A stretch of DNA of 64,000 nucleotides from Rhodoferax sp. OV413 (GTDB taxonomy: Bacteria > Pseudomonadota > Gammaproteobacteria > Burkholderiales > Burkholderiaceae_C), in assembly GCF_900104385.1 (NCBI RefSeq), contig NZ_FNJA01000001.1, positions 222,386 through 286,385 on the forward strand, in the 5' to 3' direction. This document shows positions 1-64,000 of the stretch, in pieces (position 1 is the stretch's first letter; each line of letters begins with the position of its first letter). The notes under the pieces were generated by a model. It searched no databases. It was given only the letters and a program-made list of their open reading frames with translations, and was not told the DNA's origin. The translations under genes were made by a program, and so were the position numbers.

Positions 1-262
1 TCGGGCCATCGCGCAGGATTTCCCGCGGATCGACACGCACGCCAGCTATGTCCGCAAAGGCCAGTTGGGCCATCGCCAGCCGATGTACTGACGGGCTGAG
101 AGTGCGGCTCTTGTGCCACGCATGGCCGGTGGGAAACACATACAAGGCGTCCAGCTGCAGCTGCTGCAGCGCCGACTGCGCCAGGGCCACGTGCATATTG
201 TGGGGCGGGTCGAATGCTCCGCCGAACACGCCGATACGGCGCAGAGGCGAAGTTACACCCAT
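1..262 (-). CDS. nadD: Nicotinate-nucleotide adenylyltransferase, N-terminal part
   Basis: NadD transfers AMP from ATP to nicotinate mononucleotide in cytoplasmic NAD synthesis. Only the first ~87 codons are inside the window; the 3' end lies beyond base 1. The reverse-strand translation from ATG at 262 begins [20 protein letters not shown] and continues with H-N-M-H, the GxFxPxHxGH-type nucleotidyltransferase signature of this family, though with Asn-Met where NadD usually has Ile-Gly. The start overlaps the last 10 bases of hemF, which fits translational coupling. The identification rests on the signature and the hemF neighbourhood; a related nucleotidyltransferase is possible but less likely. 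Confidence 0.85.
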
Positions 263-1164
263 GCACGTGGAACCAGAAACTCGCGCGTCAATGCGTCTTC
301 GGCCGAACCCGCTTCCGGCTGGTGCTGGTAGGACCAGCTGGCCAGCGGTGGCATCGACAGCAGGATCGATTCCGTGCGTCCGCCCGACTGCAGACCGAAG
401 TGCGTACCGCGGTCCCACACCAGGTTGAATTCCACATAGCGGCCGCGCCGGTACAGCTGGAAAGCCCGCTCGCGCTCGCCGTACGGCGTATCTTTGCGGC
501 GCAACAGAATCGGCACATAGGCATCCAGGAACGCCGAGCCCACGGCCTGCGTCATGGCCATGCTCTGCTCGGAGCCCAGCTCCGAGAAGTCGTCAAAAAA
601 CACGCCCCCGATGCCGCGTGGCTCCTGGCGGTGCTTCAGATAAAAGTACTCGTCGCACCATTGCTTGAAGCGCGGATATTTGTCGGCACCAAAGGGTGCG
701 AGTGCGCTTTGGCAGGTACGGTGAAAGTGCACCGCGTCTTCTTCAAAGCCGTAGATAGGCGTCAGATCCATGCCGCCGCCGAACCAGCAGACGGGCTCAC
801 CGTCTTGCGGCGTCGCAACGATCATGCGCACGTTCATGTGCACGGTAGGCGCATACGGATTGCGCGGATGGAACACCAGCGACACGCCCATGGCCTCGAA
901 AGGCGCACCCGCCAGCTGCGGCCGGTGCTGGGTGGCAGATGGCGGCAACTGCGGCCCGCGCACATGCGAAAACCCACAGCCCGCGCGCTCCAGCACAGCA
1001 CCGTTTTCCAGAATCTGGGTGATGCCCTGCCCTTGCAGCTTTTCGCCCGGCGGCTTTTCCCAGGCATCGCTCAGGAAGCTGCCGCCATCCAGCGCAGCCA
1101 TGCGGGTGGTGATACGCGACTGCAGGCCCAGCAAATAGGCCCGCATCAGCTCAGCGGTGTCCAA
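253..1164 (-). CDS. hemF: Coproporphyrinogen III oxidase, aerobic
   Basis: HemF oxidatively decarboxylates coproporphyrinogen III to protoporphyrinogen IX with O2 in haem synthesis, as a soluble cytoplasmic homodimer. Family blocks visible: the central [12 protein letters not shown] stretch with its conserved His, [17 protein letters not shown], and the C-terminal [20 protein letters not shown] segment. The frame stays open far upstream into purD, but a TTG at 1164 (two bases after the purD stop, preceded by AAGGG) gives 303 residues, the usual HemF length; an ATG at 1146 is the alternative. Tight spacing to purD and overlap with nadD indicate one transcript (yebC-purD-hemF-nadD). Confidence 0.95.
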
Positions 1165-1166
1165 GC

Positions 1167-2459
1167 TCAACCCTTGACGGCTCTGAATCCGATGTCGCGG
1201 CGGTACTGCATGCCATCGAAATGGATGCCGCGCGTCACCTCGTAGGCATGCTGCTGCGCCAGCTTGACGTTGTCGGCCAGCACCGTCACGCACAAGACCC
1301 GGCCGCCCGAGGTCGACACCACATCGCCCTCCTTGACGGTACCGGCATGGAACACCACTGCATCGTCGGTCGCCTTGGGCAAACCGGTGATCGCATCGCC
1401 CTTGCGCGGCGTCATTGGATAGCCGTGGGCGGCCACCACCACGCCCAGGGCGATACGGCGGTCCCAGTCCAGGCTGATCTGGTCCAGCTTGCCATGCGGG
1501 CCGGGCTCGGTAGCCGCCCACAGCACCTCGAACAGATCGGACTTCAGCCGCATCATCAGCGGCTGGGTTTCCGGGTCGCCGAGGCGGCAATTGAATTCCA
1601 GCGTCTTGGGCTTGCCCTTGGCATCGATCATCAGTCCGGCGTACAAAAAGCCGGTGTAGGTGATGCCGTCTTTTTCCATGCCCTTGATGGTCGGCAGGAT
1701 GATTTCACGCATGGCGCGGGCGTGCACATCGGCCGTCACCACGGGGGCGGGCGAATACGCGCCCATGCCGCCGGTGTTCGGGCCCTGGTCGCCGTCGAGC
1801 AGGCGCTTGTGGTCCTGGCTGGTGGCCAGCGGGATCACATTCTTGCCGTCGCACAGGACGATGAAGCTGGCTTCTTCGCCGGCCAGGAATTCTTCGATCA
1901 CCACCCGCGCCCCACCCTCGTTGTGGCTCACACCCAGGGTGTTGTCGAGCAGCATGAAGTCGATGGCCTCGTGCGCCTCGGCCAGGGTCTGGGCTACGAC
2001 CACGCCTTTGCCAGCAGCCAGGCCGTCGGCCTTGACGACGATGGGCGCGCCCATTTTCTCGACGTAGGCATGGGCTGCGACCGGGTCGCTGAAGGTATCA
2101 AACTCGGCCGTGGGAATCCCGTGGCGCGCCATGAAGGCTTTGGAGAAAGCCTTGGAGCTTTCCAGCTGCGCGGCGGCCTTGGTAGCGCCAAAAATGCGCA
2201 TGCCATGGTTGCGGAACTCGTCCACTACGCCAGCCGCCAGCGGGCCTTCGGGGCCGACCACGGTCAGCGAGATGCCTTCGGTCTGCGCCCACTGGCGCAG
2301 CGCCTGCACATCGGTGATCGGCACGTTGATGAATTGCTCGTCCAGCGCGGTGCCGCCGTTGCCGGGGGCCACGTAGACACGGGTGACGCGGGCGCAACCG
2401 TTGAGCTTCCAGGCGAGTGCATGTTCGCGGCCGCCACCGCCAATAACCAGGACTTTCAT
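1167..2459 (-). CDS. purD: Phosphoribosylamine-glycine ligase (GARS)
   Basis: PurD joins glycine to 5-phosphoribosylamine with ATP, step two of de novo purine synthesis. The 430-residue protein has the N-terminal [19 protein letters not shown] dinucleotide-like motif, the ATP-grasp core with [18 protein letters not shown], the [22 protein letters not shown] signature (residues split here for length) and [13 protein letters not shown]. Length is normal and the protein is intact. Its ATG overlaps the yebC stop by four bases and its stop is two bases before hemF, so it sits in the middle of the operon. Supply of a glycine-using enzyme some 15 kb from the glycine riboswitch is probably coincidental. 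Confidence 0.97.
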
Positions 2460-3175
2460 AGGCCAGCGTTGTGAAAGACTTCTTGGACATCGTCCAGGTC
2501 TTCGAGCACATCCAGTAGTTTTTGCATTTTTTCGGCGTCAGCGCCTTCCAGTTCGATGGTGTTCTCTGCCCGCATGGTGACTTCGGCCACCTCAGGTTTC
2601 AGGCCGGCGGTTTCCAGCGCCAGCTTGATCTTTTCAAAATCGGGGTAGGCGGTCAGCACCTCGATGGCGCCGTCTTCGTCGGTAATCACGTCTTCGGCGC
2701 CGGCTTCCAGCGCCACTTCCATCACCTTGTCTTCGTCCGTGCCCGGGGCAAAAACGAACTGGCCGCAGTGCTTGAACTGGAACGAGACCGAGCCTTCGGT
2801 ACCCATATTGCCGCCGTATTTGCTGAAGGCGTGGCGCACTTCGGCCACGGTACGCACACGGTTGTCGGTCATGGTGTCGACGATGATGGCTGCGCCACCG
2901 ATGCCGTAGCCTTCGTAGCGGATTTCTTCGTAGGTCACGCCTTCCAGCGTGCCGGTGGCTTTTTCGATGTTGCGCTTGACGGTGTCAGCCGCCAGATTCG
3001 AGGCCTTGGCCTTCTCAACGGCCAGGCGCAAACGCGGGTTAATACTGAGATCCCCGCCACCCAAACGGGCTGCCACCATGATTTCGCGGATCACACGGGT
3101 CCAGACCTTGCCCCGTTTTTCATCCTGGCGGCCCTTTCGGTGCTGAATATTCGCCCATTTACTGTGACCGGCCAC
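2456..3175 (-). CDS. YebC/PmpR family transcriptional regulator or translation factor
   Basis: YebC-family proteins are cytoplasmic; members have been described as DNA-binding regulators and, more recently, as ribosome-associated factors that relieve stalling. The sequence starts (M/V)[17 protein letters not shown], the family hallmark, has [20 protein letters not shown] in the middle, and is 239 residues, normal for the family. The start is GTG at 3175 with AAGGA eight bases upstream. It is the first gene of the minus-strand run into purD (four-base overlap) and is divergent from the HerA-like gene across a 70-bp gap that must hold both promoters. A second, diverged homologue is at 29547-30260. 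Confidence 0.93.
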
Positions 3176-3245
3176 AAGAATTCCTTATCAATTGATTTAA
3201 TCTACCGGCAGATTTTACTGACCCCCAAACCTCCAGGACACCGCC

Positions 3246-4778
3246 ATGGCCGAACCCATCTTAATTGCCAAAAACGCCACCACTGTCTGCGAGTTGCTGC
3301 CCGCCCTGGCAAACCGCCATGGCCTGATCACCGGCGCCACCGGCACCGGCAAAACCGTCACCCTGCAGACCCTGGCGGAAAACTTCTCCAAGATCGGTGT
3401 ACCCGTCTTCATGGCCGACGTCAAAGGCGACCTGACCGGCATCAGCCAGGCCGGTCGCATTGGCGACAAGCTGGCCGGCATCCTGAAGGAACGCGGCATT
3501 GACCAGCCCGAATCCCTGGCCTGCCCCGCCACCCTGTGGGACGTGTTTGGCGAGCAAGGCCACCCAGTGCGCGCCACCGTGTCCGACATGGGGCCACTGC
3601 TGCTGGGCCGCATGCTGAACCTGAACGACACCCAGAGCGGCGTGCTGAACATGGTCTTCAAGATCGCCGACGACAACGGCCTGCTGCTGCTCGATTTGAA
3701 AGACCTGCGCGCCATGCTGCAGTACGTGGGCGACAACAGCAGCGAATTCACCACCCAGTACGGCAATGTGTCGGCGGCCAGTGTGGGCGCCATCCAGCGC
3801 GGCCTGCTGCAGATCGAGTCCCAGGGCGGCGACAAGTTCTTTGGCGAACCGATGCTGAACATCAGCGACTTCATGCAGACCGTCGACGGCAAGGGCGTGG
3901 TGAACATCCTGGCGGCCGACAAGCTGATGAATTCGCCACGCCTGTACGCCACCTTCTTGCTGTGGATGCTGTCCGAGCTGTTCGAGCAACTGCCGGAAAT
4001 TGGCGACCCCGAGCAGCCCAAGCTGGTGTTCTTCTTCGACGAAGCCCATCTGCTGTTCAACGAGGCGCCCAAGGCCCTGGTCGAGCGCATCGAGTTGGTG
4101 GTGCGCCTGGTGCGCTCCAAGGGCGTGGGCGTGTATTTCGTGACCCAAAACCCGCTGGACATTCCCGACTCGGTGCTGGCCCAGCTGGGCAACCGGGTCC
4201 AGCACGCGCTGCGCGCCTTCACCCCGCGCGACCAGAAGGCCGTCAAGGCCACGGCCCAGACCATGCGGCAAAAGCCCGGCCTGGACATCGAAGCCGCCAT
4301 CACCGAGCTGGCCGTGGGCGAGGCCCTGGTCAGCCTGCTGGATGCCAAGGGCCGGCCCAGCATCACCGAACGCGTATTTGTGCTGCCGCCGGGCAGCCAG
4401 CTCGGCCCCATCACCCCGGACCAGCGCAAAGTGCTGTTGCAGACCTCGCTGGTCGCCGGTATCTACGAAAAGGTGGTCGACCGCGAATCGGCTGCCGAAA
4501 AGCTGCAAGGCCGCACCCAGGCCACCGTGGCCAATGCCGCAAACAACGCCCCCGCAGGTACCCTGCCCGGCCAGGCGGCACCGGCCTCTGGCGGCGCCCT
4601 GGGCGGCGTGATGGGCGGGCTGAACGACATCCTGTTCGGCACCACCGGCCCGCGCGGCGCAAAGCACGACGGCCTGGCCCAGACCATGATGAAGTCCGCC
4701 GTGCGCACCATGGGCACCAAGGTCGGCCAGGAAATCCTGCGCGGCGTCTTGGGCGGCATCTTCGGCGGCAAAAGATAA
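3246..4778 (+). CDS. HerA-like helicase/ATPase, DUF853 (YjgR) family
   Basis: This 510-residue protein belongs to the DUF853 branch of the HerA/FtsK-type P-loop ATPases; its biological role is not established. Walker A is GATGTGKT at residues 30-37, followed by a VKGDLTG segment typical of the family; Walker B is [10 protein letters not shown] with Asp265-Glu266. The C-terminal ~70 residues are rich in Gly and Ala (low complexity) before a GxxxG-like GGIFGGKR end. It is read divergently from yebC and has a repeat-family copy immediately after its stop. There is no NurA-like partner nearby, so a role in end resection like archaeal HerA is not supported here. Confidence 0.9.
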
Positions 4779-4847
4779 ATTCATAAAAAATCGGGCTCTA
4801 GCGAAGATACTACTTGCGCAAGCAGCTACACATTCAATAGCAAATCA
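4779..4847. repeat. Dispersed ~60-bp repeat, copy R1
   Basis: Begins directly at the stop of the HerA-like gene. Carries the family landmarks ATAAAAAAtCGGGCTCT, GCGCAAGCAGCTA and CAATAGCAAA; compare copy R13 at 39545, which keeps the same order of blocks with a better preserved hairpin. The internal GCGCAG palindrome is degraded here. Confidence 0.65.
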
Positions 4848-4859
4848 ATATTCCACGCC

Positions 4860-5828
4860 ATGGCAGAACTCCCGCTCCCCAGCTTTGACGACGTGGCCGC
4901 AGCATCCAGCCGCATCCAGGGCCAGGCCCATGCCACGCCGGTGCTGCGTTCGCGCACCATCGACTCGCAACTCGGCGCGCAGCTGTTCTTCAAGGCCGAG
5001 AACTTCCAGCGCATGGGCGCGTTCAAGTTCCGCGGCGGCTTCAATGCGCTGTCGCGCTTCACGCCCGAGCAAAAAAAGCGCGGCGTGCTGGCGTTCTCCT
5101 CCGGCAACCACGCACAGGCGATTGCGCTGTCGGCCCAGCTGCTGGGCATGCCGGCCACCATCGTGATGCCGCAGGACGCACCCGCCGCCAAGCTGGCGGC
5201 CACCCGCGGCTACGGCGCCGAGGTGGTGACCTACGACCGCTTTACCCAGGACCGCGAGGCCATCAGCCAGCAGATCGCCCAAGAGCGCGGCATGACGCTG
5301 ATTCCGCCGTATGACCATGCCGACGTGATCGCCGGCCAGGGCACGGCGGCCAAAGAGCTGTTTGAAGAAGTGGGCGAACTGGATTATTTGTTCGTCTGTC
5401 TGGGCGGCGGCGGCCTGCTCAGCGGCTCGGCACTGTCGGCCAAGGCCTTGTCGCCGCAATGCCGCATCTACGGCGTCGAGCCGAAGGCCGGTAACGACGG
5501 CCAGCAGTCGCTGGCCCAGGGCCACATCGTGCATATCGACACCCCGCGCACCATCGCCGACGGCGCGCAGACCCAGCACCTGGGCCAGCTGACCTTCCCC
5601 ATCATCCGCCGCGATGTGGCCGGCATCGTTACCGCCAGCGACGCCCAATTGGTGCAGACCATGCGCTTCTATGCCGAGCGCATGAAGATGGTCGTCGAGC
5701 CCACCGGCTGCCTGAGCCTGGCCGGTGCCGAGCACGGCGGCGTGGACATCCGCGGCGCGCGCGTCGGCATCCTCGTCAGCGGCGGCAACGTCGACATGGC
5801 GCGTTTCGCGGAGTTGCTCGGCAGCTAG
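4860..5828 (+). CDS. PLP-dependent threonine/serine dehydratase-like ammonia-lyase
   Basis: A fold-type II PLP enzyme of the serine racemase / threo-3-hydroxyaspartate ammonia-lyase / catabolic threonine dehydratase group, 322 residues and lacking the C-terminal ACT regulatory domain of biosynthetic IlvA. The PLP lysine is Lys57 in RMGAFKFRGG; SSGNHAQAIA and the phosphate-binding GGGGLLSG loop are intact. It should deaminate a hydroxy-amino acid to the keto acid and ammonia in the cytoplasm; the exact substrate cannot be told from sequence. Its stop overlaps the stop of the convergent DUF2798 gene by three bases. No clear operon partner. Confidence 0.88.
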   Translation: MAELPLPSFDDVAAASSRIQGQAHATPVLRSRTIDSQLGAQLFFKAENFQRMGAFKFRGGFNALSRFTPEQKKRGVLAFSSGNHAQAIALSAQLLGMPATIVMPQDAPAAKLAATRGYGAEVVTYDRFTQDREAISQQIAQERGMTLIPPYDHADVIAGQGTAAKELFEEVGELDYLFVCLGGGGLLSGSALSAKALSPQCRIYGVEPKAGNDGQQSLAQGHIVHIDTPRTIADGAQTQHLGQLTFPIIRRDVAGIVTASDAQLVQTMRFYAERMKMVVEPTGCLSLAGAEHGGVDIRGARVGILVSGGNVDMARFAELLGS

Positions 5829-6088
5829 CCCTGCACGGTCGCCGCGGTCAGCCGCAGCACCACCGGTCGCACGCCCAGCACGCAGACAAAGGCCGCCGGC
5901 ATGGCCAGCGCATAGGCGCTCAGCACCCGCCACAGGTAGCCGTTGGCCAGGCCGGTGCCGGCGGCGACGATCACCGCGCACATCAAAAAGGCCATGATGC
6001 CAGCCATGTAAAAGGCGAACACCACGGGCGTAAAGCGCTTGGGTATCTTCCAGAAGGCCGGGCGTGGGGAAGAGGTGGATAGGGACAT
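5825..6088 (-). CDS. DUF2798 domain small membrane protein
   Basis: An 87-residue protein with two predicted membrane helices (around FAFYMAGIMAFLMCAVIVAAG and YALAMPAAFVCVLGVRPVVL, each shortened here) matching the DUF2798 pattern; function unknown. The frame is open 16 codons further upstream, but MSLSTSSPRP at 6088 puts the first helix at a normal distance from the start and is my choice. It lies divergent to the LysR gene at 6220, and its tail overlaps the tail of the dehydratase. A palindrome suitable for a LysR protein lies between the two divergent genes. Confidence 0.75.
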   Translation of the reverse strand: MSLSTSSPRPAFWKIPKRFTPVVFAFYMAGIMAFLMCAVIVAAGTGLANGYLWRVLSAYALAMPAAFVCVLGVRPVVLRLTAATVQG

Positions 6089-6175
6089 GGTGTGGACCTG
6101 GTAGTTGCAAGCGAATGGCGCAACTTTAAGAGCCATCGCCGCTGCGCACTAGACGGCTACAGCCACTTTCACTGC

Positions 6176-6188
6176 TAAGCTCAGCTTA
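6176..6188. promoter_or_regulatory. Candidate LysR operator, perfect T-N11-A palindrome
   Basis: TAAGCTCAGCTTA is a perfect 13-bp palindrome around a central base and fits the T-N11-A rule of LysR-type regulators. It lies 32 bases before the LysR start and in the shared gap with the divergent DUF2798 gene, the classical position for autoregulation. Function is inferred. Confidence 0.5.
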
Positions 6189-6219
6189 TGAATAAAGAAA
6201 TCTATTCCTAAGCGAATCC

Positions 6220-7173
6220 ATGTCCAACCTGCGTGGCATAGAAACCTTTATCCGGGCCGTCGAAGGCGGCAGCATCGCTGCGGCGGCGCGCCAGCTGGGC
6301 ATCAGCGCCGCGGCCGCCAGCCAGAACCTGGGCCGATTGGAAAAAGAACTCGGCACCCGGCTGCTGACGCGCACCACCCGCTCGCAGGCGCTGACCGCGG
6401 CCGGCGAGGTGTACTTTGCCCAGGTCGGCCCGCTGCTCGACGGCCTGGCGCAGGCCCAGTCCGAACTCTCGGCGCTGCAGGACACGGTGCAGGGCCGGCT
6501 CAAAATCTCCTGCGCGGTCGCCTTTGGCCGGCATATGGTGGCGCCGCTGATGCCGGCCTTTATGGCGCGCTACCCGCGGGTGCACCTGGAAATGCTGATG
6601 GTCGACCGCAATGTCGACCACCTGAAGGAGGACGTGGACGCCAGCATCCGCTTCCGCCACGTGCTGGAGCCCGGCCTGGTGGCGCGGCGAATCGCCACCG
6701 CGCCCATGGTGTTCTGCGCGGCACCGGCCTATCTGCAGCAGCATGGCCGGCCGACCACGCCCGAAGACCTGGCCCACCATCCCTGCCTGGCGTTTCGCCT
6801 GCCGCTGGACGGGCGACTCATGCAATGGCCGTTTCTGCGCGACGGGGTTCGCTTCGCCCCGGCCATCCAGACCGCCGCCGTGTGCAACGACATCGACACC
6901 CTGGCCGCTCTGGCCGTAGCCGGTGCCGGCGTGGCCCGGCTCGGCAGCTTCATCGCCAACCCCTTGATCGCCGCCGGCAAGCTGGAGCCGCTGTTTCTGA
7001 ATTCCGGCGGACGCGGACGCACCCGGGCCGACCCCGAGCCGCTGGAGTACTTCGCCTGCTTCCGCGACCGCCAGCACCTGCCGGCGCCGGTGCGGGTGTT
7101 CGTGGACTTCATCGCCGAAGCCTTGCAAGACCACCCGCTGCTGCGCGCGCCGGTATGGCCACTGGCGGCCTGA
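6220..7173 (+). CDS. LysR-family transcriptional regulator
   Basis: A 317-residue LysR-type regulator: N-terminal winged HTH (residues ~1-60, MSNLRGIETFIRAVEGGSI and GISAAAASQNLGRLEKELGT) and a periplasmic-binding-like effector domain (~90-295). The C-terminal region NSGGRGRTRADPEP is unusual but in frame. Its 92-bp distance to the URC1-like gene on the same strand suggests it may control uracil catabolism, although LysR proteins more often act on a divergent target, here the DUF2798 gene. Subgroup resembles the CrgA-like regulators. Effector unknown. Confidence 0.92.
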   Translation: MSNLRGIETFIRAVEGGSIAAAARQLGISAAAASQNLGRLEKELGTRLLTRTTRSQALTAAGEVYFAQVGPLLDGLAQAQSELSALQDTVQGRLKISCAVAFGRHMVAPLMPAFMARYPRVHLEMLMVDRNVDHLKEDVDASIRFRHVLEPGLVARRIATAPMVFCAAPAYLQQHGRPTTPEDLAHHPCLAFRLPLDGRLMQWPFLRDGVRFAPAIQTAAVCNDIDTLAALAVAGAGVARLGSFIANPLIAAGKLEPLFLNSGGRGRTRADPEPLEYFACFRDRQHLPAPVRVFVDFIAEALQDHPLLRAPVWPLAA

Positions 7174-7265
7174 AACACAAGCCCGCGGCACGCAAAATGC
7201 ATAGCATCTACCCTGCTTGCCAGACTGCCCGCCCATCGCTACATTGGATTTTTTGAGGACTCTCC

Positions 7266-8546
7266 ATGCCTGCTGACCTCGCCACCAGCTCCCCGGCGCC
7301 CGCCGCTCCTGGCCCCAGCCATATCCGCTTGACATCCCACGCCAGCGGCTATGGCGCCTTGCCGATACGCTGGGCCGCGGCCACCGCTACCGAGCGCGGC
7401 CCGGTGGTCGGCACCACCACCAAACGCAGCCACCGCAATGTGATCGGCACGCACAGTGGCAGCTACAGCATCTACCGCGCGCTGGCCATCGCCTCCGGCG
7501 GCCTGTCGCCCAAGCACAAGGCCGATCTGACCAACACCATGCCGACCGACATCATCGGCCCCTACCCGCAGTGGAGCGAGCCGGGCCGCATCGTCGCCAT
7601 GGACCCCTGGGGCGCGACGATTGCCGACGTGTTCTCGGCCGAGCTGGCCGCCGGCTACGACATCCGCCCGACCATCGCCGTAACCCAGGCCCATGTGATC
7701 CTGCCCGAAGTCATCGAAGCGCTGCAGTCGGGTCGCCTCAAGGCCGATGGCAAATTCCTTACCGCTGGCGGTGCCGCCATGGTCACCAAGGTGGCGGTCG
7801 AGCCGGTCTGGTACCTGCCCGAAGTCGCCAAGCGCTTCAACTGCACCGAAGCCGAACTGCGCCGCGTGCTGTTCGAAGAAACCGGCGGCATGTACCCCGA
7901 ACTGGTGACGCGCAGCGACCTGGAAGTGTTTCTGCCGCCGATCGGCGGGCTCACCGCCTACATCTTCGGCAACCCGCGCGACCTGGCGAACCCCGAGGTC
8001 GAGCTCACCGCCCGCGTCCACGACGAATGCAATGGCTCGGACGTGTTCGGCTCCGACATCTGCACCTGCCGCCCCTATCTGACGCACGCCATCGAGGAAT
8101 GCATCCAGGGCGCGCAGCGCGGCGGTGTCGGCCTGGTGTCGTATTTCCGCAAGGAAGGCCGGGCCCTCGGCGAAGTCACCAAGTTCCTGGTCTACAACGC
8201 GCGCAAACGCCAGGTCGGTGGCGACACGGCGGACCAGTATTTCAACCGCACCGAATGCGTGGCCGGCGTGCAGGACATGCGCTTCCAGGAACTCATGCCC
8301 GACGTGCTGAACTGGCTGGGCATCCGCAAAATCCACCGCCTGGTGTCGATGAGCAATATGAAGTACGACGCTATCACCCGCGCCGGCATCGAGGTGGTGC
8401 AACGGGTGAATATTCCCGACCACATGATCCCCGCCGACGCACAGGTCGAAATGGACGCGAAAATGGCGGCTGGCTACTTCACCCCCGGTGCGGTGCCAAC
8501 TGCCGAAGAATTGAAAAAGGCCAAGGGCCGTGGATTGACTGAATGA
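7266..8546 (+). CDS. URC1-like GTP cyclohydrolase II family protein, uracil catabolism
   Basis: A 426-residue RibA-related protein, roughly twice RibA length because of a long N-terminal extension. The zinc triad of GTP cyclohydrolase II is present with exact spacing (Cys255, Cys266, Cys268 in CNGSDVFGSDICTC), as is a catalytic-arginine loop YFRKEGRALGEVTK equivalent to RibA RQEGRGIGL. Proteins of this architecture are URC1 of the fungal/bacterial URC pathway, thought to open the pyrimidine ring of a uridine nucleotide. No riboflavin genes adjoin; instead URC4-like and upp genes follow with a four-base overlap and an 18-bp gap. This context makes URC1 far likelier than RibA. Confidence 0.88.
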   Translation: MPADLATSSPAPAAPGPSHIRLTSHASGYGALPIRWAAATATERGPVVGTTTKRSHRNVIGTHSGSYSIYRALAIASGGLSPKHKADLTNTMPTDIIGPYPQWSEPGRIVAMDPWGATIADVFSAELAAGYDIRPTIAVTQAHVILPEVIEALQSGRLKADGKFLTAGGAAMVTKVAVEPVWYLPEVAKRFNCTEAELRRVLFEETGGMYPELVTRSDLEVFLPPIGGLTAYIFGNPRDLANPEVELTARVHDECNGSDVFGSDICTCRPYLTHAIEECIQGAQRGGVGLVSYFRKEGRALGEVTKFLVYNARKRQVGGDTADQYFNRTECVAGVQDMRFQELMPDVLNWLGIRKIHRLVSMSNMKYDAITRAGIEVVQRVNIPDHMIPADAQVEMDAKMAAGYFTPGAVPTAEELKKAKGRGLTE

Positions 8547-9820
8547 CTATGGATTTGATAGCTGCTGACGCAGATATAACAAGCGCTGCAGCCCTGTTGC
8601 GCTCAACAAAAGCGATACGCAGCCGGGCCCAGGCCCTGCTGGCGCGGGCCCGCGCCGGCGGCTCGGCCTACTTCACGGTAGATGACGCCGCGCTGCAGCC
8701 CACCGCCGCCCTGGTGGCCCAGGTGACGCGCGAGCGTTACCCGAGCCTGAAGATCCCGTACCACAGCCGCTGGCGGCATTTCGAGGCCGGCAAGGTAGAC
8801 CGTACTGCGCTGCTGAACGAAGAACTGGGCAAGGTATCCGTGGCCAAACGCGCCCGCGCCCACATCGACCTGGCCATCGTCAGCGTGCTGCTCGATGCCG
8901 GCTCGGGCCCCGACTGGAGCTACACCGACCCGCGCACCGGCCAGAAGCTCAGCCGCTCCGAAGGCCTGGGCGTGGCCAGCTACAACGCCTTTACCAAGGG
9001 CTTGTTTTCCAGCAAGCCGACCCAGCCTTGCCAGGCCGATGCGCTAGGCCTGCAGAATCTGACGGCACGCCAACTCGGCGATGCCTTCCAGGTCGGCGTG
9101 GAGAACCCGCTGGTCGGGCTCGAAGGCCGGGCCGCGCTGCTGCGGCGCCTGGGTGAAGTCATCGCCGCCCAGCCCGAAGTGTTTGGCGGTGCTGGCGGCC
9201 TGTGCCGGCCGGGTCGCTTGTTCGACCATCTGGTGCCAGCCGATTCTGATGCGCCAACGGTGGCCGCACACGACATTCTTGTAGCCTTGTTAAGCACGCT
9301 GTCGCCCATCTGGCCTGCGCAGAACGCAATCAAAACCGAAGCGGGCAACGAAATTTCGCTGGGCGACTGCTGGCGCCACAGCGCCGTGCCCGGCGTGGGT
9401 GCCAGCGCCGGCTGGATGCCTTTCCACAAGCTGTCGCAGTGGCTGTCGTATTCGCTGCTGGAACCGCTGGAATGGGCCGACGTAACCGTCACCGGCCTGG
9501 ATGCGCTGACGGGCTTGCCCGAATACCGCAACGGCGGCCTGCTGCTCGACGGCGGCGTGCTGGCTTTGAAGAACCCGGCGCTGGCCCAACAGGCGCAGAC
9601 CGCTGGCGATGAATGCATCGTCGAATGGCGCGCGCTGACGGTGGCGCTGCTGGACGAACTGGCTCCGCTGGTGCGCGCCGAGCTGGGTTTGACGGCCGAG
9701 CAGATGCCGCTGGCCTGCGTGCTCGAAGGCGGCACCTGGGCCGCCGGCCGGGTGCTGGCCCAGCGCCTGCGCGGTGGCACGCCGCCCCTGAATATCGCCA
9801 GCGATGGCACCGTGTTTTAA
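8543..9820 (+). CDS. URC4-like protein (DUF1688), uracil catabolism
   Basis: A 425-residue DUF1688 protein, the family of fungal URC4/urg3, required in the URC pathway downstream of URC1; its reaction is not settled. Landmarks are PYHSRWRHFEAGKVDR, LGVASYNAFTKGLFSS and a C-terminal ACVLEGGTWAAGRVLA. It starts at an ATG overlapping the URC1 stop (ATGA). The first ~17 codons (MDLIAADADITSAAALL) coincide with a copy of the dispersed repeat, so the N terminus is partly repeat-derived; DUF1688 homology begins just after it. Likely co-translated with its neighbours in a uracil-degrading operon. Confidence 0.87.
   Translation: MTMDLIAADADITSAAALLRSTKAIRSRAQALLARARAGGSAYFTVDDAALQPTAALVAQVTRERYPSLKIPYHSRWRHFEAGKVDRTALLNEELGKVSVAKRARAHIDLAIVSVLLDAGSGPDWSYTDPRTGQKLSRSEGLGVASYNAFTKGLFSSKPTQPCQADALGLQNLTARQLGDAFQVGVENPLVGLEGRAALLRRLGEVIAAQPEVFGGAGGLCRPGRLFDHLVPADSDAPTVAAHDILVALLSTLSPIWPAQNAIKTEAGNEISLGDCWRHSAVPGVGASAGWMPFHKLSQWLSYSLLEPLEWADVTVTGLDALTGLPEYRNGGLLLDGGVLALKNPALAQQAQTAGDECIVEWRALTVALLDELAPLVRAELGLTAEQMPLACVLEGGTWAAGRVLAQRLRGGTPPLNIASDGTVF
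8551..8596. repeat. Dispersed repeat, copy R2, inside URC4-like coding region
   Basis: Bases with GATTTGATAGCTGCTGACGC and CAGATATAACAAGCGCTGCAG match the family order seen in R8 and R9 (GATAGCT, GCGCAG, AAGCGC). It encodes residues 4-18 of the URC4-like protein in frame. Confidence 0.6.
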
Positions 9821-9838
9821 CTTGGAATCGAAGACATC

Positions 9839-10468
<630 letters not shown>

Positions 10469-10521
10469 GGCTCTAGGGCTTATTCAATCAGCGCCACCAG
10501 CTATCTAAAACATAGCATTAT
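10469..10521. repeat. Dispersed repeat, copy R3
   Basis: Directly after the upp stop: GGCTCTAGGGCTTATTCAAT, then AGCGCCACCAGCTAT and AAAACATAGCATTAT. Same block order as R13 but with a degraded central palindrome. It may act as the transcript end after upp. Confidence 0.65.
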
Positions 10522-10542
10522 CCGGCACTGCAGGGCAGCCTG

Positions 10543-13500
10543 ATGGCGGAAAACGCTGACCCGGCAGAAAACAAAATCACCGACAATTTCCAGCAGAGAA
10601 GTGGAGTGGCCGCTGCGCCCGATCTACAGCAGGAAAACCAAGTGAAAGACCCCGAAGTCCCTTTCTGGCGGATTTTCCAGAGCAACCCCAGGCCGATGTG
10701 CGTGTACGGCCTGGAGTCCGGGCGTTTTCTTGCCGTCAATCCCGCCATGCTGGCGTTTTATGGCTATGCCGAGCCCGAGCTGCTGGGCCTGCCGGTCGGC
10801 GATCTCTGGCCCGCCGGCCCGGAACCCGTGGCCCCCCTCTTTCCCCTGCCCGCACAGCCGCCCCGCACCTACGGCCATCGCCGCAAGGATGGCGGCCTGG
10901 TGGAGGTTGAAATCACCGCCGACGACGTAGGCTTCCTGGGCCAGCCCGCGCATATGTGGGTGGTGGTGGACGTGACCCCGCGGGTCCAGGCCGAGCGCGA
11001 ATGGGCGCGCCTGAGCCGGGCGCAAACCATGCTCAGCAGCTGCAACGAGGCGCTGATCCGCACCGACACGCAAGATCTGCTGCTGCAGAAAATCTGCCGC
11101 ATCGCGGTCGACATCGGCGGTTATTTCGGCGCCTGGGTGGGACTGGCGCGGGACGACGACTTGCGCAGCATCGAATCCGTGGCCTTTGCGGGTATCCGGC
11201 CGATCTCGGTGTTCCCACACGGCGCATCCTCGTCGGAATCCCTGCCGGGGGGGCGGGGCGCGGCCGGGCGCACGGTTCGCAGCGGCCAGGTGGTCATCAT
11301 GGATGACATCCTGCGGCCAGAAAACCAGCTGCCCTCAAGCCTTGTGCTGGCGGATGCCGGCGTGCGCGGCCTGATCAGCCTGCCGCTGTCCGATGCCGAA
11401 CGCACCTTCGGCGTGCTGTTTTTGTACTCCGCCGAGCCCATCCAGGCCAGCGCCGAAGAAATCCAGCTGCTGCAGGAACTGGCCGACGACCTGGCTTTCG
11501 GCATCCGCAATCTGCAGGCCCAGCACGAAGCCCGGCGCGATGTGCAGACGCGCCGGGAAATCCTGGACATCCAGCAGGAGCTGGCCTTGCCGGACAAAGA
11601 CCTGGTGGAAGCCATGACCGTGATGGCCGGCCGGGTACGCAACCTGACCGGTGCCGATGGCTGCGCGGTGGACTTCGTGGAGGGCGATGAACTGGTGACC
11701 CGGGCGCGGGCCGGCCTGGAGCCCCTGCTGCCGCTGGGCTTCAGGCTGCCGCTGAACAACAGCCTGGCCGGCATTGCGGTGGCCACCCGCCGCACCATGT
11801 TCAGCGAAGACACCAGCAACGATGCGCGCGTCAACCAGGCCATCGCCACCCTGCAGCAGAACGTGCGCTCGCTGGTCATCCTGCCGCTGCTAGTGCACGG
11901 CGAGGCCATCGGCGTGCTGAAAGCCGCCTGGGCGCAACCACGCGGCTTTGCAGAGCGCGATGTGGCGAACCTGCAAATCCTGGTGCAGACCCTGGGCGCC
12001 ACCATCCAGCAGCACCGCATGGCCGACCAGCTGCGGGCCTCCGAGAACCAATACCGCCTGCTGTTTGCGCAGAACCCGCAACCCATCTGGGTGGCCGAGA
12101 ACATCACCCTGAAGCTGCTGGCCGTCAACCAGGCCATGGTCCACCACTACGGCTATACCGAGCAGGAATTGCTGGGCATGACGATCCGCGAGCTGTGGGC
12201 CGAGGCCGCCCAGGAAAGCGAAGCCATCGTGCAGCAGCATATGCGGGAGAGCAGCCCCTACACCGGCACCCGGCGCCACCGCCGCAAGGATGGCTCGGTG
12301 ATCGACGTGGTCATCACCTCCAACCCCATCGTCTTCAACGGCACGGCGGCGCGGCTGATACTGGCCTCCGACGTGACCCAGCGGCTGCAGGCCGAGCGCG
12401 ATCTGGCGCGGCTCAGCCGGGCGCAGCGCATGCTCAGCACCTGCAACGAGGCCTTGATACGCGCCAGCTCGCGCGAGAAGCTGCTGTCTGACATTTGCCG
12501 CATCACCATCGACATCGGCGGCTACCTGGGCGCTTGGGTGGGTTTTGCCCACGACGATGCCGCCAAGTCGATAGAGTGCGTGGCGGTGGCCGGCCTCAAC
12601 CTGGACGCCTTCTGCACCGGCGACCTGAGCTGGGATGCTGACTCGCCCCAGGGCCAGGGTCCGGTCGCCCGCACGCTGCGCAGCGGCCAGGTCTGCGTGG
12701 TCAACAACCTGGACGGCGAAGACGCCTCCCTGCGCGGTCGCAACGAAGAATTCCGTGAAGCCGGATTCCAGAGCGTGGTCTTGCTGCCGCTGCGCGATGC
12801 CCAGCGCACCTTTGGCGTGATGTACCTGATTGCCGGCGTACACACCATCGGCCAGGACGAAATCACCCTGCTGCAAGAGCTGGCCAACGATCTGGCTTTT
12901 GGCATTGGCAACCTGCGGGCGCAGGAACAGCAGCGCCGGGTACAAGCCGCCATGCTCAAGGTGGCGGCCGCCGTCTCGGCAAGCTACGGCCTGGAGTTTC
13001 TGGCCCAGCTGGCGCGCAACATGGCCCAGGCGTTGGACGCCCAGGCTGCGTTCATCACCCGCCTGCTGCCGGGCTCGCCGCCCCAGGGCCGCACGCTGGC
13101 CGCAGTGTTCAACGGCCAGGTGCTGGACAACTTCGACTACCCGATCCAGGGCACGCCCTGCGCGGCCTTGGCCGAACACGCCCACTGGGTGGTGCCGGCC
13201 GATGTGATGGCGCGCTACCCGCAGGCCGCAGACCTGGCCCGGATGCAAGCCCAGGCCTATGTGGGCCAGCGCCTGGACGATGCCGAAGGCCATGCCATCG
13301 GACAAATCTTCGTGCTGTTCAGCACGCCGGTGGAGGAGCCGGAATTCGTCCTGTCCACCCTGCAGATCTTTGCCGCCCGGGTGGCCGCCGAGATGCAGCG
13401 GCAAAAAGCCGACGCCCACATCCGCGACCAGGCCGCGCTGCTGGACAAAGCGCAGGACGCCATCATTCTGCGCAGCCTGAGCGACGGCGTGGTGTACTGG

Positions 13501-15093
13501 AACCGCGGCGCTGAGCGCCTGTACGGCTGGACCGCCGAGGAAGTCCATGGCCAGTTCATGGCCGACAAGCTCTACCGCGACACCACCCAATTCCACGACA
13601 ACCTCAAGAAGCTGTTGGTCACGGGCGTCTGGAAGGGCGAGGTAGAGCATCTGCGCAAGGACGGCAGCACCGTGGCGGTCGAATCGCACTGGACCTTGGT
13701 GCACGACGACCAGGGCCGGCCGCAGTCGGTGCTGTCCATCAACACCGACATTACCCTGCGCAAGGCCGCCGAACGCGAAATCCAGCAACTGGCCTTCTAC
13801 GACCAGCTGACCCGGCTGCCGAACCGCCAACTGCTGATGGACCGGCTGCAGCAGGCACTGTCTGCCAGCGCGCGCAGCGGCCGCTGTGGTGCCCTGCTGT
13901 TCATCGACCTGGACAACTTCAAAACCCTGAATGACACCCTGGGCCACGAAAGCGGCGACATGCTGCTGCAGCAAGTGGGCATGCGCCTGAGCACCTGCAT
14001 ACGCGACATGGACACCGTGGCCCGGTTTGGCGGCGACGAGTTTGTGGTGATGCTGGAAGACCTGGGCCACAACGACGCCGAAGCCGCGGTGATCGCGCGC
14101 AACACCGGCGAGAAGATTCTGCAGGCGCTGGCCGTGTCCTATGTGCTGAACGGCAACGAGCACCGCACCACCTCCAGTATCGGGGTGGCACCGTTTGGCC
14201 GCCGCCACAGCGGCGCCAGCGAACTGCTCAAGCAAGCCGACCTGGCCATGTACCAGGCCAAAACCTCGGGCCGCAACGCGATCCGCTTCTTCGACCCCAG
14301 CATGCAGGCGGTGGTCAACGCCCGGGTGCAGCTGGAGTTCGAGATGCGGCTGGCGCTGACCCAGCACGAATACCTGCTGCACTACCAGCCGCAGTTCTGC
14401 GCGGCCGGCCACATCATCGGCGTGGAAGCGCTGGTGCGCTGGCTGCATCCGCAGCGCGGCCTGATCTCGCCAGCCGAATTCATACCCGCCGCCGAAGACA
14501 CCGGCATCATCATCCCGCTGGGCCAGTGGGTGCTGAGCCAGGCCTGCCAGCAGCTCAGCATCTGGCAGGCCAGGGCCCACACCGCCCACCTGAGCATGGC
14601 GGTCAATGTGAGCGCGCGGCAGTTCCGCAACCCCGATTTCGTGGACCAGATCACCCAGATCCTGCGCAGCACCGGCATCGACGCGCGCGGGCTCAAGCTG
14701 GAGCTGACCGAAAGCCTGCTGGTCGAAGACCTGGAGCAGACGATTGCCAAGATGAGCGCGCTGAAAGCCCTGGGCCTGTGCTTTTCGCTGGACGACTTCG
14801 GCACCGGCTATTCATCGCTGTCCTACCTCAAGCGCTTGCCGCTGGACCAGCTGAAGATCGACCAATCCTTCGTGCGCGACATTGCCACCGATGCGAACGA
14901 CGCCTCCATCGTGCAAACCATCATCGCCCTGGGCAAGAGCCTGGGCCTGGCGGTGATTGCCGAGGGCGTGGAGACCAGCGCCCAGCGCGACTTTCTGGCC
15001 CAGCACGGCTGCGTCAACTACCAGGGCTATTTGTTCAGCCGCCCCCTGCCGATCCGCGAGCTTGAAACCATTTTGCTTGCCACGGCAACCTAG
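10543..15093 (+). CDS. Multi-sensor diguanylate cyclase/phosphodiesterase (PAS/GAF/GGDEF/EAL)
   Basis: A 1,516-residue cytoplasmic c-di-GMP enzyme without membrane segments. Order: PAS (~45-150), GAF (~165-325), GAF (~340-490), PAS (~505-615), GAF (~630-795), a further GAF-like region (~805-945), PAS (~955-1075), GGDEF, EAL. The PAS-GAF units at ~45-330 and ~505-795 are internal duplicates (LSRAQTMLSSCNEALIR versus LSRAQRMLSTCNEALIR). GGDEF is intact at 1163-1167 with an RxxD inhibitory site five residues before it, and EAL is intact at 1295-1297, with DDFGTGYSSL and the lysine motif QLKIDQSF. Both activities are therefore possible; the net output is unknown. Start at ATG 10543; it sits between pyrimidine genes with no obvious functional link. 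Confidence 0.95.
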   Translation: MAENADPAENKITDNFQQRSGVAAAPDLQQENQVKDPEVPFWRIFQSNPRPMCVYGLESGRFLAVNPAMLAFYGYAEPELLGLPVGDLWPAGPEPVAPLFPLPAQPPRTYGHRRKDGGLVEVEITADDVGFLGQPAHMWVVVDVTPRVQAEREWARLSRAQTMLSSCNEALIRTDTQDLLLQKICRIAVDIGGYFGAWVGLARDDDLRSIESVAFAGIRPISVFPHGASSSESLPGGRGAAGRTVRSGQVVIMDDILRPENQLPSSLVLADAGVRGLISLPLSDAERTFGVLFLYSAEPIQASAEEIQLLQELADDLAFGIRNLQAQHEARRDVQTRREILDIQQELALPDKDLVEAMTVMAGRVRNLTGADGCAVDFVEGDELVTRARAGLEPLLPLGFRLPLNNSLAGIAVATRRTMFSEDTSNDARVNQAIATLQQNVRSLVILPLLVHGEAIGVLKAAWAQPRGFAERDVANLQILVQTLGATIQQHRMADQLRASENQYRLLFAQNPQPIWVAENITLKLLAVNQAMVHHYGYTEQELLGMTIRELWAEAAQESEAIVQQHMRESSPYTGTRRHRRKDGSVIDVVITSNPIVFNGTAARLILASDVTQRLQAERDLARLSRAQRMLSTCNEALIRASSREKLLSDICRITIDIGGYLGAWVGFAHDDAAKSIECVAVAGLNLDAFCTGDLSWDADSPQGQGPVARTLRSGQVCVVNNLDGEDASLRGRNEEFREAGFQSVVLLPLRDAQRTFGVMYLIAGVHTIGQDEITLLQELANDLAFGIGNLRAQEQQRRVQAAMLKVAAAVSASYGLEFLAQLARNMAQALDAQAAFITRLLPGSPPQGRTLAAVFNGQVLDNFDYPIQGTPCAALAEHAHWVVPADVMARYPQAADLARMQAQAYVGQRLDDAEGHAIGQIFVLFSTPVEEPEFVLSTLQIFAARVAAEMQRQKADAHIRDQAALLDKAQDAIILRSLSDGVVYWNRGAERLYGWTAEEVHGQFMADKLYRDTTQFHDNLKKLLVTGVWKGEVEHLRKDGSTVAVESHWTLVHDDQGRPQSVLSINTDITLRKAAEREIQQLAFYDQLTRLPNRQLLMDRLQQALSASARSGRCGALLFIDLDNFKTLNDTLGHESGDMLLQQVGMRLSTCIRDMDTVARFGGDEFVVMLEDLGHNDAEAAVIARNTGEKILQALAVSYVLNGNEHRTTSSIGVAPFGRRHSGASELLKQADLAMYQAKTSGRNAIRFFDPSMQAVVNARVQLEFEMRLALTQHEYLLHYQPQFCAAGHIIGVEALVRWLHPQRGLISPAEFIPAAEDTGIIIPLGQWVLSQACQQLSIWQARAHTAHLSMAVNVSARQFRNPDFVDQITQILRSTGIDARGLKLELTESLLVEDLEQTIAKMSALKALGLCFSLDDFGTGYSSLSYLKRLPLDQLKIDQSFVRDIATDANDASIVQTIIALGKSLGLAVIAEGVETSAQRDFLAQHGCVNYQGYLFSRPLPIRELETILLATAT

Positions 15094-15128
15094 CGCTGCG
15101 CTAGCAGCTGCATTTTTGATAGCATGCA
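15091..15128. repeat. Dispersed repeat, short copy R4
   Basis: TAGCGCTGCGCTAGCAGCTG followed by TTTTTGATAGCATGC begins at the stop of the c-di-GMP gene. It shares AGCAGCTgcatTTTTGATAGC with the family but is shorter; a partial copy. Confidence 0.45.
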
Positions 15129-15152
15129 GCTTGCAAGAATTTTGATAGGACG

Positions 15153-16445
15153 ATGATGCTGGATCTCTTGGTCACCAACGCCACCCTGCCCGACGGCCGC
15201 ACCCAGATGTCGCTGGCGGTGCAAGACGGCAAGTTTGTCGACGTCGCGCCCGGCCTGGCCGCCGCCGCGCAGCAGACCATAGACGCCCAGGGCCTGCTGG
15301 TCAGCCCGCCGTTTGTCGACGCGCATTTCCACATGGACGCCACCCTGAGCTACGGCCTGCCGCGGGTCAACCAGAGCGGCACCCTGCTGGAAGGCATTGC
15401 GCTGTGGGGCGAACTCAAGCCGCAGCTGACCCAGGAAGCCCTGGTGCAGCGGGCGCTGGCCTATTGCGATTGGGCGGTGGGGAAGGGCCTGCTGGCGATC
15501 CGCAGCCACGTCGACATCTGCGACCCGCGCCTGCTGGCCGTCGAGGCGCTGCTGGAGGTGAAACGCCAGGTCGCGCCCTACCTCGACCTGCAACTGGTAG
15601 CCTTTCCGCAAGACGGCGTGCTGCGCGACCCCAACGGTATGGACAAGCTGAAGCGCGCATTGGAGATGGGCGTAGACGTGGTCGGCGGCATCCCGCACTT
15701 CGAACGCACCATGGCCGACGGCGCCCTGAGCGTCAAGCTGTTGTGCGAACTGGCGGCCGAGCAAGGCAAGCTGGTCGACATGCACTGCGACGAGTCCGAC
15801 GACCCGCTGTCGCGGCATATCGAAACCCTCACCTATGAGACCAACCGCCTGGGTCTGCACGGCCGGGTCACCGGCTCGCACCTCACGTCCATGCACTCCA
15901 TGGACAACTACTACGTGAGCAAGCTGCTGCCGCTGATGGCCGAGGCGCAGATCCACGTCATCAGCAACCCGCTGATCAACATCACCCTGCAGGGCCGGCA
16001 CGACACCTACCCCAAGCGCCGCGGCATGACCCGCGTGCCCGAGATGATGGCCCAGGGCCTGACCGTCGCGCTGGGCCAGGACTGCGCGATGGACCCCTGG
16101 TACAGCCAGGGCAGCGGCGACATGCTGGAAGTCGCCAGCATGGGCTTGCACGTGGCCCAGATGACCAGCCAGGCCGCCATGCGCCAGTGCTTCCAGGCGG
16201 TCACCGCCAACCCCGCCAAGATCATGCAACTGCAAGGCTACGGCCTGGAGGCGGGCTGCAACGCCGACTTCGTACTGCTGCAAGCACAGGACCCGGTGGA
16301 AGCCATCCGCCTGCGCGCCACCCGCCTGCAGGTGTTCCGGCGCGGCAAACTGCTGGCCCAGACCCCGGCGAACACCGCCCGGCTGCAACTGCCGGGACGG
16401 CCCGACAGTGTGGACTGGATGCTGCGACAGCACGTCCAGGCCTGA
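15153..16445 (+). CDS. Cytosine deaminase-like amidohydrolase (CodA family)
   Basis: Predicted to hydrolyse cytosine (or a related pyrimidine/purine) to uracil and ammonia in the cytoplasm. The 430-residue TIM-barrel amidohydrolase keeps the E. coli CodA metal and catalytic residues with a constant offset of three: His58 and His60 (VDAHFHMD), His211 and Glu214 (DMHCDESDDP), His243 (GSHLTSMHSM) and Asp310 (GQDCAMDPWY). E. coli Asp314, which touches the substrate, is Cys311 here, and the preceding His is Gln309, so specificity may differ; isoguanine or another base are alternatives. No CodB permease adjoins. With upp-URC upstream it would feed cytosine into uracil breakdown. Confidence 0.85.
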   Translation: MMLDLLVTNATLPDGRTQMSLAVQDGKFVDVAPGLAAAAQQTIDAQGLLVSPPFVDAHFHMDATLSYGLPRVNQSGTLLEGIALWGELKPQLTQEALVQRALAYCDWAVGKGLLAIRSHVDICDPRLLAVEALLEVKRQVAPYLDLQLVAFPQDGVLRDPNGMDKLKRALEMGVDVVGGIPHFERTMADGALSVKLLCELAAEQGKLVDMHCDESDDPLSRHIETLTYETNRLGLHGRVTGSHLTSMHSMDNYYVSKLLPLMAEAQIHVISNPLINITLQGRHDTYPKRRGMTRVPEMMAQGLTVALGQDCAMDPWYSQGSGDMLEVASMGLHVAQMTSQAAMRQCFQAVTANPAKIMQLQGYGLEAGCNADFVLLQAQDPVEAIRLRATRLQVFRRGKLLAQTPANTARLQLPGRPDSVDWMLRQHVQA

Positions 16446-16460
16446 TGAACCGTTCTGAAC

Positions 16461-17264
16461 ATGAAAAAAGCATTCTTCTTCGATATCGACAATACCTTGC
16501 TGGACCACCAAACCAAGCAAATCCCCCCATCGGCCTTGCAGGCCATTGACGCACTGAAAGCCGATGGCCATATGGTGGTGATTGCCACGGGGCGCGCCTA
16601 TGGGCACGCCGTGGAATTCATCGATTTGATCCAGCCCGCCTATGCGATTACGCAAAACGGCGCCCGCATCATGCGCGGCGATATAGAGGTGGACAAACAC
16701 CCCTTGCCTGGGGCCAGCTTGGCAAAGCTGTTCCAGCTGCTTGAATCCAAAGGTTTTTATTACGGCGCCACGGATGGCTACGCGGCCCATGTGAGTGCCA
16801 TGGTGGACGAGGTGCTGCTGCCGATGGAATCGGTGGATTTGAGTTCGCAGGCCGATTTGAAAACCACTCAGCCGTTTGAGATCTTCCAGGGCTGGATGTT
16901 CTTCCATGAGCAGCATGACGCCACGCTGATGCCCGAATTGGTCAGCGCTTTCCCGGAATTTGACTACATCCGCTGGCACACCACGGCTCTCGACGTGCTG
17001 CCCAAAGGCGTGAACAAAATGACCGGCTGCGCCTGGGTGCTGGCCGACGCCGGCATGCACGCCGCGCACGCCTATGCCTTTGGCGACGGCCTGAACGACA
17101 TCGAAATGCTGCAAGGCGTAGGCACCGGCATCGCCATGGGCAACGCGCATCCGCGCCTCAAGGCCGTGGCGGACCGGGTTGCCGAGGCGATCCACCACGA
17201 CGGCCTGGCCAAGATGGTGGCGCAACTGCGGCAAGAGTGGCTCGGTTTGGCGTATGCCGCATAA
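16461..17264 (+). CDS. HAD-superfamily phosphatase, Cof type (HAD-IIB)
   Basis: A 267-residue HAD hydrolase of the Cof/sugar-phosphatase type. Motif I is FFFDIDNTLLD with Asp8 (nucleophile) and Asp10, motif II IATGR, and motif IV AFGDGLNDIEML near residue ~212, all intact. The long insert between motifs II and III is the C2b cap. Substrate unknown; Cof proteins dephosphorylate sugar phosphates, pyridoxal phosphate or flavin mononucleotide. It follows the deaminase by 15 bp, so the two are probably co-transcribed; a role in clearing a nucleotide-derived phosphate is possible but only inferred. Confidence 0.88.
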   Translation: MKKAFFFDIDNTLLDHQTKQIPPSALQAIDALKADGHMVVIATGRAYGHAVEFIDLIQPAYAITQNGARIMRGDIEVDKHPLPGASLAKLFQLLESKGFYYGATDGYAAHVSAMVDEVLLPMESVDLSSQADLKTTQPFEIFQGWMFFHEQHDATLMPELVSAFPEFDYIRWHTTALDVLPKGVNKMTGCAWVLADAGMHAAHAYAFGDGLNDIEMLQGVGTGIAMGNAHPRLKAVADRVAEAIHHDGLAKMVAQLRQEWLGLAYAA

Positions 17265-17285
17265 CGGCATCGCTGGTCGACCGAG

Positions 17286-17348
17286 ATTGCTATTATTTTA
17301 AGAGCTATTTGCGCAGGTGCAATAAGCGCCGGCGGCCTGGAAACTATA
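17286..17348. repeat. Dispersed repeat, copy R5
   Basis: Contains TTGCTATTATTTTAAGAGCT, TTGCGCAGGTGCAATAAGCG and CGGCGGCCTGG. Blocks match R8 (AGCT, CGCAG, AATAAGCGCC). It lies between the HAD gene and the riboswitch. Confidence 0.65.
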
Positions 17349-17460
17349 TAAAACACGCGCCTGGAGAAGCCCTGGCGGCCCTGCCCGACCAGCCGCTTAT
17401 TTTGGCTGCCCACCGGCATTTTGCGGAAACAGGCGATCCGCGTGGGTAGAATCCCACCCC

Positions 17461-17680
17461 GTCAGGAGAGAGTTCTCTGCAAGAGAGCCGCCGAAGGCGC
17501 AGGGCCCCGCTACGTGGGCCTGAACGCTCAGGCAAAAGGACTGACAAGCGCTTTTACAAGCGTCTCCCCCTGGAGAGAAACCCGCCCTGAGCGGGTTCAC
17601 CGAAGGCGCAACCCGCAGTCGGCCTGCACCACCGCAAGGCCCGCCCGGCGAATCGCTCAGGTAAAGCGGACAGCGGGGGC
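17461..17680 (+). ncRNA. Tandem glycine riboswitch
   Basis: Two consecutive glycine aptamers lie upstream of gcvT. Aptamer 1 (17461-17545) is closed by GTCAG/CTGAC and contains GGAGAGAG, GCCGCCGAAGGCGCA and CTCAGGCAAAAGGACTGA. Aptamer 2 (17566-17679) is closed by CCCCCTG/CAGCGGGGG and contains CTGGAGAGAAACC, CACCGAAGGCGCAACC and CTCAGGTAAAGCGGACAG. These are the conserved glycine-riboswitch cores in the right order with a ~20-nt linker. Glycine binding normally turns on the downstream gcv operon. Confidence 0.95.
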
Positions 17681-17684
17681 CACA

Positions 17685-17704
17685 CATGATTCTTCGGGAT
17701 CATG
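17685..17704 (+). promoter_or_regulatory. UUCG hairpin, probable expression platform of the riboswitch
   Basis: CATGATTCTTCGGGATCATG folds into an 8-bp stem with a UUCG loop, 5 nt after aptamer 2 and 28 nt before the gcvT ATG. ACACAT (17682-17687) can alternatively pair with ATGTGT (17711-17716), enclosing the ribosome-binding region side. There is no U-tract, so control of translation rather than termination is more likely. Confidence 0.6.
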
Positions 17705-17732
17705 ATTCCAATGTGTCCCCGAAAGAACCGCC

Positions 17733-18854
17733 ATGTCCGATTTGTTGCTGACCCCACTCAACGCGCTGCACCTGGAGCTCGGTGCCCGCATGGTGCCGTT
17801 TGCCGGCTACAGCATGCCGGTGCAATACCCGGCCGGCCTGATGGCCGAGCACCACCACACCCGCAACGCCGCCGGCCTGTTCGATGTATCCCACATGGGC
17901 CAGCTGCGCCTGGTCGGCCCGGACGCCGCCGCCGCGTTTGAAACCCTGGTGCCGGTGGACGTGATCGACCTGGCCGTAGGCAAGCAGCGCTACGGCCTGC
18001 TGTTGAACGACGACGGCGGCATCATCGACGACCTGATGCTCTTCAAGCGCGAGGCCGACATCTTTGTGATCGTCAACGGCGCCTGCAAGGTTGAAGACAT
18101 CGCCCACATCCAGGCCAAGATCGGCCAGCGCTGCGAAGTCATCCCCATGCCAGAAATGGCGCTGCTGGCGCTGCAAGGCCCGCAGGCCGTGGATGCTCTG
18201 TCGCGCCTGGCGCCGGGCGTGGAGAAGCTGGTCTTCATGACCGGCGGCAGCTTCATGGTTGCCGGCATCCCCTGCTTCCTGACCCGCAGCGGCTATACCG
18301 GCGAAGACGGTTTTGAAATCTCGGTGCACGCCGAGCAGGCCGAGGCCCTGGCCCGCGCACTGCTGGCCCAGCCTGAAGTCAAACCCATAGGCCTGGGCGC
18401 ACGCAACTCGCTGCGCCTGGAAGCCGGCTTGTGCCTGTACGGCAATGACCTGGACCCGACCACTACGCCTATCGAAGCCGGCCTGAACTGGGCACTGCAA
18501 AAGGTGCGCCGCACCGGCGGTGCCCGCGAAGGTGGCTTTCCAGGTGCTATCAAAATCCTAGCGCAACTCGCATGTGCTACGGGCGCTATTACCCGGAAAC
18601 GTGTAGGTCTGGTGGCCCTGGAGCGCATCCCCGTGCGCGAGCACACTGCCCTGCAGGACGCGGCCGGTAACGCCATCGGTGAAGTCACCAGCGGCCTGCT
18701 TGGCCCCACGGTAGACAAGCCGATCGCCATGGCCTACGTGGCGCCCGAGTTCGCGGCCATCGGCACCCAAATCAACGCCGTCGTGCGAGGCAAAATCGTG
18801 CCGATGGAAGTCGTCACCATGCCTTTCACGCCCAACCGCTATTTCCGCGGCTGA
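17733..18854 (+). CDS. gcvT: Glycine cleavage system T protein (aminomethyltransferase)
   Basis: GcvT moves the methylene group from the aminomethyl-lipoyl arm of GcvH to tetrahydrofolate and releases ammonia. The 373-residue protein has the expected fold: [20 protein letters not shown] at the start, [27 protein letters not shown] and the [20 protein letters not shown] segment (split for length). Residues ~271-286 ([16 protein letters not shown]) coincide with a sequence resembling the dispersed repeat. First gene after the glycine riboswitch; gcvH follows after 25 bp. Confidence 0.97.
18544..18591. repeat. Repeat-like segment R6 inside gcvT
   Basis: GTGCTATCAAAATCCTAGCG, CAACTCGCATGTGCTACGGG and CGCTATT carry the GCTATCAAAAT and GCGC/TAGCGC blocks of the dispersed family, read in frame within gcvT. 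The match is weaker than for intergenic copies, so it could be coincidence. Confidence 0.4.
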
Positions 18855-18879
18855 TTCCATTTTTTACAGGAGCAACCCC

Positions 18880-19251
18880 ATGAGCATCAAGTACACCGAA
18901 GACCACGAATGGCTGAACATCGAGGGCGACACCGCCACCGTCGGCATCACCCACCACGCGCAAGACGCGCTGGGTGACGTGGTGTTTGTCGACCTGCCCG
19001 CAGTCGGCACGACTTTCGCCCAGAAGGATGTGGCCGGCGTGGTCGAGTCGGTGAAAGCCGCTGCCGACGTCTACATGCCCGTGTCCGGCGAAATCACCGA
19101 GGTCAACGAAGCCCTGCGCGCAGACCCGGCCCTGGCCAACACCGACCCACTGGGTGCCGGCTGGTTCTTCAAGGTCAAGCTGTCGGACCAGTCCCAAGTG
19201 GCTGCCCTGCTCGACGAAACCGCCTACAACGCCTTTAGCCAAAACGCCTGA
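18880..19251 (+). CDS. gcvH: Glycine cleavage system H protein
   Basis: GcvH is the lipoyl carrier that shuttles the aminomethyl group between the P, T and L proteins. The 123-residue protein is typical in length; the lipoylated residue is Lys59 in [19 protein letters not shown]. An AGGAG lies 9-13 bases before its ATG. It is in the gcvTHP order under the glycine riboswitch, with a 194-bp repeat-filled gap before gcvP. No lpd-type L-protein gene is in the window, as usual because Lpd is shared with other complexes. Confidence 0.97.
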
Positions 19252-19260
19252 AGCTAAGCA

Positions 19261-19358
19261 CACCCCCAGGCTGCAGCGCTACGCGTCTTTCGCCAACCCC
19301 CTTGCAGGGGGCAACACCAGCAGCCTGGCAAAGCCAGTTCTGCGGTGTTTCTGGAAGA
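19261..19358. repeat. ~100-bp dispersed repeat family 2, copy A
   Basis: Starts 9 bp behind the gcvH stop codon. CACCCCCAGGCT, CAACCCCCTTGCAGGGGGCA, ACACCAG, CCTGGCAAAGCCAGTT and CGGTGTTTCTGGA recur at 58415-58514 in the same order, with about 80% identity by eye. It contains nested inverted repeats (CCCCCTTGCAGGGGG; TGGCAAAGCCA). Confidence 0.85.
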
Positions 19359-19398
19359 GCCAGGCGCCGCTTACCTCGGTTGCTCTAACCCTCACCCA

Positions 19399-19422
19399 CC
19401 CTCTCTCTCGCTCGGGAGAGGG
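19399..19422. repeat. Hairpin in the gcvH-gcvP gap
   Basis: CCCTCTC and GAGAGGG form a 7-bp stem around a 10-base loop, 24 bases before the gcvP ATG. No U-tract follows, so it is not an obvious terminator; it could slow transcription or stabilise the upstream gcvTH message. Confidence 0.4.
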
Positions 19423-19445
19423 CGTAAAACCATAGCGACTTCCCA

Positions 19446-22325
<2,880 letters not shown>

Positions 22326-22348
22326 GCTGCGTGACGCATATGCTTGAA

Positions 22349-22413
22349 ACAGCCACACGGCAGACGATCCGCCTGCCAATATGGCTGTAAACCGAGAGGC
22401 CGAAGACGGCCTC
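22349..22413 (+). promoter_or_regulatory. Two-hairpin leader of the YitT-family gene
   Basis: ACAGCCA (22349-22355) pairs with TGGCTGT (22382-22388), with GGCAG/CTGCC inside; seven bases later GAGGCCG-AAGA-CGGCCTC (22396-22413) forms a second 7-bp hairpin, 27 bases before the chosen ATG. No U-tract follows either. Consistent with a structured 5' leader; I do not recognise it as a known riboswitch. Confidence 0.45.
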
Positions 22414-22440
22414 GGCACGGTTCCTGCAATCGGCGAGGAG

Positions 22441-23052
22441 ATGTCCACCAGCTCGCCCGTCCATGTCCACACGCTGTTTGAAGACGCCCAGGCGATCTTC
22501 ACCGGCACGCTGTTTGTATCGCTGGCGCTGATCCTGTTTGCCCAGGTCGGCATGCTGACCGGCGGTACTGCCGGGGCGGCTTTCGTGCTGCACTACGCCA
22601 CCGGTATCACGCTGGGCAAGCTGTTCTTTCTGATCAACCTGCCGTTCTACTGGTTCGCCTGGACCCGCATGGGCCGCGAGTTCACCTTCAAGACCTTCAT
22701 CGCCATCAGCATGCTGTCGGCCATGATGGAGTGGTCGCCCAAGCTGTTTGCCATCGAGCGCCTGCACCCCGCCTATGCAGCCGTGCTGGGCGGGCTGCTG
22801 CTGGGCTCGGGCTGCCTGTTCCTGGCGCGGCACCGGGCCAGCCTGGGCGGCGCCACCATCGTCACCCTGTACCTGCAGAAAGCCTATGGCTGGCGCGCGG
22901 GCAAGGTGCAGATGGGCATAGACTGCACCATCGTGCTGCTGGCGCTGACGGTGATCGAGCCCGCCCGGGTCGGCTATTCGGTGCTGGCGGCGGTGGTGAT
23001 GAATCTGTTCATCTGGATCAACCACAAGCCCGGGCGCTACGCGGTGCTCTAG
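22441..23052 (+). CDS. YitT-family (DUF161) integral membrane protein
   Basis: A 203-residue inner-membrane protein with about five hydrophobic helices (for example FVSLALILFAQVGMLTGG, AAVLGGLLLGSGCLFLA, VLLALTVIEPARVGYSVLAA). The LTGGTAGAAFVLHYATG signature is typical of the YitT family; transported substrate unknown. An ATG 60 bases upstream in frame would begin inside the leader hairpin and lacks a ribosome site, so I take MSTSSPVHVHTLFEDAQ at 22441, although GAGGAG abuts this ATG unusually closely. It follows gcvP by 115 bp and may be a separate transcript. Confidence 0.8.
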   Translation: MSTSSPVHVHTLFEDAQAIFTGTLFVSLALILFAQVGMLTGGTAGAAFVLHYATGITLGKLFFLINLPFYWFAWTRMGREFTFKTFIAISMLSAMMEWSPKLFAIERLHPAYAAVLGGLLLGSGCLFLARHRASLGGATIVTLYLQKAYGWRAGKVQMGIDCTIVLLALTVIEPARVGYSVLAAVVMNLFIWINHKPGRYAVL

Positions 23053-23157
23053 AAGGTGATCGAGGTAGGCAGCTTTCTGTCGCCCTGGGCTCAAAATGCA
23101 GGCTTGAACTGATAAGCTCAGAGCTGCAAGAAACTTCTTAAACGACTGGAGAAAATC

Positions 23158-23298
23158 ATGGCCAAAGGTGAGCAAAAAAGCAACAAGGAATCGAAGAAGC
23201 CCAAGAAGGACACTTCGCCTCCCAAGCCAATTTCTACCGATGCGGTGCGCCCCACCATCACCACCGTGGTGCCTGTGCGCGGCAAGCTGAAGAAGTAA
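23158..23298 (+). CDS. Small basic protein, 46 residues
   Basis: ATG at 23158, with GGAG seven bases upstream and a strong terminator just behind the stop, encodes MAKGEQKSNKESKKPKKDTS, then Pro/Thr/Val-rich sequence ending VVPVRGKLKK. It is Lys-rich, probably disordered, with no signal peptide or membrane helix. I do not recognise a named family. Ribosome site, compact terminator and clean frame argue that it is a real gene rather than chance; nucleic-acid binding is a guess from charge alone. Confidence 0.7.
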   Translation: MAKGEQKSNKESKKPKKDTSPPKPISTDAVRPTITTVVPVRGKLKK

Positions 23299-23315
23299 AC
23301 CGCGCTCCCCGCCCA

Positions 23316-23338
23316 GCCGCACCCGGTGCGGCTTTTTT
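23316..23338 (+). terminator. Rho-independent terminator
   Basis: GCCGCACCCGGTGCGGC forms an 8-bp GC-rich stem-loop and is followed by TTTTTT, 18 bases behind the stop of the small basic gene. The convergent GGDEF/EAL gene ends 27 bases further on. Confidence 0.9.
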
Positions 23339-23364
23339 ACGCCTGCCGGCAGCCGATCTGGACT

Positions 23365-25659
23365 TCAGGCGTAGACGCCAGTCTGGATTTCGGCCAGCCA
23401 GCGTTCGGCATCGGCAGGCGCCAGCGGCATGGCAAACAGCTCGCCCTGCAGCTCGTGGCAGCCGGCCGCCCGCGCCACCTCGGCCTGGGCCTGGGTTTCG
23501 ATCCCCTCGGCCACCACCTCCAGCCGCAGCGCCCCGGCCAACTGGCAAATCGCATGTACCACCGCCGCCGCATCCGGCGCTGGCAGCGGGTCGATCAGGC
23601 CGCGGTCGATCTTGACCGACTGCAGCGGCAAGCTGCGCAGCATGTTCAGCGACGAGAAGCCGGTGCCAAAGTCGTCCAGCCCCACCGCAATGCCCATCTG
23701 GCGCAACTGCTGTATCTGCTCGCGCGCCTGCTCCAGGTTGGCCACGGCCGCGCTCTCGGTGATCTCCAGGGTGATGGCTTCGGCCGGCAGGTCGCAGCTG
23801 TACAGCAGCTGCTCCACCAGCGCAGGAAAGCCCCCGTCCAGCATCTGCAGCGGCGACACGTTCACCGCCACCGGCACCAACCGGGCGAAGCGCTTGCGCC
23901 AGTCAACCACCTGCTTGCAGGCCAGGGTCAGCAGCAGCAGGCCCAACTCTTCGATCAGGCCGGTGCGCTCGGCCACCGCGATGAACTCCACCGGGCTAAT
24001 GGAGCCCACACCCGGCCGGTCCCAGCGCGCCAGGGCTTCAAAGCTGGTCAGCCGCCCGGTATGCGCGTCCACCTTGGGCTGGTAGTGCAGGCTGAACTCG
24101 CGCAGCTCGATGCCGGTACGCAGTGCCTGCTCCTGCGCCAGCAACTCGCTGGAGCCGCGCTCGAAGCGGGCCTCGGCCAGCGCCATCGAGGTGCCCGGCG
24201 TGCGCTTGGCCGCATGCATGGCGGCATTGGCGGCCCGCAGCAAGGCCTCGGCGTCCTGTGCGTGCCCGGGGTAAAGCGCAATCCCCATGGACACATCGAT
24301 GAAAAACCGGTGCTGCGGCAAGACCAGGGGTTGCAGCAGCAGCTTTTGCACCCGCCGCGCCATCGCCACCGCGGTATCACCGTCCTGGTTGGGCCGGGCC
24401 AGAAAGGCAAACTCGTCGGCCCCCAGGCGCATCAGGTCGCAGCCCTCGCCCAGCTCGCGCACCACGGCCGCGGCCAGGGCCTTCAGCACCTCATCGCCCA
24501 TCGAATGGCCATGGGCTTCGTTGAACAGCTTGAAGCGGTCCACCCCCAGCAGCACCAGGCCAAACTCGGGGCGCTCGGGCAAGGACACGCAACACTGGCG
24601 CAGCCGCTGCAGCAACGCGCTGCGGTTGGGCAAACCTGTCAGCTCGTCGTGCATGGCCTGGTACAGCAGGGCCTGGGTGGCATCATGGTCGGCCGTCTGG
24701 TCGGTCACCAGCACCTGGGTGGCTTCTTCTTCGCCCCACAGCGTGCGCCAGGCCGAAAAGCGCAGCCATACCGACGAACCATTCTGGCGCTGGCGCAGGC
24801 CCTCCCAGTGGACCTCGTCCACGGCGCCGCTGTCGAGCTGGCGGAAGTGGGCTGCCACCTCGTCTATCTCTTCGCGGCGCAGGCCGCGCAGCAAGCCGGT
24901 GGCGCTAAGCTCGGCCAGCCGCGTCACGCCGTAGATCGACAGCAAAGCCGGGTTCGCATACCGCACCTGCTGCCCGACCAGCACAAAAATGCCCTGGTGC
25001 GAACGCTCGACCAGTTGCTGGAAGCGCATGCGCAAATGCCGCGAAGCGGTGCTGGCCCGGGCCAGGGCCGCATACATCAGCACCAGGCCCAGCACCAGGC
25101 GCAAGCCGGTGCCGATATTGAACTGCAGCACCAGGGTCGTCTGGCCCCAGAGCGCAAACTGCACCTGGTTCAGGCCCAGCAACACCAGCAGCGGCCCCAC
25201 CAAGCGGTCGGCCGGCGTGCTGCGGCGCAAGCCGCGCGTGACCGCCACCCCGGCCACCGTAATGAACAGCGGCGACGCCCAGGCCATCAAGGACGGATCG
25301 TTGAACACCACCACCCACAGGCCCGCCACCGACAGCAGCCCCAGGAACAGCGCCCACTCGGTGCGCGACACCGTCCAGCCCGAGAGCCGGCAGCTGCCGC
25401 GCAAGATGAAGGCCACGCCCCCGATCTGGGCGAACACCGCCACCGACAAGCCCAGCGCGGCCACCCGGTGGTCGGCCATCTGACTGCCCCAGTAGCCCAG
25501 TGGCACCACGGCCTGCAGCAGCTGCGAGAACGCCAGATCGCGAGTCAGCAGCAGTTCGCGGTGGCCGCGCCACACCCATAGCAAGGCGATGCCGACGGCC
25601 AGGCCAGTCGAAGCATTGACCGCAAGGGAGTAGACAATCAGAGGGTTGAGCGCAGACAC
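23365..25659 (-). CDS. Membrane-bound GGDEF/EAL protein with degenerate GGDEF, likely c-di-GMP phosphodiesterase
   Basis: About 764 residues: seven or so N-terminal membrane helices (first ~210 residues), a PAS-like region (~215-330), GGDEF and EAL. The GGDEF signature is changed to GADEF (RLGADEFAF) and the RxxD inhibitory site is absent, so cyclase activity is doubtful. EAL is intact (FEALARWDRP), with LEITES, DDFGTGFSSL, KIDRG and EGIET, so phosphodiesterase activity is likely. The frame is open to 25818, but that would place ~53 Arg-rich residues before the first helix and leave only 27 bp to the divergent kinase gene; GTG at 25659 is preferred, not certain. Confidence 0.88.
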   Translation of the reverse strand: MSALNPLIVYSLAVNASTGLAVGIALLWVWRGHRELLLTRDLAFSQLLQAVVPLGYWGSQMADHRVAALGLSVAVFAQIGGVAFILRGSCRLSGWTVSRTEWALFLGLLSVAGLWVVVFNDPSLMAWASPLFITVAGVAVTRGLRRSTPADRLVGPLLVLLGLNQVQFALWGQTTLVLQFNIGTGLRLVLGLVLMYAALARASTASRHLRMRFQQLVERSHQGIFVLVGQQVRYANPALLSIYGVTRLAELSATGLLRGLRREEIDEVAAHFRQLDSGAVDEVHWEGLRQRQNGSSVWLRFSAWRTLWGEEEATQVLVTDQTADHDATQALLYQAMHDELTGLPNRSALLQRLRQCCVSLPERPEFGLVLLGVDRFKLFNEAHGHSMGDEVLKALAAAVVRELGEGCDLMRLGADEFAFLARPNQDGDTAVAMARRVQKLLLQPLVLPQHRFFIDVSMGIALYPGHAQDAEALLRAANAAMHAAKRTPGTSMALAEARFERGSSELLAQEQALRTGIELREFSLHYQPKVDAHTGRLTSFEALARWDRPGVGSISPVEFIAVAERTGLIEELGLLLLTLACKQVVDWRKRFARLVPVAVNVSPLQMLDGGFPALVEQLLYSCDLPAEAITLEITESAAVANLEQAREQIQQLRQMGIAVGLDDFGTGFSSLNMLRSLPLQSVKIDRGLIDPLPAPDAAAVVHAICQLAGALRLEVVAEGIETQAQAEVARAAGCHELQGELFAMPLAPADAERWLAEIQTGVYA

Positions 25660-25845
25660 AATGGGTTTGTAAACAATCGCGCAAGTGTTTGCGTAACAGG
25701 GGGCGCTATCGTAACCGCGCCGAATGACGCCCAGAAGCGTCGTAAGACGCGTAAAGCTGTGTACCAGCGGCGCGACAGACCGGCGGCGAACCCGTAAACT
25801 GTTACGTCTGATAACCAACCTTCTTCTACCCGGTCACTGGAAACC

Positions 25846-27972
25846 ATGCGCCAGCCTCCTCCTCCCGCGTTGGTGCAAAACGCCGCATCTGCCGCCACCC
25901 CGGACAGCCCCCTCGTCGTCAGCACCGTACCGCAGCTGATCCAGGATCTGCGCACCTACCAGGCCGAGCTGGAAAGCCAGAACAAAGTACTGCGCTACAG
26001 CCAGGCCGCCTCGGAGGCCGCCTCGGAGCGCTTTGAAACCCTGTTCTCCGGCGTGCCCCTGGCGCTGATGGTGGTGGACGACCACGACATGGTGGTGCAA
26101 AGCAATGCCATGGCGCAGCGGCTGTTCCAGCCTACCGAGAGCGACCGGCCGTTGCATTTTCTAATGCCCTTCGTCAGCCCCGGCTGCACCGAGCAGGTAC
26201 GCCAGGCCTTCCGTGAGGCCCGGGTCGACGGCCACTGCGAAGCCACCGAGGTGGTGTTCACCATCGGCCAGGACGGCGCCATGTCCGGCGACCTGCACAT
26301 CGCCCGGCTGGAAAGCGCCCAGGAATCGGTAGCCCAGTACATCTGCGCCGTGGTCGACCAGGGCCCGCTGCTGGCCGAGCGCCGAGCGCTGCAGCTCAGC
26401 GCCGCCGCGCTGCGCCAGCGTAACGAGCAGCTGCGTTCCAGCGAAAGCCGGCTCGAGGCCATCATCAACTCGGCGCTGGACGCCATCATCTGCATCGACA
26501 AAGACCAGCGCATCACCGTCTTCAACCCCACGGCAGCGGCGCTGTTCCAGTGCCCGTCGTCGCAGGCGCTGGGCAGCCTGCTGACGCGCTTCTTCCCCGA
26601 TGCCGCGCACGCGCTGGCGCTGAACCAGATTTCCACCCAGGCCTTTCTGGGCGAAATGCTGGCGCTGACGGCCAGCGGCAAGACCTTGTCGGTGGAAGTC
26701 AGCGTCTCGTTTGAGCGCCACCCTACCGGCGAAACCACCACCGTATTCGCCCGCGACCTGACCAGTCGCAAGCGGGCTGAGGTGCAACGCAGCGTGCTCG
26801 AAGCCCAGCTGCGGGAGTCGCAAAAAATGCAGGCCGTGGGCACCATGGCCGGCGGCATTGCGCATGACTTCAACAACATCCTCAGCGCCATCCTGGGCAA
26901 TGTGGAGCTGGCCAAGGAAGACGCCGGCCCGAACTCGCCGGCCCAGGTCAGCCTGCATGAGATCGAAAAAGCCGGCCGGCGCGCGCGCGACCTGGTGCGC
27001 CAGATCCTTACCTTCAGCCGCAACGAGGCGCCGCGGCGCAGCCCGGTGGCACTGGCCGAGCTGGTCAGCGAAACCGAGCGCCTGCTGCGCGTGACCCTGC
27101 CCCCGGCGGTCGAGCTGCACCTGCACATCGACCCGAACACCCCGGTGGTGATGGCCGATGCGGTGCAAGTCCAACAGGCCGTGCTGAACCTGTGTACCAA
27201 TGCCATCCAGGCCAATGGCGACGAGCGCGGCGCCGTCACCATCGAGCTGTCGGGCGTAGAGCCCGACCTGCGCCTGTGTACCCGCCTGGGCCTGGCGCCC
27301 GGCAGCTACGCCATGCTGACCGTGCTGGACAGCGGCAAGGGCATGGACGACGACACCTTGCTGCGCATCTTCGAACCCTTCTTCACCACCAAGGAAGTCG
27401 GCCAGGGCACGGGCCTGGGCCTGGCCGTGGTGCACGGCGTGATGCGCAGCCATGCGGGCGCCGTCGATGTGCAAAGCGCCCCCGGCCTGGGAAGCCGCTT
27501 CACCCTGTACTTCCCGGCCACTGAAACCGGCACCGCTGCCACCCCCAGCACCCCAGCCCCACCGGCGCCGCATACGGCCAGCGAGCAGGTGCAGGGCAAG
27601 CACGTGATGTATGTGGACGACGACCATGCGCTGGTGTTCCTGGTCGAGCGCCTGCTGCGGCGCCGCGGCTTCCGGGTCAGCGGTTTTTCCGACCCGAACA
27701 AGGCCGCCGCCGAGCTGCGCGCCAACGCCGAGGCCTACGACCTGCTGGTCACCGACTTCAACATGCCCGGCTACTGCGGCGTGGACCTGGTGCGCGAAGC
27801 CCAGCGCATCCGGCCCGACCTGCCGGTGGCCCTGGCATCCGGCTACATCACCGCCGAGATCGAGCAAAGCGCTATCCAGGAAGGCGTGAAGGCGCTGATC
27901 CACAAGCCGAACGACGTGGAAGAACTGTGTGCTACCGTGCAGCGCCTGATTTTGGACAACGCCACCGCATGA
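25846..27972 (+). CDS. Hybrid sensor histidine kinase/response regulator
   Basis: A 708-residue soluble kinase with no membrane helix. Two PAS-like domains (~45-165 and ~195-310), HisKA with the phospho-accepting His340 in [19 protein letters not shown], HATPase (N box [13 protein letters not shown] boxes DSGKGMDD and [13 protein letters not shown]), a Pro/Thr/Ala linker (~563-582) and a C-terminal receiver with Asp637 in [13 protein letters not shown]. All phosphotransfer residues are intact. No output domain or separate regulator adjoins, so the partner is unknown. It is divergent from a c-di-GMP protein and overlaps the next gene by four bases. Confidence 0.94.
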
Positions 27973-28235
27973 CACCCGATACTCCACACGCTCCGCCGCC
28001 CGAAAAACAGGCCCGCAACCCGCTGCACGGCCTGACGCTGGAGGCCATCCTGACTGCGCTGGTCGAGGCCTACGGCTGGGAAGGCCTGGGCCAGCAGATC
28101 AATATCCGCTGCTTCACCAGCGACCCCAGCATCAATTCCAGCCTGAAGTTCCTGCGCAAGACCCCCTGGGCGCGCGAGAAGGTTGAAAGCCTGTTTCTCT
28201 TCATGCAGCGCGAACAACGCCGTGGCCGACTCTGA
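27969..28235 (+). CDS. VF530-family (DUF2132) small DNA-binding-like protein
   Basis: An 88-residue protein of the VF530 family: [20 protein letters not shown], then W-E-G-L and [20 protein letters not shown] followed by [10 protein letters not shown]. Family members are small helical proteins, proposed from structure to bind DNA; the role is not established. ATG overlaps the kinase stop (ATGA), so it is translationally coupled to the kinase, and its own 3' end overlaps the RluA gene by 14 bases. Confidence 0.88.
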
Positions 28236-28881
28236 GCCTGCCGGCCTGGAAACACTCTACGCCGACGACCACCTCCTGGTTTTCAACAAACCCAGCGGCC
28301 TGCTCTCGGTGCCCGGCCGGGGTGAGGACAAGCAAGACTGCCTGAGCGCCCGCGCCCAGCAGGCCTACCCCGACGCGCTGGTCGTGCACCGCCTGGACAT
28401 GTCCACCTCGGGCCTGCTGCTGATGGCGCGCGGGATCGACATGCAGCGCCGCTTGAACGCCGCCTTCGCCGGCCGCACGGTCGCCAAGCGCTACACCGCC
28501 GTGGTGGCGGGCCGGCTGGCACCACCTACCGACAGCCCCGACGGCTGGGGCCAGATCGACCTGGCGATCCGGGTCGACTGGCCGAACCGCCCCCTGCGCA
28601 TGGTCGACCCCGACGGCGGCAAACCCAGCTGCACCCGCTGGCAGGCCATCGCCGCCACCGAACACAGCACCCGGCTGCTGCTGGAGCCGGTCACCGGCCG
28701 GTCCCACCAGCTGCGCGTGCACCTGGCCGCCATCGGCCACCCGATTCTGGGCGACGCGCTGTACGCACCCAGCGCGGTGCAAGCCCAGGCCCCGCGCCTG
28801 CTGCTGCATGCGAGCCGGCTGGAACTGCTGCACCCGGTGACCGGTCTGGCGCAAAGCTTCGAGAGTCCAGCTCCGTTTTAA
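28222..28881 (+). CDS. RluA-family rRNA/tRNA pseudouridine synthase
   Basis: A 219-residue pseudouridine synthase with motif [21 protein letters not shown], catalytic Asp in [16 protein letters not shown], and the C-terminal [20 protein letters not shown] segment (split). It lacks an S4 domain, like RluA. The frame opens upstream at 28183, but GTG at 28222 gives the conserved start [17 protein letters not shown]. RluA modifies 23S rRNA U746 and tRNA U32; the target here is inferred only by family. Part of the kinase-VF530-RluA overlapping run. Confidence 0.9.
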
Positions 28882-28883
28882 CC

Positions 28884-28942
28884 CTGCGCTACTTTTTTAA
28901 TAGCTGCTCGCGCAGTGTGGATAAGCGCCAACGGGCTGTTTT
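28884..28942. repeat. Dispersed repeat, copy R8
   Basis: TGCGCTACTTTTTTAATAGC, TGCTCGCGCAGTGTGGATAA and GCGCCAACGGGC: a full-length copy right behind the RluA stop, sharing AATAGCT, CGCGCAG and ATAAGCGCCAAC with R11 and R16. Confidence 0.75.
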
Positions 28943-28983
28943 ACGTAAACTTCGGCACCCTCTTCAACCCACCGTCAAGCTCC

Positions 28984-29421
28984 ATGTCTGTTGCTCCCCA
29001 AACCTCTGCGCACCGCTTCATCAACCCCCAGGGCCTGTACGACCCGCAGCCCAACGGCTATTCGCACGTGGTCGTCGCCACAGCACCGGCGCGCCTGGTA
29101 TACGTGGCGGGCCAAGGCGGGGAAGACATCCACGGCACGCTGAGCGAGGACTTCGCCACCCAGGTGCAGCAGGCAATGCGCAATCTGCAGACCGCACTGG
29201 CGGCGGCCCAGGCCGGGCTGGCCGACGTGGTGAAAATCAGCGTGCTCATCGTCGACCATTCGGAGCAGCGGCTGGCTGTGCTCAGCCAGGAAGTGCGCGC
29301 TGCATGGGGCGATTTGCCAACGCCGGCCTGCACCCTGATCCCGGTGCCGCGCCTGGCGCTGGACCGCATGCTGTTCGAAATCGAGGCCACGGCCGTAGTG
29401 CCACTGGCGACCACGGCCTAG
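28984..29421 (+). CDS. RidA family (YjgF/YER057c/UK114) protein
   Basis: A 145-residue RidA-type protein; the family hydrolyses reactive enamines and imines made by PLP dehydratases, though many subgroups differ. NPQGLYDPQPNGYSHVV at the start, YVAGQGGEDIHG and the C-terminal PACTLIPVPRLALDRMLFEIEA region (split) match the family; the catalytic-type Arg of RidA is in VPRLALD. It could protect against 2-aminoacrylate from the dehydratase at 4860, but the distance makes this only a guess. ATG at 28984 is preferred over an upstream in-frame ATG inside repeat R8. Confidence 0.85.
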   Translation: MSVAPQTSAHRFINPQGLYDPQPNGYSHVVVATAPARLVYVAGQGGEDIHGTLSEDFATQVQQAMRNLQTALAAAQAGLADVVKISVLIVDHSEQRLAVLSQEVRAAWGDLPTPACTLIPVPRLALDRMLFEIEATAVVPLATTA

Positions 29422-29546
29422 CCCGCACAGATGGGTGTATAACCAAGCCCCTCCCGGTCATGCGCCCGGGCTTCTGAAGCCGCGCGCATACCCCATCAAC
29501 AGCACACCCCGCGCAATCAATGCGCAAACAGCAAGGAATAACCAAC

Positions 29547-30260
29547 ATGGGCGCACAGTGGAAAGCAAAAGGCAAGGAACTGGCGGCGAATGCCCGCGGC
29601 CGCGCCTTCGGAAAACTGTCCAAGGACATCATGGTGGCCGCACGCAGCGGCGCCGACCCGGCAGCCAATGCCCGCCTGCGCTTGCTGGTGGAACAGGCCC
29701 GCAAGGTCTCCATGCCCAAGGACACGCTGGACCGCGCGATCAAGAAAGGCGCCGGCCTGACCGGTGAAGCCGTCAACTTCGAACACGTGATCTACGAAGG
29801 CTTTGCGCCGCACCGCGTGCCGCTGATGGTCGAATGCCTAACCGACAACGTAAACCGCACCGCCCCCGAAATGCGCGTGCTGTTCCGCAAGGGCCAGCTG
29901 GGCACCTCCGGCTCGGTGGCCTGGGACTTTGACCATGTGGGCATGATCGAAGCCGAGCCGGCCAACAAGGATGCCGACGCCGAACTGGCCGCCATCGAAG
30001 CCGGCGCGCAGGACTTCGAGCCCGGCGAGGACGAAGGCAGCACCTTGTTCCTGACCGACCCGGCCGACCTGGACCTGGTGAGCCGTGCGCTGCCAGCCCA
30101 GGGCTTTACCGTCTTGTCGGCCAAGCTCGGCTACAAGGCCAAGAACCCCATCGACCCGGCCAGCCTGAGCGCCGAGCAGCTGGAAGAAGTCGAAGCCTTC
30201 CTGGCCGCCATCGACGCCAACGACGATGTGCAAAACATCTTTGCCGGCCTGGGCGGCTGA
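29547..30260 (+). CDS. YebC/PmpR-family protein, second paralogue
   Basis: A 237-residue YebC-family protein of the YeeN-like branch: [20 protein letters not shown] replaces the canonical [14 protein letters not shown] start. The middle motif [20 protein letters not shown] and a C-terminal acidic end [15 protein letters not shown] are kept. ATG at 29547 has AAGGAATAACCAAC upstream (AAGGA, nine bases); an in-frame ATG at 29520 lacks a ribosome site. It differs clearly from the copy at 2456-3175, so the organism has two paralogues. Function of this branch is unclear. Confidence 0.88.
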
Positions 30261-30275
30261 TAGCTGATTTGCTTC

Positions 30276-30340
30276 ACTATTGATAGCTTCTGGCGCAGGT
30301 AGTATCTGCGCCAGAGCCTATTTTTATGCCTAAGAATGTG
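30276..30340. repeat. Dispersed repeat, copy R9, running into the next gene
   Basis: ATTGATAGCTTCTGGCGCAG, then GTAGTAT and CTGCGCCAGAGCC with a perfect 10-bp hairpin (TCTGGCGCAG/CTGCGCCAGA, 30290-30314). The tail TATTTTTATGCCTAA includes the ATG at 30326 of the serine hydrolase. Shared with R10 over 29 positions with one mismatch. Confidence 0.85.
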
Positions 30341-31576
30341 CGTCCCCATGCATTGTTGCTGGCCCTGCTGCTGGCCAGCCTAGGCGCACAGGCCGCGCCG
30401 GACGAAGAGCTGCTGGGCCAGGCCGCGGGCTACCCCGCAGGCCGCAGCCTGGCCCAGGCCTACCGCGAACCCTTCATGGTGGGGTCCTTCAGCGCCATGG
30501 ACGGCCTGCCCCCCGCGTGCACCCTGCCGCCGGCAGCGCAGCCTATGCCGCTGCCGCAGGCCGCTACAGAAACCGAGTTCCGCTACCGTTTTGCCGGGCG
30601 TAGCTGGGCGCTGGACGACTATCTGCAGCACCAGCGCGCCACTGCGGTACTGGTGCTCAAAGACGGTGCCATCGTGGCCGAGCGCTACAGCTACGGACGC
30701 GACGCCGGCATGCGTATGCTGTCCAACTCCATGGCCAAGACCGTGGTGGCGCTGGCCATAGGCAAGGCCCTGGAGGAAGGCTTGATACGCTCGCTGGACG
30801 ACACTGCCGCTACCTATGCCCCAGCCCTGGCCGGCACCTTGTATGGCGAGACCCGCATCGTCAACCTGCTGCGCATGGCCTCGGGCGCCCGCTACGTGGA
30901 GGACTACACCCCCAGCGACGACCGCGCGCGCTTCAATGCCGTGGCACGCCGCGTCGGCACGGCCCAGGCGGCGCGGACCATCACCGAGCGTGCCGACGCC
31001 GAGGGTCAGCGCTTCAACTACGCCGGCGCCCAGACCGATATGCTGGGCCTGGTGCTGCGCGGCGCCACCGGCCGCAGCCTGTGCGACTACGTGGCCGAAA
31101 AAATCTGGCAGCCTCTGGGCGCCGAAACCTCGGCCAAATGGCTGCTGAACCCGGTCGACGGCCTGGAGCTGGCCGCCGGCGGCTTCAACGCCACGGTGCG
31201 CGACTACGCCCGCCTGGGCTGGATGCTGGCCAACGACGGCCAGGCCCAGGGCCAGGCCGTTCTGCCACGCGACTACCTGCTGGACATGACCGACGCTGCC
31301 CGCCAGCCCGAAGCCTTTCGCCCCGGCCGCATGCAACACAAGGGCAGCAGCTACTTTGGCTACGGCTTCCAGGTTTGGCTGGTGCCGGGCAGCCACCGCC
31401 GCTTTGTCCTGCTGGGCATCCATGGCCAGGCGATTCTGGTCGACCCCGATCTGAAGCTGGTGGTGGTGCACACCGCCGTCGGCAAGGACGCGGCCGGCGA
31501 CGCCAGTGGCAGCCATCTGGGCGCCGAGCGCGACGCCTTGTTCCGTGGCATCGTGGCGCACTACGGCGCATGGTAA
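30326..31576 (+). CDS. Exported serine hydrolase, beta-lactamase class C/esterase family
   Basis: A 416-residue protein with a signal peptide (charged MPKNVRPH, hydrophobic ALLLALLLASLG, AQA-A cleavage near residue 24), hence probably periplasmic. The serine hydrolase SxxK motif is Ser135-Met-Ala-Lys138 in LSNSMAKTVVALAIG; a YAG tyrosine motif follows in RFNYAGAQTD. It resembles class C beta-lactamase-like esterases, DD-peptidases and 6-aminohexanoate-dimer hydrolases; real beta-lactamase activity is not implied. The start codon and first residues MPKN come from a dispersed repeat. Confidence 0.87.
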   Translation: MPKNVRPHALLLALLLASLGAQAAPDEELLGQAAGYPAGRSLAQAYREPFMVGSFSAMDGLPPACTLPPAAQPMPLPQAATETEFRYRFAGRSWALDDYLQHQRATAVLVLKDGAIVAERYSYGRDAGMRMLSNSMAKTVVALAIGKALEEGLIRSLDDTAATYAPALAGTLYGETRIVNLLRMASGARYVEDYTPSDDRARFNAVARRVGTAQAARTITERADAEGQRFNYAGAQTDMLGLVLRGATGRSLCDYVAEKIWQPLGAETSAKWLLNPVDGLELAAGGFNATVRDYARLGWMLANDGQAQGQAVLPRDYLLDMTDAARQPEAFRPGRMQHKGSSYFGYGFQVWLVPGSHRRFVLLGIHGQAILVDPDLKLVVVHTAVGKDAAGDASGSHLGAERDALFRGIVAHYGAW

Positions 31577-31589
31577 AGCCAGCCGTTAC

Positions 31590-31655
31590 TACGTTATTGA
31601 TAGCTATCAGCGCATATACAACCTACGCCAGAGCCTATTTTTATGCCTAAAAATA
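31590..31655. repeat. Dispersed repeat, copy R10, running into the next gene
   Basis: ACGTTATTGATAGCTATCAG, CGCATATACAACCTACGCCA and GAGCCTATTTTTATGCCTAA. The last part, including ATGCCTAA(A/G)AAT, is shared with R9 and supplies the start codon (31643) of the SDR gene. Confidence 0.8.
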
Positions 31656-32401
31656 ATTCCCAACATCTCACCATCCTGACCGGCGCCTCGCGCGGGATGG
31701 GTCTGGCCATGGCCGGGCAATTGCTGGCAGCCGGCCAGTCCCTGGTCTGCATCTCACGCCAGACCAACCCGCAATTGGCGGCGCAGAATGGCGCGCTGCT
31801 GGAGCAGTGGCAACACGACCTGGGCGATGCAGCCCCGGTTGCCGCCCGCCTGGGGCAGTGGCTGCGACAGCAGGACGCTGCGCAGTGGGCCAGCGTCAGC
31901 CTGATCAACAACGCTGGCATCCTGGCCCGGCTCACACCCTTGCGGGATGCCGAGGCAGTCGACCTGGCGCAGGCGCTGCGGGTGGGGCTGGAGGCGCCTA
32001 TGCAGCTGACCGCCGCCTTCCTGGACGCCACCCGCAGCTGGCCGGGGCAGCGCCGGGTGCTGAATATTTCGTCCGGTCTGGGTCGCCGCGCCATGGCCGC
32101 ATCGGCCGCCTATTGCGCGGCCAAGGCCGGCATGGACCACTTCAGCCGCTGCGTGGCGCTGGACGAAGCAGATCAGCCCAACGGCGCCAAGATCTGCTCC
32201 CTGGCCCCGGGCGTGATCGACACCGACATGCAAGCCCAGCTGCGCGGTGCAGACAGCGCCGCATTTGCCGACCGAGAAGCCTTTGCCAACCTGCACCGTA
32301 GCGGCCAGCTCACCTCGCCCAGCGACGCCGCGGCCCGGGTACTCGCCTACCTGGCGCAGCCGGATTTCGGCAGCCAGCCGGTGGCGGATGTGCGCGGCTG
32401 A
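31643..32401 (+). CDS. Short-chain dehydrogenase/reductase (SDR)
   Basis: A 252-residue classical SDR: TGASRGMG cofactor loop at residues 13-20, NNAGI, and the catalytic Tyr157-x3-Lys161 in SAAYCAAKAG. The fold and length are normal. The closest functional analogue by pattern is sepiapterin reductase/benzil reductase-like SDRs (SNVSSG/LAPGVIDTDMQ style), but the substrate cannot be assigned. The N-terminal MPKN is repeat-derived, like that of the preceding serine hydrolase. Convergent with PPK2 across 61 bp occupied by another repeat. Confidence 0.9.
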   Translation: MPKNNSQHLTILTGASRGMGLAMAGQLLAAGQSLVCISRQTNPQLAAQNGALLEQWQHDLGDAAPVAARLGQWLRQQDAAQWASVSLINNAGILARLTPLRDAEAVDLAQALRVGLEAPMQLTAAFLDATRSWPGQRRVLNISSGLGRRAMAASAAYCAAKAGMDHFSRCVALDEADQPNGAKICSLAPGVIDTDMQAQLRGADSAAFADREAFANLHRSGQLTSPSDAAARVLAYLAQPDFGSQPVADVRG

Positions 32402-32408
32402 GCCGTAA

Positions 32409-32468
32409 CGCTATAGATTCAATAGCTTCTGGTGCTTATGAAATAAGCGCCAACCCGGGTTTTCAATA
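32409..32468. repeat. Dispersed repeat, copy R11
   Basis: GCTATAGATTCAATAGCTTC, TGGTGCTTATGAAATAAGCG and CCAACCCGGGTTTTCAATAG. Lies between the convergent SDR and PPK2 genes and covers the PPK2 stop codon. Confidence 0.75.
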
Positions 32469-33380
32469 GATTTCTGGCACCACAATTTCATTCGGCACCG
32501 GCTGACGGATGTAGTCGTCGTGGCGCTCGCGCTCGGGCAGATGGATGGCCGGGTGTTCCACCTCTTGGTAAGGCATTTGCTGCAGCAGGTGGTGGATGCA
32601 GTTGAGGCGGGCCTTCTTCTTGTCCACGGCCTGCACCACCCACCACGGCGCTTCGGGGATGTGGGTGCGGTCCAGCATCACTTCCTTGGCCTTGGTGTAT
32701 TCCTCCCAGCGGCGGCGCGACTCCAGGTCCATGGGGCTGAGCTTCCATTGCTTCAGCGGGTCGTGGATGCGGCCCAAAAAGCGCAGATGCTGCTCCTGGT
32801 CGGAGATCGAAAACCAGTATTTGACCAGCTGGATGCCGGATCGCACCAGCATGCGCTCGAACTCGGGCACGGTGCGGAAGAATTCTTCGTACTGGTCGTC
32901 GGTGCAAAAACCCATCACCCGCTCGACGCCCGCGCGGTTGTACCAGCTGCGGTCGAACAGCACGATCTCGCCAGCCGCCGGCAGGTGCGACACATAGCGC
33001 TGGAAGTACCACTGCGTACGCTCGCGGTCGTTCGGCGCGGGCAGCGCGGCCACGCGGCAAACCCGTGGATTCAGCCGCTGGGTGATGCGCTTGATCACGC
33101 CGCCCTTGCCAGCCGCGTCGCGGCCTTCGAACAAAATCACCACCTTGTGGCCGGTGGCGACCACCCAGTCTTGCAGCTTGACCAGCTCGGCCTGCAAGCG
33201 GAACAGCTCGCGGAAGTACTGGCGGCGCGCTTCCTTCTGGCTGGGGCTGTCTTCCTCCATCGGCATGCCGTCCAGGCCGACCAGGGTGCGGTCCTCGATC
33301 TCCATTTCCAGCTCTTCGTCGTAGCTGTCGAGCAGGTCGCGGTGTACGCGCTGCATCATCTCGTCGGTGTATGCGTTCAC
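32463..33380 (-). CDS. ppk2: Polyphosphate kinase 2
   Basis: PPK2 uses polyphosphate to phosphorylate nucleoside diphosphates or monophosphates, depending on subclass. About 305 residues; Walker A is FEGRDAAGKGGVIKR, Walker B FDRSWYNRAGVERVMGF, and a lid region with RRRWEEYTKAKEVMLDRT. The one-domain form with an N-terminal ~50-residue extension fits class I. The frame is open to 33503, but GTG at 33380 has AGGAGAATTTT in front, a proper ribosome site, and is chosen. Divergent from bktB, so it may be linked to polyphosphate and PHA storage, though that is only context. Confidence 0.92.
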   Translation of the reverse strand: MNAYTDEMMQRVHRDLLDSYDEELEMEIEDRTLVGLDGMPMEEDSPSQKEARRQYFRELFRLQAELVKLQDWVVATGHKVVILFEGRDAAGKGGVIKRITQRLNPRVCRVAALPAPNDRERTQWYFQRYVSHLPAAGEIVLFDRSWYNRAGVERVMGFCTDDQYEEFFRTVPEFERMLVRSGIQLVKYWFSISDQEQHLRFLGRIHDPLKQWKLSPMDLESRRRWEEYTKAKEVMLDRTHIPEAPWWVVQAVDKKKARLNCIHHLLQQMPYQEVEHPAIHLPERERHDDYIRQPVPNEIVVPEIY

Positions 33381-33517
33381 AAAATTCTCCTGGGGGCGGG
33401 GCCATTGACTGCCGCCACAGTACAGAGCATTCATGTCAGATATGTGACAGATGCGTGTAAGCCCTGTGCCACCAAGCCGGCCCATACTCGGGGTTTCGTT
33501 CAAAACAGGAGACTCCC

Positions 33518-34702
33518 ATGCGCCGTGAAGTTGTTGTGGTCAGCGGTGTGCGCACCGCCATTGGTACGTTTGGCGGCAGCCTGAAAGACCAGGCGCCCAG
33601 TGCGCTGGCGGCGCAAGTGGTGCGCGAAGCGCTGTCGCGCGCCGAGGTTGCGGGTGCCGACGTCGGCCATGTGGTGTTCGGCCACGTGGTCAACACCGAG
33701 CCCAAGGACATGTATTTGTCGCGCCTGGCGGCCGTCAACGGCGGCTGCAGCCAGGAAACCCCGGCCTTCAACGTGAACCGCCTGTGCGGCTCGGGCCTGC
33801 AGGCCGTGGTCTCGGCGGCCCAATCCATCCTGCTGGGCGATACCGACATCGCCATCGGCGGCGGCGCCGAGAGCATGAGCCGCGCGCCCTATGCATCCCT
33901 GAACACCCGCTGGGGCGCACGCATGGGCGACACGCAAATGGTGGACATGATGGTCGGCGCGCTGCACGACCCGTTCCACACCATCCACATGGGCGTGACG
34001 GCCGAAAACATCGCCAAGAAATGGGGCATCAGCCGCGAAACCCAGGACGCGCTGGCGGTAGAAAGCCACAACCGTGCTGAGCGCGCCACCCAGGCCGGCT
34101 ATTTCACAGAGCAAATCCTGCCCGTCATGCTGAAAAGCAAGAAAGGCGATGTGGCCTTTGCCGCCGACGAGCACTTCCGGCCCAACTGCACCCTAGCCGA
34201 TATGGCCAAGCTCAAGCCGGTGTTCGTGAAGGAAAACGGCACCGTCACCGCCGGCAATGCATCTGGTCTGAACGATGCCGCTGCGGCCCTGCTGCTGATG
34301 GAAAAAAGCCAGGCCGAAGCCCGCGGCCTGAAGCCCATGGCGCGCCTGGTGGCCTATGCGCACGCCGGCGTCGATCCGCAGTACATGGGCATAGGCCCGG
34401 TACCGGCCAGCCAGAAGGCGCTGAAGCTGGCCGGGCTGACGGTGCAGGACCTGGACGTGATCGAGGCCAATGAAGCCTTTGCCGCCCAGGCCTGCGCGGT
34501 GACACAGGACCTGGGGCTGGACCCGGCCAAGGTGAACCCCAACGGCTCGGGCATCTCGCTGGGCCATCCGATCGGCGCCACCGGCGCGGTGATCACCGTC
34601 AAAGCCTTGTACGAGCTGCAGCGCATCCAGGGTCGGTATGCGCTGGTGACCATGTGCATAGGCGGCGGCCAGGGCATCGCGGCGATCTTTGAACGGATGT
34701 GA
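33518..34702 (+). CDS. bktB: Beta-ketothiolase BktB
   Basis: Condenses acyl-CoA with acetyl-CoA to 3-ketoacyl-CoA (and the reverse); in Cupriavidus BktB supplies C5 units for polyhydroxyalkanoate. The 394-residue sequence closely follows BktB from the first residues (REVVVVSGVRTAIGTFGGSL); Cys90 (NRLCGSGLQ), His350 (GHPIGATG) and Cys380 (MCIGGGQG) are the catalytic triad at the BktB positions. No phaC or phaB adjoins. A general acetyl-CoA acetyltransferase role is an alternative. Confidence 0.92.
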   Translation: MRREVVVVSGVRTAIGTFGGSLKDQAPSALAAQVVREALSRAEVAGADVGHVVFGHVVNTEPKDMYLSRLAAVNGGCSQETPAFNVNRLCGSGLQAVVSAAQSILLGDTDIAIGGGAESMSRAPYASLNTRWGARMGDTQMVDMMVGALHDPFHTIHMGVTAENIAKKWGISRETQDALAVESHNRAERATQAGYFTEQILPVMLKSKKGDVAFAADEHFRPNCTLADMAKLKPVFVKENGTVTAGNASGLNDAAAALLLMEKSQAEARGLKPMARLVAYAHAGVDPQYMGIGPVPASQKALKLAGLTVQDLDVIEANEAFAAQACAVTQDLGLDPAKVNPNGSGISLGHPIGATGAVITVKALYELQRIQGRYALVTMCIGGGQGIAAIFERM

Positions 34703-34731
34703 GGCCAGCCACTGCGGCACCTACTTACTTA

Positions 34732-34746
34732 GACCTAAATTTGGTC
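34732..34746. promoter_or_regulatory. Candidate ROK-regulator operator
   Basis: GACCTAAATTTGGTC is a 15-bp palindrome with one mismatched pair, AT-rich in the centre like Mlc/NagC-type sites, located 105 bases before the ROK gene start. Assignment is inference from position and symmetry. Confidence 0.35.
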
Positions 34747-34850
34747 GAAGTTAGAACTTGATGGGTTGAAGTGTCCGTCCTACCATACGCTACCGCTTGC
34801 CGCACACCCCCGTGTGCCCGGACAGGCGGACGCATAAAAGGAGACACGCT

Positions 34851-36053
34851 TTGGCACTTTGGGACCGCTTGTCTTCGGTGGAAACCGCCCTGCTGCACAC
34901 CATCTTCTGGTCGGCGGGGGCTTCGCGCTGGGACCTGGCCGAACGCCTGGGCTACTCCAAGAGCAAGACCAATAGCCTGGTCGCGTCCCTGCTCGACGTA
35001 GGCCTGCTGGAAGAAACCGGCCTGGCCGGATCCACCGGCGGCCGCCGACCCGAAACCGTGCAGCTCAGCCAGCGCCTGGGCGTGCTGATCGGTGCCGACC
35101 TGGGCGCCACCAGCCTGGATCTGGCGATTCTGCGCCCCGACCTCAGCGTGCTGGCCCGCCGCACCGAAGCCGCCGACGTGCGCGCCGGCCCCGGCGTGGT
35201 GATGGCGCGGGTCCGGGTGCTGATGCGCGAGCTGCTGGCCGAATGCGGCGCGACCGCTCAGCAAGTCATCGGCATCGGCATGGGCGTGCCCGGCCCGGTG
35301 GACTTTGAAAGCGGCCAGCTGGTGAACCCACCGCTGATGCCGCACTGGGACAGCTTCTCGATCCGCGACTATCTGCGCGAGGAATACGCGGCCCCGGTGT
35401 TCGTCGACAACGACGTGAACCTGATGGCGCTGGGCGAACTCTGGCGGCTGCAGCGCAGCCTGCAAAACTTCTTGGTGATCAAGGTCGGCACCGGCATAGG
35501 CTGCGGCATCGTCTGCCATGGCGAGGTCTACCGCGGTGCGAATGGCTCGGCCGGTGACGTAGGCCACATCTGCGTGGATACCGCCGGCCCGCGCTGCCAT
35601 TGCGGCAACCTGGGCTGCGTGGAAACCATGGCTGCCGGCCCGGCCATCACCCGCATGGCGACGGAAGCCGCCGAATCCGGCGAAAGCGCCCTGCTGGCCG
35701 CCGTGCTGGCCGAGAAAGGCAGCATCAGCCCCGAAGACGTAGGCCAGGCCAGCCGCCATGGCGACGCCGCCGCGAACCGCATCATCCAGCACACCGGCAA
35801 TCTGATCGGCCAGATGCTGGCGTCTGTCGTCAACTTCTTCAACCCCTCCCATGTGTTCATAGGCGGCGGCATCACCCGCATCGGGCCGCTGTTCCTGGCC
35901 TCGGTGCGGCAAAGCATTTACCAGCGCTCGCTGGCGCTGTCGACCCGGCACCTCGAGATCCATTACACGCCGCTGGCCGAGCAGGCCGGCTTGGTCGGCG
36001 CCGGTGTGCTGGCGATGCAGGAAACGCTGAAAAGCAAGGGAAGCACACGATGA
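34851..36053 (+). CDS. ROK-family transcriptional regulator
   Basis: A ~400-residue ROK protein with an N-terminal winged HTH (WDLAERLGYSKSKTNSLVAS, ~20-40) and a sugar-kinase-like domain with the zinc motif CHCGNLGCVETMAAG. DLGATSLDLAIL and VGTGIGCGIV are the phosphate loops. No ATG has a ribosome site; TTG at 34851 preceded by AAGGAGACACGC is the better start. It is the first gene of the ABC transporter operon, overlapping its ATPase by four bases, so it is likely the sugar-responsive repressor of this operon. Ligand unknown. Confidence 0.88.
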   Translation: MALWDRLSSVETALLHTIFWSAGASRWDLAERLGYSKSKTNSLVASLLDVGLLEETGLAGSTGGRRPETVQLSQRLGVLIGADLGATSLDLAILRPDLSVLARRTEAADVRAGPGVVMARVRVLMRELLAECGATAQQVIGIGMGVPGPVDFESGQLVNPPLMPHWDSFSIRDYLREEYAAPVFVDNDVNLMALGELWRLQRSLQNFLVIKVGTGIGCGIVCHGEVYRGANGSAGDVGHICVDTAGPRCHCGNLGCVETMAAGPAITRMATEAAESGESALLAAVLAEKGSISPEDVGQASRHGDAAANRIIQHTGNLIGQMLASVVNFFNPSHVFIGGGITRIGPLFLASVRQSIYQRSLALSTRHLEIHYTPLAEQAGLVGAGVLAMQETLKSKGSTR

Positions 36054-37537
36054 GCGTGAACGTAGCATTTGACAATGTGGTCAAGGAATTTGGCCCTGTG
36101 CGCGTGCTGCACGGCGTCAGCTTTGCGCTGCAGGCCGGCCGCACCGTCGGCCTGCTGGGCGAAAACGGCGCCGGCAAGTCCACGCTGATGAAGATCCTGG
36201 CTGGCTTCGAGACCGCCACCGGCGGCACGCTGCGCATCAACGGCCAGCCCATGCAGTTCACTACTTCGCGCCAAGCCGAAGCCCAGGGCATTGTGCTGAT
36301 CCACCAGGAATTCAGCCTGGCCGAAGACCTGACCATCGCGCAAAACCTGTTCCTGGGCCACGAGAAAAAAAAAGGCTGGCTGCTCGACGACGCCACCATG
36401 CAGGCCGAAGCCGCCAAGGCCATCGCCCAGGTCGGACTAAAGGCCGATGTCAACACCCGGGTCAAGCAGTTGATCGTGGCCGAAAAGCAGCTGGTGGAAA
36501 TCGCCCGCGCGCTGTTGCGCAAGGCCCGGCTGCTGATCATGGACGAACCCACCGCCACCTTGACACCCGGCGAAACCAAGCGCCTGTTCGCGCTGATGGC
36601 GCAACTGAAGGCCGACGGCGTCACCCTGGTCTACATCTCGCACAAACTCGACGAGGTGGAACAGGTGACCGACGAGGTAGTGGTGATGCGCGACGGCCGC
36701 TTTGTGGCCCGCGAAGACACGAAGAACCTGAGCCGCCAGCAAATGGCCAGCCTGATGGTGGGCCGCGAACTCACCGATCTGTACCCGCCCAAAGCGCCGC
36801 ATGCGGATGCCGCACTGCCGATGCTGAAAGTGACTGGCCTGACGGTGCCCGGCTGGGCCGAAGACGTCGGCTTCGAGGTCCGTGCCGGCGAGATCCTGGG
36901 CTTTGCCGGCCTGGTCGGCGCAGGCCGCACCGAGCTGTTCGAAGGCCTGCTGGGCCTGCGCCCGCGCAGCGCCGGCCAGGTCGAGCTGCAAGGCAAAGTG
37001 GTCGACCTCAAGAGCCCGCGTGCCGCCGCCCAGCAGGGCCTGACCTATCTGAGCGAAGACCGCAAGGGCAAGGGCTTGCACGTGCACTTCGGGCTGCGCG
37101 AAAACCTGACCCTGATGGCGCTGGAGCGCTACACCCATCCGCTGCTCGACCCGCAGGCCGAGATGGCGGCGCTGGCCACCGCGGTGAACGACTACGGCAT
37201 CCGCACCGGCGATCTGCAAAGCAAGGCCTCGTCGCTGTCCGGCGGCAACCAGCAAAAACTGGCGCTGGCCAAGGTGCTGCATCCGCAGCCCAAGGTGGTG
37301 GTGCTGGACGAACCCACCCGCGGCGTCGACGTGGGCGCCAAGCGCGACATCTATTTTCTGGTGCAGCGCCTGGCCCGCGAAGGGCTGGCCGTGGTGGTGA
37401 TCTCCAGCGAACTGATGGAGCTGATCGGCCTATGCCACCGCGTCGCGGTGATGCGCGGCGGACGGCTGCAAACGGTACTAGAAGAACAGCAACTCACGGA
37501 ACAGGAACTCATACGCCATGCCACAGGAAGCCATTAA
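36050..37537 (+). CDS. Ribose/xylose-type ABC transporter ATP-binding protein
   Basis: A 495-residue double-ATPase of the RbsA/XylG/MglA type. First half: Walker [19 protein letters not shown]-equivalent weak; second half: [18 protein letters not shown] and Walker [19 protein letters not shown]. As in RbsA, the second Walker A ([15 protein letters not shown]) is degenerate. It energises sugar import with the permease (20-bp overlap) and binding protein downstream. Start ATG overlaps the ROK stop. Confidence 0.94.
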
Positions 37538-38513
37538 ATCCCCCCGCAGCGCCGCCCACTGGATGGGCCGCCTGCACGGCATGGGCCCGGTCATCGGCCT
37601 GGTGCTGCTGCTGATTGCCGGCACTTTGCTGAACAGCAATTTCGCCACCCTGGACAACGCGATGAACGTGCTGACGCGCACCGCCTTCATCGGCATCATC
37701 GCGGTGGGCATGTGCTTTGTGATCGTCTCCGGCGGCATCGATCTGTCGGTCGGCTCGATGGCGGCGCTGATCGCCGGCAGCGTGATCATGCTGATGAATG
37801 CATTGGGGCCGATGCTGGCCTCGCCGGTGCTGGTGGTGGCGCTGGGCATGGCGCTGGCACTGGTACTGGGCGCAGCCTTCGGCCTGGCGCACGGCCTGCT
37901 GATCACCAAGGGTCGGATCGAGCCCTTCATCGTCACGCTGGGCACCTTGGGCATCTTCCGCGCCTACCTGACCTACTTTGCGAACGGCGGCGCCATCACG
38001 CTGGACAACGACCTGAGCGACGTCTACAGCCCGGTGTACTACGCCAGCCTGGCCGGCATCCCGATCCCGGTGTGGGTGTTCCTGGTCGTCGCCTTGCTCG
38101 GCGGCGTGATCCTGAACCGCACGGCCTTCGGCCGCTATGTGCAAGCGATTGGCTCGAACGAGCAGGTGGCGCGCTACGCCGCCGTCGATGTGGACCGCAT
38201 CAAGATCCTGACCTATGTGCTGCTCGGCGTCTGCGTGGGCATCGCCACCCTGCTCTACGTGCCGCGCCTGGGCTCGGCCTCGCCGACTACCGGCCTGCTG
38301 TGGGAGCTGGAGGCGATTGCCGCGGTGATCGTCGGCGGCACGGCGCTCAAGGGCGGCGCCGGCAGCATCACCGGCACCGTGGTCGGCGCCATCCTGCTGT
38401 CCGTCATCAGCAACATCCTGAACCTGACCAGCATCATCAGCGTGTACCTGAACGCCGCCGTGCAGGGCTTTGTGATCATCGGCGTGGCATTCATGCAGCG
38501 CAGCAAGCGTTAG
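37518..38513 (+). CDS. Ribose-type ABC transporter permease
   Basis: A 331-residue RbsC-family inner-membrane permease with about eight to ten helices and the family motif [17 protein letters not shown] and [19 protein letters not shown] near the C terminus. It overlaps the ATPase gene by 20 bases, which implies coupled translation, and is followed by the binding protein after 68 bp. Confidence 0.93.
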
Positions 38514-38581
38514 TTTTAAAGATAGCTTTCCAACCCGGTAGCCACAAGCTACTTTTTATCCACCTGTAGGAGACAACTGAA

Positions 38582-39541
38582 ATGAAAAAAATCACCCGTA
38601 GATTGGCCCTGACCGCCGTCGCTTTTGCAGCACTGGCGAGCGCTCCGAGCTTTGCGCAAGAAAAAGTCGTTTTGGGCGTTGCCATCCCGGCCGCCACCCA
38701 CGGCTTTACCGGCGGCATCGTGTTCTGGGCCAACCAGGCCAAGAAGGACCTGGAAAAAGCCCACCCCGGCCTGCAAGTCATTGTCAAGACGGCATCCGGC
38801 GCGCCCGAGCAGGCGAACCAGCTGCAGGATCTGCAGACGGTGAACAAGATCAACGCCCTGGTGATCTTCCCGTTTGAATCGGCCTCGCTGACCAAGCCCG
38901 TGGCCCAAGTGAAAAGCAAGGGCGTGTACGTCACCGTGGTGGACCGCGGCCTGACCGACACCAGCGCGCAGGACGCCTACATCTCGGGCGACAACACCGC
39001 GTTTGGCAAGATCCCCGGCGAATACCTGGTCAAGGCCATGGGCGGCAAGGGCAATATCGTTGCCATGCGCGGCATCGCCACCACCCTGGACAACGAGCGC
39101 ATGGACGCGTTCAATGCGGCGATCAAGGGCAGCGACATCAAGCTGCTGGACGCCAAGTACGCCAACTGGAACCGCGACGACGCGTTCAAGGTGATGCAGG
39201 ACTACCTGACGCGCTTCAAGCAGATCGACGCTGTGTGGGCCGCCGATGACGACATGGCCGTGGGCGTGCTCAAGGCCATCGACCAGGCCAAGCGCACCGA
39301 CATCAAGATCGTCTTCGGTGGCGCCGGTGCCAAGGGCATGATCAAGACCCTGATGGACGGCAAGGATCCGCGCATCCAGGCGAATGTGTCGTACTCGCCC
39401 AAGTTCATCTACGACGCGATCAAGCTGACGGCCGAAGCGCGTCTGAAAGGTGAGAAGCTGCCTGCGACCTACATCATCCCGTCGGTGCTGATCACCAAGG
39501 ACAACGCGAAGCAGTTCTACTTCCCCGATTCTCCGTTTTAA
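38582..39541 (+). CDS. Ribose-type periplasmic sugar-binding protein
   Basis: A 319-residue type I (RbsB-like) solute-binding protein. Signal peptide: [20 protein letters not shown] then APSFAQ, cleavage near residue 26. The mature part has [36 protein letters not shown] (split) and DRGLTD as binding-cleft segments. AGGAGACAACTGAA precedes the ATG. Substrate is not evident; neighbours (sugar isomerase and Gfo/Idh/MocA dehydrogenase) suggest a cyclic polyol or aldose rather than ribose itself. High expression relative to the membrane genes would be normal. Confidence 0.92.
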
Positions 39542-39544
39542 ATT

Positions 39545-39607
39545 TATAAAAAACAGGGCTCTGGCGCAGGTAATACCTGCGCCAGCAGCTATGTAAACCA
39601 TAGCATC
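39545..39607. repeat. Dispersed repeat, copy R13 (best-preserved hairpin)
   Basis: ATAAAAAACAGGGCT precedes a perfect 10-bp stem CTGGCGCAGG/CCTGCGCCAG (39561-39585, loop TAATA) followed by CAGCTATGTAAACCATAGCA. Lies between the binding protein and the isomerase gene; the hairpin could lower downstream expression. Confidence 0.85.
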
Positions 39608-39620
39608 CGGGAGTTACACC

Positions 39621-40628
39621 ATGGCAAGACCTGTCACGCTGTTTACGGGCCAATGGGCCGATATTCCGCTCAAAGAGCTGGCGCCACTGGCCAAAAGCAT
39701 GGGCTATGACGGCCTGGAGCTGGCCTGCTGGGGCGACCATTTCAACGTGCAGGAGGCATTGGCTTCCAGCAGCTACGTGCAAGATAAAAACGCCCTGCTC
39801 GCCAGCCACGGCCTGCGCTGCTACGCCATCGGCAACCACCTGGTCGGCCAGGCAGTGTGCGACCTGATCGACGAGCGGCACCAATCAATTTTGCCCAGCC
39901 ATGTATGGGGCGACGGCGACCCCGAGGGCGTGCGCCAGCGCGCAGCGGCCGAGCTGCAGGACACGGCCCGCGCCGCGGCCAAGTTCGGCGTGAAGACGGT
40001 GACCGGCTTCACCGGCTCGTCGATCTGGCATGCCACCTACGCGTTTCCGCCAACGTCTCAGGCGTTCTGGGACAAGGGCTTTGCCGACTTCGGAAAACGC
40101 TTCACCCCCATCCTCGACACCTTCGAGCGCGAGGACATCAACTTTGCGCTCGAAGTCCACCCCACAGAGATCGCCTTCGACACCGCCACCAGCCAGCGCG
40201 CGATCCAGGCGGTCTACGGGCACCGCCGCTTCGGCTTCAATTTCGACCCCAGCCACCTGGCCTACCAGGGCGTGGACTATGTGAAGTTTTTGCGTACCTT
40301 CCCCGACCGCATCTACAACGCCCACATGAAAGACGTGTGGTGGGGCAAGGGCGACGGCACGGTCGGCACCTTCGGCGGCCACACCAGTTTTGGTGATGCG
40401 CGGCGCAACTGGGACTTTCGCAGCTTGGGCCGCGGCATGGTCGACTTTGAATCCATCATCGTGGCGCTGAACGACATAGGCTACGCCGGCCCGCTCAGCG
40501 TCGAATGGGAAGACAGCCGCATGGACCGCATCCACGGCGCCACCGAGAGCGCCGCCTTCTGCAAACGGCTGGACTTCAAACCGGCGGCGGGCGCTTTCGA
40601 CGCGGTATTTGCCAAAGACAAACAATGA
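39621..40628 (+). CDS. Sugar phosphate isomerase/epimerase, TIM-barrel (AP endonuclease 2 family)
   Basis: A 335-residue xylose-isomerase-like TIM barrel. Metal-binding candidates: Glu in [13 protein letters not shown], Asp/His in [13 protein letters not shown], His in [11 protein letters not shown], and Glu in [12 protein letters not shown]. Members isomerise or epimerise sugars, or act as inosose dehydratase (IolE) or 2-keto-myo-inositol isomerase (IolI). Together with the following Gfo/Idh/MocA gene (stop/start overlap ATGA) and the transporter upstream, it probably processes the imported sugar; the exact reaction is not determined. Confidence 0.88.
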
Positions 40629-41794
40629 ACTCTTCCAGAAAACTCCGCTACGCCATGGTAGGCGGCGGCCGCGACGCCTTTATCGGCGCAGTGCACCGCA
40701 AGGCCGCGGCCCTGGACGGCCAGATCGAACTGGTCGCCGGCGCACTCTCCGCAAATCCCGACAAAGCCCGCGCTTCCGGCCGCGACCTGTTCCTGGCCGA
40801 CGACCGGAACCACGGCAGCTGGCAGGAACTGTTGGCCGACGAGCTGAAGCGCCCGGCGCACGAGCGCATCGATTTCGTCAGCATCGTCACGCCGAACCAC
40901 CTGCACTTCCCTGTCGCCCAGGCCTTTGTCGACGCCGGCTTCCACGTCGTCTGCGACAAGCCTCTGGTACACACCAGCGCCCAGGCGCTGGCGCTGGTGG
41001 CCGCGGTGCAGCGCCAGGGCACGGTGTTCGGCGTGACGCACAACTACACAGGCTACCCGCTGGTGCGGCAGATGCGCGAGATGGTGCGCAGCGGCGTGAT
41101 CGGCAGCATCCGCAAAGTCATCGTCGAATACCACCAGGGTTGGCTGGCGACCGCGGTGGAGGCAACTAACAACAAACAGGCTGCCTGGCGCATGGACCCG
41201 GCGCAAAGCGGCATGGCCGGCGCCATGGGCGACATAGGCTCGCATGCCGAGAACCTGCTGACCACCGTGACCGGATTGGAGATCGAAGCCATCTGCGCCG
41301 ACCTCAGCGCCATGGGCGCGGGCCGCACGCTGGACGATGACGCGAACATGTTGCTGCGCCTCAAAGGTGGCGGCAATGTGGTGAAGGGCGTGCTGATGGC
41401 ATCGCAGATCTGCGTGGGCAGCGAAAACGATTTGCGCCTGCGCGTGTTCGGCACCGAGGGCACGCTGGACTGGAGCCAGGAGCATCCGAGCCGACTGGTC
41501 CACACGCCCTTGAACGAAGCGCCCCGCACCCTGACCCGCGGCGGCCCCGGCCTGTGCGAGGCGGCGATCCGCGCATCGCGCCTGCCGTCCGGCCACCCCG
41601 AGGGCTTCATCGAGGCTTTTGCGAATATCTACCTGGGCGTGGCCGCCGACATCCGCGCGCGGCTGGCGGGCTTGGCGCCGGATGCGATCGCCGCCGACTA
41701 CCCCCGCGTGGAAGACGGCGCGCGCGGCGTGCGCTTCATCGAGAAGGTGCTGGAGTCGTCGCGCAGCACGCAGAAGTGGACGGCGCTGGACTGA
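40625..41794 (+). CDS. Gfo/Idh/MocA-family oxidoreductase
   Basis: A 389-residue NAD(P)-dependent dehydrogenase: Rossmann motif [17 protein letters not shown], the CDKPLVHTS segment holding the catalytic Lys of the EKP-like motif (CDKP here), and a C-terminal alpha/beta domain. Members oxidise inositols, aminosugars and ketoses at one carbon. Start ATG 40625 overlaps the isomerase stop. The set ROK-ABC-isomerase-dehydrogenase suggests an inositol-like or rare-sugar path. Confidence 0.9.
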
Positions 41795-41795
41795 G

Positions 41796-41854
41796 TTTGC
41801 TATATTTTCAATAGCTTCTTGCGCAGATGCTGATTGCGCTGCAGGCGCATTTGG
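41796..41854. repeat. Dispersed repeat, copy R14
   Basis: TTTGCTATATTTTCAATAGC, TTCTTGCGCAGATGCTGATT and GCGCTGCAGGCGCATTTGG directly behind the dehydrogenase stop; ends the sugar operon. Confidence 0.7.
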
Positions 41855-41899
41855 CATGTATTGAGTACACAAGAAAGCCCTGAAGCGCCCTCCCTCGCT

Positions 41900-42307
41900 T
41901 CACAGCTTTTTCCACACTTCTCCATCCTTGGTGCGGTAGGTGCCGCCGGTGGCGCAGCAGCCTCCCGCACCAAAGGCGATGCGCCCCAGCGTGACGGTAA
42001 CTGCGCCTTTTTCTGCAAGCAGCGTCTGCCGGTCGCACGAAGTGAAGAACGGATAGAGCTCGGGCTCAAGCACCATCTGCCAGCCGCCCCCATCGGGCAG
42101 GGCGCGATAAACCTTGCATCCCTGCACCGCCAAGTGCACGGGCTTGCCCGCCAGCACGCCCTTGAACACACGCTCCGGCGGCACCTCTGCCATCGGATCG
42201 ACATCGGCAGGCGGCGGTTCCGGCGGCGCGGGCTCGCTACAGCCGGCCAACACGACCGCCAGCACAAGCAGGCTCCACTGCGCGCGCCACCTTGGCCCGG
42301 TCACCAC
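41900..42307 (-). CDS. Putative lipoprotein of unknown function
   Basis: A 135-residue protein with a lipoprotein signal: SLLVLAVVLAGC, with Cys23 as the lipidated residue of the lipobox, then a Pro-rich stretch (EPAPPEPPPADV). The mature part has a Cys pair (QGCKVYRAL and GAGGCCATGG) and a GGTYRTKDGEVWKKL end. I do not recognise a family. It is the last of three minus-strand small genes (lipoprotein, YdcH, dioxygenase), 43 bp from the YdcH gene. Confidence 0.7.
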   Translation of the reverse strand: MVTGPRWRAQWSLLVLAVVLAGCSEPAPPEPPPADVDPMAEVPPERVFKGVLAGKPVHLAVQGCKVYRALPDGGGWQMVLEPELYPFFTSCDRQTLLAEKGAVTVTLGRIAFGAGGCCATGGTYRTKDGEVWKKL

Positions 42308-42350
42308 GCAATCACCTGCCGTGCCAGCGGAGCACGGGTACCTGGGCTGC

Positions 42351-42590
42351 TCAGGGCGCTATCAACATCTGGTAGATGTCGTCCTTGATCTTCAAACGCT
42401 TCTTCTTCATTTCTTCCAGCGCTTCGTCGGAGATGACACTGCCGTCTTGCTCGATCTTGGTGATGGCGTTGTTCACCTCGTCGTAGCCATTGAACAGGTG
42501 CAGAAAGCGCGAGCTCGACAGCTTGAGGCTGCGGATCTTGCCTATCAGCTGCGGGAATTCATGGGCCAGGTCGTGGTTGAGTAATTCCAT
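42351..42590 (-). CDS. YdcH-family (DUF465) protein
   Basis: A 79-residue, charged, mostly helical protein with DLAHEFPQLIGKIRSLKLSS, FLHLFNGYDEVNNAITKIEQ and KKKRLKIKDDIYQML, the DUF465 pattern. Family members are small cytoplasmic proteins of unknown function; they probably form coiled coils. Start ATG at 42590, with AAGGAGACAAC upstream. Confidence 0.88.
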   Translation of the reverse strand: MELLNHDLAHEFPQLIGKIRSLKLSSSRFLHLFNGYDEVNNAITKIEQDGSVISDEALEEMKKKRLKIKDDIYQMLIAP

Positions 42591-42626
42591 GTTGTCTCCT
42601 TGTGTTTCTAGAAAGCAGAAAGCGAC

Positions 42627-43376
42627 TCAGCTACTTTGGAATTGGCTGGACCGGAAGGTCAGCACCAGCGTATCCCGGTAACCGCCCGGTGCCACGGGCT
42701 GGATCGGCGTGGACTCGTGTACCACCCGCGCGTCGTCAAGCAACAGCATAGTCCAAGGCTCGGTCATGGTGAAGCGCTGGCCGTGCGGGCCGTCGGCCTC
42801 GAAGACCCGGGTTTCGCCGCCTTTGATGCCTTCGCGGCCCACCAGCAGCACGGCGACAAAGTCCACACCGTCACGGTGCGCACCCTCGGGCGTGGGCCGG
42901 CCGATGCCGTCGGTGGTGTCGATGCGGAACTGGTGCGCCTCCACATACCAGGGCGCGGGCTCGGCAGCATCGCCCTTCAGCGCGCTGCAGATATGTCCCA
43001 GGCCCAGCAGCAAGCGGCTCCAGGCCGGCTGCGCCACGGTCTCGTCCAGCATGGGGGCAAACCAGCGCTCCATGCCGCCATGCAAGGCGTTGTATTCCAC
43101 CGGCTGCCAGTGCGGACGGTGCGGCACCTGGGTCAGGCTGTCGCCCTGCAGCACAAAGCAGGAATGGCGCCGGCGCCGGTAGCGGCCGCCATCCTTCAGG
43201 TATTCGTCGGGCGGCAGATCGGCCCAGCTGGGCTGCAAGGCATCCAGGTCGGCCAGGCTGCAGCCGGCAAGTTGCGCCACGCCGGCCGGGCTGAGTGCCG
43301 CATAGGCCTGCTGGCGCAGTACCTCCACGGCCTGCGTCGGGGCGGTGATAGTCGGAGAAAGAAGACGCGTGCTCAT
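42627..43376 (-). CDS. 2-oxoglutarate/Fe(II)-dependent dioxygenase (PF10014-like)
   Basis: A 249-residue protein resembling the 2OG-Fe dioxygenase family that includes L-isoleucine 4-hydroxylase. The facial triad is visible: His167-x-Asp169 in PEGAHRDGVDFV, and His220 in DARVVHESTPI; Arg234 (GGYRDTLVLTF) would bind 2-oxoglutarate. It may hydroxylate a free amino acid; the substrate cannot be assigned. I start at ATG 43376 (MSTRLLSPTITAPTQ); the frame is open 24 codons further. A run of nine G lies 176 bp upstream. Confidence 0.85.
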   Translation of the reverse strand: MSTRLLSPTITAPTQAVEVLRQQAYAALSPAGVAQLAGCSLADLDALQPSWADLPPDEYLKDGGRYRRRRHSCFVLQGDSLTQVPHRPHWQPVEYNALHGGMERWFAPMLDETVAQPAWSRLLLGLGHICSALKGDAAEPAPWYVEAHQFRIDTTDGIGRPTPEGAHRDGVDFVAVLLVGREGIKGGETRVFEADGPHGQRFTMTEPWTMLLLDDARVVHESTPIQPVAPGGYRDTLVLTFRSSQFQSS

Positions 43377-43611
43377 GCCGTAACCTTGATCGGGCAGTTG
43401 AATGCGCCCGAGGGTGCAGCGATGGGCGCGGCATAGAAGGCGTGACAACGCAGTGGGCTCCTGCCCACCAGGCGGAGCAACGCACTATGACGTGGCCAGC
43501 GCGGTGCCTTCGGGGGTGTAGCGTCGGCACCCAAGAAAGGAAAGTGGTAACGGGGGGGGGTATCAATACACAAACGGCTTCTCCAACGGTAACAAGCGGT
43601 CAACTGCCTGA
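43377..43611. other. Intergenic region with short hairpin and G9 tract
   Basis: No gene seen. GTGGGCTCCTGCCCAC (from 43452) makes a small hairpin and a run of nine G occurs at 43552-43560. The region lies upstream of both minus-strand neighbours' reading directions: it is the promoter side of the dioxygenase gene and the 3' side of the DUF427 gene. Confidence 0.4.
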
Positions 43612-43893
43612 TCAAGGTTCAATCTTTACGCCTTTCCAGAAAGCCACGCGGTCGGTGACTTCTTCGGCGCCCATCTTCGGGTTGGCGTAGTACCAGGCGG
43701 CGTCGGTGTTCATTTCGCCATCCACCATCAGCGAGTAATAGCTGGCCTGGCCCTTCCAGGCGCAGGTGGTCTTATGGTTGCTGAAGCTGACGAATTCGCG
43801 GTTCAGCGAGCTCAGCGGGAAATAGTGGTTGCCTTCCACCACGGCGATGTCGGAGCTTTCGGCGATCACGGCGCCGTTCCAAATGGCTTTCAT
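43612..43893 (-). CDS. DUF427 domain protein
   Basis: A 93-residue protein: MKAIWNGAVIAESSDIAVVE, then GNHYFPLSSLNREF, TTCAWKGQASYYSLMVDGE and the AAWYYANPKMGAEEV end, all DUF427 landmarks. Function of the family is unknown; the tandem aromatic residues are conserved. Start ATG at 43893 with AGGAGTTCCC upstream. Preceded (upstream) by the inverted-repeat element at 43991-44276. Confidence 0.92.
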   Translation of the reverse strand: MKAIWNGAVIAESSDIAVVEGNHYFPLSSLNREFVSFSNHKTTCAWKGQASYYSLMVDGEMNTDAAWYYANPKMGAEEVTDRVAFWKGVKIEP

Positions 43894-43990
43894 GGGAACT
43901 CCTCAAATTGGTGCAGCCCACAGGATATACCAGCGCGCCGCCCTGTCGCGCCAGCGATGTACGGGGCCGCAGCTTCTGGCTACTATCGCG

Positions 43991-44276
43991 GTTTAGACCA
44001 AAGAACGTGTTCACGATCTCTTTGGGGTCGCGTTGGGGTGCAATGGGGACGAGTTGGTTGTCGGAGACCGCAGCATGGGCTCTCTGCCCATGCAAGGGCT
44101 ACGGCGGACAAATCGCCCGATTTCACCCCAACCCGAAGGGCAGGTACCTTTTCGGGCGCTCTGCGTCGTTACAAAACCAGCCAAGGCATCAGCCTTGGCT
44201 TGGGTTTTGCGCCTAGCAGAGCATCCCGAAAAGGCACCTGCGCGACCCCAAAGAGATCGCGAACACGTTCTAAACA
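43991..44276. mobile_element. MITE-like inverted-repeat element with nested insert
   Basis: Outer arms 44002-44032 and 44241-44271 are 31-bp inverted repeats with one mismatch (core GATCTCTTTGGGGTCGCG); GTTTAGA/TCTAAAC extends them outward. Inner arms 44140-44164 and 44216-44241 (core CCTTTTCGGG) and 44173-44208 (around GCCAAGGC) are also paired, so the element is one long hairpin except for an extra ~107 bp at 44033-44139 in the left arm. That extra piece has its own TTGGGGTG/CACCCCAA ends. No transposase gene is inside; the short open frames here are not genes. Confidence 0.75.
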
Positions 44277-44291
44277 AGACAGGAGACAAGC

Positions 44292-45335
44292 ATGGCCGAC
44301 ACCACCCAGCTCAGCAACCACCAGATCCGCCTGGCCAGCCGCCCCGTCGGCCTGCCCACCGCCGCCAACTGGCGCAGCACCACCGAGCCGGTACAGCAGC
44401 CGGGCGCCGGCGGCCTGCTGGTCAAAACCCTGGCCCTGTCGCTGGACCCGGCCATGCGCGGCTGGATGAACGAAGGCAAAAGCTACATACCGCCGGTCGG
44501 CATAGGCGAAGTCATGCGCGCCGGCGGCGTGGGCCTGGTGGTGGCGTCTGAGAACCCGCAATTCGCGGTGGGCGACCATGTGTCCGGCTCGCTGGGCGTG
44601 CAGGAATACCTGCTGTTGTCGCAAGACCAGATCAAGCGCAACGGCCTGGCCAAGATCGACCTGCGCCTGGGCAGCCTGACCCAGTGGCTGAACGTGCTGG
44701 GTATGCCGGGCATGACCGGCTACTTCGGCCTGATGGACGTAGGCCACCCCCAGGTGGGCGAGACGCTGGTGGTATCAGGTGCGGCCGGCGCCGTGGGCCA
44801 GACTGTCGGCCAGTTGGCCAAGATCAAGGGTTGCCGGGTGATCGGCATTGCCGGCGGCGCAGCCAAGTGTGACTGGGTGGTCAACACCCTGGGCTTCGAC
44901 GCCTGCATCGACTACAAGGCCGGCCCCGACGCGGTGCGCGACGGCCTGAAGGAGCATTGCCCGAACGGCGTGGACATTTATTTCGACAACGTGGGCGGCG
45001 ACATCCTCGACCAGGTGCTGGCCCGGCTGGCGCGCGGCGCGCGCATCATCATCTGCGGCGCCATCAGCCAGTACAACAACACCACGGCCGTGCAAGGCCC
45101 GAAGAACTACCTGAGCCTGCTGGTGAACCGGGCCCGCATGCAAGGCATCGTGGTGTTCGACTACGCCGACCGCTACCACCTGGCGGTGGCCGAGCTGGCT
45201 GGCTACCTGAAAGCCGGCCGCATGCACAGCAAGGAAGACGTGGTGCGCGGCCTGGACACCTTCCCGCAAAGTCTGCTCAAACTGTTTGCCGGCGAAAACT
45301 TCGGCAAGCTGGTGCTGCAAGTAGCCGACGCCTAA
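44292..45335 (+). CDS. NADP-dependent oxidoreductase, zinc-independent MDR (CurA/YncB-like)
   Basis: A 347-residue medium-chain reductase of the leukotriene B4 12-hydroxydehydrogenase/prostaglandin reductase-like group. NQxxLASRPVGLPT-type start, LDPAMRGWMNE, and the NADP loop VVSGAAGAVGQTVGQLAKIK; C-terminal YADRYHLAVAELAGYLKAGR. No zinc-ligand cysteines as in alcohol dehydrogenases. It reduces activated C=C bonds of enones/enals in detoxification; the in vivo substrate is unknown. Starts right behind the MITE-like element with AGGAGACAAGC as ribosome site. Confidence 0.92.
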   Translation: MADTTQLSNHQIRLASRPVGLPTAANWRSTTEPVQQPGAGGLLVKTLALSLDPAMRGWMNEGKSYIPPVGIGEVMRAGGVGLVVASENPQFAVGDHVSGSLGVQEYLLLSQDQIKRNGLAKIDLRLGSLTQWLNVLGMPGMTGYFGLMDVGHPQVGETLVVSGAAGAVGQTVGQLAKIKGCRVIGIAGGAAKCDWVVNTLGFDACIDYKAGPDAVRDGLKEHCPNGVDIYFDNVGGDILDQVLARLARGARIIICGAISQYNNTTAVQGPKNYLSLLVNRARMQGIVVFDYADRYHLAVAELAGYLKAGRMHSKEDVVRGLDTFPQSLLKLFAGENFGKLVLQVADA

Positions 45336-45364
45336 ATGCCGAGGGAAAAGAGTCTAGGACGGAT

Positions 45365-45748
45365 ATGAAAAAGAGCGCAATGCCCGAGGGCGAATCTGCT
45401 GCACAACGCATAGTCGCAAGAATCCAGGAACTGGACGGCTGGCGAGGCCAGACCCTGGCCCATGTGCGCGCGCTGATCCACCAGGCCGACCCTGGGGTGG
45501 TCGAGGAGTGGAAATGGAGCGTCCCGGTCTGGTCGCACGACGGCATACTTTGCACCGGCGAGGCCTACAAAAGCGCGGTGAAGCTGACCTTTCCCAAGGG
45601 CGCATCGCTGCCGGACCCTGCAGGGCTGTTCAACGCCAGCCTGGAGGGCCAGGTCAGGCGGGCCATCGATTTCCATGAAGGGGATGCGATAGACGAGGAG
45701 GCTTTCAAAGCGTTGATACGCGCGGCGGCGGCGCTGAACCGGTCCTAG
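45365..45748 (+). CDS. DUF1801 domain protein
   Basis: A 127-residue protein with the DUF1801 (YdhG/YjbR-like) pattern: RIQELDGWRGQTLAHVRALI, EEWKWSVPVWSHDGILCTGE and the AVKLTFPKGASL strand, then EGDAIDEEAFKALIRAA. Function unknown. It follows the MDR gene after 29 bp and could be co-transcribed. GC content is ordinary. Confidence 0.85.
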   Translation: MKKSAMPEGESAAQRIVARIQELDGWRGQTLAHVRALIHQADPGVVEEWKWSVPVWSHDGILCTGEAYKSAVKLTFPKGASLPDPAGLFNASLEGQVRRAIDFHEGDAIDEEAFKALIRAAAALNRS

Positions 45749-45761
45749 GCACAATCGTCCT

Positions 45762-46421
45762 ATGATGGATTGGACAGACTTGCAAGACTATTGGCGCGCC
45801 CAACTGGTTCGCTTGGCCACCCACGGTGACGCTGGCGACAGCGCACATGACCTCAACCACTTGAACAGGGTGTGGGCAACGGCCAAGGTGCTTCTGTCGA
45901 CGCATCCGCAAGCCGATCCATTGGTGGTCATGGCCGCTTGCTACTTGCACGATCTTGTCAATTTGCCCAAGGACCATCCGGACCGGAAAAATGCATCGCG
46001 GCTATCCGCCCTGGAGGCAAAAGCGCAGTTGTCGACGCTGGGCTTTCCCCCTGAGCAATTGGGTGGCGTAGTGCACGCCATCGAAGCACACAGTTATTCT
46101 GCCCAAATACGCCCTGAAACGATCGAAGCCAAGATCGTCCAAGACGCCGACCGTCTTGACGCTTTAGGCGCCGTGGGCTTGGCGCGCATGTTGCACATTG
46201 GAGGTCAGTTGGGCCGGTCGCTCGCGCATGCAACCGACCCTCTGGCCACGACCCGCGCACTCGACGATATGCGCTACACCCTCGACCACATCGAAAACAA
46301 GCTGCTGCGCTTGCCGATGGGTATGCATACGGTCGAGGGGCGGGCATTGGCGCAATCCCGTGCCCAGCTGCTCGTCCAGTTTCGGGATCAATTTGTGGCG
46401 GAGTGGATGGGAGGGGCTTGA
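45762..46421 (+). CDS. HD-domain phosphohydrolase (YedJ-like)
   Basis: A 219-residue HD-domain protein: HDLNHLNRVWATAKVLL, then AACYLHDLVNLPKDHPDRKN with the metal-binding HD pair, and IVQDADRLDALGAVGLARML. Metal-dependent phosphohydrolase of unknown substrate. A double ATG gives starts at 45762 or 45765. Codon use is less GC-rich than in the operons on either side, in line with an accessory gene. Confidence 0.88.
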   Translation: MMDWTDLQDYWRAQLVRLATHGDAGDSAHDLNHLNRVWATAKVLLSTHPQADPLVVMAACYLHDLVNLPKDHPDRKNASRLSALEAKAQLSTLGFPPEQLGGVVHAIEAHSYSAQIRPETIEAKIVQDADRLDALGAVGLARMLHIGGQLGRSLAHATDPLATTRALDDMRYTLDHIENKLLRLPMGMHTVEGRALAQSRAQLLVQFRDQFVAEWMGGA

Positions 46422-46514
46422 CTCGGTGGCTGCATCAGGCCCAACGCAATCATGGATGCGCGCATACAAAATGATCGGCTGTATGGGCGTTCCTGCAGAA
46501 ATCTAAGGTGAAAT

Positions 46515-47093
46515 ATGACAACCCAGTACTACACCGCCACCAGCCTTGACGGATTTCTGGCAACCGAGGACGACTCGCTGGAGTGGCTTTTCCCTCTCGG
46601 AAGCTTGAAGGATTCCAGCTATCCAGAGTTCATATCCAAAGTGGGCGCTTTGGCTATGGGCTCTGCAACCTATGAATGGATGGTGCGCAACGCCGAAACG
46701 GTTGCCGCCGAGACCGGCTCACCGTGGCCATACGTGCAGCCCACATGGGTGTTTTCCAGCCGCAATCTTCCAAGCATTGACGGCGCAGACATTCGGTTCG
46801 CCAAAGGCGATGTGCGTACTGTTCATTCGGAGATGCGGGCAGCTGCCGGTGACATGAACATTTGGGTCGTTGGCGGTGGCGACCTCGCCGGTCAATTCCA
46901 TGATGCCGGCCTATTGGATGAACTCATCGTCCAGATTGGCTCGGCTACCCTTGGCAAAGGCAAGCCCCTGTTCCCCCGAAGAGTGCTGAGCCCCAGCCTG
47001 CGCTTGGTATCCGTTTACCAGATGGGTGCCGGCATGGCGGAGCTGCGCTATGAGGTGAATAAAGGGCTTGCGGTTGGTGTTGGTACGGTATGA
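46515..47093 (+). CDS. Dihydrofolate reductase-family (RibD C-terminal-like) protein
   Basis: A 192-residue protein with the RibD-C/DHFR-like fold: YTATSLDGFLATEDDSLEWL, GSATYEWM, IWVVGGGDLAGQFHDAGLLDELIV (split) and SATLGKGKPLFPRR. These small reductases are usually of unknown substrate; a true DHFR is not indicated. The gene ends 12 bp before the IS30 element. Codon use is mixed and slightly AT-richer. Confidence 0.9.
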   Translation: MTTQYYTATSLDGFLATEDDSLEWLFPLGSLKDSSYPEFISKVGALAMGSATYEWMVRNAETVAAETGSPWPYVQPTWVFSSRNLPSIDGADIRFAKGDVRTVHSEMRAAAGDMNIWVVGGGDLAGQFHDAGLLDELIVQIGSATLGKGKPLFPRRVLSPSLRLVSVYQMGAGMAELRYEVNKGLAVGVGTV

Positions 47094-47104
47094 CTGGATG
47101 CGGC

Positions 47105-48333
47105 GGCGGATTCAACCGGTCAATGCAACACATTCGCTGAACATTTCAGCGGGTGTGTGGAAGCCGAGTGTTTTGCGCGGCCTCTGGTTCAATTGTCTCG
47201 CAATCGCGTTGAGTTGAAGTTGCGAGAATCCTGAGAGGTTCATGCCCTTGGGCATGTACTGCCTGAGTAGTCCATTCGTGTTCTCATTGCTTCCGCGTTG
47301 CCATGGGCTTCTCGGATCGCAGAAGTAAACCTGGATATCGGTGGCCATCGTGAATTGCTTGTGCGCATGCATCTCTGTGCCTCTATCCCAAGTCAGTGAC
47401 TTATAAAGCTCCTGCGGCAGCTTGCGTGCGTTCTTGATGAGTGCGTTGACGACTGTTTGGGCGTCTTTGCCATCGAGTTTCACCAACATCACGTATCGCG
47501 TTTGGCGATCGACCAATGTCGCGATCTGGCTATTGCCACTACCAAAGACCAAGTCCCCTTCCCAGTGTCCAGGCACTGCTCGGTCTTCGACGCAGGCAGG
47601 TCGCTCGCTAATCGAAATTGCATCGACGATCTGTCCATGGATTGGTGTCTTCTGCGTGTAGTGCCGAGATCGACGCATTCCACGTGTGCCTCTCAGGTGC
47701 TCCAACAGTTCCTTCTTCAAGGCGCCCCGCGCTTGAATAAACAGACTGCGGTAGATGGTTTCGTGTGACACGTGATAGCTTTCGTCGCACGGGTACGTCT
47801 GCTTGAGCCAGCCTGCGATTTGTTCCGGCGACCAGAGCATGCGCAGCTTGTTGGCTACGACGCGAGCCAATGCGCGGTTCGTAGTGAGCTTACAGCGCTT
47901 GGGGCGCCGTGCTCGATCCCAAGTCGCCTTATCGGCCTGGTTTGCACGGTAGCCATCGCCGCCCCCGTTGCGTTTAATCTCCCGACTGATCGTTGATGGC
48001 GCTCGTCCAAGCCGAGCCGCGGTTGTTCGGATTGATTCGCCTGCCACCATCGCCCGCGAGATCTCCTCACGTTCCGCCAACGTCAACGCCGTCGATGTGC
48101 GTGACCGCTGCGCCGGTCGAAATCCGCCTGTTTCCGCAAGTATTCGGTGAATGGACGTGTGCGGTCGATCGAAAAGCTTGCCGATCTCATGCAACGTAGC
48201 CCCTTGCTTCCAGCGCTCCCACATCAGCGCTTTTTGGCTATCTGAATAATAGATCCGTGGTCGCCGTTTCATCTGCAACACTCCTTCCGCCTAAGCGGTG
48301 GTTAGTGTGTTGCATCGACCGGTTGAATCCGCC
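47105..48333. mobile_element. IS30-family insertion sequence, complete
   Basis: About 1,229 bp bounded by inverted repeats, left GGCGGATTCAACCGGTCAAT and right (reverse strand) GGCGGATTCAACCGGTCGAT, each continuing GCAACACA: one mismatch over 28 bp. The terminal bases resemble the IS30 end (GATTCAAxxGGTCAAxGCAACA). Flanking GC on both sides would be a 2-bp target duplication, but exact ends are uncertain by a few bases. Confidence 0.85.
47112..48281 (-). CDS. IS30-family transposase
   Basis: A 389-residue transposase that appears intact. N-terminal HTH (GATLHEIGKLFDRPHTSIHR; APSTISREIKRNGG) and the DDE core: EGDLVFG (first Asp), LTWDRGTEMHAH (second Asp), and the Glu in PWQRGSNENTNGLLRQYMPK. 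Cut-and-paste/copy intermediates with IRs at both ends are known for the family. The stop lies only seven bases inside the left IR. Confidence 0.95.
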   Translation of the reverse strand: MLQMKRRPRIYYSDSQKALMWERWKQGATLHEIGKLFDRPHTSIHRILAETGGFRPAQRSRTSTALTLAEREEISRAMVAGESIRTTAARLGRAPSTISREIKRNGGGDGYRANQADKATWDRARRPKRCKLTTNRALARVVANKLRMLWSPEQIAGWLKQTYPCDESYHVSHETIYRSLFIQARGALKKELLEHLRGTRGMRRSRHYTQKTPIHGQIVDAISISERPACVEDRAVPGHWEGDLVFGSGNSQIATLVDRQTRYVMLVKLDGKDAQTVVNALIKNARKLPQELYKSLTWDRGTEMHAHKQFTMATDIQVYFCDPRSPWQRGSNENTNGLLRQYMPKGMNLSGFSQLQLNAIARQLNQRPRKTLGFHTPAEMFSECVALTG

Positions 48334-48361
48334 GCCAGGAACGGACATTGAAGGAGGCCCC

Positions 48362-48640
48362 TTGTTTGCATTGCAAAGACTAGATTCTCTTGTGCGGGAC
48401 CGTCTCGACGGAGATAAGTCGAGGTTGCTTGAGCTATTCGAGACGCGCGAGGTGTTTGACCTCTTGAAGTCAACCAACCTACCGGGAGACTGGTACCACT
48501 TCGAGCCCAGGACGTTCGATGGAGCTTATCTCGTAGCAACTCCGGCAGGCTTCCAGGCATACCAGCAGGAACGCCGTGCCATAGTTGACTTGCGCGATTT
48601 CAGCACGTTGCGCGACGCCGCAGCGGCCCTCTTTTGCTGA
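48362..48640 (+). CDS. Hypothetical protein, 92 residues
   Basis: A TTG start at 48362 with AAGGAGG four bases upstream gives MFALQRLDSLVRDRLDGDKS and continues through LLKSTNLPGDWYHFEP to a DLRDFSTLRDAAAALFC end. The same frame reads back into the IS30 end, so an older, longer gene cut by the insertion is possible, but the ribosome site argues for an independent start. Unknown family. Codon use is AT-richer than the chromosome average. Confidence 0.5.
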   Translation: MFALQRLDSLVRDRLDGDKSRLLELFETREVFDLLKSTNLPGDWYHFEPRTFDGAYLVATPAGFQAYQQERRAIVDLRDFSTLRDAAAALFC

Positions 48641-48719
48641 CTGCGGCAATCGGCCAGTAGCTGACGCTCAAAGGGCTGCTGGTGCTGGTTGAAAATCCGT
48701 CGCAGCAAGGAGAACAACG

Positions 48720-49109
48720 ATGAAATACTCAGGAGCATGCCACTGCGGGTCCGTCACTTTCGCTTTTGAAGCTGACGTCGATGAGATTGTCCGATGCGAC
48801 TGCTCACTATGCAGCAAGCGGAACGCCTTGATGGTGACCGTGCACCGAGAACATTTCAACATCTCCCGTGGCCAGGATGCCTTGCGAGTCTACCGTTGGA
48901 ACAGCGGCGTGGCTCGGCACTACTTTTGCGGTACGTGCGGCATCTATGTCTATCATCAGCGCCGCAGTAATCCAGCGCTGTTGAGCGTTAACGCATGCTC
49001 TATTGATGGCTTGGACCGTGAGACACTCCCAACGAGGCAGGTTGACGGCAAGAGCCGCAGCGTGGTTGAAACTACTGCTGCCGCCGATGCTGCTGCTGCT
49101 GCTGAATAG
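48720..49109 (+). CDS. GFA-family protein (glutathione-dependent formaldehyde-activating-like)
   Basis: A 129-residue zinc protein of the GFA/CENP-V family: GACHCGSVTF (Cys7, Cys9), CDCSLCSKRN (Cys26, Cys28, Cys31) and YFCGTCGIYVYHQRRSNP hold the zinc ligands. Despite the name, most members have no shown activity on glutathione-formaldehyde. The last ~15 residues are an Ala-rich low-complexity tail. AAGGAGAACAACG precedes the ATG. Neighbouring fragments suggest it sits in a gene-cassette-like patch. Confidence 0.9.
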   Translation: MKYSGACHCGSVTFAFEADVDEIVRCDCSLCSKRNALMVTVHREHFNISRGQDALRVYRWNSGVARHYFCGTCGIYVYHQRRSNPALLSVNACSIDGLDRETLPTRQVDGKSRSVVETTAAADAAAAAE

Positions 49110-49165
49110 TACTGGCGCGAGCTCCGTGCAAGCCATAGCAACAGTCGACCAATACGCGGACGTAG

Positions 49166-49249
49166 CGCACGCCTACGTTCAAGGTCGATGAGAACGGCAA
49201 TATTACGTGTGAGTTTCAGCTGAACCCGAAATATCGAGGTGAACCCTGA
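49166..49249 (+). pseudogene. Possible gene fragment
   Basis: A 27-codon open stretch without start codon reads RTPTFKVDENGNITCEFQLN followed by PKYRGEP and a stop. It looks protein-like (alternating polar/hydrophobic, VDENGNI turn) and may be the tail of a lost gene. No family is recognised; low confidence. Confidence 0.25.
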
Positions 49250-49323
49250 ACCCGGAACGTACAGCCGGACCCGGCCAAAAGCAGACATCACCCAAGGGGA
49301 TATATGGACCAGACGTTGGGGGC

Positions 49324-49629
49324 TTGCAACTTGCTGTATTAGAGCTAATTTGGCCAACCGACCCTTGGATCGAATCTGTTTATCTTTGCGGCGCAGGTCC
49401 GAATCAAGTTCTGTATGTCGAGACCGCGGGCGATCAGGAACCCGGGGAGCTGGCCGCCTGCAAGTCGTCAATCGATGAAATTCTGGCGTTGTGGCAGCCT
49501 GAGTTCCGGGTATCGCTTAGTTTTAAGTCCGAGTCCTCCGCATCGATTCCATGTACCGAAATAATCTCAGCGGAGATCTTCAATCAAATCGCCAAAGAAA
49601 TTGCACCGTGGCGTCTGGGGGGGCGGTAG
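49324..49629 (+). CDS. Hypothetical protein, 101 residues
   Basis: A frame from TTG 49324 encodes MQLAVLELIWPTDPWIESVY, then LCGAGPNQVLYVETAGDQEP and AKEIAPWRLGGR. GGGGG three bases upstream is a weak ribosome site. The acidic, cysteine-containing sequence resembles no family I can name; its position among orphan fragments would suit a toxin-immunity remnant, but that is speculation. The 145 bp downstream show nothing further. Confidence 0.4.
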   Translation: MQLAVLELIWPTDPWIESVYLCGAGPNQVLYVETAGDQEPGELAACKSSIDEILALWQPEFRVSLSFKSESSASIPCTEIISAEIFNQIAKEIAPWRLGGR

Positions 49630-49774
49630 CGTTCGAATCACGATCTGGTTCAAAGCTCGCTGATACGATGGCTGAAATCGGCGGCCAACAGCGGTCATAT
49701 GGACGAACTCCCGAATGAATCGGGACTTGGCGCTCCTAAGTATGCGCGGCCCTTTCAGCCACCTAAGTTCGTGT

Positions 49775-50716
49775 TCATTTGTTCGCGAAGTTTTTCTTTG
49801 CCCACTGCTCGGCGGTAGTGACAGGAATTGACTCTCGCTCGTTGAAAGTGCCGGCTTTAGGCCACGCCACGCCTCGGCCTTGTGCAAACACAGCACGGTA
49901 CTTTTTGATGTGATGTGCTGGGTCTTTTTCCAATTCTTGCATCAGGAATGGAACAGTCCAAACGTTGCGCTTAAATGGACGGCCCAGCACATGTTCAAGC
50001 ATGCTCGCAACCTGCCCATACGTCACCGTGTCGCCAGAAAGGTAGACGATTTCATTGCGGAAGCGCGGTTCAAAGAAAACGATTTCCGCGGTCAGAGTAC
50101 CGATGTCATCTGGTGTCGTCAGAGTCACGCTGTTCTCCAGACTGCCCAGGGCATTCACTGTGTCGTTTTCGAAGTCAACCACTTCAAATACAGGCTCGAA
50201 AAGGAAACTCGTGAACATACCAGTCGAGATGATGACCCATTCAGTTTTTTCTTGAGCGCGAAGCAACTCGCGCACATCTAGCTGAGCATCGAATAAATCT
50301 TGAGGGCTGCCCCGCCCAATCACCTCGAAATCAACACCAAACTGCCATGGGAAATAGCGCTTTACACCGGACTTGAGGGCTACTGTCGCCAACTTCATCG
50401 GGGTTTCTCGCCCCGCGACCATGCCTGCGCAACCAATGACGGTGTCGAAGCGTGCGAAGACTTCAGCTAGTTGTTCAATTGAATCGTTCACCAGGTCTGC
50501 CGCGACCATTTGAATGCCCAGACCACGGAGCTCGTCGATTTCTAGTTTTTTCTCCGATAGTTGGGTACTGATAGTCGACTCCCTCAGCAAAACACTGATT
50601 TTTGAACCCGACACGCGCTTCACTACGCGTGCAAGATTGCGTAAAACCGGAAGGCCGAGTTCGCCGGCGCCTAGAACGAGAATCGATTGGGGGGAAAGTT
50701 GGGTTACCTGGGTCAT
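49775..50716 (-). CDS. NmrA-like/isoflavone reductase-type NAD(P)-binding protein
   Basis: A 313-residue atypical SDR: SILVLGAGELGLPVLRNLAR dinucleotide motif, then GCAGMVAG, and a KRYFPWQFGVDFEVIGRGSP segment as in aromatic alcohol/isoflavone reductase-like proteins. The canonical YxxxK is not evident, as in NmrA-type proteins. Start ATG at 50716 (MTQVTQLSPQS). The gene is divergent from an HxlR regulator with only 40 bp between, a common pairing for redox-stress genes. Codon use is visibly AT-richer than the flanks. Confidence 0.88.
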   Translation of the reverse strand: MTQVTQLSPQSILVLGAGELGLPVLRNLARVVKRVSGSKISVLLRESTISTQLSEKKLEIDELRGLGIQMVAADLVNDSIEQLAEVFARFDTVIGCAGMVAGRETPMKLATVALKSGVKRYFPWQFGVDFEVIGRGSPQDLFDAQLDVRELLRAQEKTEWVIISTGMFTSFLFEPVFEVVDFENDTVNALGSLENSVTLTTPDDIGTLTAEIVFFEPRFRNEIVYLSGDTVTYGQVASMLEHVLGRPFKRNVWTVPFLMQELEKDPAHHIKKYRAVFAQGRGVAWPKAGTFNERESIPVTTAEQWAKKNFANK

Positions 50717-50756
50717 GTGATGAGACTTGTTGCCTATAAGATAAGTCGATGGTTGC

Positions 50757-51230
50757 ATGATTGCGCAACGCTCACAAGAAGGCACACATGTGATACCAGA
50801 TGAAATCGTGACCGATGGTGACGCGCTCCGTCAGGCAGAGGTCATCTGTCAAACGCTGAGAGAAGACGATGATGGTGTCAGGCGGGAAGTGCTCGCCCAC
50901 GCGGGCAGCCGCTGGTCGCTGGGCATCCTGCATGCCTTGGGGGTGTACGGAACGATGCGCCATGCCGAGATAAAAAAGCAAATGGCGGGCGTGACTCAGC
51001 GAATGTTGACCAAGACGCTGCGGTCCCTGGAGCGTGATGGTCTTCTGATTCGGCGGGAGTTCGATGAAAAACCGCTCCGTGTGGAGTACGAGCTGACTTC
51101 CCTAGGGATGGCGTTGTTGACCCGTATGTCCCCTATTTGGACTTGGGTAGTCGAAAACGCCGAAGACTTCCGGGAGGCGCGTCGTACTTTCGACAGTCAG
51201 GTTCGAAAAAATCCTTGGCGAACTAAGTAA
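50757..51230 (+). CDS. HxlR-family transcriptional regulator
   Basis: A 157-residue winged-helix regulator: REVLAHAGSRWSLGILHALG, GVTQRMLTKTLRSLERDGLL and VEYELTSLGMALL are HxlR landmarks. An N-terminal extension of ~45 residues precedes the domain and has no cysteine near the helix, unlike some redox-sensing members. Divergent to the NmrA-like gene, so most likely regulates it; the 40-bp shared gap contains TTGCGCAA (50761-50768), a short palindrome that could be part of the operator. Confidence 0.9.
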   Translation: MIAQRSQEGTHVIPDEIVTDGDALRQAEVICQTLREDDDGVRREVLAHAGSRWSLGILHALGVYGTMRHAEIKKQMAGVTQRMLTKTLRSLERDGLLIRREFDEKPLRVEYELTSLGMALLTRMSPIWTWVVENAEDFREARRTFDSQVRKNPWRTK

Positions 51231-51471
51231 GCCCGTTTTGACGGCACTGGGCGCTGCTAGGTGAGAACGACTTCGCTCTGCCAGCGGCCGACGTCTGCGA
51301 ACAAGTTGATGCCCTCATTCAATGTCGGCTTGGGAGAAATTCGAACTTCCGTTTGGGGCCCAAAGCCGAAATCCACTTTCCGCTCAAACCGCGGTTTCCC
51401 CGCAAGCACACCAGCACACCGTGCTACAACCAGTCTTTGCTACCTGCCAACTCCGCAGCCCTGCAACAAGC
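51231..51471. other. Intergenic region without recognised features
   Basis: No convincing gene, terminator or repeat. Open frames here are short and lack ribosome sites. It separates the accessory island from the PatZ-like gene; the dispersed repeat R15 follows. Confidence 0.4.
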
Positions 51472-51528
51472 ACTACAAATAAGATAGCTACTCGCGCAGA
51501 CTTTCCGTGCGCCAGCGGCCTTTTTCAC
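51472..51528. repeat. Dispersed repeat, copy R15
   Basis: CTACAAATAAGATAGCTACT, CGCGCAGACTTTCCGTGCGC and CAGCGGCCTTTTTCACTTC just before the PatZ-like start. It contains GATAGCTACTCGCGCA, the same block as segment R7. Confidence 0.7.
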
Positions 51529-51545
51529 TTCAATATTGGACGGAT

Positions 51546-54230
51546 ATGCACTACCTCCACTCGCTGTTCTCGCCGGACGCCATCGTGGTCTTTGCCGGGC
51601 AAGAGGCTGAGCGCACGCCGGTGGCGCAGGCGCTGGTGGCGGCACTCCAGGCCCAGCCGTTCAGCGGCAGCCTGAATTTTCTGGACATCCACACAACGGG
51701 AACGTTGGCCGATCTGGCCCAGGTGCGGGCCGACCTGGCCGTTATCGCCCTGCCGCCGGCCGACGTGGCGGCTGCGCTGGAGGTGGCTGGGCGCATCAAA
51801 TGCCGGGCGGCGGTGGTGATTTCCAGCGGCGTCCACGCCGCGCTGGCGGTAGATCTGCACCGGGTGGCGCGGCGCCACGGCATGCATTTGCTGGGGCCCA
51901 ACTGCCTGGGCTTCCAGCGGCCCAGCATGGGGCTGAACGCCAGCGTGGCCGGCCGGCTGGCCGCGCCTGGGCATCTGGCGTTGGTATCGCAGTCGGGCGC
52001 CCTCACCGCGTCGATCCTGGACTGGGCGCAGCAGAACGCCGTGGGCTTTTCGGCCGTAGTGTCGCTGGGGCCGAACACCGCTGTCGACCTGGCCCAGGTG
52101 CTGGACTTTCTGGCATCCGATGCGCAGACCCACAGCATCGTGGTCTACATGGAAGGCATCTCGGACGCGCGCCGCTTCATGAGCGCGCTGCGGGCTGCCG
52201 CCAATGCCAAGCCGGTGGTGGTGCTGAAGGCCGGGCGCAAGGCGGCGGGCAATGCGGCGGCGCACACCCATTCGGGCACCATCGTCGGCAGCGACGATGT
52301 GTTCGACGCCGCGCTGCGCCGCGCCGGCGCGGTGCGGGTGCGCTCATTTGTACAGCTGTTCTCGGCCGCCAAATGCCTGGCATCGCGCTACCGGGCGGTG
52401 GGCAAGCGCCTGGCCATCATCACCAATGGCGGCGGCCCAGGCGTGCTGGCGGCAGACTGGATCAGCGAGATCGAACTGCAGCTGGGCACCCTCAGCGCCG
52501 CCTCGGTGGCAGCATTGCGCCCGCAGCTGCCGGCGCTGGCCACGCTGACCGATCTGATCGATCTGTCCGAAGACGCCACGGCCGCGCATTACCGTGCCGC
52601 GGTGGAAGCCGCCAGCAGCGACAACCAGGTCGACGGCGTGCTGGTGATCCACTCGCCCAAGGGCGGTTGCCAGGCGGCCGACATCGCCGCCGCGCTGGCC
52701 GACTACATGCCGCGCATGGCCAAGCCGCTGCTGACCTGCTGTATGGGCGACGCCTCGGTGGGCGATGCCCGGCTGCTGTTGAACAATGCTGCTATCCCCA
52801 CCTTCCGCACGCCCGAGGCGGCGGTGGGCGCGTTCGGCAATATCGCGTCCTTCTACCAAAACCAGCAGCTGCTGCAGCAAACGCCGACGCCGCTGTCGGC
52901 CCTGGCCAAGCCCGATGTGGAAGGCGCGCGCCTGCTGATCGAGAGCGTGCTGGCCGAGCGCCGCAAGGTGCTGACCGAGATGGAGTCCAAGGCCTTGCTG
53001 GCCGCCTTCCACATTCCGGTGACGCAGACCGTGCTGGCCCGCAGCGCCAATGAAGCCATGATGATTGCCACCCAGCTCGGCTACCCGGTGGCGCTGAAGA
53101 TCGACTCGCCCGACATCAGCCACAAGTCCGACGTCAACGGCGTGGCGTTGAACGTGATGAACGCGGTGGGCGTGCGCGACACCTACAACGACATGGTGCA
53201 GCTGGTGGCGCGCCAGCTGCCCGGCGTCCGCATCAACGGCGTGACGGTGCAGAACATGGCCCGCCACAAGCGCGGCCGCGAGATCTACATCGGCCTGGTG
53301 ACCGACGACCCGTTCGGCCCGGTGATCGCCTTCGGCGCAGGCGGCACCATGATCGAGCTGATCAACGACCGCGCCATGGAGTTGCCGCCGCTGAACCAAT
53401 TCTTGGCCCGCAGCCTGATAGCCCGCGCCCGCGTGGCCGAAACCCTGGGCGACTGGCGCGGCGCCAGCGCTGTCGACATGGACGCGCTGGAGCATGTGCT
53501 GATGCGCGTGTCTGAGATGGTCTGCGAGCTGCCCCAGCTGCGCGAAATGGACATCAACCCCGTGATCGTCGACGCCTCCGGTGCGGTGGCGGTGGATGCG
53601 CGCATCGTCATCGACAGCGCGCCCCATAGTCCGCTCGCCAGTGGCGGGCGCAACCACGACTACCAGCACCTGGCCATCCTGCCCTACCCTGCACGCTACG
53701 AGCAGGTCTGGCCGCTGCGCGGCGGCGGCGAATACACGCTGCGGCCGATCCGCCCGGACGACGCGCAGATGCTGCAGGCGCTGGTGCGCGGCCTGTCGGC
53801 CGAGAGCCGCTACTTCCGCTATGTGTCCATGCTGTCCGAGCTGCCGCCCAGCATGCTGTCGCGCTTCGCCCTGATCGACTACGACCGCGAAATGGCCCTG
53901 GTGGCGGTGTTCAAGGAGCGCAAGGCCACCGATACCGGTGAGATGCAGGAAACCGAGCGCATCGTCGGCGTGTCGCGCTATATCACCAACCCCGACAGCG
54001 CCAGCTGCGAGTTCTCGCTGGTGGTGGCCGACGACTTTGGTGGCCGCGGCCTGGGGACGCGGCTGATGCTCAGCATCATGGACGTGGCGCGCGAAAAAGG
54101 CCTGAGCGAGATCGAAGGCCTGGTGCTGGCCAACAACCCCGGCATGCTCAAGCTGATGAAAAGCCTGGGCTTTTCCATCAAGCCATTTGCCGAGGACCCG
54201 GACTTCCGGCAGGTGCTGCACGCTTTGTAA
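51546..54230 (+). CDS. PatZ-like acetate-CoA ligase (ADP-forming)/GNAT acetyltransferase fusion
   Basis: An 894-residue protein with the acyl-CoA synthetase (NDP-forming) architecture plus a C-terminal GNAT domain, as in PatZ/YfiQ protein lysine acetyltransferases. N-terminal CoA-binding domain (~1-130, LLGPNCLGFQRPS), ligase/flavodoxin-like region (~140-450, SQSGALTASILDWA), ATP-grasp (~475-700, YPVALKIDSPDISHKSDVNG) and GNAT (~725-894, DDFGGRGLGTRLMLSIMD). In PatZ the ligase half is inactive and senses acetyl-CoA; whether it is here needs the catalytic His, which I cannot place. ATG 51546 chosen. Confidence 0.88.
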   Translation: MHYLHSLFSPDAIVVFAGQEAERTPVAQALVAALQAQPFSGSLNFLDIHTTGTLADLAQVRADLAVIALPPADVAAALEVAGRIKCRAAVVISSGVHAALAVDLHRVARRHGMHLLGPNCLGFQRPSMGLNASVAGRLAAPGHLALVSQSGALTASILDWAQQNAVGFSAVVSLGPNTAVDLAQVLDFLASDAQTHSIVVYMEGISDARRFMSALRAAANAKPVVVLKAGRKAAGNAAAHTHSGTIVGSDDVFDAALRRAGAVRVRSFVQLFSAAKCLASRYRAVGKRLAIITNGGGPGVLAADWISEIELQLGTLSAASVAALRPQLPALATLTDLIDLSEDATAAHYRAAVEAASSDNQVDGVLVIHSPKGGCQAADIAAALADYMPRMAKPLLTCCMGDASVGDARLLLNNAAIPTFRTPEAAVGAFGNIASFYQNQQLLQQTPTPLSALAKPDVEGARLLIESVLAERRKVLTEMESKALLAAFHIPVTQTVLARSANEAMMIATQLGYPVALKIDSPDISHKSDVNGVALNVMNAVGVRDTYNDMVQLVARQLPGVRINGVTVQNMARHKRGREIYIGLVTDDPFGPVIAFGAGGTMIELINDRAMELPPLNQFLARSLIARARVAETLGDWRGASAVDMDALEHVLMRVSEMVCELPQLREMDINPVIVDASGAVAVDARIVIDSAPHSPLASGGRNHDYQHLAILPYPARYEQVWPLRGGGEYTLRPIRPDDAQMLQALVRGLSAESRYFRYVSMLSELPPSMLSRFALIDYDREMALVAVFKERKATDTGEMQETERIVGVSRYITNPDSASCEFSLVVADDFGGRGLGTRLMLSIMDVAREKGLSEIEGLVLANNPGMLKLMKSLGFSIKPFAEDPDFRQVLHAL

Positions 54231-54246
54231 GCAACTCGACGTTGAA

Positions 54247-55542
54247 CTATTCCCGGTTCAGTACCCGGTGCATCTGTTCTTCGTCCAGCCCGTCCTCCCA
54301 TTTGGAGACAACGATGGTTGCCACCGCGTTTCCGATGAGGTTGGTCGGGACCAGGCCTTCTGCGAGCAATCGGTGCACCCCCAGGATCAACGCAACACTG
54401 GTCACGGGAATGCTTCCCACGGTCGACAGCGTCGCCGCCAGCACCACGAATGCAGCCCCAGCGACGCCTGCCGCACCTTTCGACGTGAGCAGCAGCACGC
54501 AAAGCAGCAAAAGTTGCTGGTAGATGTCCAGTGGCGTGTTGGTAGCCTGCGCGAGGAACACCGCCACCGAGGCCAGGTAGAGGCAAGTCCCATCGAGGTT
54601 GAACGAATAGCCCGTAGGAATCACCAGACCGACGACGCTGGCCTTGCAACCGAGGTTTTCCATCTTGACCAACATGCGCGGCAGCACGGCTTCGGAAGAA
54701 GTCGTTGCAAAGCAGATCAACAGCTCCTCACGCAGATACCGGAGCAGCTTGAAGAGGCTGAAGCCCAGGAATTTGCACACCGGTGCCAGTATCAGGAACA
54801 CGAAAACCAGGCAGGTGAAGTAAAAGCAGACCAGCAGATTGCCCAGAGACGCAAGCGCGCCTGCACCATAACGACCGACGGTAAAAGCGATGGCCCCGAA
54901 TGCCCCGATCGGCGCCAGGTACATCACAATGGCGACGGCGCGAAACAGCATCTCCGAGCCGATGTCCAACAGCTGGATCACCGGCTTGGCACGCGGCCCG
55001 ATGGCGACCAGCGTGCTGCCCAGGAGCACCGAGATCAGCAGCACCTGCAGGACATTACCTTCTGCAAAAGAGCCCACCAAGGTCGAAGGAATGATGTCCA
55101 TCAGAAAGCCCACAGTTCCGTGCGACTGGGTCTGGTCGACATACATCTTCACCGACCCCGCATCCAGCGCCGCCGTGTTGACGTTCATGCCCACACCCGG
55201 CTGCCACAGGTTCACAATAACCAACGCCAGGACCAGCGCCACGGTGGTCATTACCTCGAAGTAGACCAAGGCCTTGATGGCGACCTTGCCCACCTTCGAC
55301 ATGTCGCCCATCTTGGCGATGCCGAGCACGACGGTGCAGAACACAATCGGCGCGATCAGCATGCGGATGAGTTTGATGAAGCCGTCGCCGAGGGGTTGCA
55401 TCAGCTTGCCGGCATCGGGATAGAGGTGCCCGAGGACGACACCCAAGGCCATCGCCACCAGCACCTGAACCCACAACTGGCGGTACCACACACGCCGCGA
55501 TTTCGGCTGCGACGCATCCGCAACCATGCTTTCGATACTCAT
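54247..55542 (-). CDS. dctA: C4-dicarboxylate:cation symporter DctA
   Basis: Imports succinate, fumarate, malate (and often orotate) with H+ or Na+ across the inner membrane. About 431 residues with ~8 helices; the substrate-site segments ATTSSEAVLPRMLVKMENLG and GYSFNLDGTCLYLASVAVFL, and the TSKGAAGVAGAAFVVLAATL stretch, are intact DAACS signatures. ATG 55542 with CAGGAGACAAA upstream; the open frame runs ~26 codons further but without a site. It is convergent with the PatZ-like gene and divergent from a LysR regulator, the probable controller. Confidence 0.95.
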   Translation of the reverse strand: MSIESMVADASQPKSRRVWYRQLWVQVLVAMALGVVLGHLYPDAGKLMQPLGDGFIKLIRMLIAPIVFCTVVLGIAKMGDMSKVGKVAIKALVYFEVMTTVALVLALVIVNLWQPGVGMNVNTAALDAGSVKMYVDQTQSHGTVGFLMDIIPSTLVGSFAEGNVLQVLLISVLLGSTLVAIGPRAKPVIQLLDIGSEMLFRAVAIVMYLAPIGAFGAIAFTVGRYGAGALASLGNLLVCFYFTCLVFVFLILAPVCKFLGFSLFKLLRYLREELLICFATTSSEAVLPRMLVKMENLGCKASVVGLVIPTGYSFNLDGTCLYLASVAVFLAQATNTPLDIYQQLLLLCVLLLTSKGAAGVAGAAFVVLAATLSTVGSIPVTSVALILGVHRLLAEGLVPTNLIGNAVATIVVSKWEDGLDEEQMHRVLNRE

Positions 55543-55680
55543 TTTGTCTCCTGGATTGCGCTCGCTACAGCGAGACTCATATAGATTTCGGGCAAATAGC
55601 CCGTCGGTACACCGATCCAAAATGGCTTGGACAGGCGGGCAGCAGAGGAATCGACCAATTCCGATTCTCGAGGTGCGAGC

Positions 55681-55739
55681 CCCTATAAGTAAGGTCTAGC
55701 AGACGCTATTAGCTATGCACTGACAGCATGACTTATGGG
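55681..55739. promoter_or_regulatory. Spaced inverted repeat in the dctA-lysR gap
   Basis: CCCTATAAGT (55681-55690) and ACTTATGGG (55731-55739) are inverted to each other with one extra T, about five helical turns apart, and lie directly before the LysR start. Possible operator pair for LysR; not a known consensus. Confidence 0.35.
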
Positions 55740-55750
55740 AAGATCTGTGC

Positions 55751-56635
55751 ATGAACCTGAATCAACTTGAGACCTTCGTGCACGTGGTAGAACACGGAAG
55801 CTTCAGCAAGGCCGCCTTGGTACTAGGTGCGGCGCAGCCAGCCCTGAGTCGGCAGGTGCGTGCGCTGGAGGTTGAATTGCGCGAAGCCTTGCTGCTGCGC
55901 CACGGCCGGGGAGTGGAAGTCACCGAGGCCGGCCGCCGGCTGCTCGACCATTGCTACAGCATCCTCCATCTGGTCGAGCAAGCCAAAGAGAACGCGGTCA
56001 CACAGCGCGATGAGCCCACTGGCAGCCTCGTGATCGCGATGCCGCCAACGCTGGCGCGCCTGCACACGCTGCCCTTGATCCAGGCCTTCCGCGACGAGAT
56101 GCCCAAGGCCCATCTGGCGATCATCGAGGGCTTCTCAACACACATCACCGAATGGCTGGTTTCAGGCCGCTGCGACCTGGGGCTGGTTCACAGCCCGGAG
56201 CCTATGCCTTCGCTCGAGATCCAGCCTTTGCGAGAAGAGCGGCTGTGTCTTGTCAGTCCGGCCAACCAGGCTCCCACCGGCCCGGTGACCTTGCAGGACC
56301 TGTCCAAGTACTCTTTGATCATGCCCGAGAGAGGGCAAACCTACCGCAGGTTGATGGAGTCTGCCGCGGCGATGGCGGGCGTGCCCATGCATGTCGAGTG
56401 GGAGGTTTCCAGCGTGTCGGTGATCCTCGACCTCGTGAGTGCCGGCATCGGGCATGCCACCCTGAGCGAAGACGCCACCCGCGTGTTCGCATATCCCGAG
56501 CGGCTGGTCGTGTCACCGTTCGAACAACCCGAAATCAAAACCACGCTCTGCCTTGTCACGCCCGCCCAGAGACGGGAAACACCGCTGAGGCGGCGGACCG
56601 CAGCGCTGATGGCGCGGCTGATTCGTGGTCTTTAA
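55751..56635 (+). CDS. LysR-family regulator, divergent to dctA
   Basis: A 294-residue LysR regulator with HTH MNLNQLETFVHVVEHGSFSK / GAAQPALSRQVRALEVELRE and an effector domain resembling nitrogen/sulfur-type (Nac/Cbl-like) members. Its divergent place across a 208-bp gap with dctA suggests control of dicarboxylate uptake. Intact length. Confidence 0.92.
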   Translation: MNLNQLETFVHVVEHGSFSKAALVLGAAQPALSRQVRALEVELREALLLRHGRGVEVTEAGRRLLDHCYSILHLVEQAKENAVTQRDEPTGSLVIAMPPTLARLHTLPLIQAFRDEMPKAHLAIIEGFSTHITEWLVSGRCDLGLVHSPEPMPSLEIQPLREERLCLVSPANQAPTGPVTLQDLSKYSLIMPERGQTYRRLMESAAAMAGVPMHVEWEVSSVSVILDLVSAGIGHATLSEDATRVFAYPERLVVSPFEQPEIKTTLCLVTPAQRRETPLRRRTAALMARLIRGL

Positions 56636-56671
56636 TGCAGGTCTTGGGTAGGAAACCACTGCGCAGCCAGA

Positions 56672-56730
56672 TGCTACTTAAAACATAGCTGCTAGCGCTG
56701 GTGGAATAAGCGTTAGGGCCATATTTTTCA
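56672..56730. repeat. Dispersed repeat, copy R16
   Basis: TGCTACTTAAAACATAGCTG, CTAGCGCTGGTGGAATAAGC and GTTAGGGCCATATTTTTCAT. Shares AAAACATAGC with R3 and AATAAGCG with R5/R11. Confidence 0.7.
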
Positions 56731-56770
56731 TATAAAAATAGGCTTTACGGCTAGCCCAGGTAAAATCCGC

Positions 56771-56827
56771 CACCGACGCCGCCGCGTCGTGATACAAGCA
56801 CAGCCCCGACGCGGGCTGTCTTTTTTT
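56771..56827 (+). terminator. Attenuator-like leader with terminator, upstream of the DnaJ-type cassette
   Basis: A terminator hairpin ACAGCCC-CGACGC-GGGCTGT (56800-56819) is followed by CTTTTTTT. Just upstream CACcGACGC-CGCC-GCGTCGTG (56771-56791) forms another hairpin. CCGCGTC (56782-56788) is exactly complementary to GACGCGG (56808-56814) in the terminator, giving an alternative that would prevent termination. The terminator ends 14 bases before the DnaJ gene ATG, so it must act on a leader RNA. Confidence 0.65.
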
Positions 56828-56840
56828 GCGAAGACACACC

Positions 56841-57119
56841 ATGCAAGACCACTATGCCGCGCTAGGGCTGTCCCCAGCCGCGACGCTGGCCGATATCAAA
56901 AAAGCCTATCGGCAACGCGCCGCGCAATACCACCCGGACCGCAACACCTCGCCCGACGCCCCCCAGCTGTTCCGCGCGGTGCAAACCGCCTACGAAGTGC
57001 TGGCGGACGACGAGCGCCGCAAGACCTACGACGACAACCGCCGCCGCGGCCTATTGGACAGCCCCATCGACACCGCCCGCGAAATCTGGCACAACTACCT
57101 CCTTGAGGCCCTGAAATGA
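56841..57119 (+). CDS. Short DnaJ-domain (J-protein), type III
   Basis: A 92-residue protein that is only a J domain: DHYAALGLSPAATLADIKKA, the HPD tripeptide in QYHPDRNTSPDAPQ (His35), and the helix IV end DERRKTYDDNRRRG. The HPD motif means it can stimulate DnaK. It lacks G/F and zinc regions, so its target specificity must come from elsewhere, possibly the three unknown proteins downstream. First gene of a run with a four-base overlap. Confidence 0.9.
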   Translation: MQDHYAALGLSPAATLADIKKAYRQRAAQYHPDRNTSPDAPQLFRAVQTAYEVLADDERRKTYDDNRRRGLLDSPIDTAREIWHNYLLEALK

Positions 57120-57652
57120 AACTATCCCGCTATTTCTCCAACCACGCACGCGCGTACGACGCCGAGATGGACGACCTGGTGTCCGATTCCGAAGGCAAGA
57201 ACGTGCTGGAAAAGCGCCTCAAAGAGAAGCGCAGCCAGCTCGACTTTCTGGTCGTGATGATGGACGACAGCCCCGAAATGCTGGCCGCCGCCTTCCACCA
57301 GGGCTTCCGCTTCCCGAGCGCCAAGGCCATGGACCTGCTGGTCGCGCTGGAGCCCGAGGAGTTCCCCGACTGGGACAAGCTGGCCCGCACCATCACCCTC
57401 ACACCCTGGGCCCAGGCCATGGCCGACCGCGTGCTGCGCGAGCCCACGGGCGAACAGTTCATGGTGGTAGCAGCCTGCCTGGAATACCTGTACACCCGTG
57501 CCGATGACCGCGGCGCCGCCGTGGAAGACGAGAACGAAGACGAAGAAGACCACGACCTCGACCCCGAAGAACAGGAAGCCCGCGACCGCGAAGACGCGGG
57601 CGCGGCCTGGATGGAAGAACAAGGCTTCGACCCCAAGCCACCCAAAGGTTAA
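57116..57652 (+). CDS. Unknown protein, cassette member 2
   Basis: A 178-residue soluble protein: MKLSRYFSNHARAYDAEMDD, a region with MMDDSPEMLAAAFHQGFRF, and an acidic C-terminal tail from ~135 (EDENEDEEDHDLDPEEQEAR) ending QGFDPKPPKG. No recognisable family or catalytic motif. The acidic tail hints at a chaperone-like or nucleic-acid-mimic surface, an inference only. ATGA overlap with the J-protein gene, five bases from the next. Confidence 0.75.
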   Translation: MKLSRYFSNHARAYDAEMDDLVSDSEGKNVLEKRLKEKRSQLDFLVVMMDDSPEMLAAAFHQGFRFPSAKAMDLLVALEPEEFPDWDKLARTITLTPWAQAMADRVLREPTGEQFMVVAACLEYLYTRADDRGAAVEDENEDEEDHDLDPEEQEARDREDAGAAWMEEQGFDPKPPKG

Positions 57653-57657
57653 ATTTG

Positions 57658-58410
57658 ATGCACTACCCTGCCATTGTTAAAGCCCAAAACCTGATCCTGG
57701 CCGGCGACATCGTCGGTGCCGAATCCGCCCTGGTGGAGCTGGCCGACGAAGAAGGCGACCACGCCCTGGTGCTGGCGCTCGACCAGCTGCCGCCCAAAGA
57801 CCTGCTGGCGGTGATCCGCGAATACGACCCGTCCAAAGACTCGGTGATCAACCTGCTGGTCACGCCCGAGCAGTTCTCGCGCGCCGTGGTCATCGAGAAG
57901 CAGTACAAAGACCTGACCCATGCCCATCTGCGCGGCATGATGAATTCGGTGATCTTCCGCGACGACAACGATCCGGTGGAGTTCCTGCGCGCGATTGGCG
58001 AGCGCGAAGGCGGCTGCGATGCGCTGGCCGACTACCTGGCCGACCACTGGGGCCGTGTCGAAAGTTTCTTGCGCACTGGCACCTTCGAAGCCTCGGAAGA
58101 CACGGGCGCCGTGCTGTCCGAAGCCGAGCTGGTGGTGCAGATGTACCACGACGCCAAGGTGGACCAGGACGAGATCGCCGACCACGACTGGATGGAATTC
58201 ACCTGGCTGCTGCGCGCCCACTGCCCCGACATCCTGATCGAGGTGATGGTGATACTGCGCGCCCGGGTCAAGGCCTACGAGCAAGAAGCCGAGGGCGAGG
58301 AAGAAGACGGCCACCACCAAGGCGGCCACACCCCATTCCGCGAAACCCACGGCGAAGGCGAAGGCTCGCAGAAAAAAGCCATCGACCCCGACGAAGAATC
58401 GGCGATATGA
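57658..58410 (+). CDS. Unknown protein, cassette member 3
   Basis: A 250-residue soluble helical protein (MHYPAIVKAQNLILAGDIVG; LALDQLPPKDLLAVIREYDP) with a repeat-like helical N-terminal half, perhaps TPR/ARM-type, an FTWLLRAHCPDILIEVMVIL core and a Glu/His/Gly-rich tail (from ~212, EGEEEDGHHQGGHTP). A second ATG lies one codon upstream. Not recognised. Last two codons and stop are followed by family-2 repeat copy B. Confidence 0.72.
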   Translation: MHYPAIVKAQNLILAGDIVGAESALVELADEEGDHALVLALDQLPPKDLLAVIREYDPSKDSVINLLVTPEQFSRAVVIEKQYKDLTHAHLRGMMNSVIFRDDNDPVEFLRAIGEREGGCDALADYLADHWGRVESFLRTGTFEASEDTGAVLSEAELVVQMYHDAKVDQDEIADHDWMEFTWLLRAHCPDILIEVMVILRARVKAYEQEAEGEEEDGHHQGGHTPFRETHGEGEGSQKKAIDPDEESAI

Positions 58411-58414
58411 AGCT

Positions 58415-58514
58415 CACCCCCAGGCTTCGCGCACTGCGTGTCGCTTCTCCAACCCCCTTGCAGGGGGCAACACCAGTGGCCCGGCAAAGCCGGTTCCACG
58501 GTGTTTCTGGAGGA
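58415..58514. repeat. ~100-bp dispersed repeat family 2, copy B
   Basis: Begins 5 bp behind a stop codon: CACCCCCAGGCT, CAACCCCCTTGCAGGGGGCA, ACACCAG, CCCGGCAAAGCCGGTT, CGGTGTTTCTGGA. Colinear with copy A at 19261-19358, with both following the sequence TGAAGCT. It separates cassette members 3 and 4 by 161 bp. Confidence 0.85.
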
Positions 58515-58571
58515 GACAGTCGCATTTTTGGGCATTGTGGGTGGTACGTTGCACCTTGGAGCCATTGATTT

Positions 58572-59825
58572 ATGCAAGACACCAGCGCCAGTATTTCGAT
58601 TTATGACCACCGGCCCTTCTTCGAGAAGGCGCTGCGCTTTGGCCTGCACAACGGGCTGATCGACGAAGCCAAGCTGGAGACCATCCGCAACGACGCACCC
58701 AAGGGCATGGTGCAGATTGCGCGCTACTTTGGCACCGAGTTCCTGCGGCCCGAGCTGGAGAAGTCGCGCGAGCGCATCGTTAACCTGGTCAGCCTACACC
58801 TGGAGCAGGACACGGGTGGCGACCTGCACGCCGCCGCCGAGCTGCTGCGCGAGAACTCGTTCTTGTCGCGCTCCAAGGCCGGCTCGGAGATGCTCAAGGC
58901 CTTGCTGTCCATGCCCGACAACACCCACTTCAGCATGCAGGAAAGCGGCGAGTTCCGCGATGAGCTGATCCCGGTGCTGGCCCGCTGGACGCTGAAGACC
59001 CTGCCCGAATACCAGCAGGAGCTGGCCAAGCGCAGCGAAATCGAGAACCGCATCGAAGCCGCCTTCTGGTGCGCGCAAAAGCTGGGCGTGGCCCGGCGCG
59101 AGCTGCAGTCCGCCGACACCGACAGCGAGGCCGTGGTCCGCACCGCCCTGCTGGCCCAGGCCGCCGGCCGCAGCCTGATGCCCAACTGGGCGCAGTTTGA
59201 AACCGCCGTCACCCTGCTGCGCAAGCGTGCCGAGGCCGGCAAGCCGGTGCAACTGGCGCTGCCCAAGGGCGTGCCCGCCGAGTTCCGGCCAGTGCTGCAA
59301 GCCACCTTGGAGGTGATGCAAGAGCACGACCTGCCGAAGATCCTGGACGCCACCGTCAAGCCGCGCAAGCTGTTCATCCAGTCGCTGGCCTTCATGGGCC
59401 GCTACTTCTGGCTCGACGAAGGCGTGGACGACATCAGCGAGCTCGACCGGGCGATTTCCGACCAGTGGCTGAAAGTGACCCAGCGGCATACCGACGACAG
59501 CTCGCTGATCACCCTGTTCCTGTGCATCGCCACCGGCGCCGCGCGCAAAACCACGCTGACCGAAACTGCGGCTGCCAGCATCGTGCGCAAGATCCGCAAG
59601 GGCGGCTTCCACCCGCAGCAGGCCAGCGACTTCATCCGCGAATACGCACCCCACGAGCACCACGCCGACTACCAGACGCTGTGGCAGAACTTCGTCGAGG
59701 AAACCCAGCGCGACCTGCTGGACGAGCGCGACACCCGGCTGGTCGAAGCCATGGGCGCACTCAAGCTGCACTGCAACCTGGTCAAGGCCCCGCCCAAGAC
59801 CGCCAAGCCCAAGGCCAGCCCATGA
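58572..59825 (+). CDS. Unknown protein, cassette member 4
   Basis: A 417-residue, largely helical soluble protein: ISIYDHRPFFEKALRFGLHN, MVQIARYFGTEFLRPELEKS, GFHPQQASDFIREYAP and a Lys/Pro-rich end (KAPPKTAKPKASP). No signal peptide or membrane helix. I do not know the family. The ATG has no strong ribosome site; it follows the family-2 repeat. Likely part of the J-protein cassette by order and orientation, though the repeat gap leaves room for its own promoter. Confidence 0.75.
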   Translation: MQDTSASISIYDHRPFFEKALRFGLHNGLIDEAKLETIRNDAPKGMVQIARYFGTEFLRPELEKSRERIVNLVSLHLEQDTGGDLHAAAELLRENSFLSRSKAGSEMLKALLSMPDNTHFSMQESGEFRDELIPVLARWTLKTLPEYQQELAKRSEIENRIEAAFWCAQKLGVARRELQSADTDSEAVVRTALLAQAAGRSLMPNWAQFETAVTLLRKRAEAGKPVQLALPKGVPAEFRPVLQATLEVMQEHDLPKILDATVKPRKLFIQSLAFMGRYFWLDEGVDDISELDRAISDQWLKVTQRHTDDSSLITLFLCIATGAARKTTLTETAAASIVRKIRKGGFHPQQASDFIREYAPHEHHADYQTLWQNFVEETQRDLLDERDTRLVEAMGALKLHCNLVKAPPKTAKPKASP

Positions 59826-59886
59826 CCCGACTCGGCCACAGAATCTTTCTGCCAGACCAGCGCAGCTAAGACCCGCCCCACACACC

Positions 59887-61515
59887 ATGGCGCCCACCCA
59901 GCCCCAGGATCCCGCACAGCAGCAGCCGCAACCCCGGCGACGCGGCCAGCGCCTTATCCTGATTGCCTGGCTGTTCATGGCGCTGGTGGGTGGCACCCTG
60001 GGCTTTGCCTACTACAGCATGGGCGTGCTGTCGGCGGCGCGGGCCTTTGTGGGTGGCGAAGGCCTGTGGTCCAAGGCGCAAAAGGAAGCCATCTACGCGC
60101 TGTCGCGCTATGCCAGCACCCGCGACATCCACGACTACGAGGCCTACACCACCGCCCTGGCCGTGATACTGGGCGACCGCCGGACCCGCCTGGAGCTGGA
60201 CAAGGCCCAGCCCGATACCGAGGTCGCGCGCCAGGGCCTGCTGCAAGGCCGCAACCACCCGGACGACCTGGACGGCATGGTCAGCCTGTTCCGCAACTTC
60301 CGCAATGTGCCGGAGATCTCCAAGGCCATCAGCCTCTGGGCCACGGCCGACATGGACATCGACCACCTGCGCCAGGTCGGAACCAGGCTGCACACCGCAG
60401 TGCAGAACAATATGCTGGACGAGGCCACGGCCAAGGACATCCAGGAAGAGCTGCACCAGATCAACCTGACGCTGGCACCGCTGGCCGACGCGTTTTCGTA
60501 TTCGCTGGGCGAGGCCTCGCGGCGCGCCAAGAGCGTGCTGCTATGGACCATGTTCATCGTCGCCACCTTGCTGGCCGCCGCGGCCCTGGTGTTCTCGCGG
60601 CGCCTGGTGCGCGACAGCGAGCGCCTGCAAGCCATGCTGCTGGACGGCGAGCAGCAAGTGCAGAAGCTGCTGAAGGCCGCTCCCTTCCCTATGACGATTA
60701 CGCTGGAACATTCCGGCACCGTGCTGTATGCCAACGAGCGGGCGCTGGCGCAGTTCAAGACCAGCATGCAGGATCTGCAGCATGCCAAGTCCAAGGACTT
60801 CTACGTCCGGCCCCAGGAGCGAGAGCAATGGCTGCAGCGCTTCAAAGGCCAAGACAGCCTGCAGGACTGGGAGGTGGAAATGAAGGACGCGCAGGGCGGC
60901 ACCTTCTGGGCGCTGGTGTCCAGCCAGCGCATCCTGTACCAGGGCCAGGAATGCCTGCTGAACGGACTGAACAACATCGAACTGCGCAAACGCGCCGAGG
61001 ACGCACTACACCACCGCGCCTACCACGACGAGCTAACCGGCCTGCCCAACCGCGCCATGTGCATGGACGCGCTGCGCCGCATTCTGTCCAAAAGCGAGCG
61101 CAAGAGTGCGATGTTCTCCATCCTGTTCATCGACCTGGACCACTTCAAGGACATCAACGACAGCCTGGGCCACGAGGCCGGCGACCATTTGCTGCAGCAG
61201 GTCGCCCAACGCATCCAAGGCTGCATGCGCAGCAGCGACCTGGTGGCACGGCTGGGCGGCGATGAATTCATCGTCGCCATCGAAGAACACCACGACGTGG
61301 TCGAGCCGCACCGCATCGGCAGTAAAATATTGCATACACTGGAACCCACCTATCTGCTCTGCGGCCAGCGTGTACACGTTACCGCCAGCATCGGCATCAG
61401 CACCTATCCGCAAGACGGCACCGATCTACAGCAGCTCCTGACCCACGCCGACAACGCCATGTACCAGTCCAAAAGCGGCGGGCGCAACCATGTGAGCTCC
61501 TTCACCCCCTTGTAA
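59887..61515 (+). CDS. Membrane-anchored PAS-GGDEF diguanylate cyclase
   Basis: A 542-residue protein: helix ~23-45 (LILIAWLFMALVGGTLGF), a periplasmic four-helix-like region (~50-210), second helix ~218-238 (SVLLWTMFIVATLLAAAALV), PAS (~255-370) and GGDEF. GGDEF is intact at 457-461 (RLGGDEFIV), with an RxxD inhibitory site (RSSD) five residues before it, so a product-regulated cyclase is predicted. No EAL. It is followed after two bases by an unknown membrane protein, likely co-expressed. Confidence 0.93.
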   Translation: MAPTQPQDPAQQQPQPRRRGQRLILIAWLFMALVGGTLGFAYYSMGVLSAARAFVGGEGLWSKAQKEAIYALSRYASTRDIHDYEAYTTALAVILGDRRTRLELDKAQPDTEVARQGLLQGRNHPDDLDGMVSLFRNFRNVPEISKAISLWATADMDIDHLRQVGTRLHTAVQNNMLDEATAKDIQEELHQINLTLAPLADAFSYSLGEASRRAKSVLLWTMFIVATLLAAAALVFSRRLVRDSERLQAMLLDGEQQVQKLLKAAPFPMTITLEHSGTVLYANERALAQFKTSMQDLQHAKSKDFYVRPQEREQWLQRFKGQDSLQDWEVEMKDAQGGTFWALVSSQRILYQGQECLLNGLNNIELRKRAEDALHHRAYHDELTGLPNRAMCMDALRRILSKSERKSAMFSILFIDLDHFKDINDSLGHEAGDHLLQQVAQRIQGCMRSSDLVARLGGDEFIVAIEEHHDVVEPHRIGSKILHTLEPTYLLCGQRVHVTASIGISTYPQDGTDLQQLLTHADNAMYQSKSGGRNHVSSFTPL

Positions 61516-61517
61516 AA

Positions 61518-62813
61518 ATGCATTCCTTCTGGCGCCGTGTTCGATACCTTCTGCTCTGCCTGCTTGCCCTCTGTTTGCTCTGTATCCCCCTCGCCCTGGC
61601 TTGGGCCGCCTACCAGGCGATCGACGACGAAGCCCTGCTGAACGCCACCCCCAACGTCAGCCCCGCACGGGTGGCCAGCGCCCAGCGCCTGATCGCCCGC
61701 AACGACCCGCGCAAGCAGCCCGCCGGCGTGCTGCGCAGCGTGCAGCTGGGTGACGACGAGCTGAACCTGGCCCTGGTCTACCTGGCCAGCCGCTACCCGC
61801 ACACCCGCGCCCAGATCAGCCTGCAAGACGGCGCGGTGCATCTGCGCAGCAGCAGCTTTCTGCCGCCGAACCCGTTTGGCAACTACCTGAATGTCCAGGC
61901 CGTGCTGCGCGAAACCGCCGGCCTGCCCGAAGTGCAGCAACTGTTGCTGGGCCGCCTGGTGGTACCACCCCGCCTGGCCAACCCGCTGCTGCGCTGGGGC
62001 CTGGCCCGGCTGCAGGAGCGCCAGGACAAGGCGGGCGCTGCAGCGGCGCTGGACAGCATCCAGCACGTGGGCATGCGCAACGGCGTGCTGCGCGTGGTGT
62101 TCACCTGGGACGACACCCTGCCCGCCCAGCTGCAAGCCGCCCTGGTGCCCGCCGCCGAACAAGACCGGCTGCAGGCCTACCAGGCCCGGCTGGTCACCCT
62201 GGCCGCCGCGCCCGGCCCGCGCAGCCTGCCGCTGAGCAAGCTGCTGCAAGACCTGCTGGCCTACGCCGCAGAACGCGGCAATGCGGACAACACCCGTCAC
62301 AGCGCCGATGAAAACCGCGCGGCCCTGGTGGCGCTGGCCTTCTACGTCAACGGCAAAGGCCTGGGCGCGGTGCTTCCCAGCGCCAAGCACTGGCCGGTGC
62401 CCGCGCCGCGCCAGATCACCCTGGGCGGCCGCGGCGACACGGCCCAGCACTTCAGCATCTCGGCCGCCCTGGCCGCCGCCGCCGGCACCCCGCTGGCCGA
62501 CGCCGTTGGCCTGTACAAAGAGCTGGACGATGCCGAAGGCGGCAGCGGTTTCTCTTTCAACGACCTGGCTGCCGACCGCGCCGGCACCCGGCTGGGCGCA
62601 CTGCTGCTGACCAGCGCCGGCCAGCAGCGGCTGCAAAAACGCCTGGACGCCGGCCTGCGCGACACCGACCTGCTGCCCAAGGTGCAAGACCTGCCCGAGC
62701 TGCTGCAGGCGGCCGAATTCCAGCGCCGCTTTGGTGGCGTCGACGGTGCGGGCTACAAGAAGATGGCCAACGACATAGAGCAGCGCATCGCCGCGCTGGC
62801 CTTGTACCGCTAG
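61518..62813 (+). CDS. Unknown protein with N-terminal membrane helix
   Basis: A 431-residue protein with an N-terminal signal-anchor (RRVRYLLLCLLALCLLCIPL, then ALAWAAYQ) and a large, Ala/Leu-rich soluble part, presumably periplasmic. No known motif. Its ATG is two bases behind the cyclase stop, which suggests a functional link to the sensor domain of the cyclase (for example a ligand-binding partner), but this is inferred from spacing only. Confidence 0.75.
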   Translation: MHSFWRRVRYLLLCLLALCLLCIPLALAWAAYQAIDDEALLNATPNVSPARVASAQRLIARNDPRKQPAGVLRSVQLGDDELNLALVYLASRYPHTRAQISLQDGAVHLRSSSFLPPNPFGNYLNVQAVLRETAGLPEVQQLLLGRLVVPPRLANPLLRWGLARLQERQDKAGAAAALDSIQHVGMRNGVLRVVFTWDDTLPAQLQAALVPAAEQDRLQAYQARLVTLAAAPGPRSLPLSKLLQDLLAYAAERGNADNTRHSADENRAALVALAFYVNGKGLGAVLPSAKHWPVPAPRQITLGGRGDTAQHFSISAALAAAAGTPLADAVGLYKELDDAEGGSGFSFNDLAADRAGTRLGALLLTSAGQQRLQKRLDAGLRDTDLLPKVQDLPELLQAAEFQRRFGGVDGAGYKKMANDIEQRIAALALYR

Positions 62814-62820
62814 CCGCAGA

Positions 62821-62883
62821 TTTACAAGCCTTTTAGGCCTCTGGCGCATATAAAATCTGCGCCAGAAGCTATCAAATATATAG
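62821..62883. repeat. Dispersed repeat, copy R17
   Basis: TTTACAAGCCTTTTAGGCCT, CTGGCGCATATAAAATCTGC and GCCAGAAGCTATCAAATATA, with the stem CTGGCGCA/TGCGCCAG (62841-62865). Closely related to R18 650 bp downstream. Confidence 0.85.
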
Positions 62884-63070
62884 TGGACAAGGTGCCAGCG
62901 GCAGCCCAGACGAATGCAAGTAATTCGCATCTTGCGCTATCATTCCGGTCCCTACAGCGCGGCTCCCGGCCGTGCTGCCCCAACCCGCCAGCCACCGCCA
63001 GCCTGTTGCCACCGTTTCCGCCCCTGGCGCCCCCTGCGTCTGGGCGGAAGCTTTATTGCACACAGACCGC

Positions 63071-63454
63071 ATGGCCCGCTCCGTACCCACACCACCTCCA
63101 CCGCATGCCCTGCTGGCCCGCTGGCGCTGGCTGGGCTGCAAGGTCCGCTGGGCGCTGGACCCGGAAGAACCCCGGCTGCTGCGGCACTACCTGGACGCCG
63201 GCCAGCAAGCCCAGCAAGGCGGCCAGATCGATGCCTGGAACTGCCACGGCCAGTGCGTCAAGCTGCTGCACGCCACGGCCCGCGACCTGGTGCTGCCCTG
63301 GCATTGGCGGGTGCAGTGCCTGGACATCCTGGTCTGGCCCATGGCCGACCTGGAGCGCCTGGCCGGCACCGATGCCGCCCGCCAGTTCGCCCTGCGCGTG
63401 CTGCGCTCCCAGCTGGCGCTGACCGACATGGCGCCCAGCCTGCCGCTGGACTAG
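63071..63454 (+). CDS. Hypothetical protein, 127 residues
   Basis: From ATG 63071: MARSVPTPPPPHALLARWRW, then LGCKVRWALDPEEPRLLRHY and a DMAPSLPLD end. Central WNCHGQCVKLLHATARDLVL is notable (Cys/His pairs). The frame is open further up to 62972. No family recognised; similar short Pro/Arg-rich N termini occur in small betaproteobacterial proteins. The 187 bp between R17 and this gene show nothing. Confidence 0.55.
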   Translation: MARSVPTPPPPHALLARWRWLGCKVRWALDPEEPRLLRHYLDAGQQAQQGGQIDAWNCHGQCVKLLHATARDLVLPWHWRVQCLDILVWPMADLERLAGTDAARQFALRVLRSQLALTDMAPSLPLD

Positions 63455-63481
63455 CGGGCCACGCACAGGTGCCAGACGCCT

Positions 63482-63551
63482 GTTTTCAAGCTTTTCAGGC
63501 CTCTGGCGCATATTCCACCTGCGCCAGCAGCTATACAATGCATAGCAAATC
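63482..63551. repeat. Dispersed repeat, copy R18
   Basis: TTCAAGCTTTTCAGGCCTCT, GGCGCATATTCCACCTGCGC and CAGCAGCTATACAATGCATA. The CTGGCGCA/TGCGCCAG stem and AGCTAT tail are intact; closest to R17. It lies just before the HNH gene. Confidence 0.85.
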
Positions 63552-63568
63552 CATTCCCGAGACCTGCC

Positions 63569-63886
63569 ATGAGCCGCCTTGGCCACACCCGCGACAAAAT
63601 CTACAAAACCGTGGCCCGCCAGCTGCACGGCAAAGTGCCCTGCTGGATTTGCGGCGAACACGTGCTGCCCGAAGCCGCCACGCTGGAGCACATCCAGCCC
63701 CTGGGCGAAGGCGGCAACAGCCACCAGGAAAACCTGGCCATCAGCCACGATGTATGCAACAACCAGCGCCATGCCAGCGGCGTCGTGCCCACATCCCCGG
63801 CAATGCCCGGAAAAGTTGCACGCGCAATATCGGCAAAACGGGTGCAGAATTCTGCTACCCAACAAGGAGCCTCCCATGCCGACTGA
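63569..63886 (+). CDS. HNH endonuclease-like protein
   Basis: A 105-residue protein with a CWIC pair (Cys25, Cys28), LEHIQPLGEGGNSHQENL (His41, Asn55) and SHDVCNNQR (His60, Cys63, Asn64): the HNH nuclease zinc and metal residues of small bacterial HNH proteins (restriction- and phage-related families). The last ~35 residues are not conserved-looking and overlap the PilZ gene start. Could be a solitary nuclease of unknown role. Confidence 0.85.
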   Translation: MSRLGHTRDKIYKTVARQLHGKVPCWICGEHVLPEAATLEHIQPLGEGGNSHQENLAISHDVCNNQRHASGVVPTSPAMPGKVARAISAKRVQNSATQQGASHAD

Positions 63887-64000
63887 ACGCCGCCACTTCG
63901 TGCGGGTTGCCTTTGATGCACCGGCATTTCTGGCCACGCCCTCGGCCTTGATCGAGGTCGAGGTGGTCGACCTGTCCTTCAAAGGCGCGCTGGTGCGCAT
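63876..64000 (+). CDS. PilZ-domain protein, N-terminal part
   Basis: ATG at 63876 with AAGGAG upstream starts MPTERRHFVRVAFDAPAFLA and runs off the window at base 64000. RRHFVR is the RxxxR c-di-GMP-binding motif, and VDLSFKGALVR contains the (D/N)xSxxG motif, so a c-di-GMP receptor is predicted. Overlaps the HNH gene end by 11 bases. Confidence 0.9.
   Translation, partial: MPTERRHFVRVAFDAPAFLATPSALIEVEVVDLSFKGALVR

What the first reader, a model, noticed from the sequence alone, without database searches (positions are those of the whole stretch)
7266..16445. Cytosine-to-uracil-to-URC ring-opening gene set in one region
URC1-like (zinc triad Cys255/266/268), URC4-like (DUF1688) and upp are contiguous (4-bp overlap, 18-bp gap), and a CodA-like deaminase lies on the same strand 4.7 kb on. 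The URC route, worked out in yeast, opens the ring of a uridine nucleotide made by uracil phosphoribosyltransferase. A complete bacterial version with a cytosine feeder, and with an unrelated c-di-GMP sensor wedged between, is little studied. The missing later step (URC6-type or downstream dehydrogenase) is not visible.
Basis: partly seen in the sequence, partly recalled or inferred. Interest (0 to 1): 0.7.

Follow-up and report, generated by a model that had tools for sequence, protein, structure and literature searches.

The report
Uracil-breakdown operon with predicted ribosylurea-cleaving enzyme
This is a bacterial copy of a known route for breaking down uracil for nitrogen; what is new here is a structural clue that its least understood protein cuts the sugar off the opened uracil ring, like a known queuosine-salvage enzyme.

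Summary
The genes are real and at the stated places: URC1, URC4/DUF1688, upp, then a PAS/GAF/GGDEF/EAL gene and a CodA-type deaminase, all on +. The set is of a known kind: URC1 is 81% identical to a solved UTP cyclohydrolase (7eev) and separate from RibA. The 'missing URC6' is a mistake: URC6 is uracil phosphoribosyltransferase, i.e. upp (PMC7530994). The cytosine link is common: codA lies downstream in 22 of 29 Comamonadaceae loci with enough sequence held, in some after an ABC transporter that this locus lacks. The GGDEF/EAL gene is an occasional insertion. New here: a confident URC4 model (pLDDT 92.7) matches only the nucleosidase Qng1 in the PDB (11 of 11 hits with E<=0.001); profile comparison agrees (96%); and Qng1's Lys199, Asp231, Asp298, Trp302 line up with URC4 Lys296, Glu327, Glu395, Trp399. 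URC4 is thus most likely the N-glycosidase that frees urea from (phospho)ribosylurea, which makes an open step testable. Its activity is inferred, not shown.

The parts
6220..7173 (+). LysR-type regulator, 92 bases before URC1 on the same strand; candidate regulator of the set
   Evidence: PF03466 + PF00126; among L001-L108 a tblastn hit (E<=1e-10) only in L046, 88%, at the same place
7266..8546 (+). URC1 = UTP cyclohydrolase type; zinc triad C255/C266/C268; D337 and R339 aligned with the Asp and Arg of canonical RibA (their catalytic role is recalled)
   Evidence: NF005536 781.7 bits; 335 of 413 residues identical to PDB 7eev_A, titled 'Structure of UTP cyclohydrolase'; separate from RibA-type domains, 100/100
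8543..9820 (+). URC4 (DUF1688), predicted (phospho)ribosylurea N-glycosidase; K296, E327, E395, W399 as predicted active site
   Evidence: PF07958 490 bits; model pLDDT 92.7; all 11 PDB hits with E<=0.001 are Qng1/DUF2419; hhalign 96.2% to 13 Qng1 proteins, unrelated pair 0.2%
9839..10468 (+). upp, uracil phosphoribosyltransferase (the bacterial URC6)
   Evidence: PF14681 255 bits; NF001097 290.9 and TIGR01091 275.1 bits, both over cut-off
10543..15093 (+). PAS/GAF/GGDEF/EAL c-di-GMP protein, 1516 aa; occasional neighbour, not taken as part of the pathway
   Evidence: relative 80% identical over the GGDEF/EAL half between upp and codA of L046
15153..16445 (+). CodA-type cytosine deaminase, likely cytosine-to-uracil feeder
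   Evidence: NF005748 805.1 bits over cut-off 438; NF006685 421.5 bits, under its cut-off 483; nearest solved chains are cytosine deaminases, E about 1e-109; linked to URC in 24 of 35 family loci

Best explanation
A uracil-catabolic (URC) gene set of a Rhodoferax-like Comamonadaceae bacterium. Cytosine is deaminated to uracil (CodA-type enzyme); Upp joins uracil to PRPP, giving UMP; housekeeping kinases make UTP (inferred); URC1, a zinc UTP cyclohydrolase, opens the ring and leaves a ribosyl-urea (phosphate) plus a C3 acid; URC4, a Qng1-fold N-glycosidase with Lys296, Glu327, Glu395 and Trp399 at its active site, hydrolyses the bond between ribose and urea, releasing urea and ribose (5-phosphate), which can return to PRPP. 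Urea is then broken down by urease or urea carboxylase coded elsewhere in the genome. Shown by sequence or model: gene identities, URC1's near-identity to a solved UTP cyclohydrolase, URC4's fold and residue match. Inferred: URC4's reaction and whether its substrate is phosphorylated, co-transcription, cytosine as the deaminase's substrate.
For: Families and coordinates. URC1 81% identical to UTP cyclohydrolase 7eev, split from 20 RibA-type domains with 100/100 support; URC1-type domain in 10 of 10 URC4-positive and 0 of 5 URC4-negative genomes examined. Conserved linkage. URC4 fold: all 11 hits at E<=0.001 are Qng1, best E 4.7e-9, TM 0.57/0.69 for 7ugk_A, next hit E 0.85. Sequence: PF10343 Q_salvage is the second most often matched Pfam family of 51 URC4 proteins (11 of 51 at E<=10, best 0.0027), DUF1688 is matched by 1 of 13 Qng1 proteins (0.0028), hhalign 96.2% and 89.4% against 0.2% for an unrelated pair. 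K296, E327, W399 invariant in 51 of 51 (A1) and 31 of 31 (A3), E395 in 51 and 30. PMC7530994 (passages): the URC4 product turns ribosylurea into urea. The genome has urease alpha and urea carboxylase (1870 bits), and no RutA over cut-off.
Against: Both Qng1 Asp are Glu in URC4, so the chemistry could differ. The PF10343 gathering score (25) is not reached by any score seen, and the window's own URC4 does not list Q_salvage at E<=10; sequence searches of the PDB with URC4 found no Qng1. Foldseek rmsd is large (5.9-7.6 A over about 405-419 columns). The transporter found in many relatives is absent here; its lipoprotein has only a 36% relative in the genome. A 4.55-kb c-di-GMP gene lies between upp and codA. 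URC1 is the only PF00925 hit of this genome with the zinc triad, which leaves a riboflavin role formally open. No expression or growth data.
Confidence: 0.8

Rival explanations
1. URC1 is (also) the cell's GTP cyclohydrolase II for riboflavin.
For: In the window's genome the only other PF00925 match (L109) lacks the zinc cysteines and the EGRGIG motif; URC1 is the only hit with the triad. The same holds for 6 of the 10 URC4-positive genomes examined (G000, G039, G017, G099, G132, G183).
Against: 81% identity to a UTP cyclohydrolase; RibA models far under cut-off (TIGR00505 55.9 vs 205.85); tree split 100/100; 4 of the 5 URC4-negative genomes (G002, G003, G004, G007) also show only a degenerate domain, so the gap exists without URC1; gene set with URC4 and upp. 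The search's first look could have missed a canonical RibA.
Confidence: 0.05
2. URC4 is not a glycosidase but hydrolyses an amide or ureido bond, the Qng1 fold being reused for other chemistry.
For: The two Asp of Qng1 are Glu in URC4; URC4 has its own invariant residues H74, R76, R78, H79.
Against: Yeast URC4 is placed at ribosylurea to urea, which reads as a glycosidic cleavage; the Lys, the Trp and two acidic positions are kept; no other fold matched at E<=0.001.
Confidence: 0.15
3. The CodA-type gene and the c-di-GMP gene are chance neighbours and not functionally tied to the URC core.
For: 4.7 kb separates codA from upp; a close relative of the c-di-GMP gene at this place was found in one other locus only (L046); 7 of 29 family loci with enough sequence lack codA.
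Against: codA downstream on the same strand in 22 of 29, in both loci taken from another family of the order (L168, L169), and directly after upp in several loci (e.g. L058, L073, L106). For the c-di-GMP gene the chance-neighbour reading stands.
Confidence: 0.15

Closest known systems
URC pathway of Lachancea kluyveri (URC1, URC4, URC6, with urea amidolyase)
   Same: URC1, URC4 and UPRT (URC6) homologues; urea breakdown genes elsewhere in the genome
   Different: Bacterial; tight gene cluster; codA linked; urease as well as urea carboxylase in the genome
UTP cyclohydrolase (PDB 7eev, 7ej3)
   Same: URC1 81% identical over 413 residues
   Different: Ordinary divergence only, as far as seen
Qng1 / DUF2419 queuosine-5'-monophosphate N-glycosidase (7u07, 7u91, 7ulc, 7ugk)
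   Same: Fold of URC4; Lys199 and Trp302 positions kept
   Different: Asp231 and Asp298 are Glu327 and Glu395; URC4 is longer (425 aa); below the Pfam cut-off; different predicted leaving group (urea)
CodA cytosine deaminase (E. coli; 1k6w)
   Same: Among the closest solved relatives (that 1k6w is from E. coli is recalled)
   Different: NCBIfam subfamily NF005748; under the cut-off of the sister subfamily NF006685

Membership tests
URC uracil-catabolic gene set | URC1 of UTP cyclohydrolase type | tested here: met
   NF005536 over cut-off; 81% to 7eev
URC uracil-catabolic gene set | URC4 / DUF1688 | tested here: met
   PF07958 490 bits, residues 19-425
URC uracil-catabolic gene set | uracil phosphoribosyltransferase (URC6) | tested here: met
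   upp models over cut-off
URC uracil-catabolic gene set | urea breakdown in the same genome | tested here: met
   urease alpha; urea carboxylase over cut-off; allophanate hydrolase not searched
URC uracil-catabolic gene set | growth on uracil as nitrogen source depends on the genes | not testable with these tools
   needs the organism
GTP cyclohydrolase II (RibA) | RibA model score over cut-off and grouping with RibA | tested here: not met
   TIGR00505 55.9 vs 205.85, NF001591 63.8 vs 148; own side of a branch, 100/100
GTP cyclohydrolase II (RibA) | zinc-binding Cys triad | tested here: met
   C255/C266/C268; shared with UTP cyclohydrolase, so not discriminating
Qng1 / Q_salvage (PF10343) | score over the family cut-off | tested here: not met
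   best E 0.0027 among 51 URC4 proteins; scores seen singly 11.8-16.0 bits vs cut-off 25
Qng1 / Q_salvage (PF10343) | same fold | tested here: met
   Foldseek prob 1.00, 11 of 11 hits at E<=0.001, on a predicted model
Qng1 / Q_salvage (PF10343) | Asp231 and Asp298 (with Lys199, Trp302) | tested here: not met
   Lys and Trp kept, both Asp replaced by Glu in URC4
Cytosine deaminase CodA | activity on cytosine | not testable with these tools
   only model scores: NF005748 met, NF006685 not met

The most novel reading that the evidence does not exclude
URC4/DUF1688, a family of unknown function in bacteria and fungi, is a distant sister of Qng1: a (5-phospho)ribosylurea N-glycosidase with a Glu/Glu pair in place of Qng1's two Asp. 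The URC pathway would then use PRPP as a handle: the ribose is put on uracil by Upp, kept through ring opening, and given back as ribose-5-phosphate when URC4 frees urea.
Probability: 0.72. Interest if true: 0.6.

Novelty: new member of a known kind. Interest (0 to 1): 0.45.

Why it matters
The gene set itself is one more member of a known kind. The useful part is that the least understood enzyme of the URC pathway, found in bacteria and fungi, gets a fold, a predicted reaction and four residues to mutate. That would link uracil breakdown to tRNA-base salvage through one enzyme superfamily and explain how the sugar phosphate is recovered. The frequent codA linkage, and the BMP/ABC transporter beside it in some relatives, suggest what the set is for: taking up and using environmental pyrimidines as a nitrogen source.

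Tried and rejected
URC1 as RibA: rejected on model scores, tree and identity to UTP cyclohydrolase. A missing URC6-type step: rejected, URC6 is UPRT. c-di-GMP gene as a conserved part: rejected; in the family draw 1 of 35 loci (L143) has a GGDEF gene between upp and codA. Outside that draw, clusters c19 (PAS-GGDEF) and c25 (CheX-like) have 7 loci each; the layout was printed for L046, L050 and L056, and minus-strand GGDEF hits between upp and codA are also seen in L051, L052, L055, L057.

Led nowhere: sequence searches of the PDB with URC4 or its profiles (nothing; 69: two chance-level matches, no Qng1); PF10343 in 398 Pseudomonadota genomes (0 of 398; the control also did not ring, so absence is not shown) and in two mycobacterial genomes (0 of 2); promoter and terminator scans, hardly more than shuffles give (2 promoters vs 1.6, 10 terminators vs 8.1). 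The URC1 model was poor (pLDDT 58.2) and was used only to read the titles of the PDB entries it matched. Papers: searches for DUF1688 (4 papers, listing only), UTP cyclohydrolase (31), 7EEV/7EJ3 (32, none), Qng1 (57, 20 of 34 listed; passages of two read in 67, 68), UrcA/UrcB (82), URC4 with nucleosidase or queuosine (92), URC with codA (93, none): nothing seen that links DUF1688 to Qng1. The key papers (Andersen 2008, recalled and seen as a reference; Zhang 2021 and Hung 2023, seen as references) were not read. Not tested: reductive pyrimidine pathway, a second upp, fate of the C3 acid, allophanate hydrolase.
Full report
WHERE IT IS. The window lies in a 5.7-Mb genome in 23 contigs; its nearest relatives in the named collection are Rhodoferax and other Comamonadaceae (URC4 89% identical in L045). 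On the + strand stand a HerA-like gene (3246-4778), a PALP enzyme (4860-5828), a LysR regulator (6220-7173), URC1 (7266-8546), URC4 (8543-9820), upp (9839-10468), a PAS/GAF/GGDEF/EAL gene (10543-15093), a CodA-type deaminase (15153-16445), a HAD phosphatase (16461-17264) and gcvT-gcvH-gcvP.

URC1. NCBIfam names it by NF005536 (781.7 bits, cut-off 403); RibA models stay far under their cut-offs. 335 of 413 aligned residues are identical to PDB chain 7eev_A. The molecule is named 'GTP cyclohydrolase II' there, but the entry title is 'Structure of UTP cyclohydrolase'. In a tree of 30 PF00925 domains from 15 genomes the 10 URC1 domains form one side of a branch (length 2.87) with 100/100 support; under a midpoint root they stand next to the 5 canonical RibA domains, and the tool warns that long branches meet. 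The other 15 RibA-type domains are degenerate. Of the 15 genomes, the 10 with URC4 all have a URC1-type domain and the 5 without URC4 have none.

A POINT AGAINST, TOLD IN FULL. The genome's other PF00925 match (L109, in a 401-aa frame, RibBA-like by length only) has lost the zinc cysteines and the EGRGIG motif, so URC1 is the only hit in G000 with the triad. The same is true of 6 of the 10 URC4-positive genomes (G000, G017, G039, G099, G132, G183); the other four have a canonical RibA. This could hint at a riboflavin role. But 4 of the 5 URC4-negative genomes (G002, G003, G004, G007; not G013) likewise show only a degenerate domain, so the gap exists without URC1; the search may also have missed a canonical RibA. 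Left unexplained.

URC6 IS UPP. [quoted passage not shown] The 'missing URC6-type step' is thus present as upp. The genome holds urease alpha and urea carboxylase (1870 bits) for the urea; no RutA match is over the cut-off.

LINKAGE. In 108 loci (64 from genome contigs, 44 from genome searches; L001 is the window's own and some genomes occur twice) URC1 lies beside URC4 in 108 and upp is found in 101; the 44 are about 4 kb or shorter. For an even sample I took the 39 matches, left out the window's genome, two genomes with partial matches (G083, G115) and one below cut-off (G080), and fetched the other 35. URC1 is immediately upstream in 35 of 35, upp is held in 33 of 35, codA lies within 12.5 kb downstream on the same strand in 24 of 35, or 22 of 29 where at least 12.5 kb is held. 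In 11 of 35 a BMP-type lipoprotein, an ABC ATPase and two permeases follow URC4, in 9 with codA too (families). The window has none of these four genes there; the best relative of the lipoprotein in its genome is 36% identical, whereas the copies in the fetched loci are 73-87% identical to the query, except one divergent-strand hit of 32% in L157. So cytosine linkage is common, and the window's locus is a form without the transporter and with a c-di-GMP gene in the gap. A close relative of that gene at this place was seen only in L046.

URC4. An alignment of 51 proteins (window plus 50 of the 64 loci, filtered at 88% identity and 380 aa) gave a model with mean pLDDT 92.7, pTM 0.91. Foldseek against the PDB found 11 chains with E<=0.001, all 11 queuine salvage enzyme DUF2419 (Qng1), one entry of them human; the next hit has E 0.85. 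Sequence gives weak support of its own: Q_salvage is the second most often matched Pfam family, in 11 of 51 URC4 proteins at E<=10, best 0.0027, but not in the window's own. Of 20 URC4 proteins looked at singly (16 of them in the 51), 6 list it and 14 do not. DUF1688 is listed by 1 of 13 Qng1 proteins (0.0028). The Qng1 set has 13 sequences from 12 genomes of 396 in the phylum of L063, a Mycolicibacterium (three matches below cut-off dropped). hhalign gives 96.2% (E 2e-9) for the broad URC4 set A3 (31 proteins) and 89.4% for A1; URC1 against the same Qng1 set gives 0.2%.

ACTIVE SITE. Numbering of the Sphaerobacter enzyme was counted by hand on the chain printed: Lys199 and Asp231 are the residues mutated in 7u5a and 7ulc (titles); Asp298 and Trp302 are named active-site residues in PMC11592518 (passages). 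Read column by column, the alignment pairs these positions with URC4 Lys296, Glu327, Glu395 and Trp399. They are invariant in 51 of 51 (A1) and, in A3, in 31, 31, 30 and 31 of 31. All 13 Qng1 proteins have Lys, Asp, Asp, Trp. So URC4 probably works like Qng1 but is not a member of that family: it misses the Pfam cut-off and has Glu for both Asp.

MECHANISM. Upp: uracil + PRPP to UMP. Kinases: UMP to UTP (inferred). URC1: UTP ring opening (by near-identity; exact products recalled only in outline). URC4: (phospho)ribosylurea to urea and ribose(-5-phosphate) (inferred from fold, residues and the yeast placement). Whether the 5'-phosphate is still on is open; Qng1's primary substrate is queuosine-5'-monophosphate (PMC11592518, passages), which favours it.

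NOVELTY. The gene set is known (PMC3869809, passages; PMC12507026, passages). The four papers of the held library that contain 'DUF1688' (listing) are not about nucleosidases or queuosine by title, and the combined search found no link to Qng1. Most subscription papers are not held, so an earlier mention cannot be excluded.

Noticed in passing
L109 (own genome C5:1280158-1280622), also L175-L182, L185, L186: RibA-type domains of Comamonadaceae without the zinc cysteines and EGRGIG motif; in 5 of 5 URC4-positive comamonads G000, G017, G039, G099, G132 and in URC4-negative G002, G003, G004, G007 no canonical RibA was found by PF00925 (G058 and G013 have one). Where GTP cyclohydrolase II activity comes from is open.
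   Followed up: partly
L047 6213-12645; also L062, L067, L101, L134, L141, L148: A BMP lipoprotein / ABC ATPase / two-permease transporter sits between upp and codA in a number of URC loci: a likely pyrimidine or nucleoside uptake system, absent from the window.
   Followed up: partly
L050 12785-14714; also L046, L056 and probably L051, L052, L055, L057: PAS-GGDEF gene plus CheX-like gene on the opposite strand between upp and codA; c-di-GMP genes recur in this gap in a few related genera.
   Followed up: partly
window 16461-17264: HAD (Cof-type) phosphatase 15 bases after codA; no tblastn hit (E<=1e-10) in L001-L108, of which 44 are too short to reach that far. Could act on a sugar phosphate, or be a chance neighbour.
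   Followed up: no
window 17733-22325: gcvT-gcvH-gcvP glycine cleavage genes follow on the same strand.
   Followed up: no
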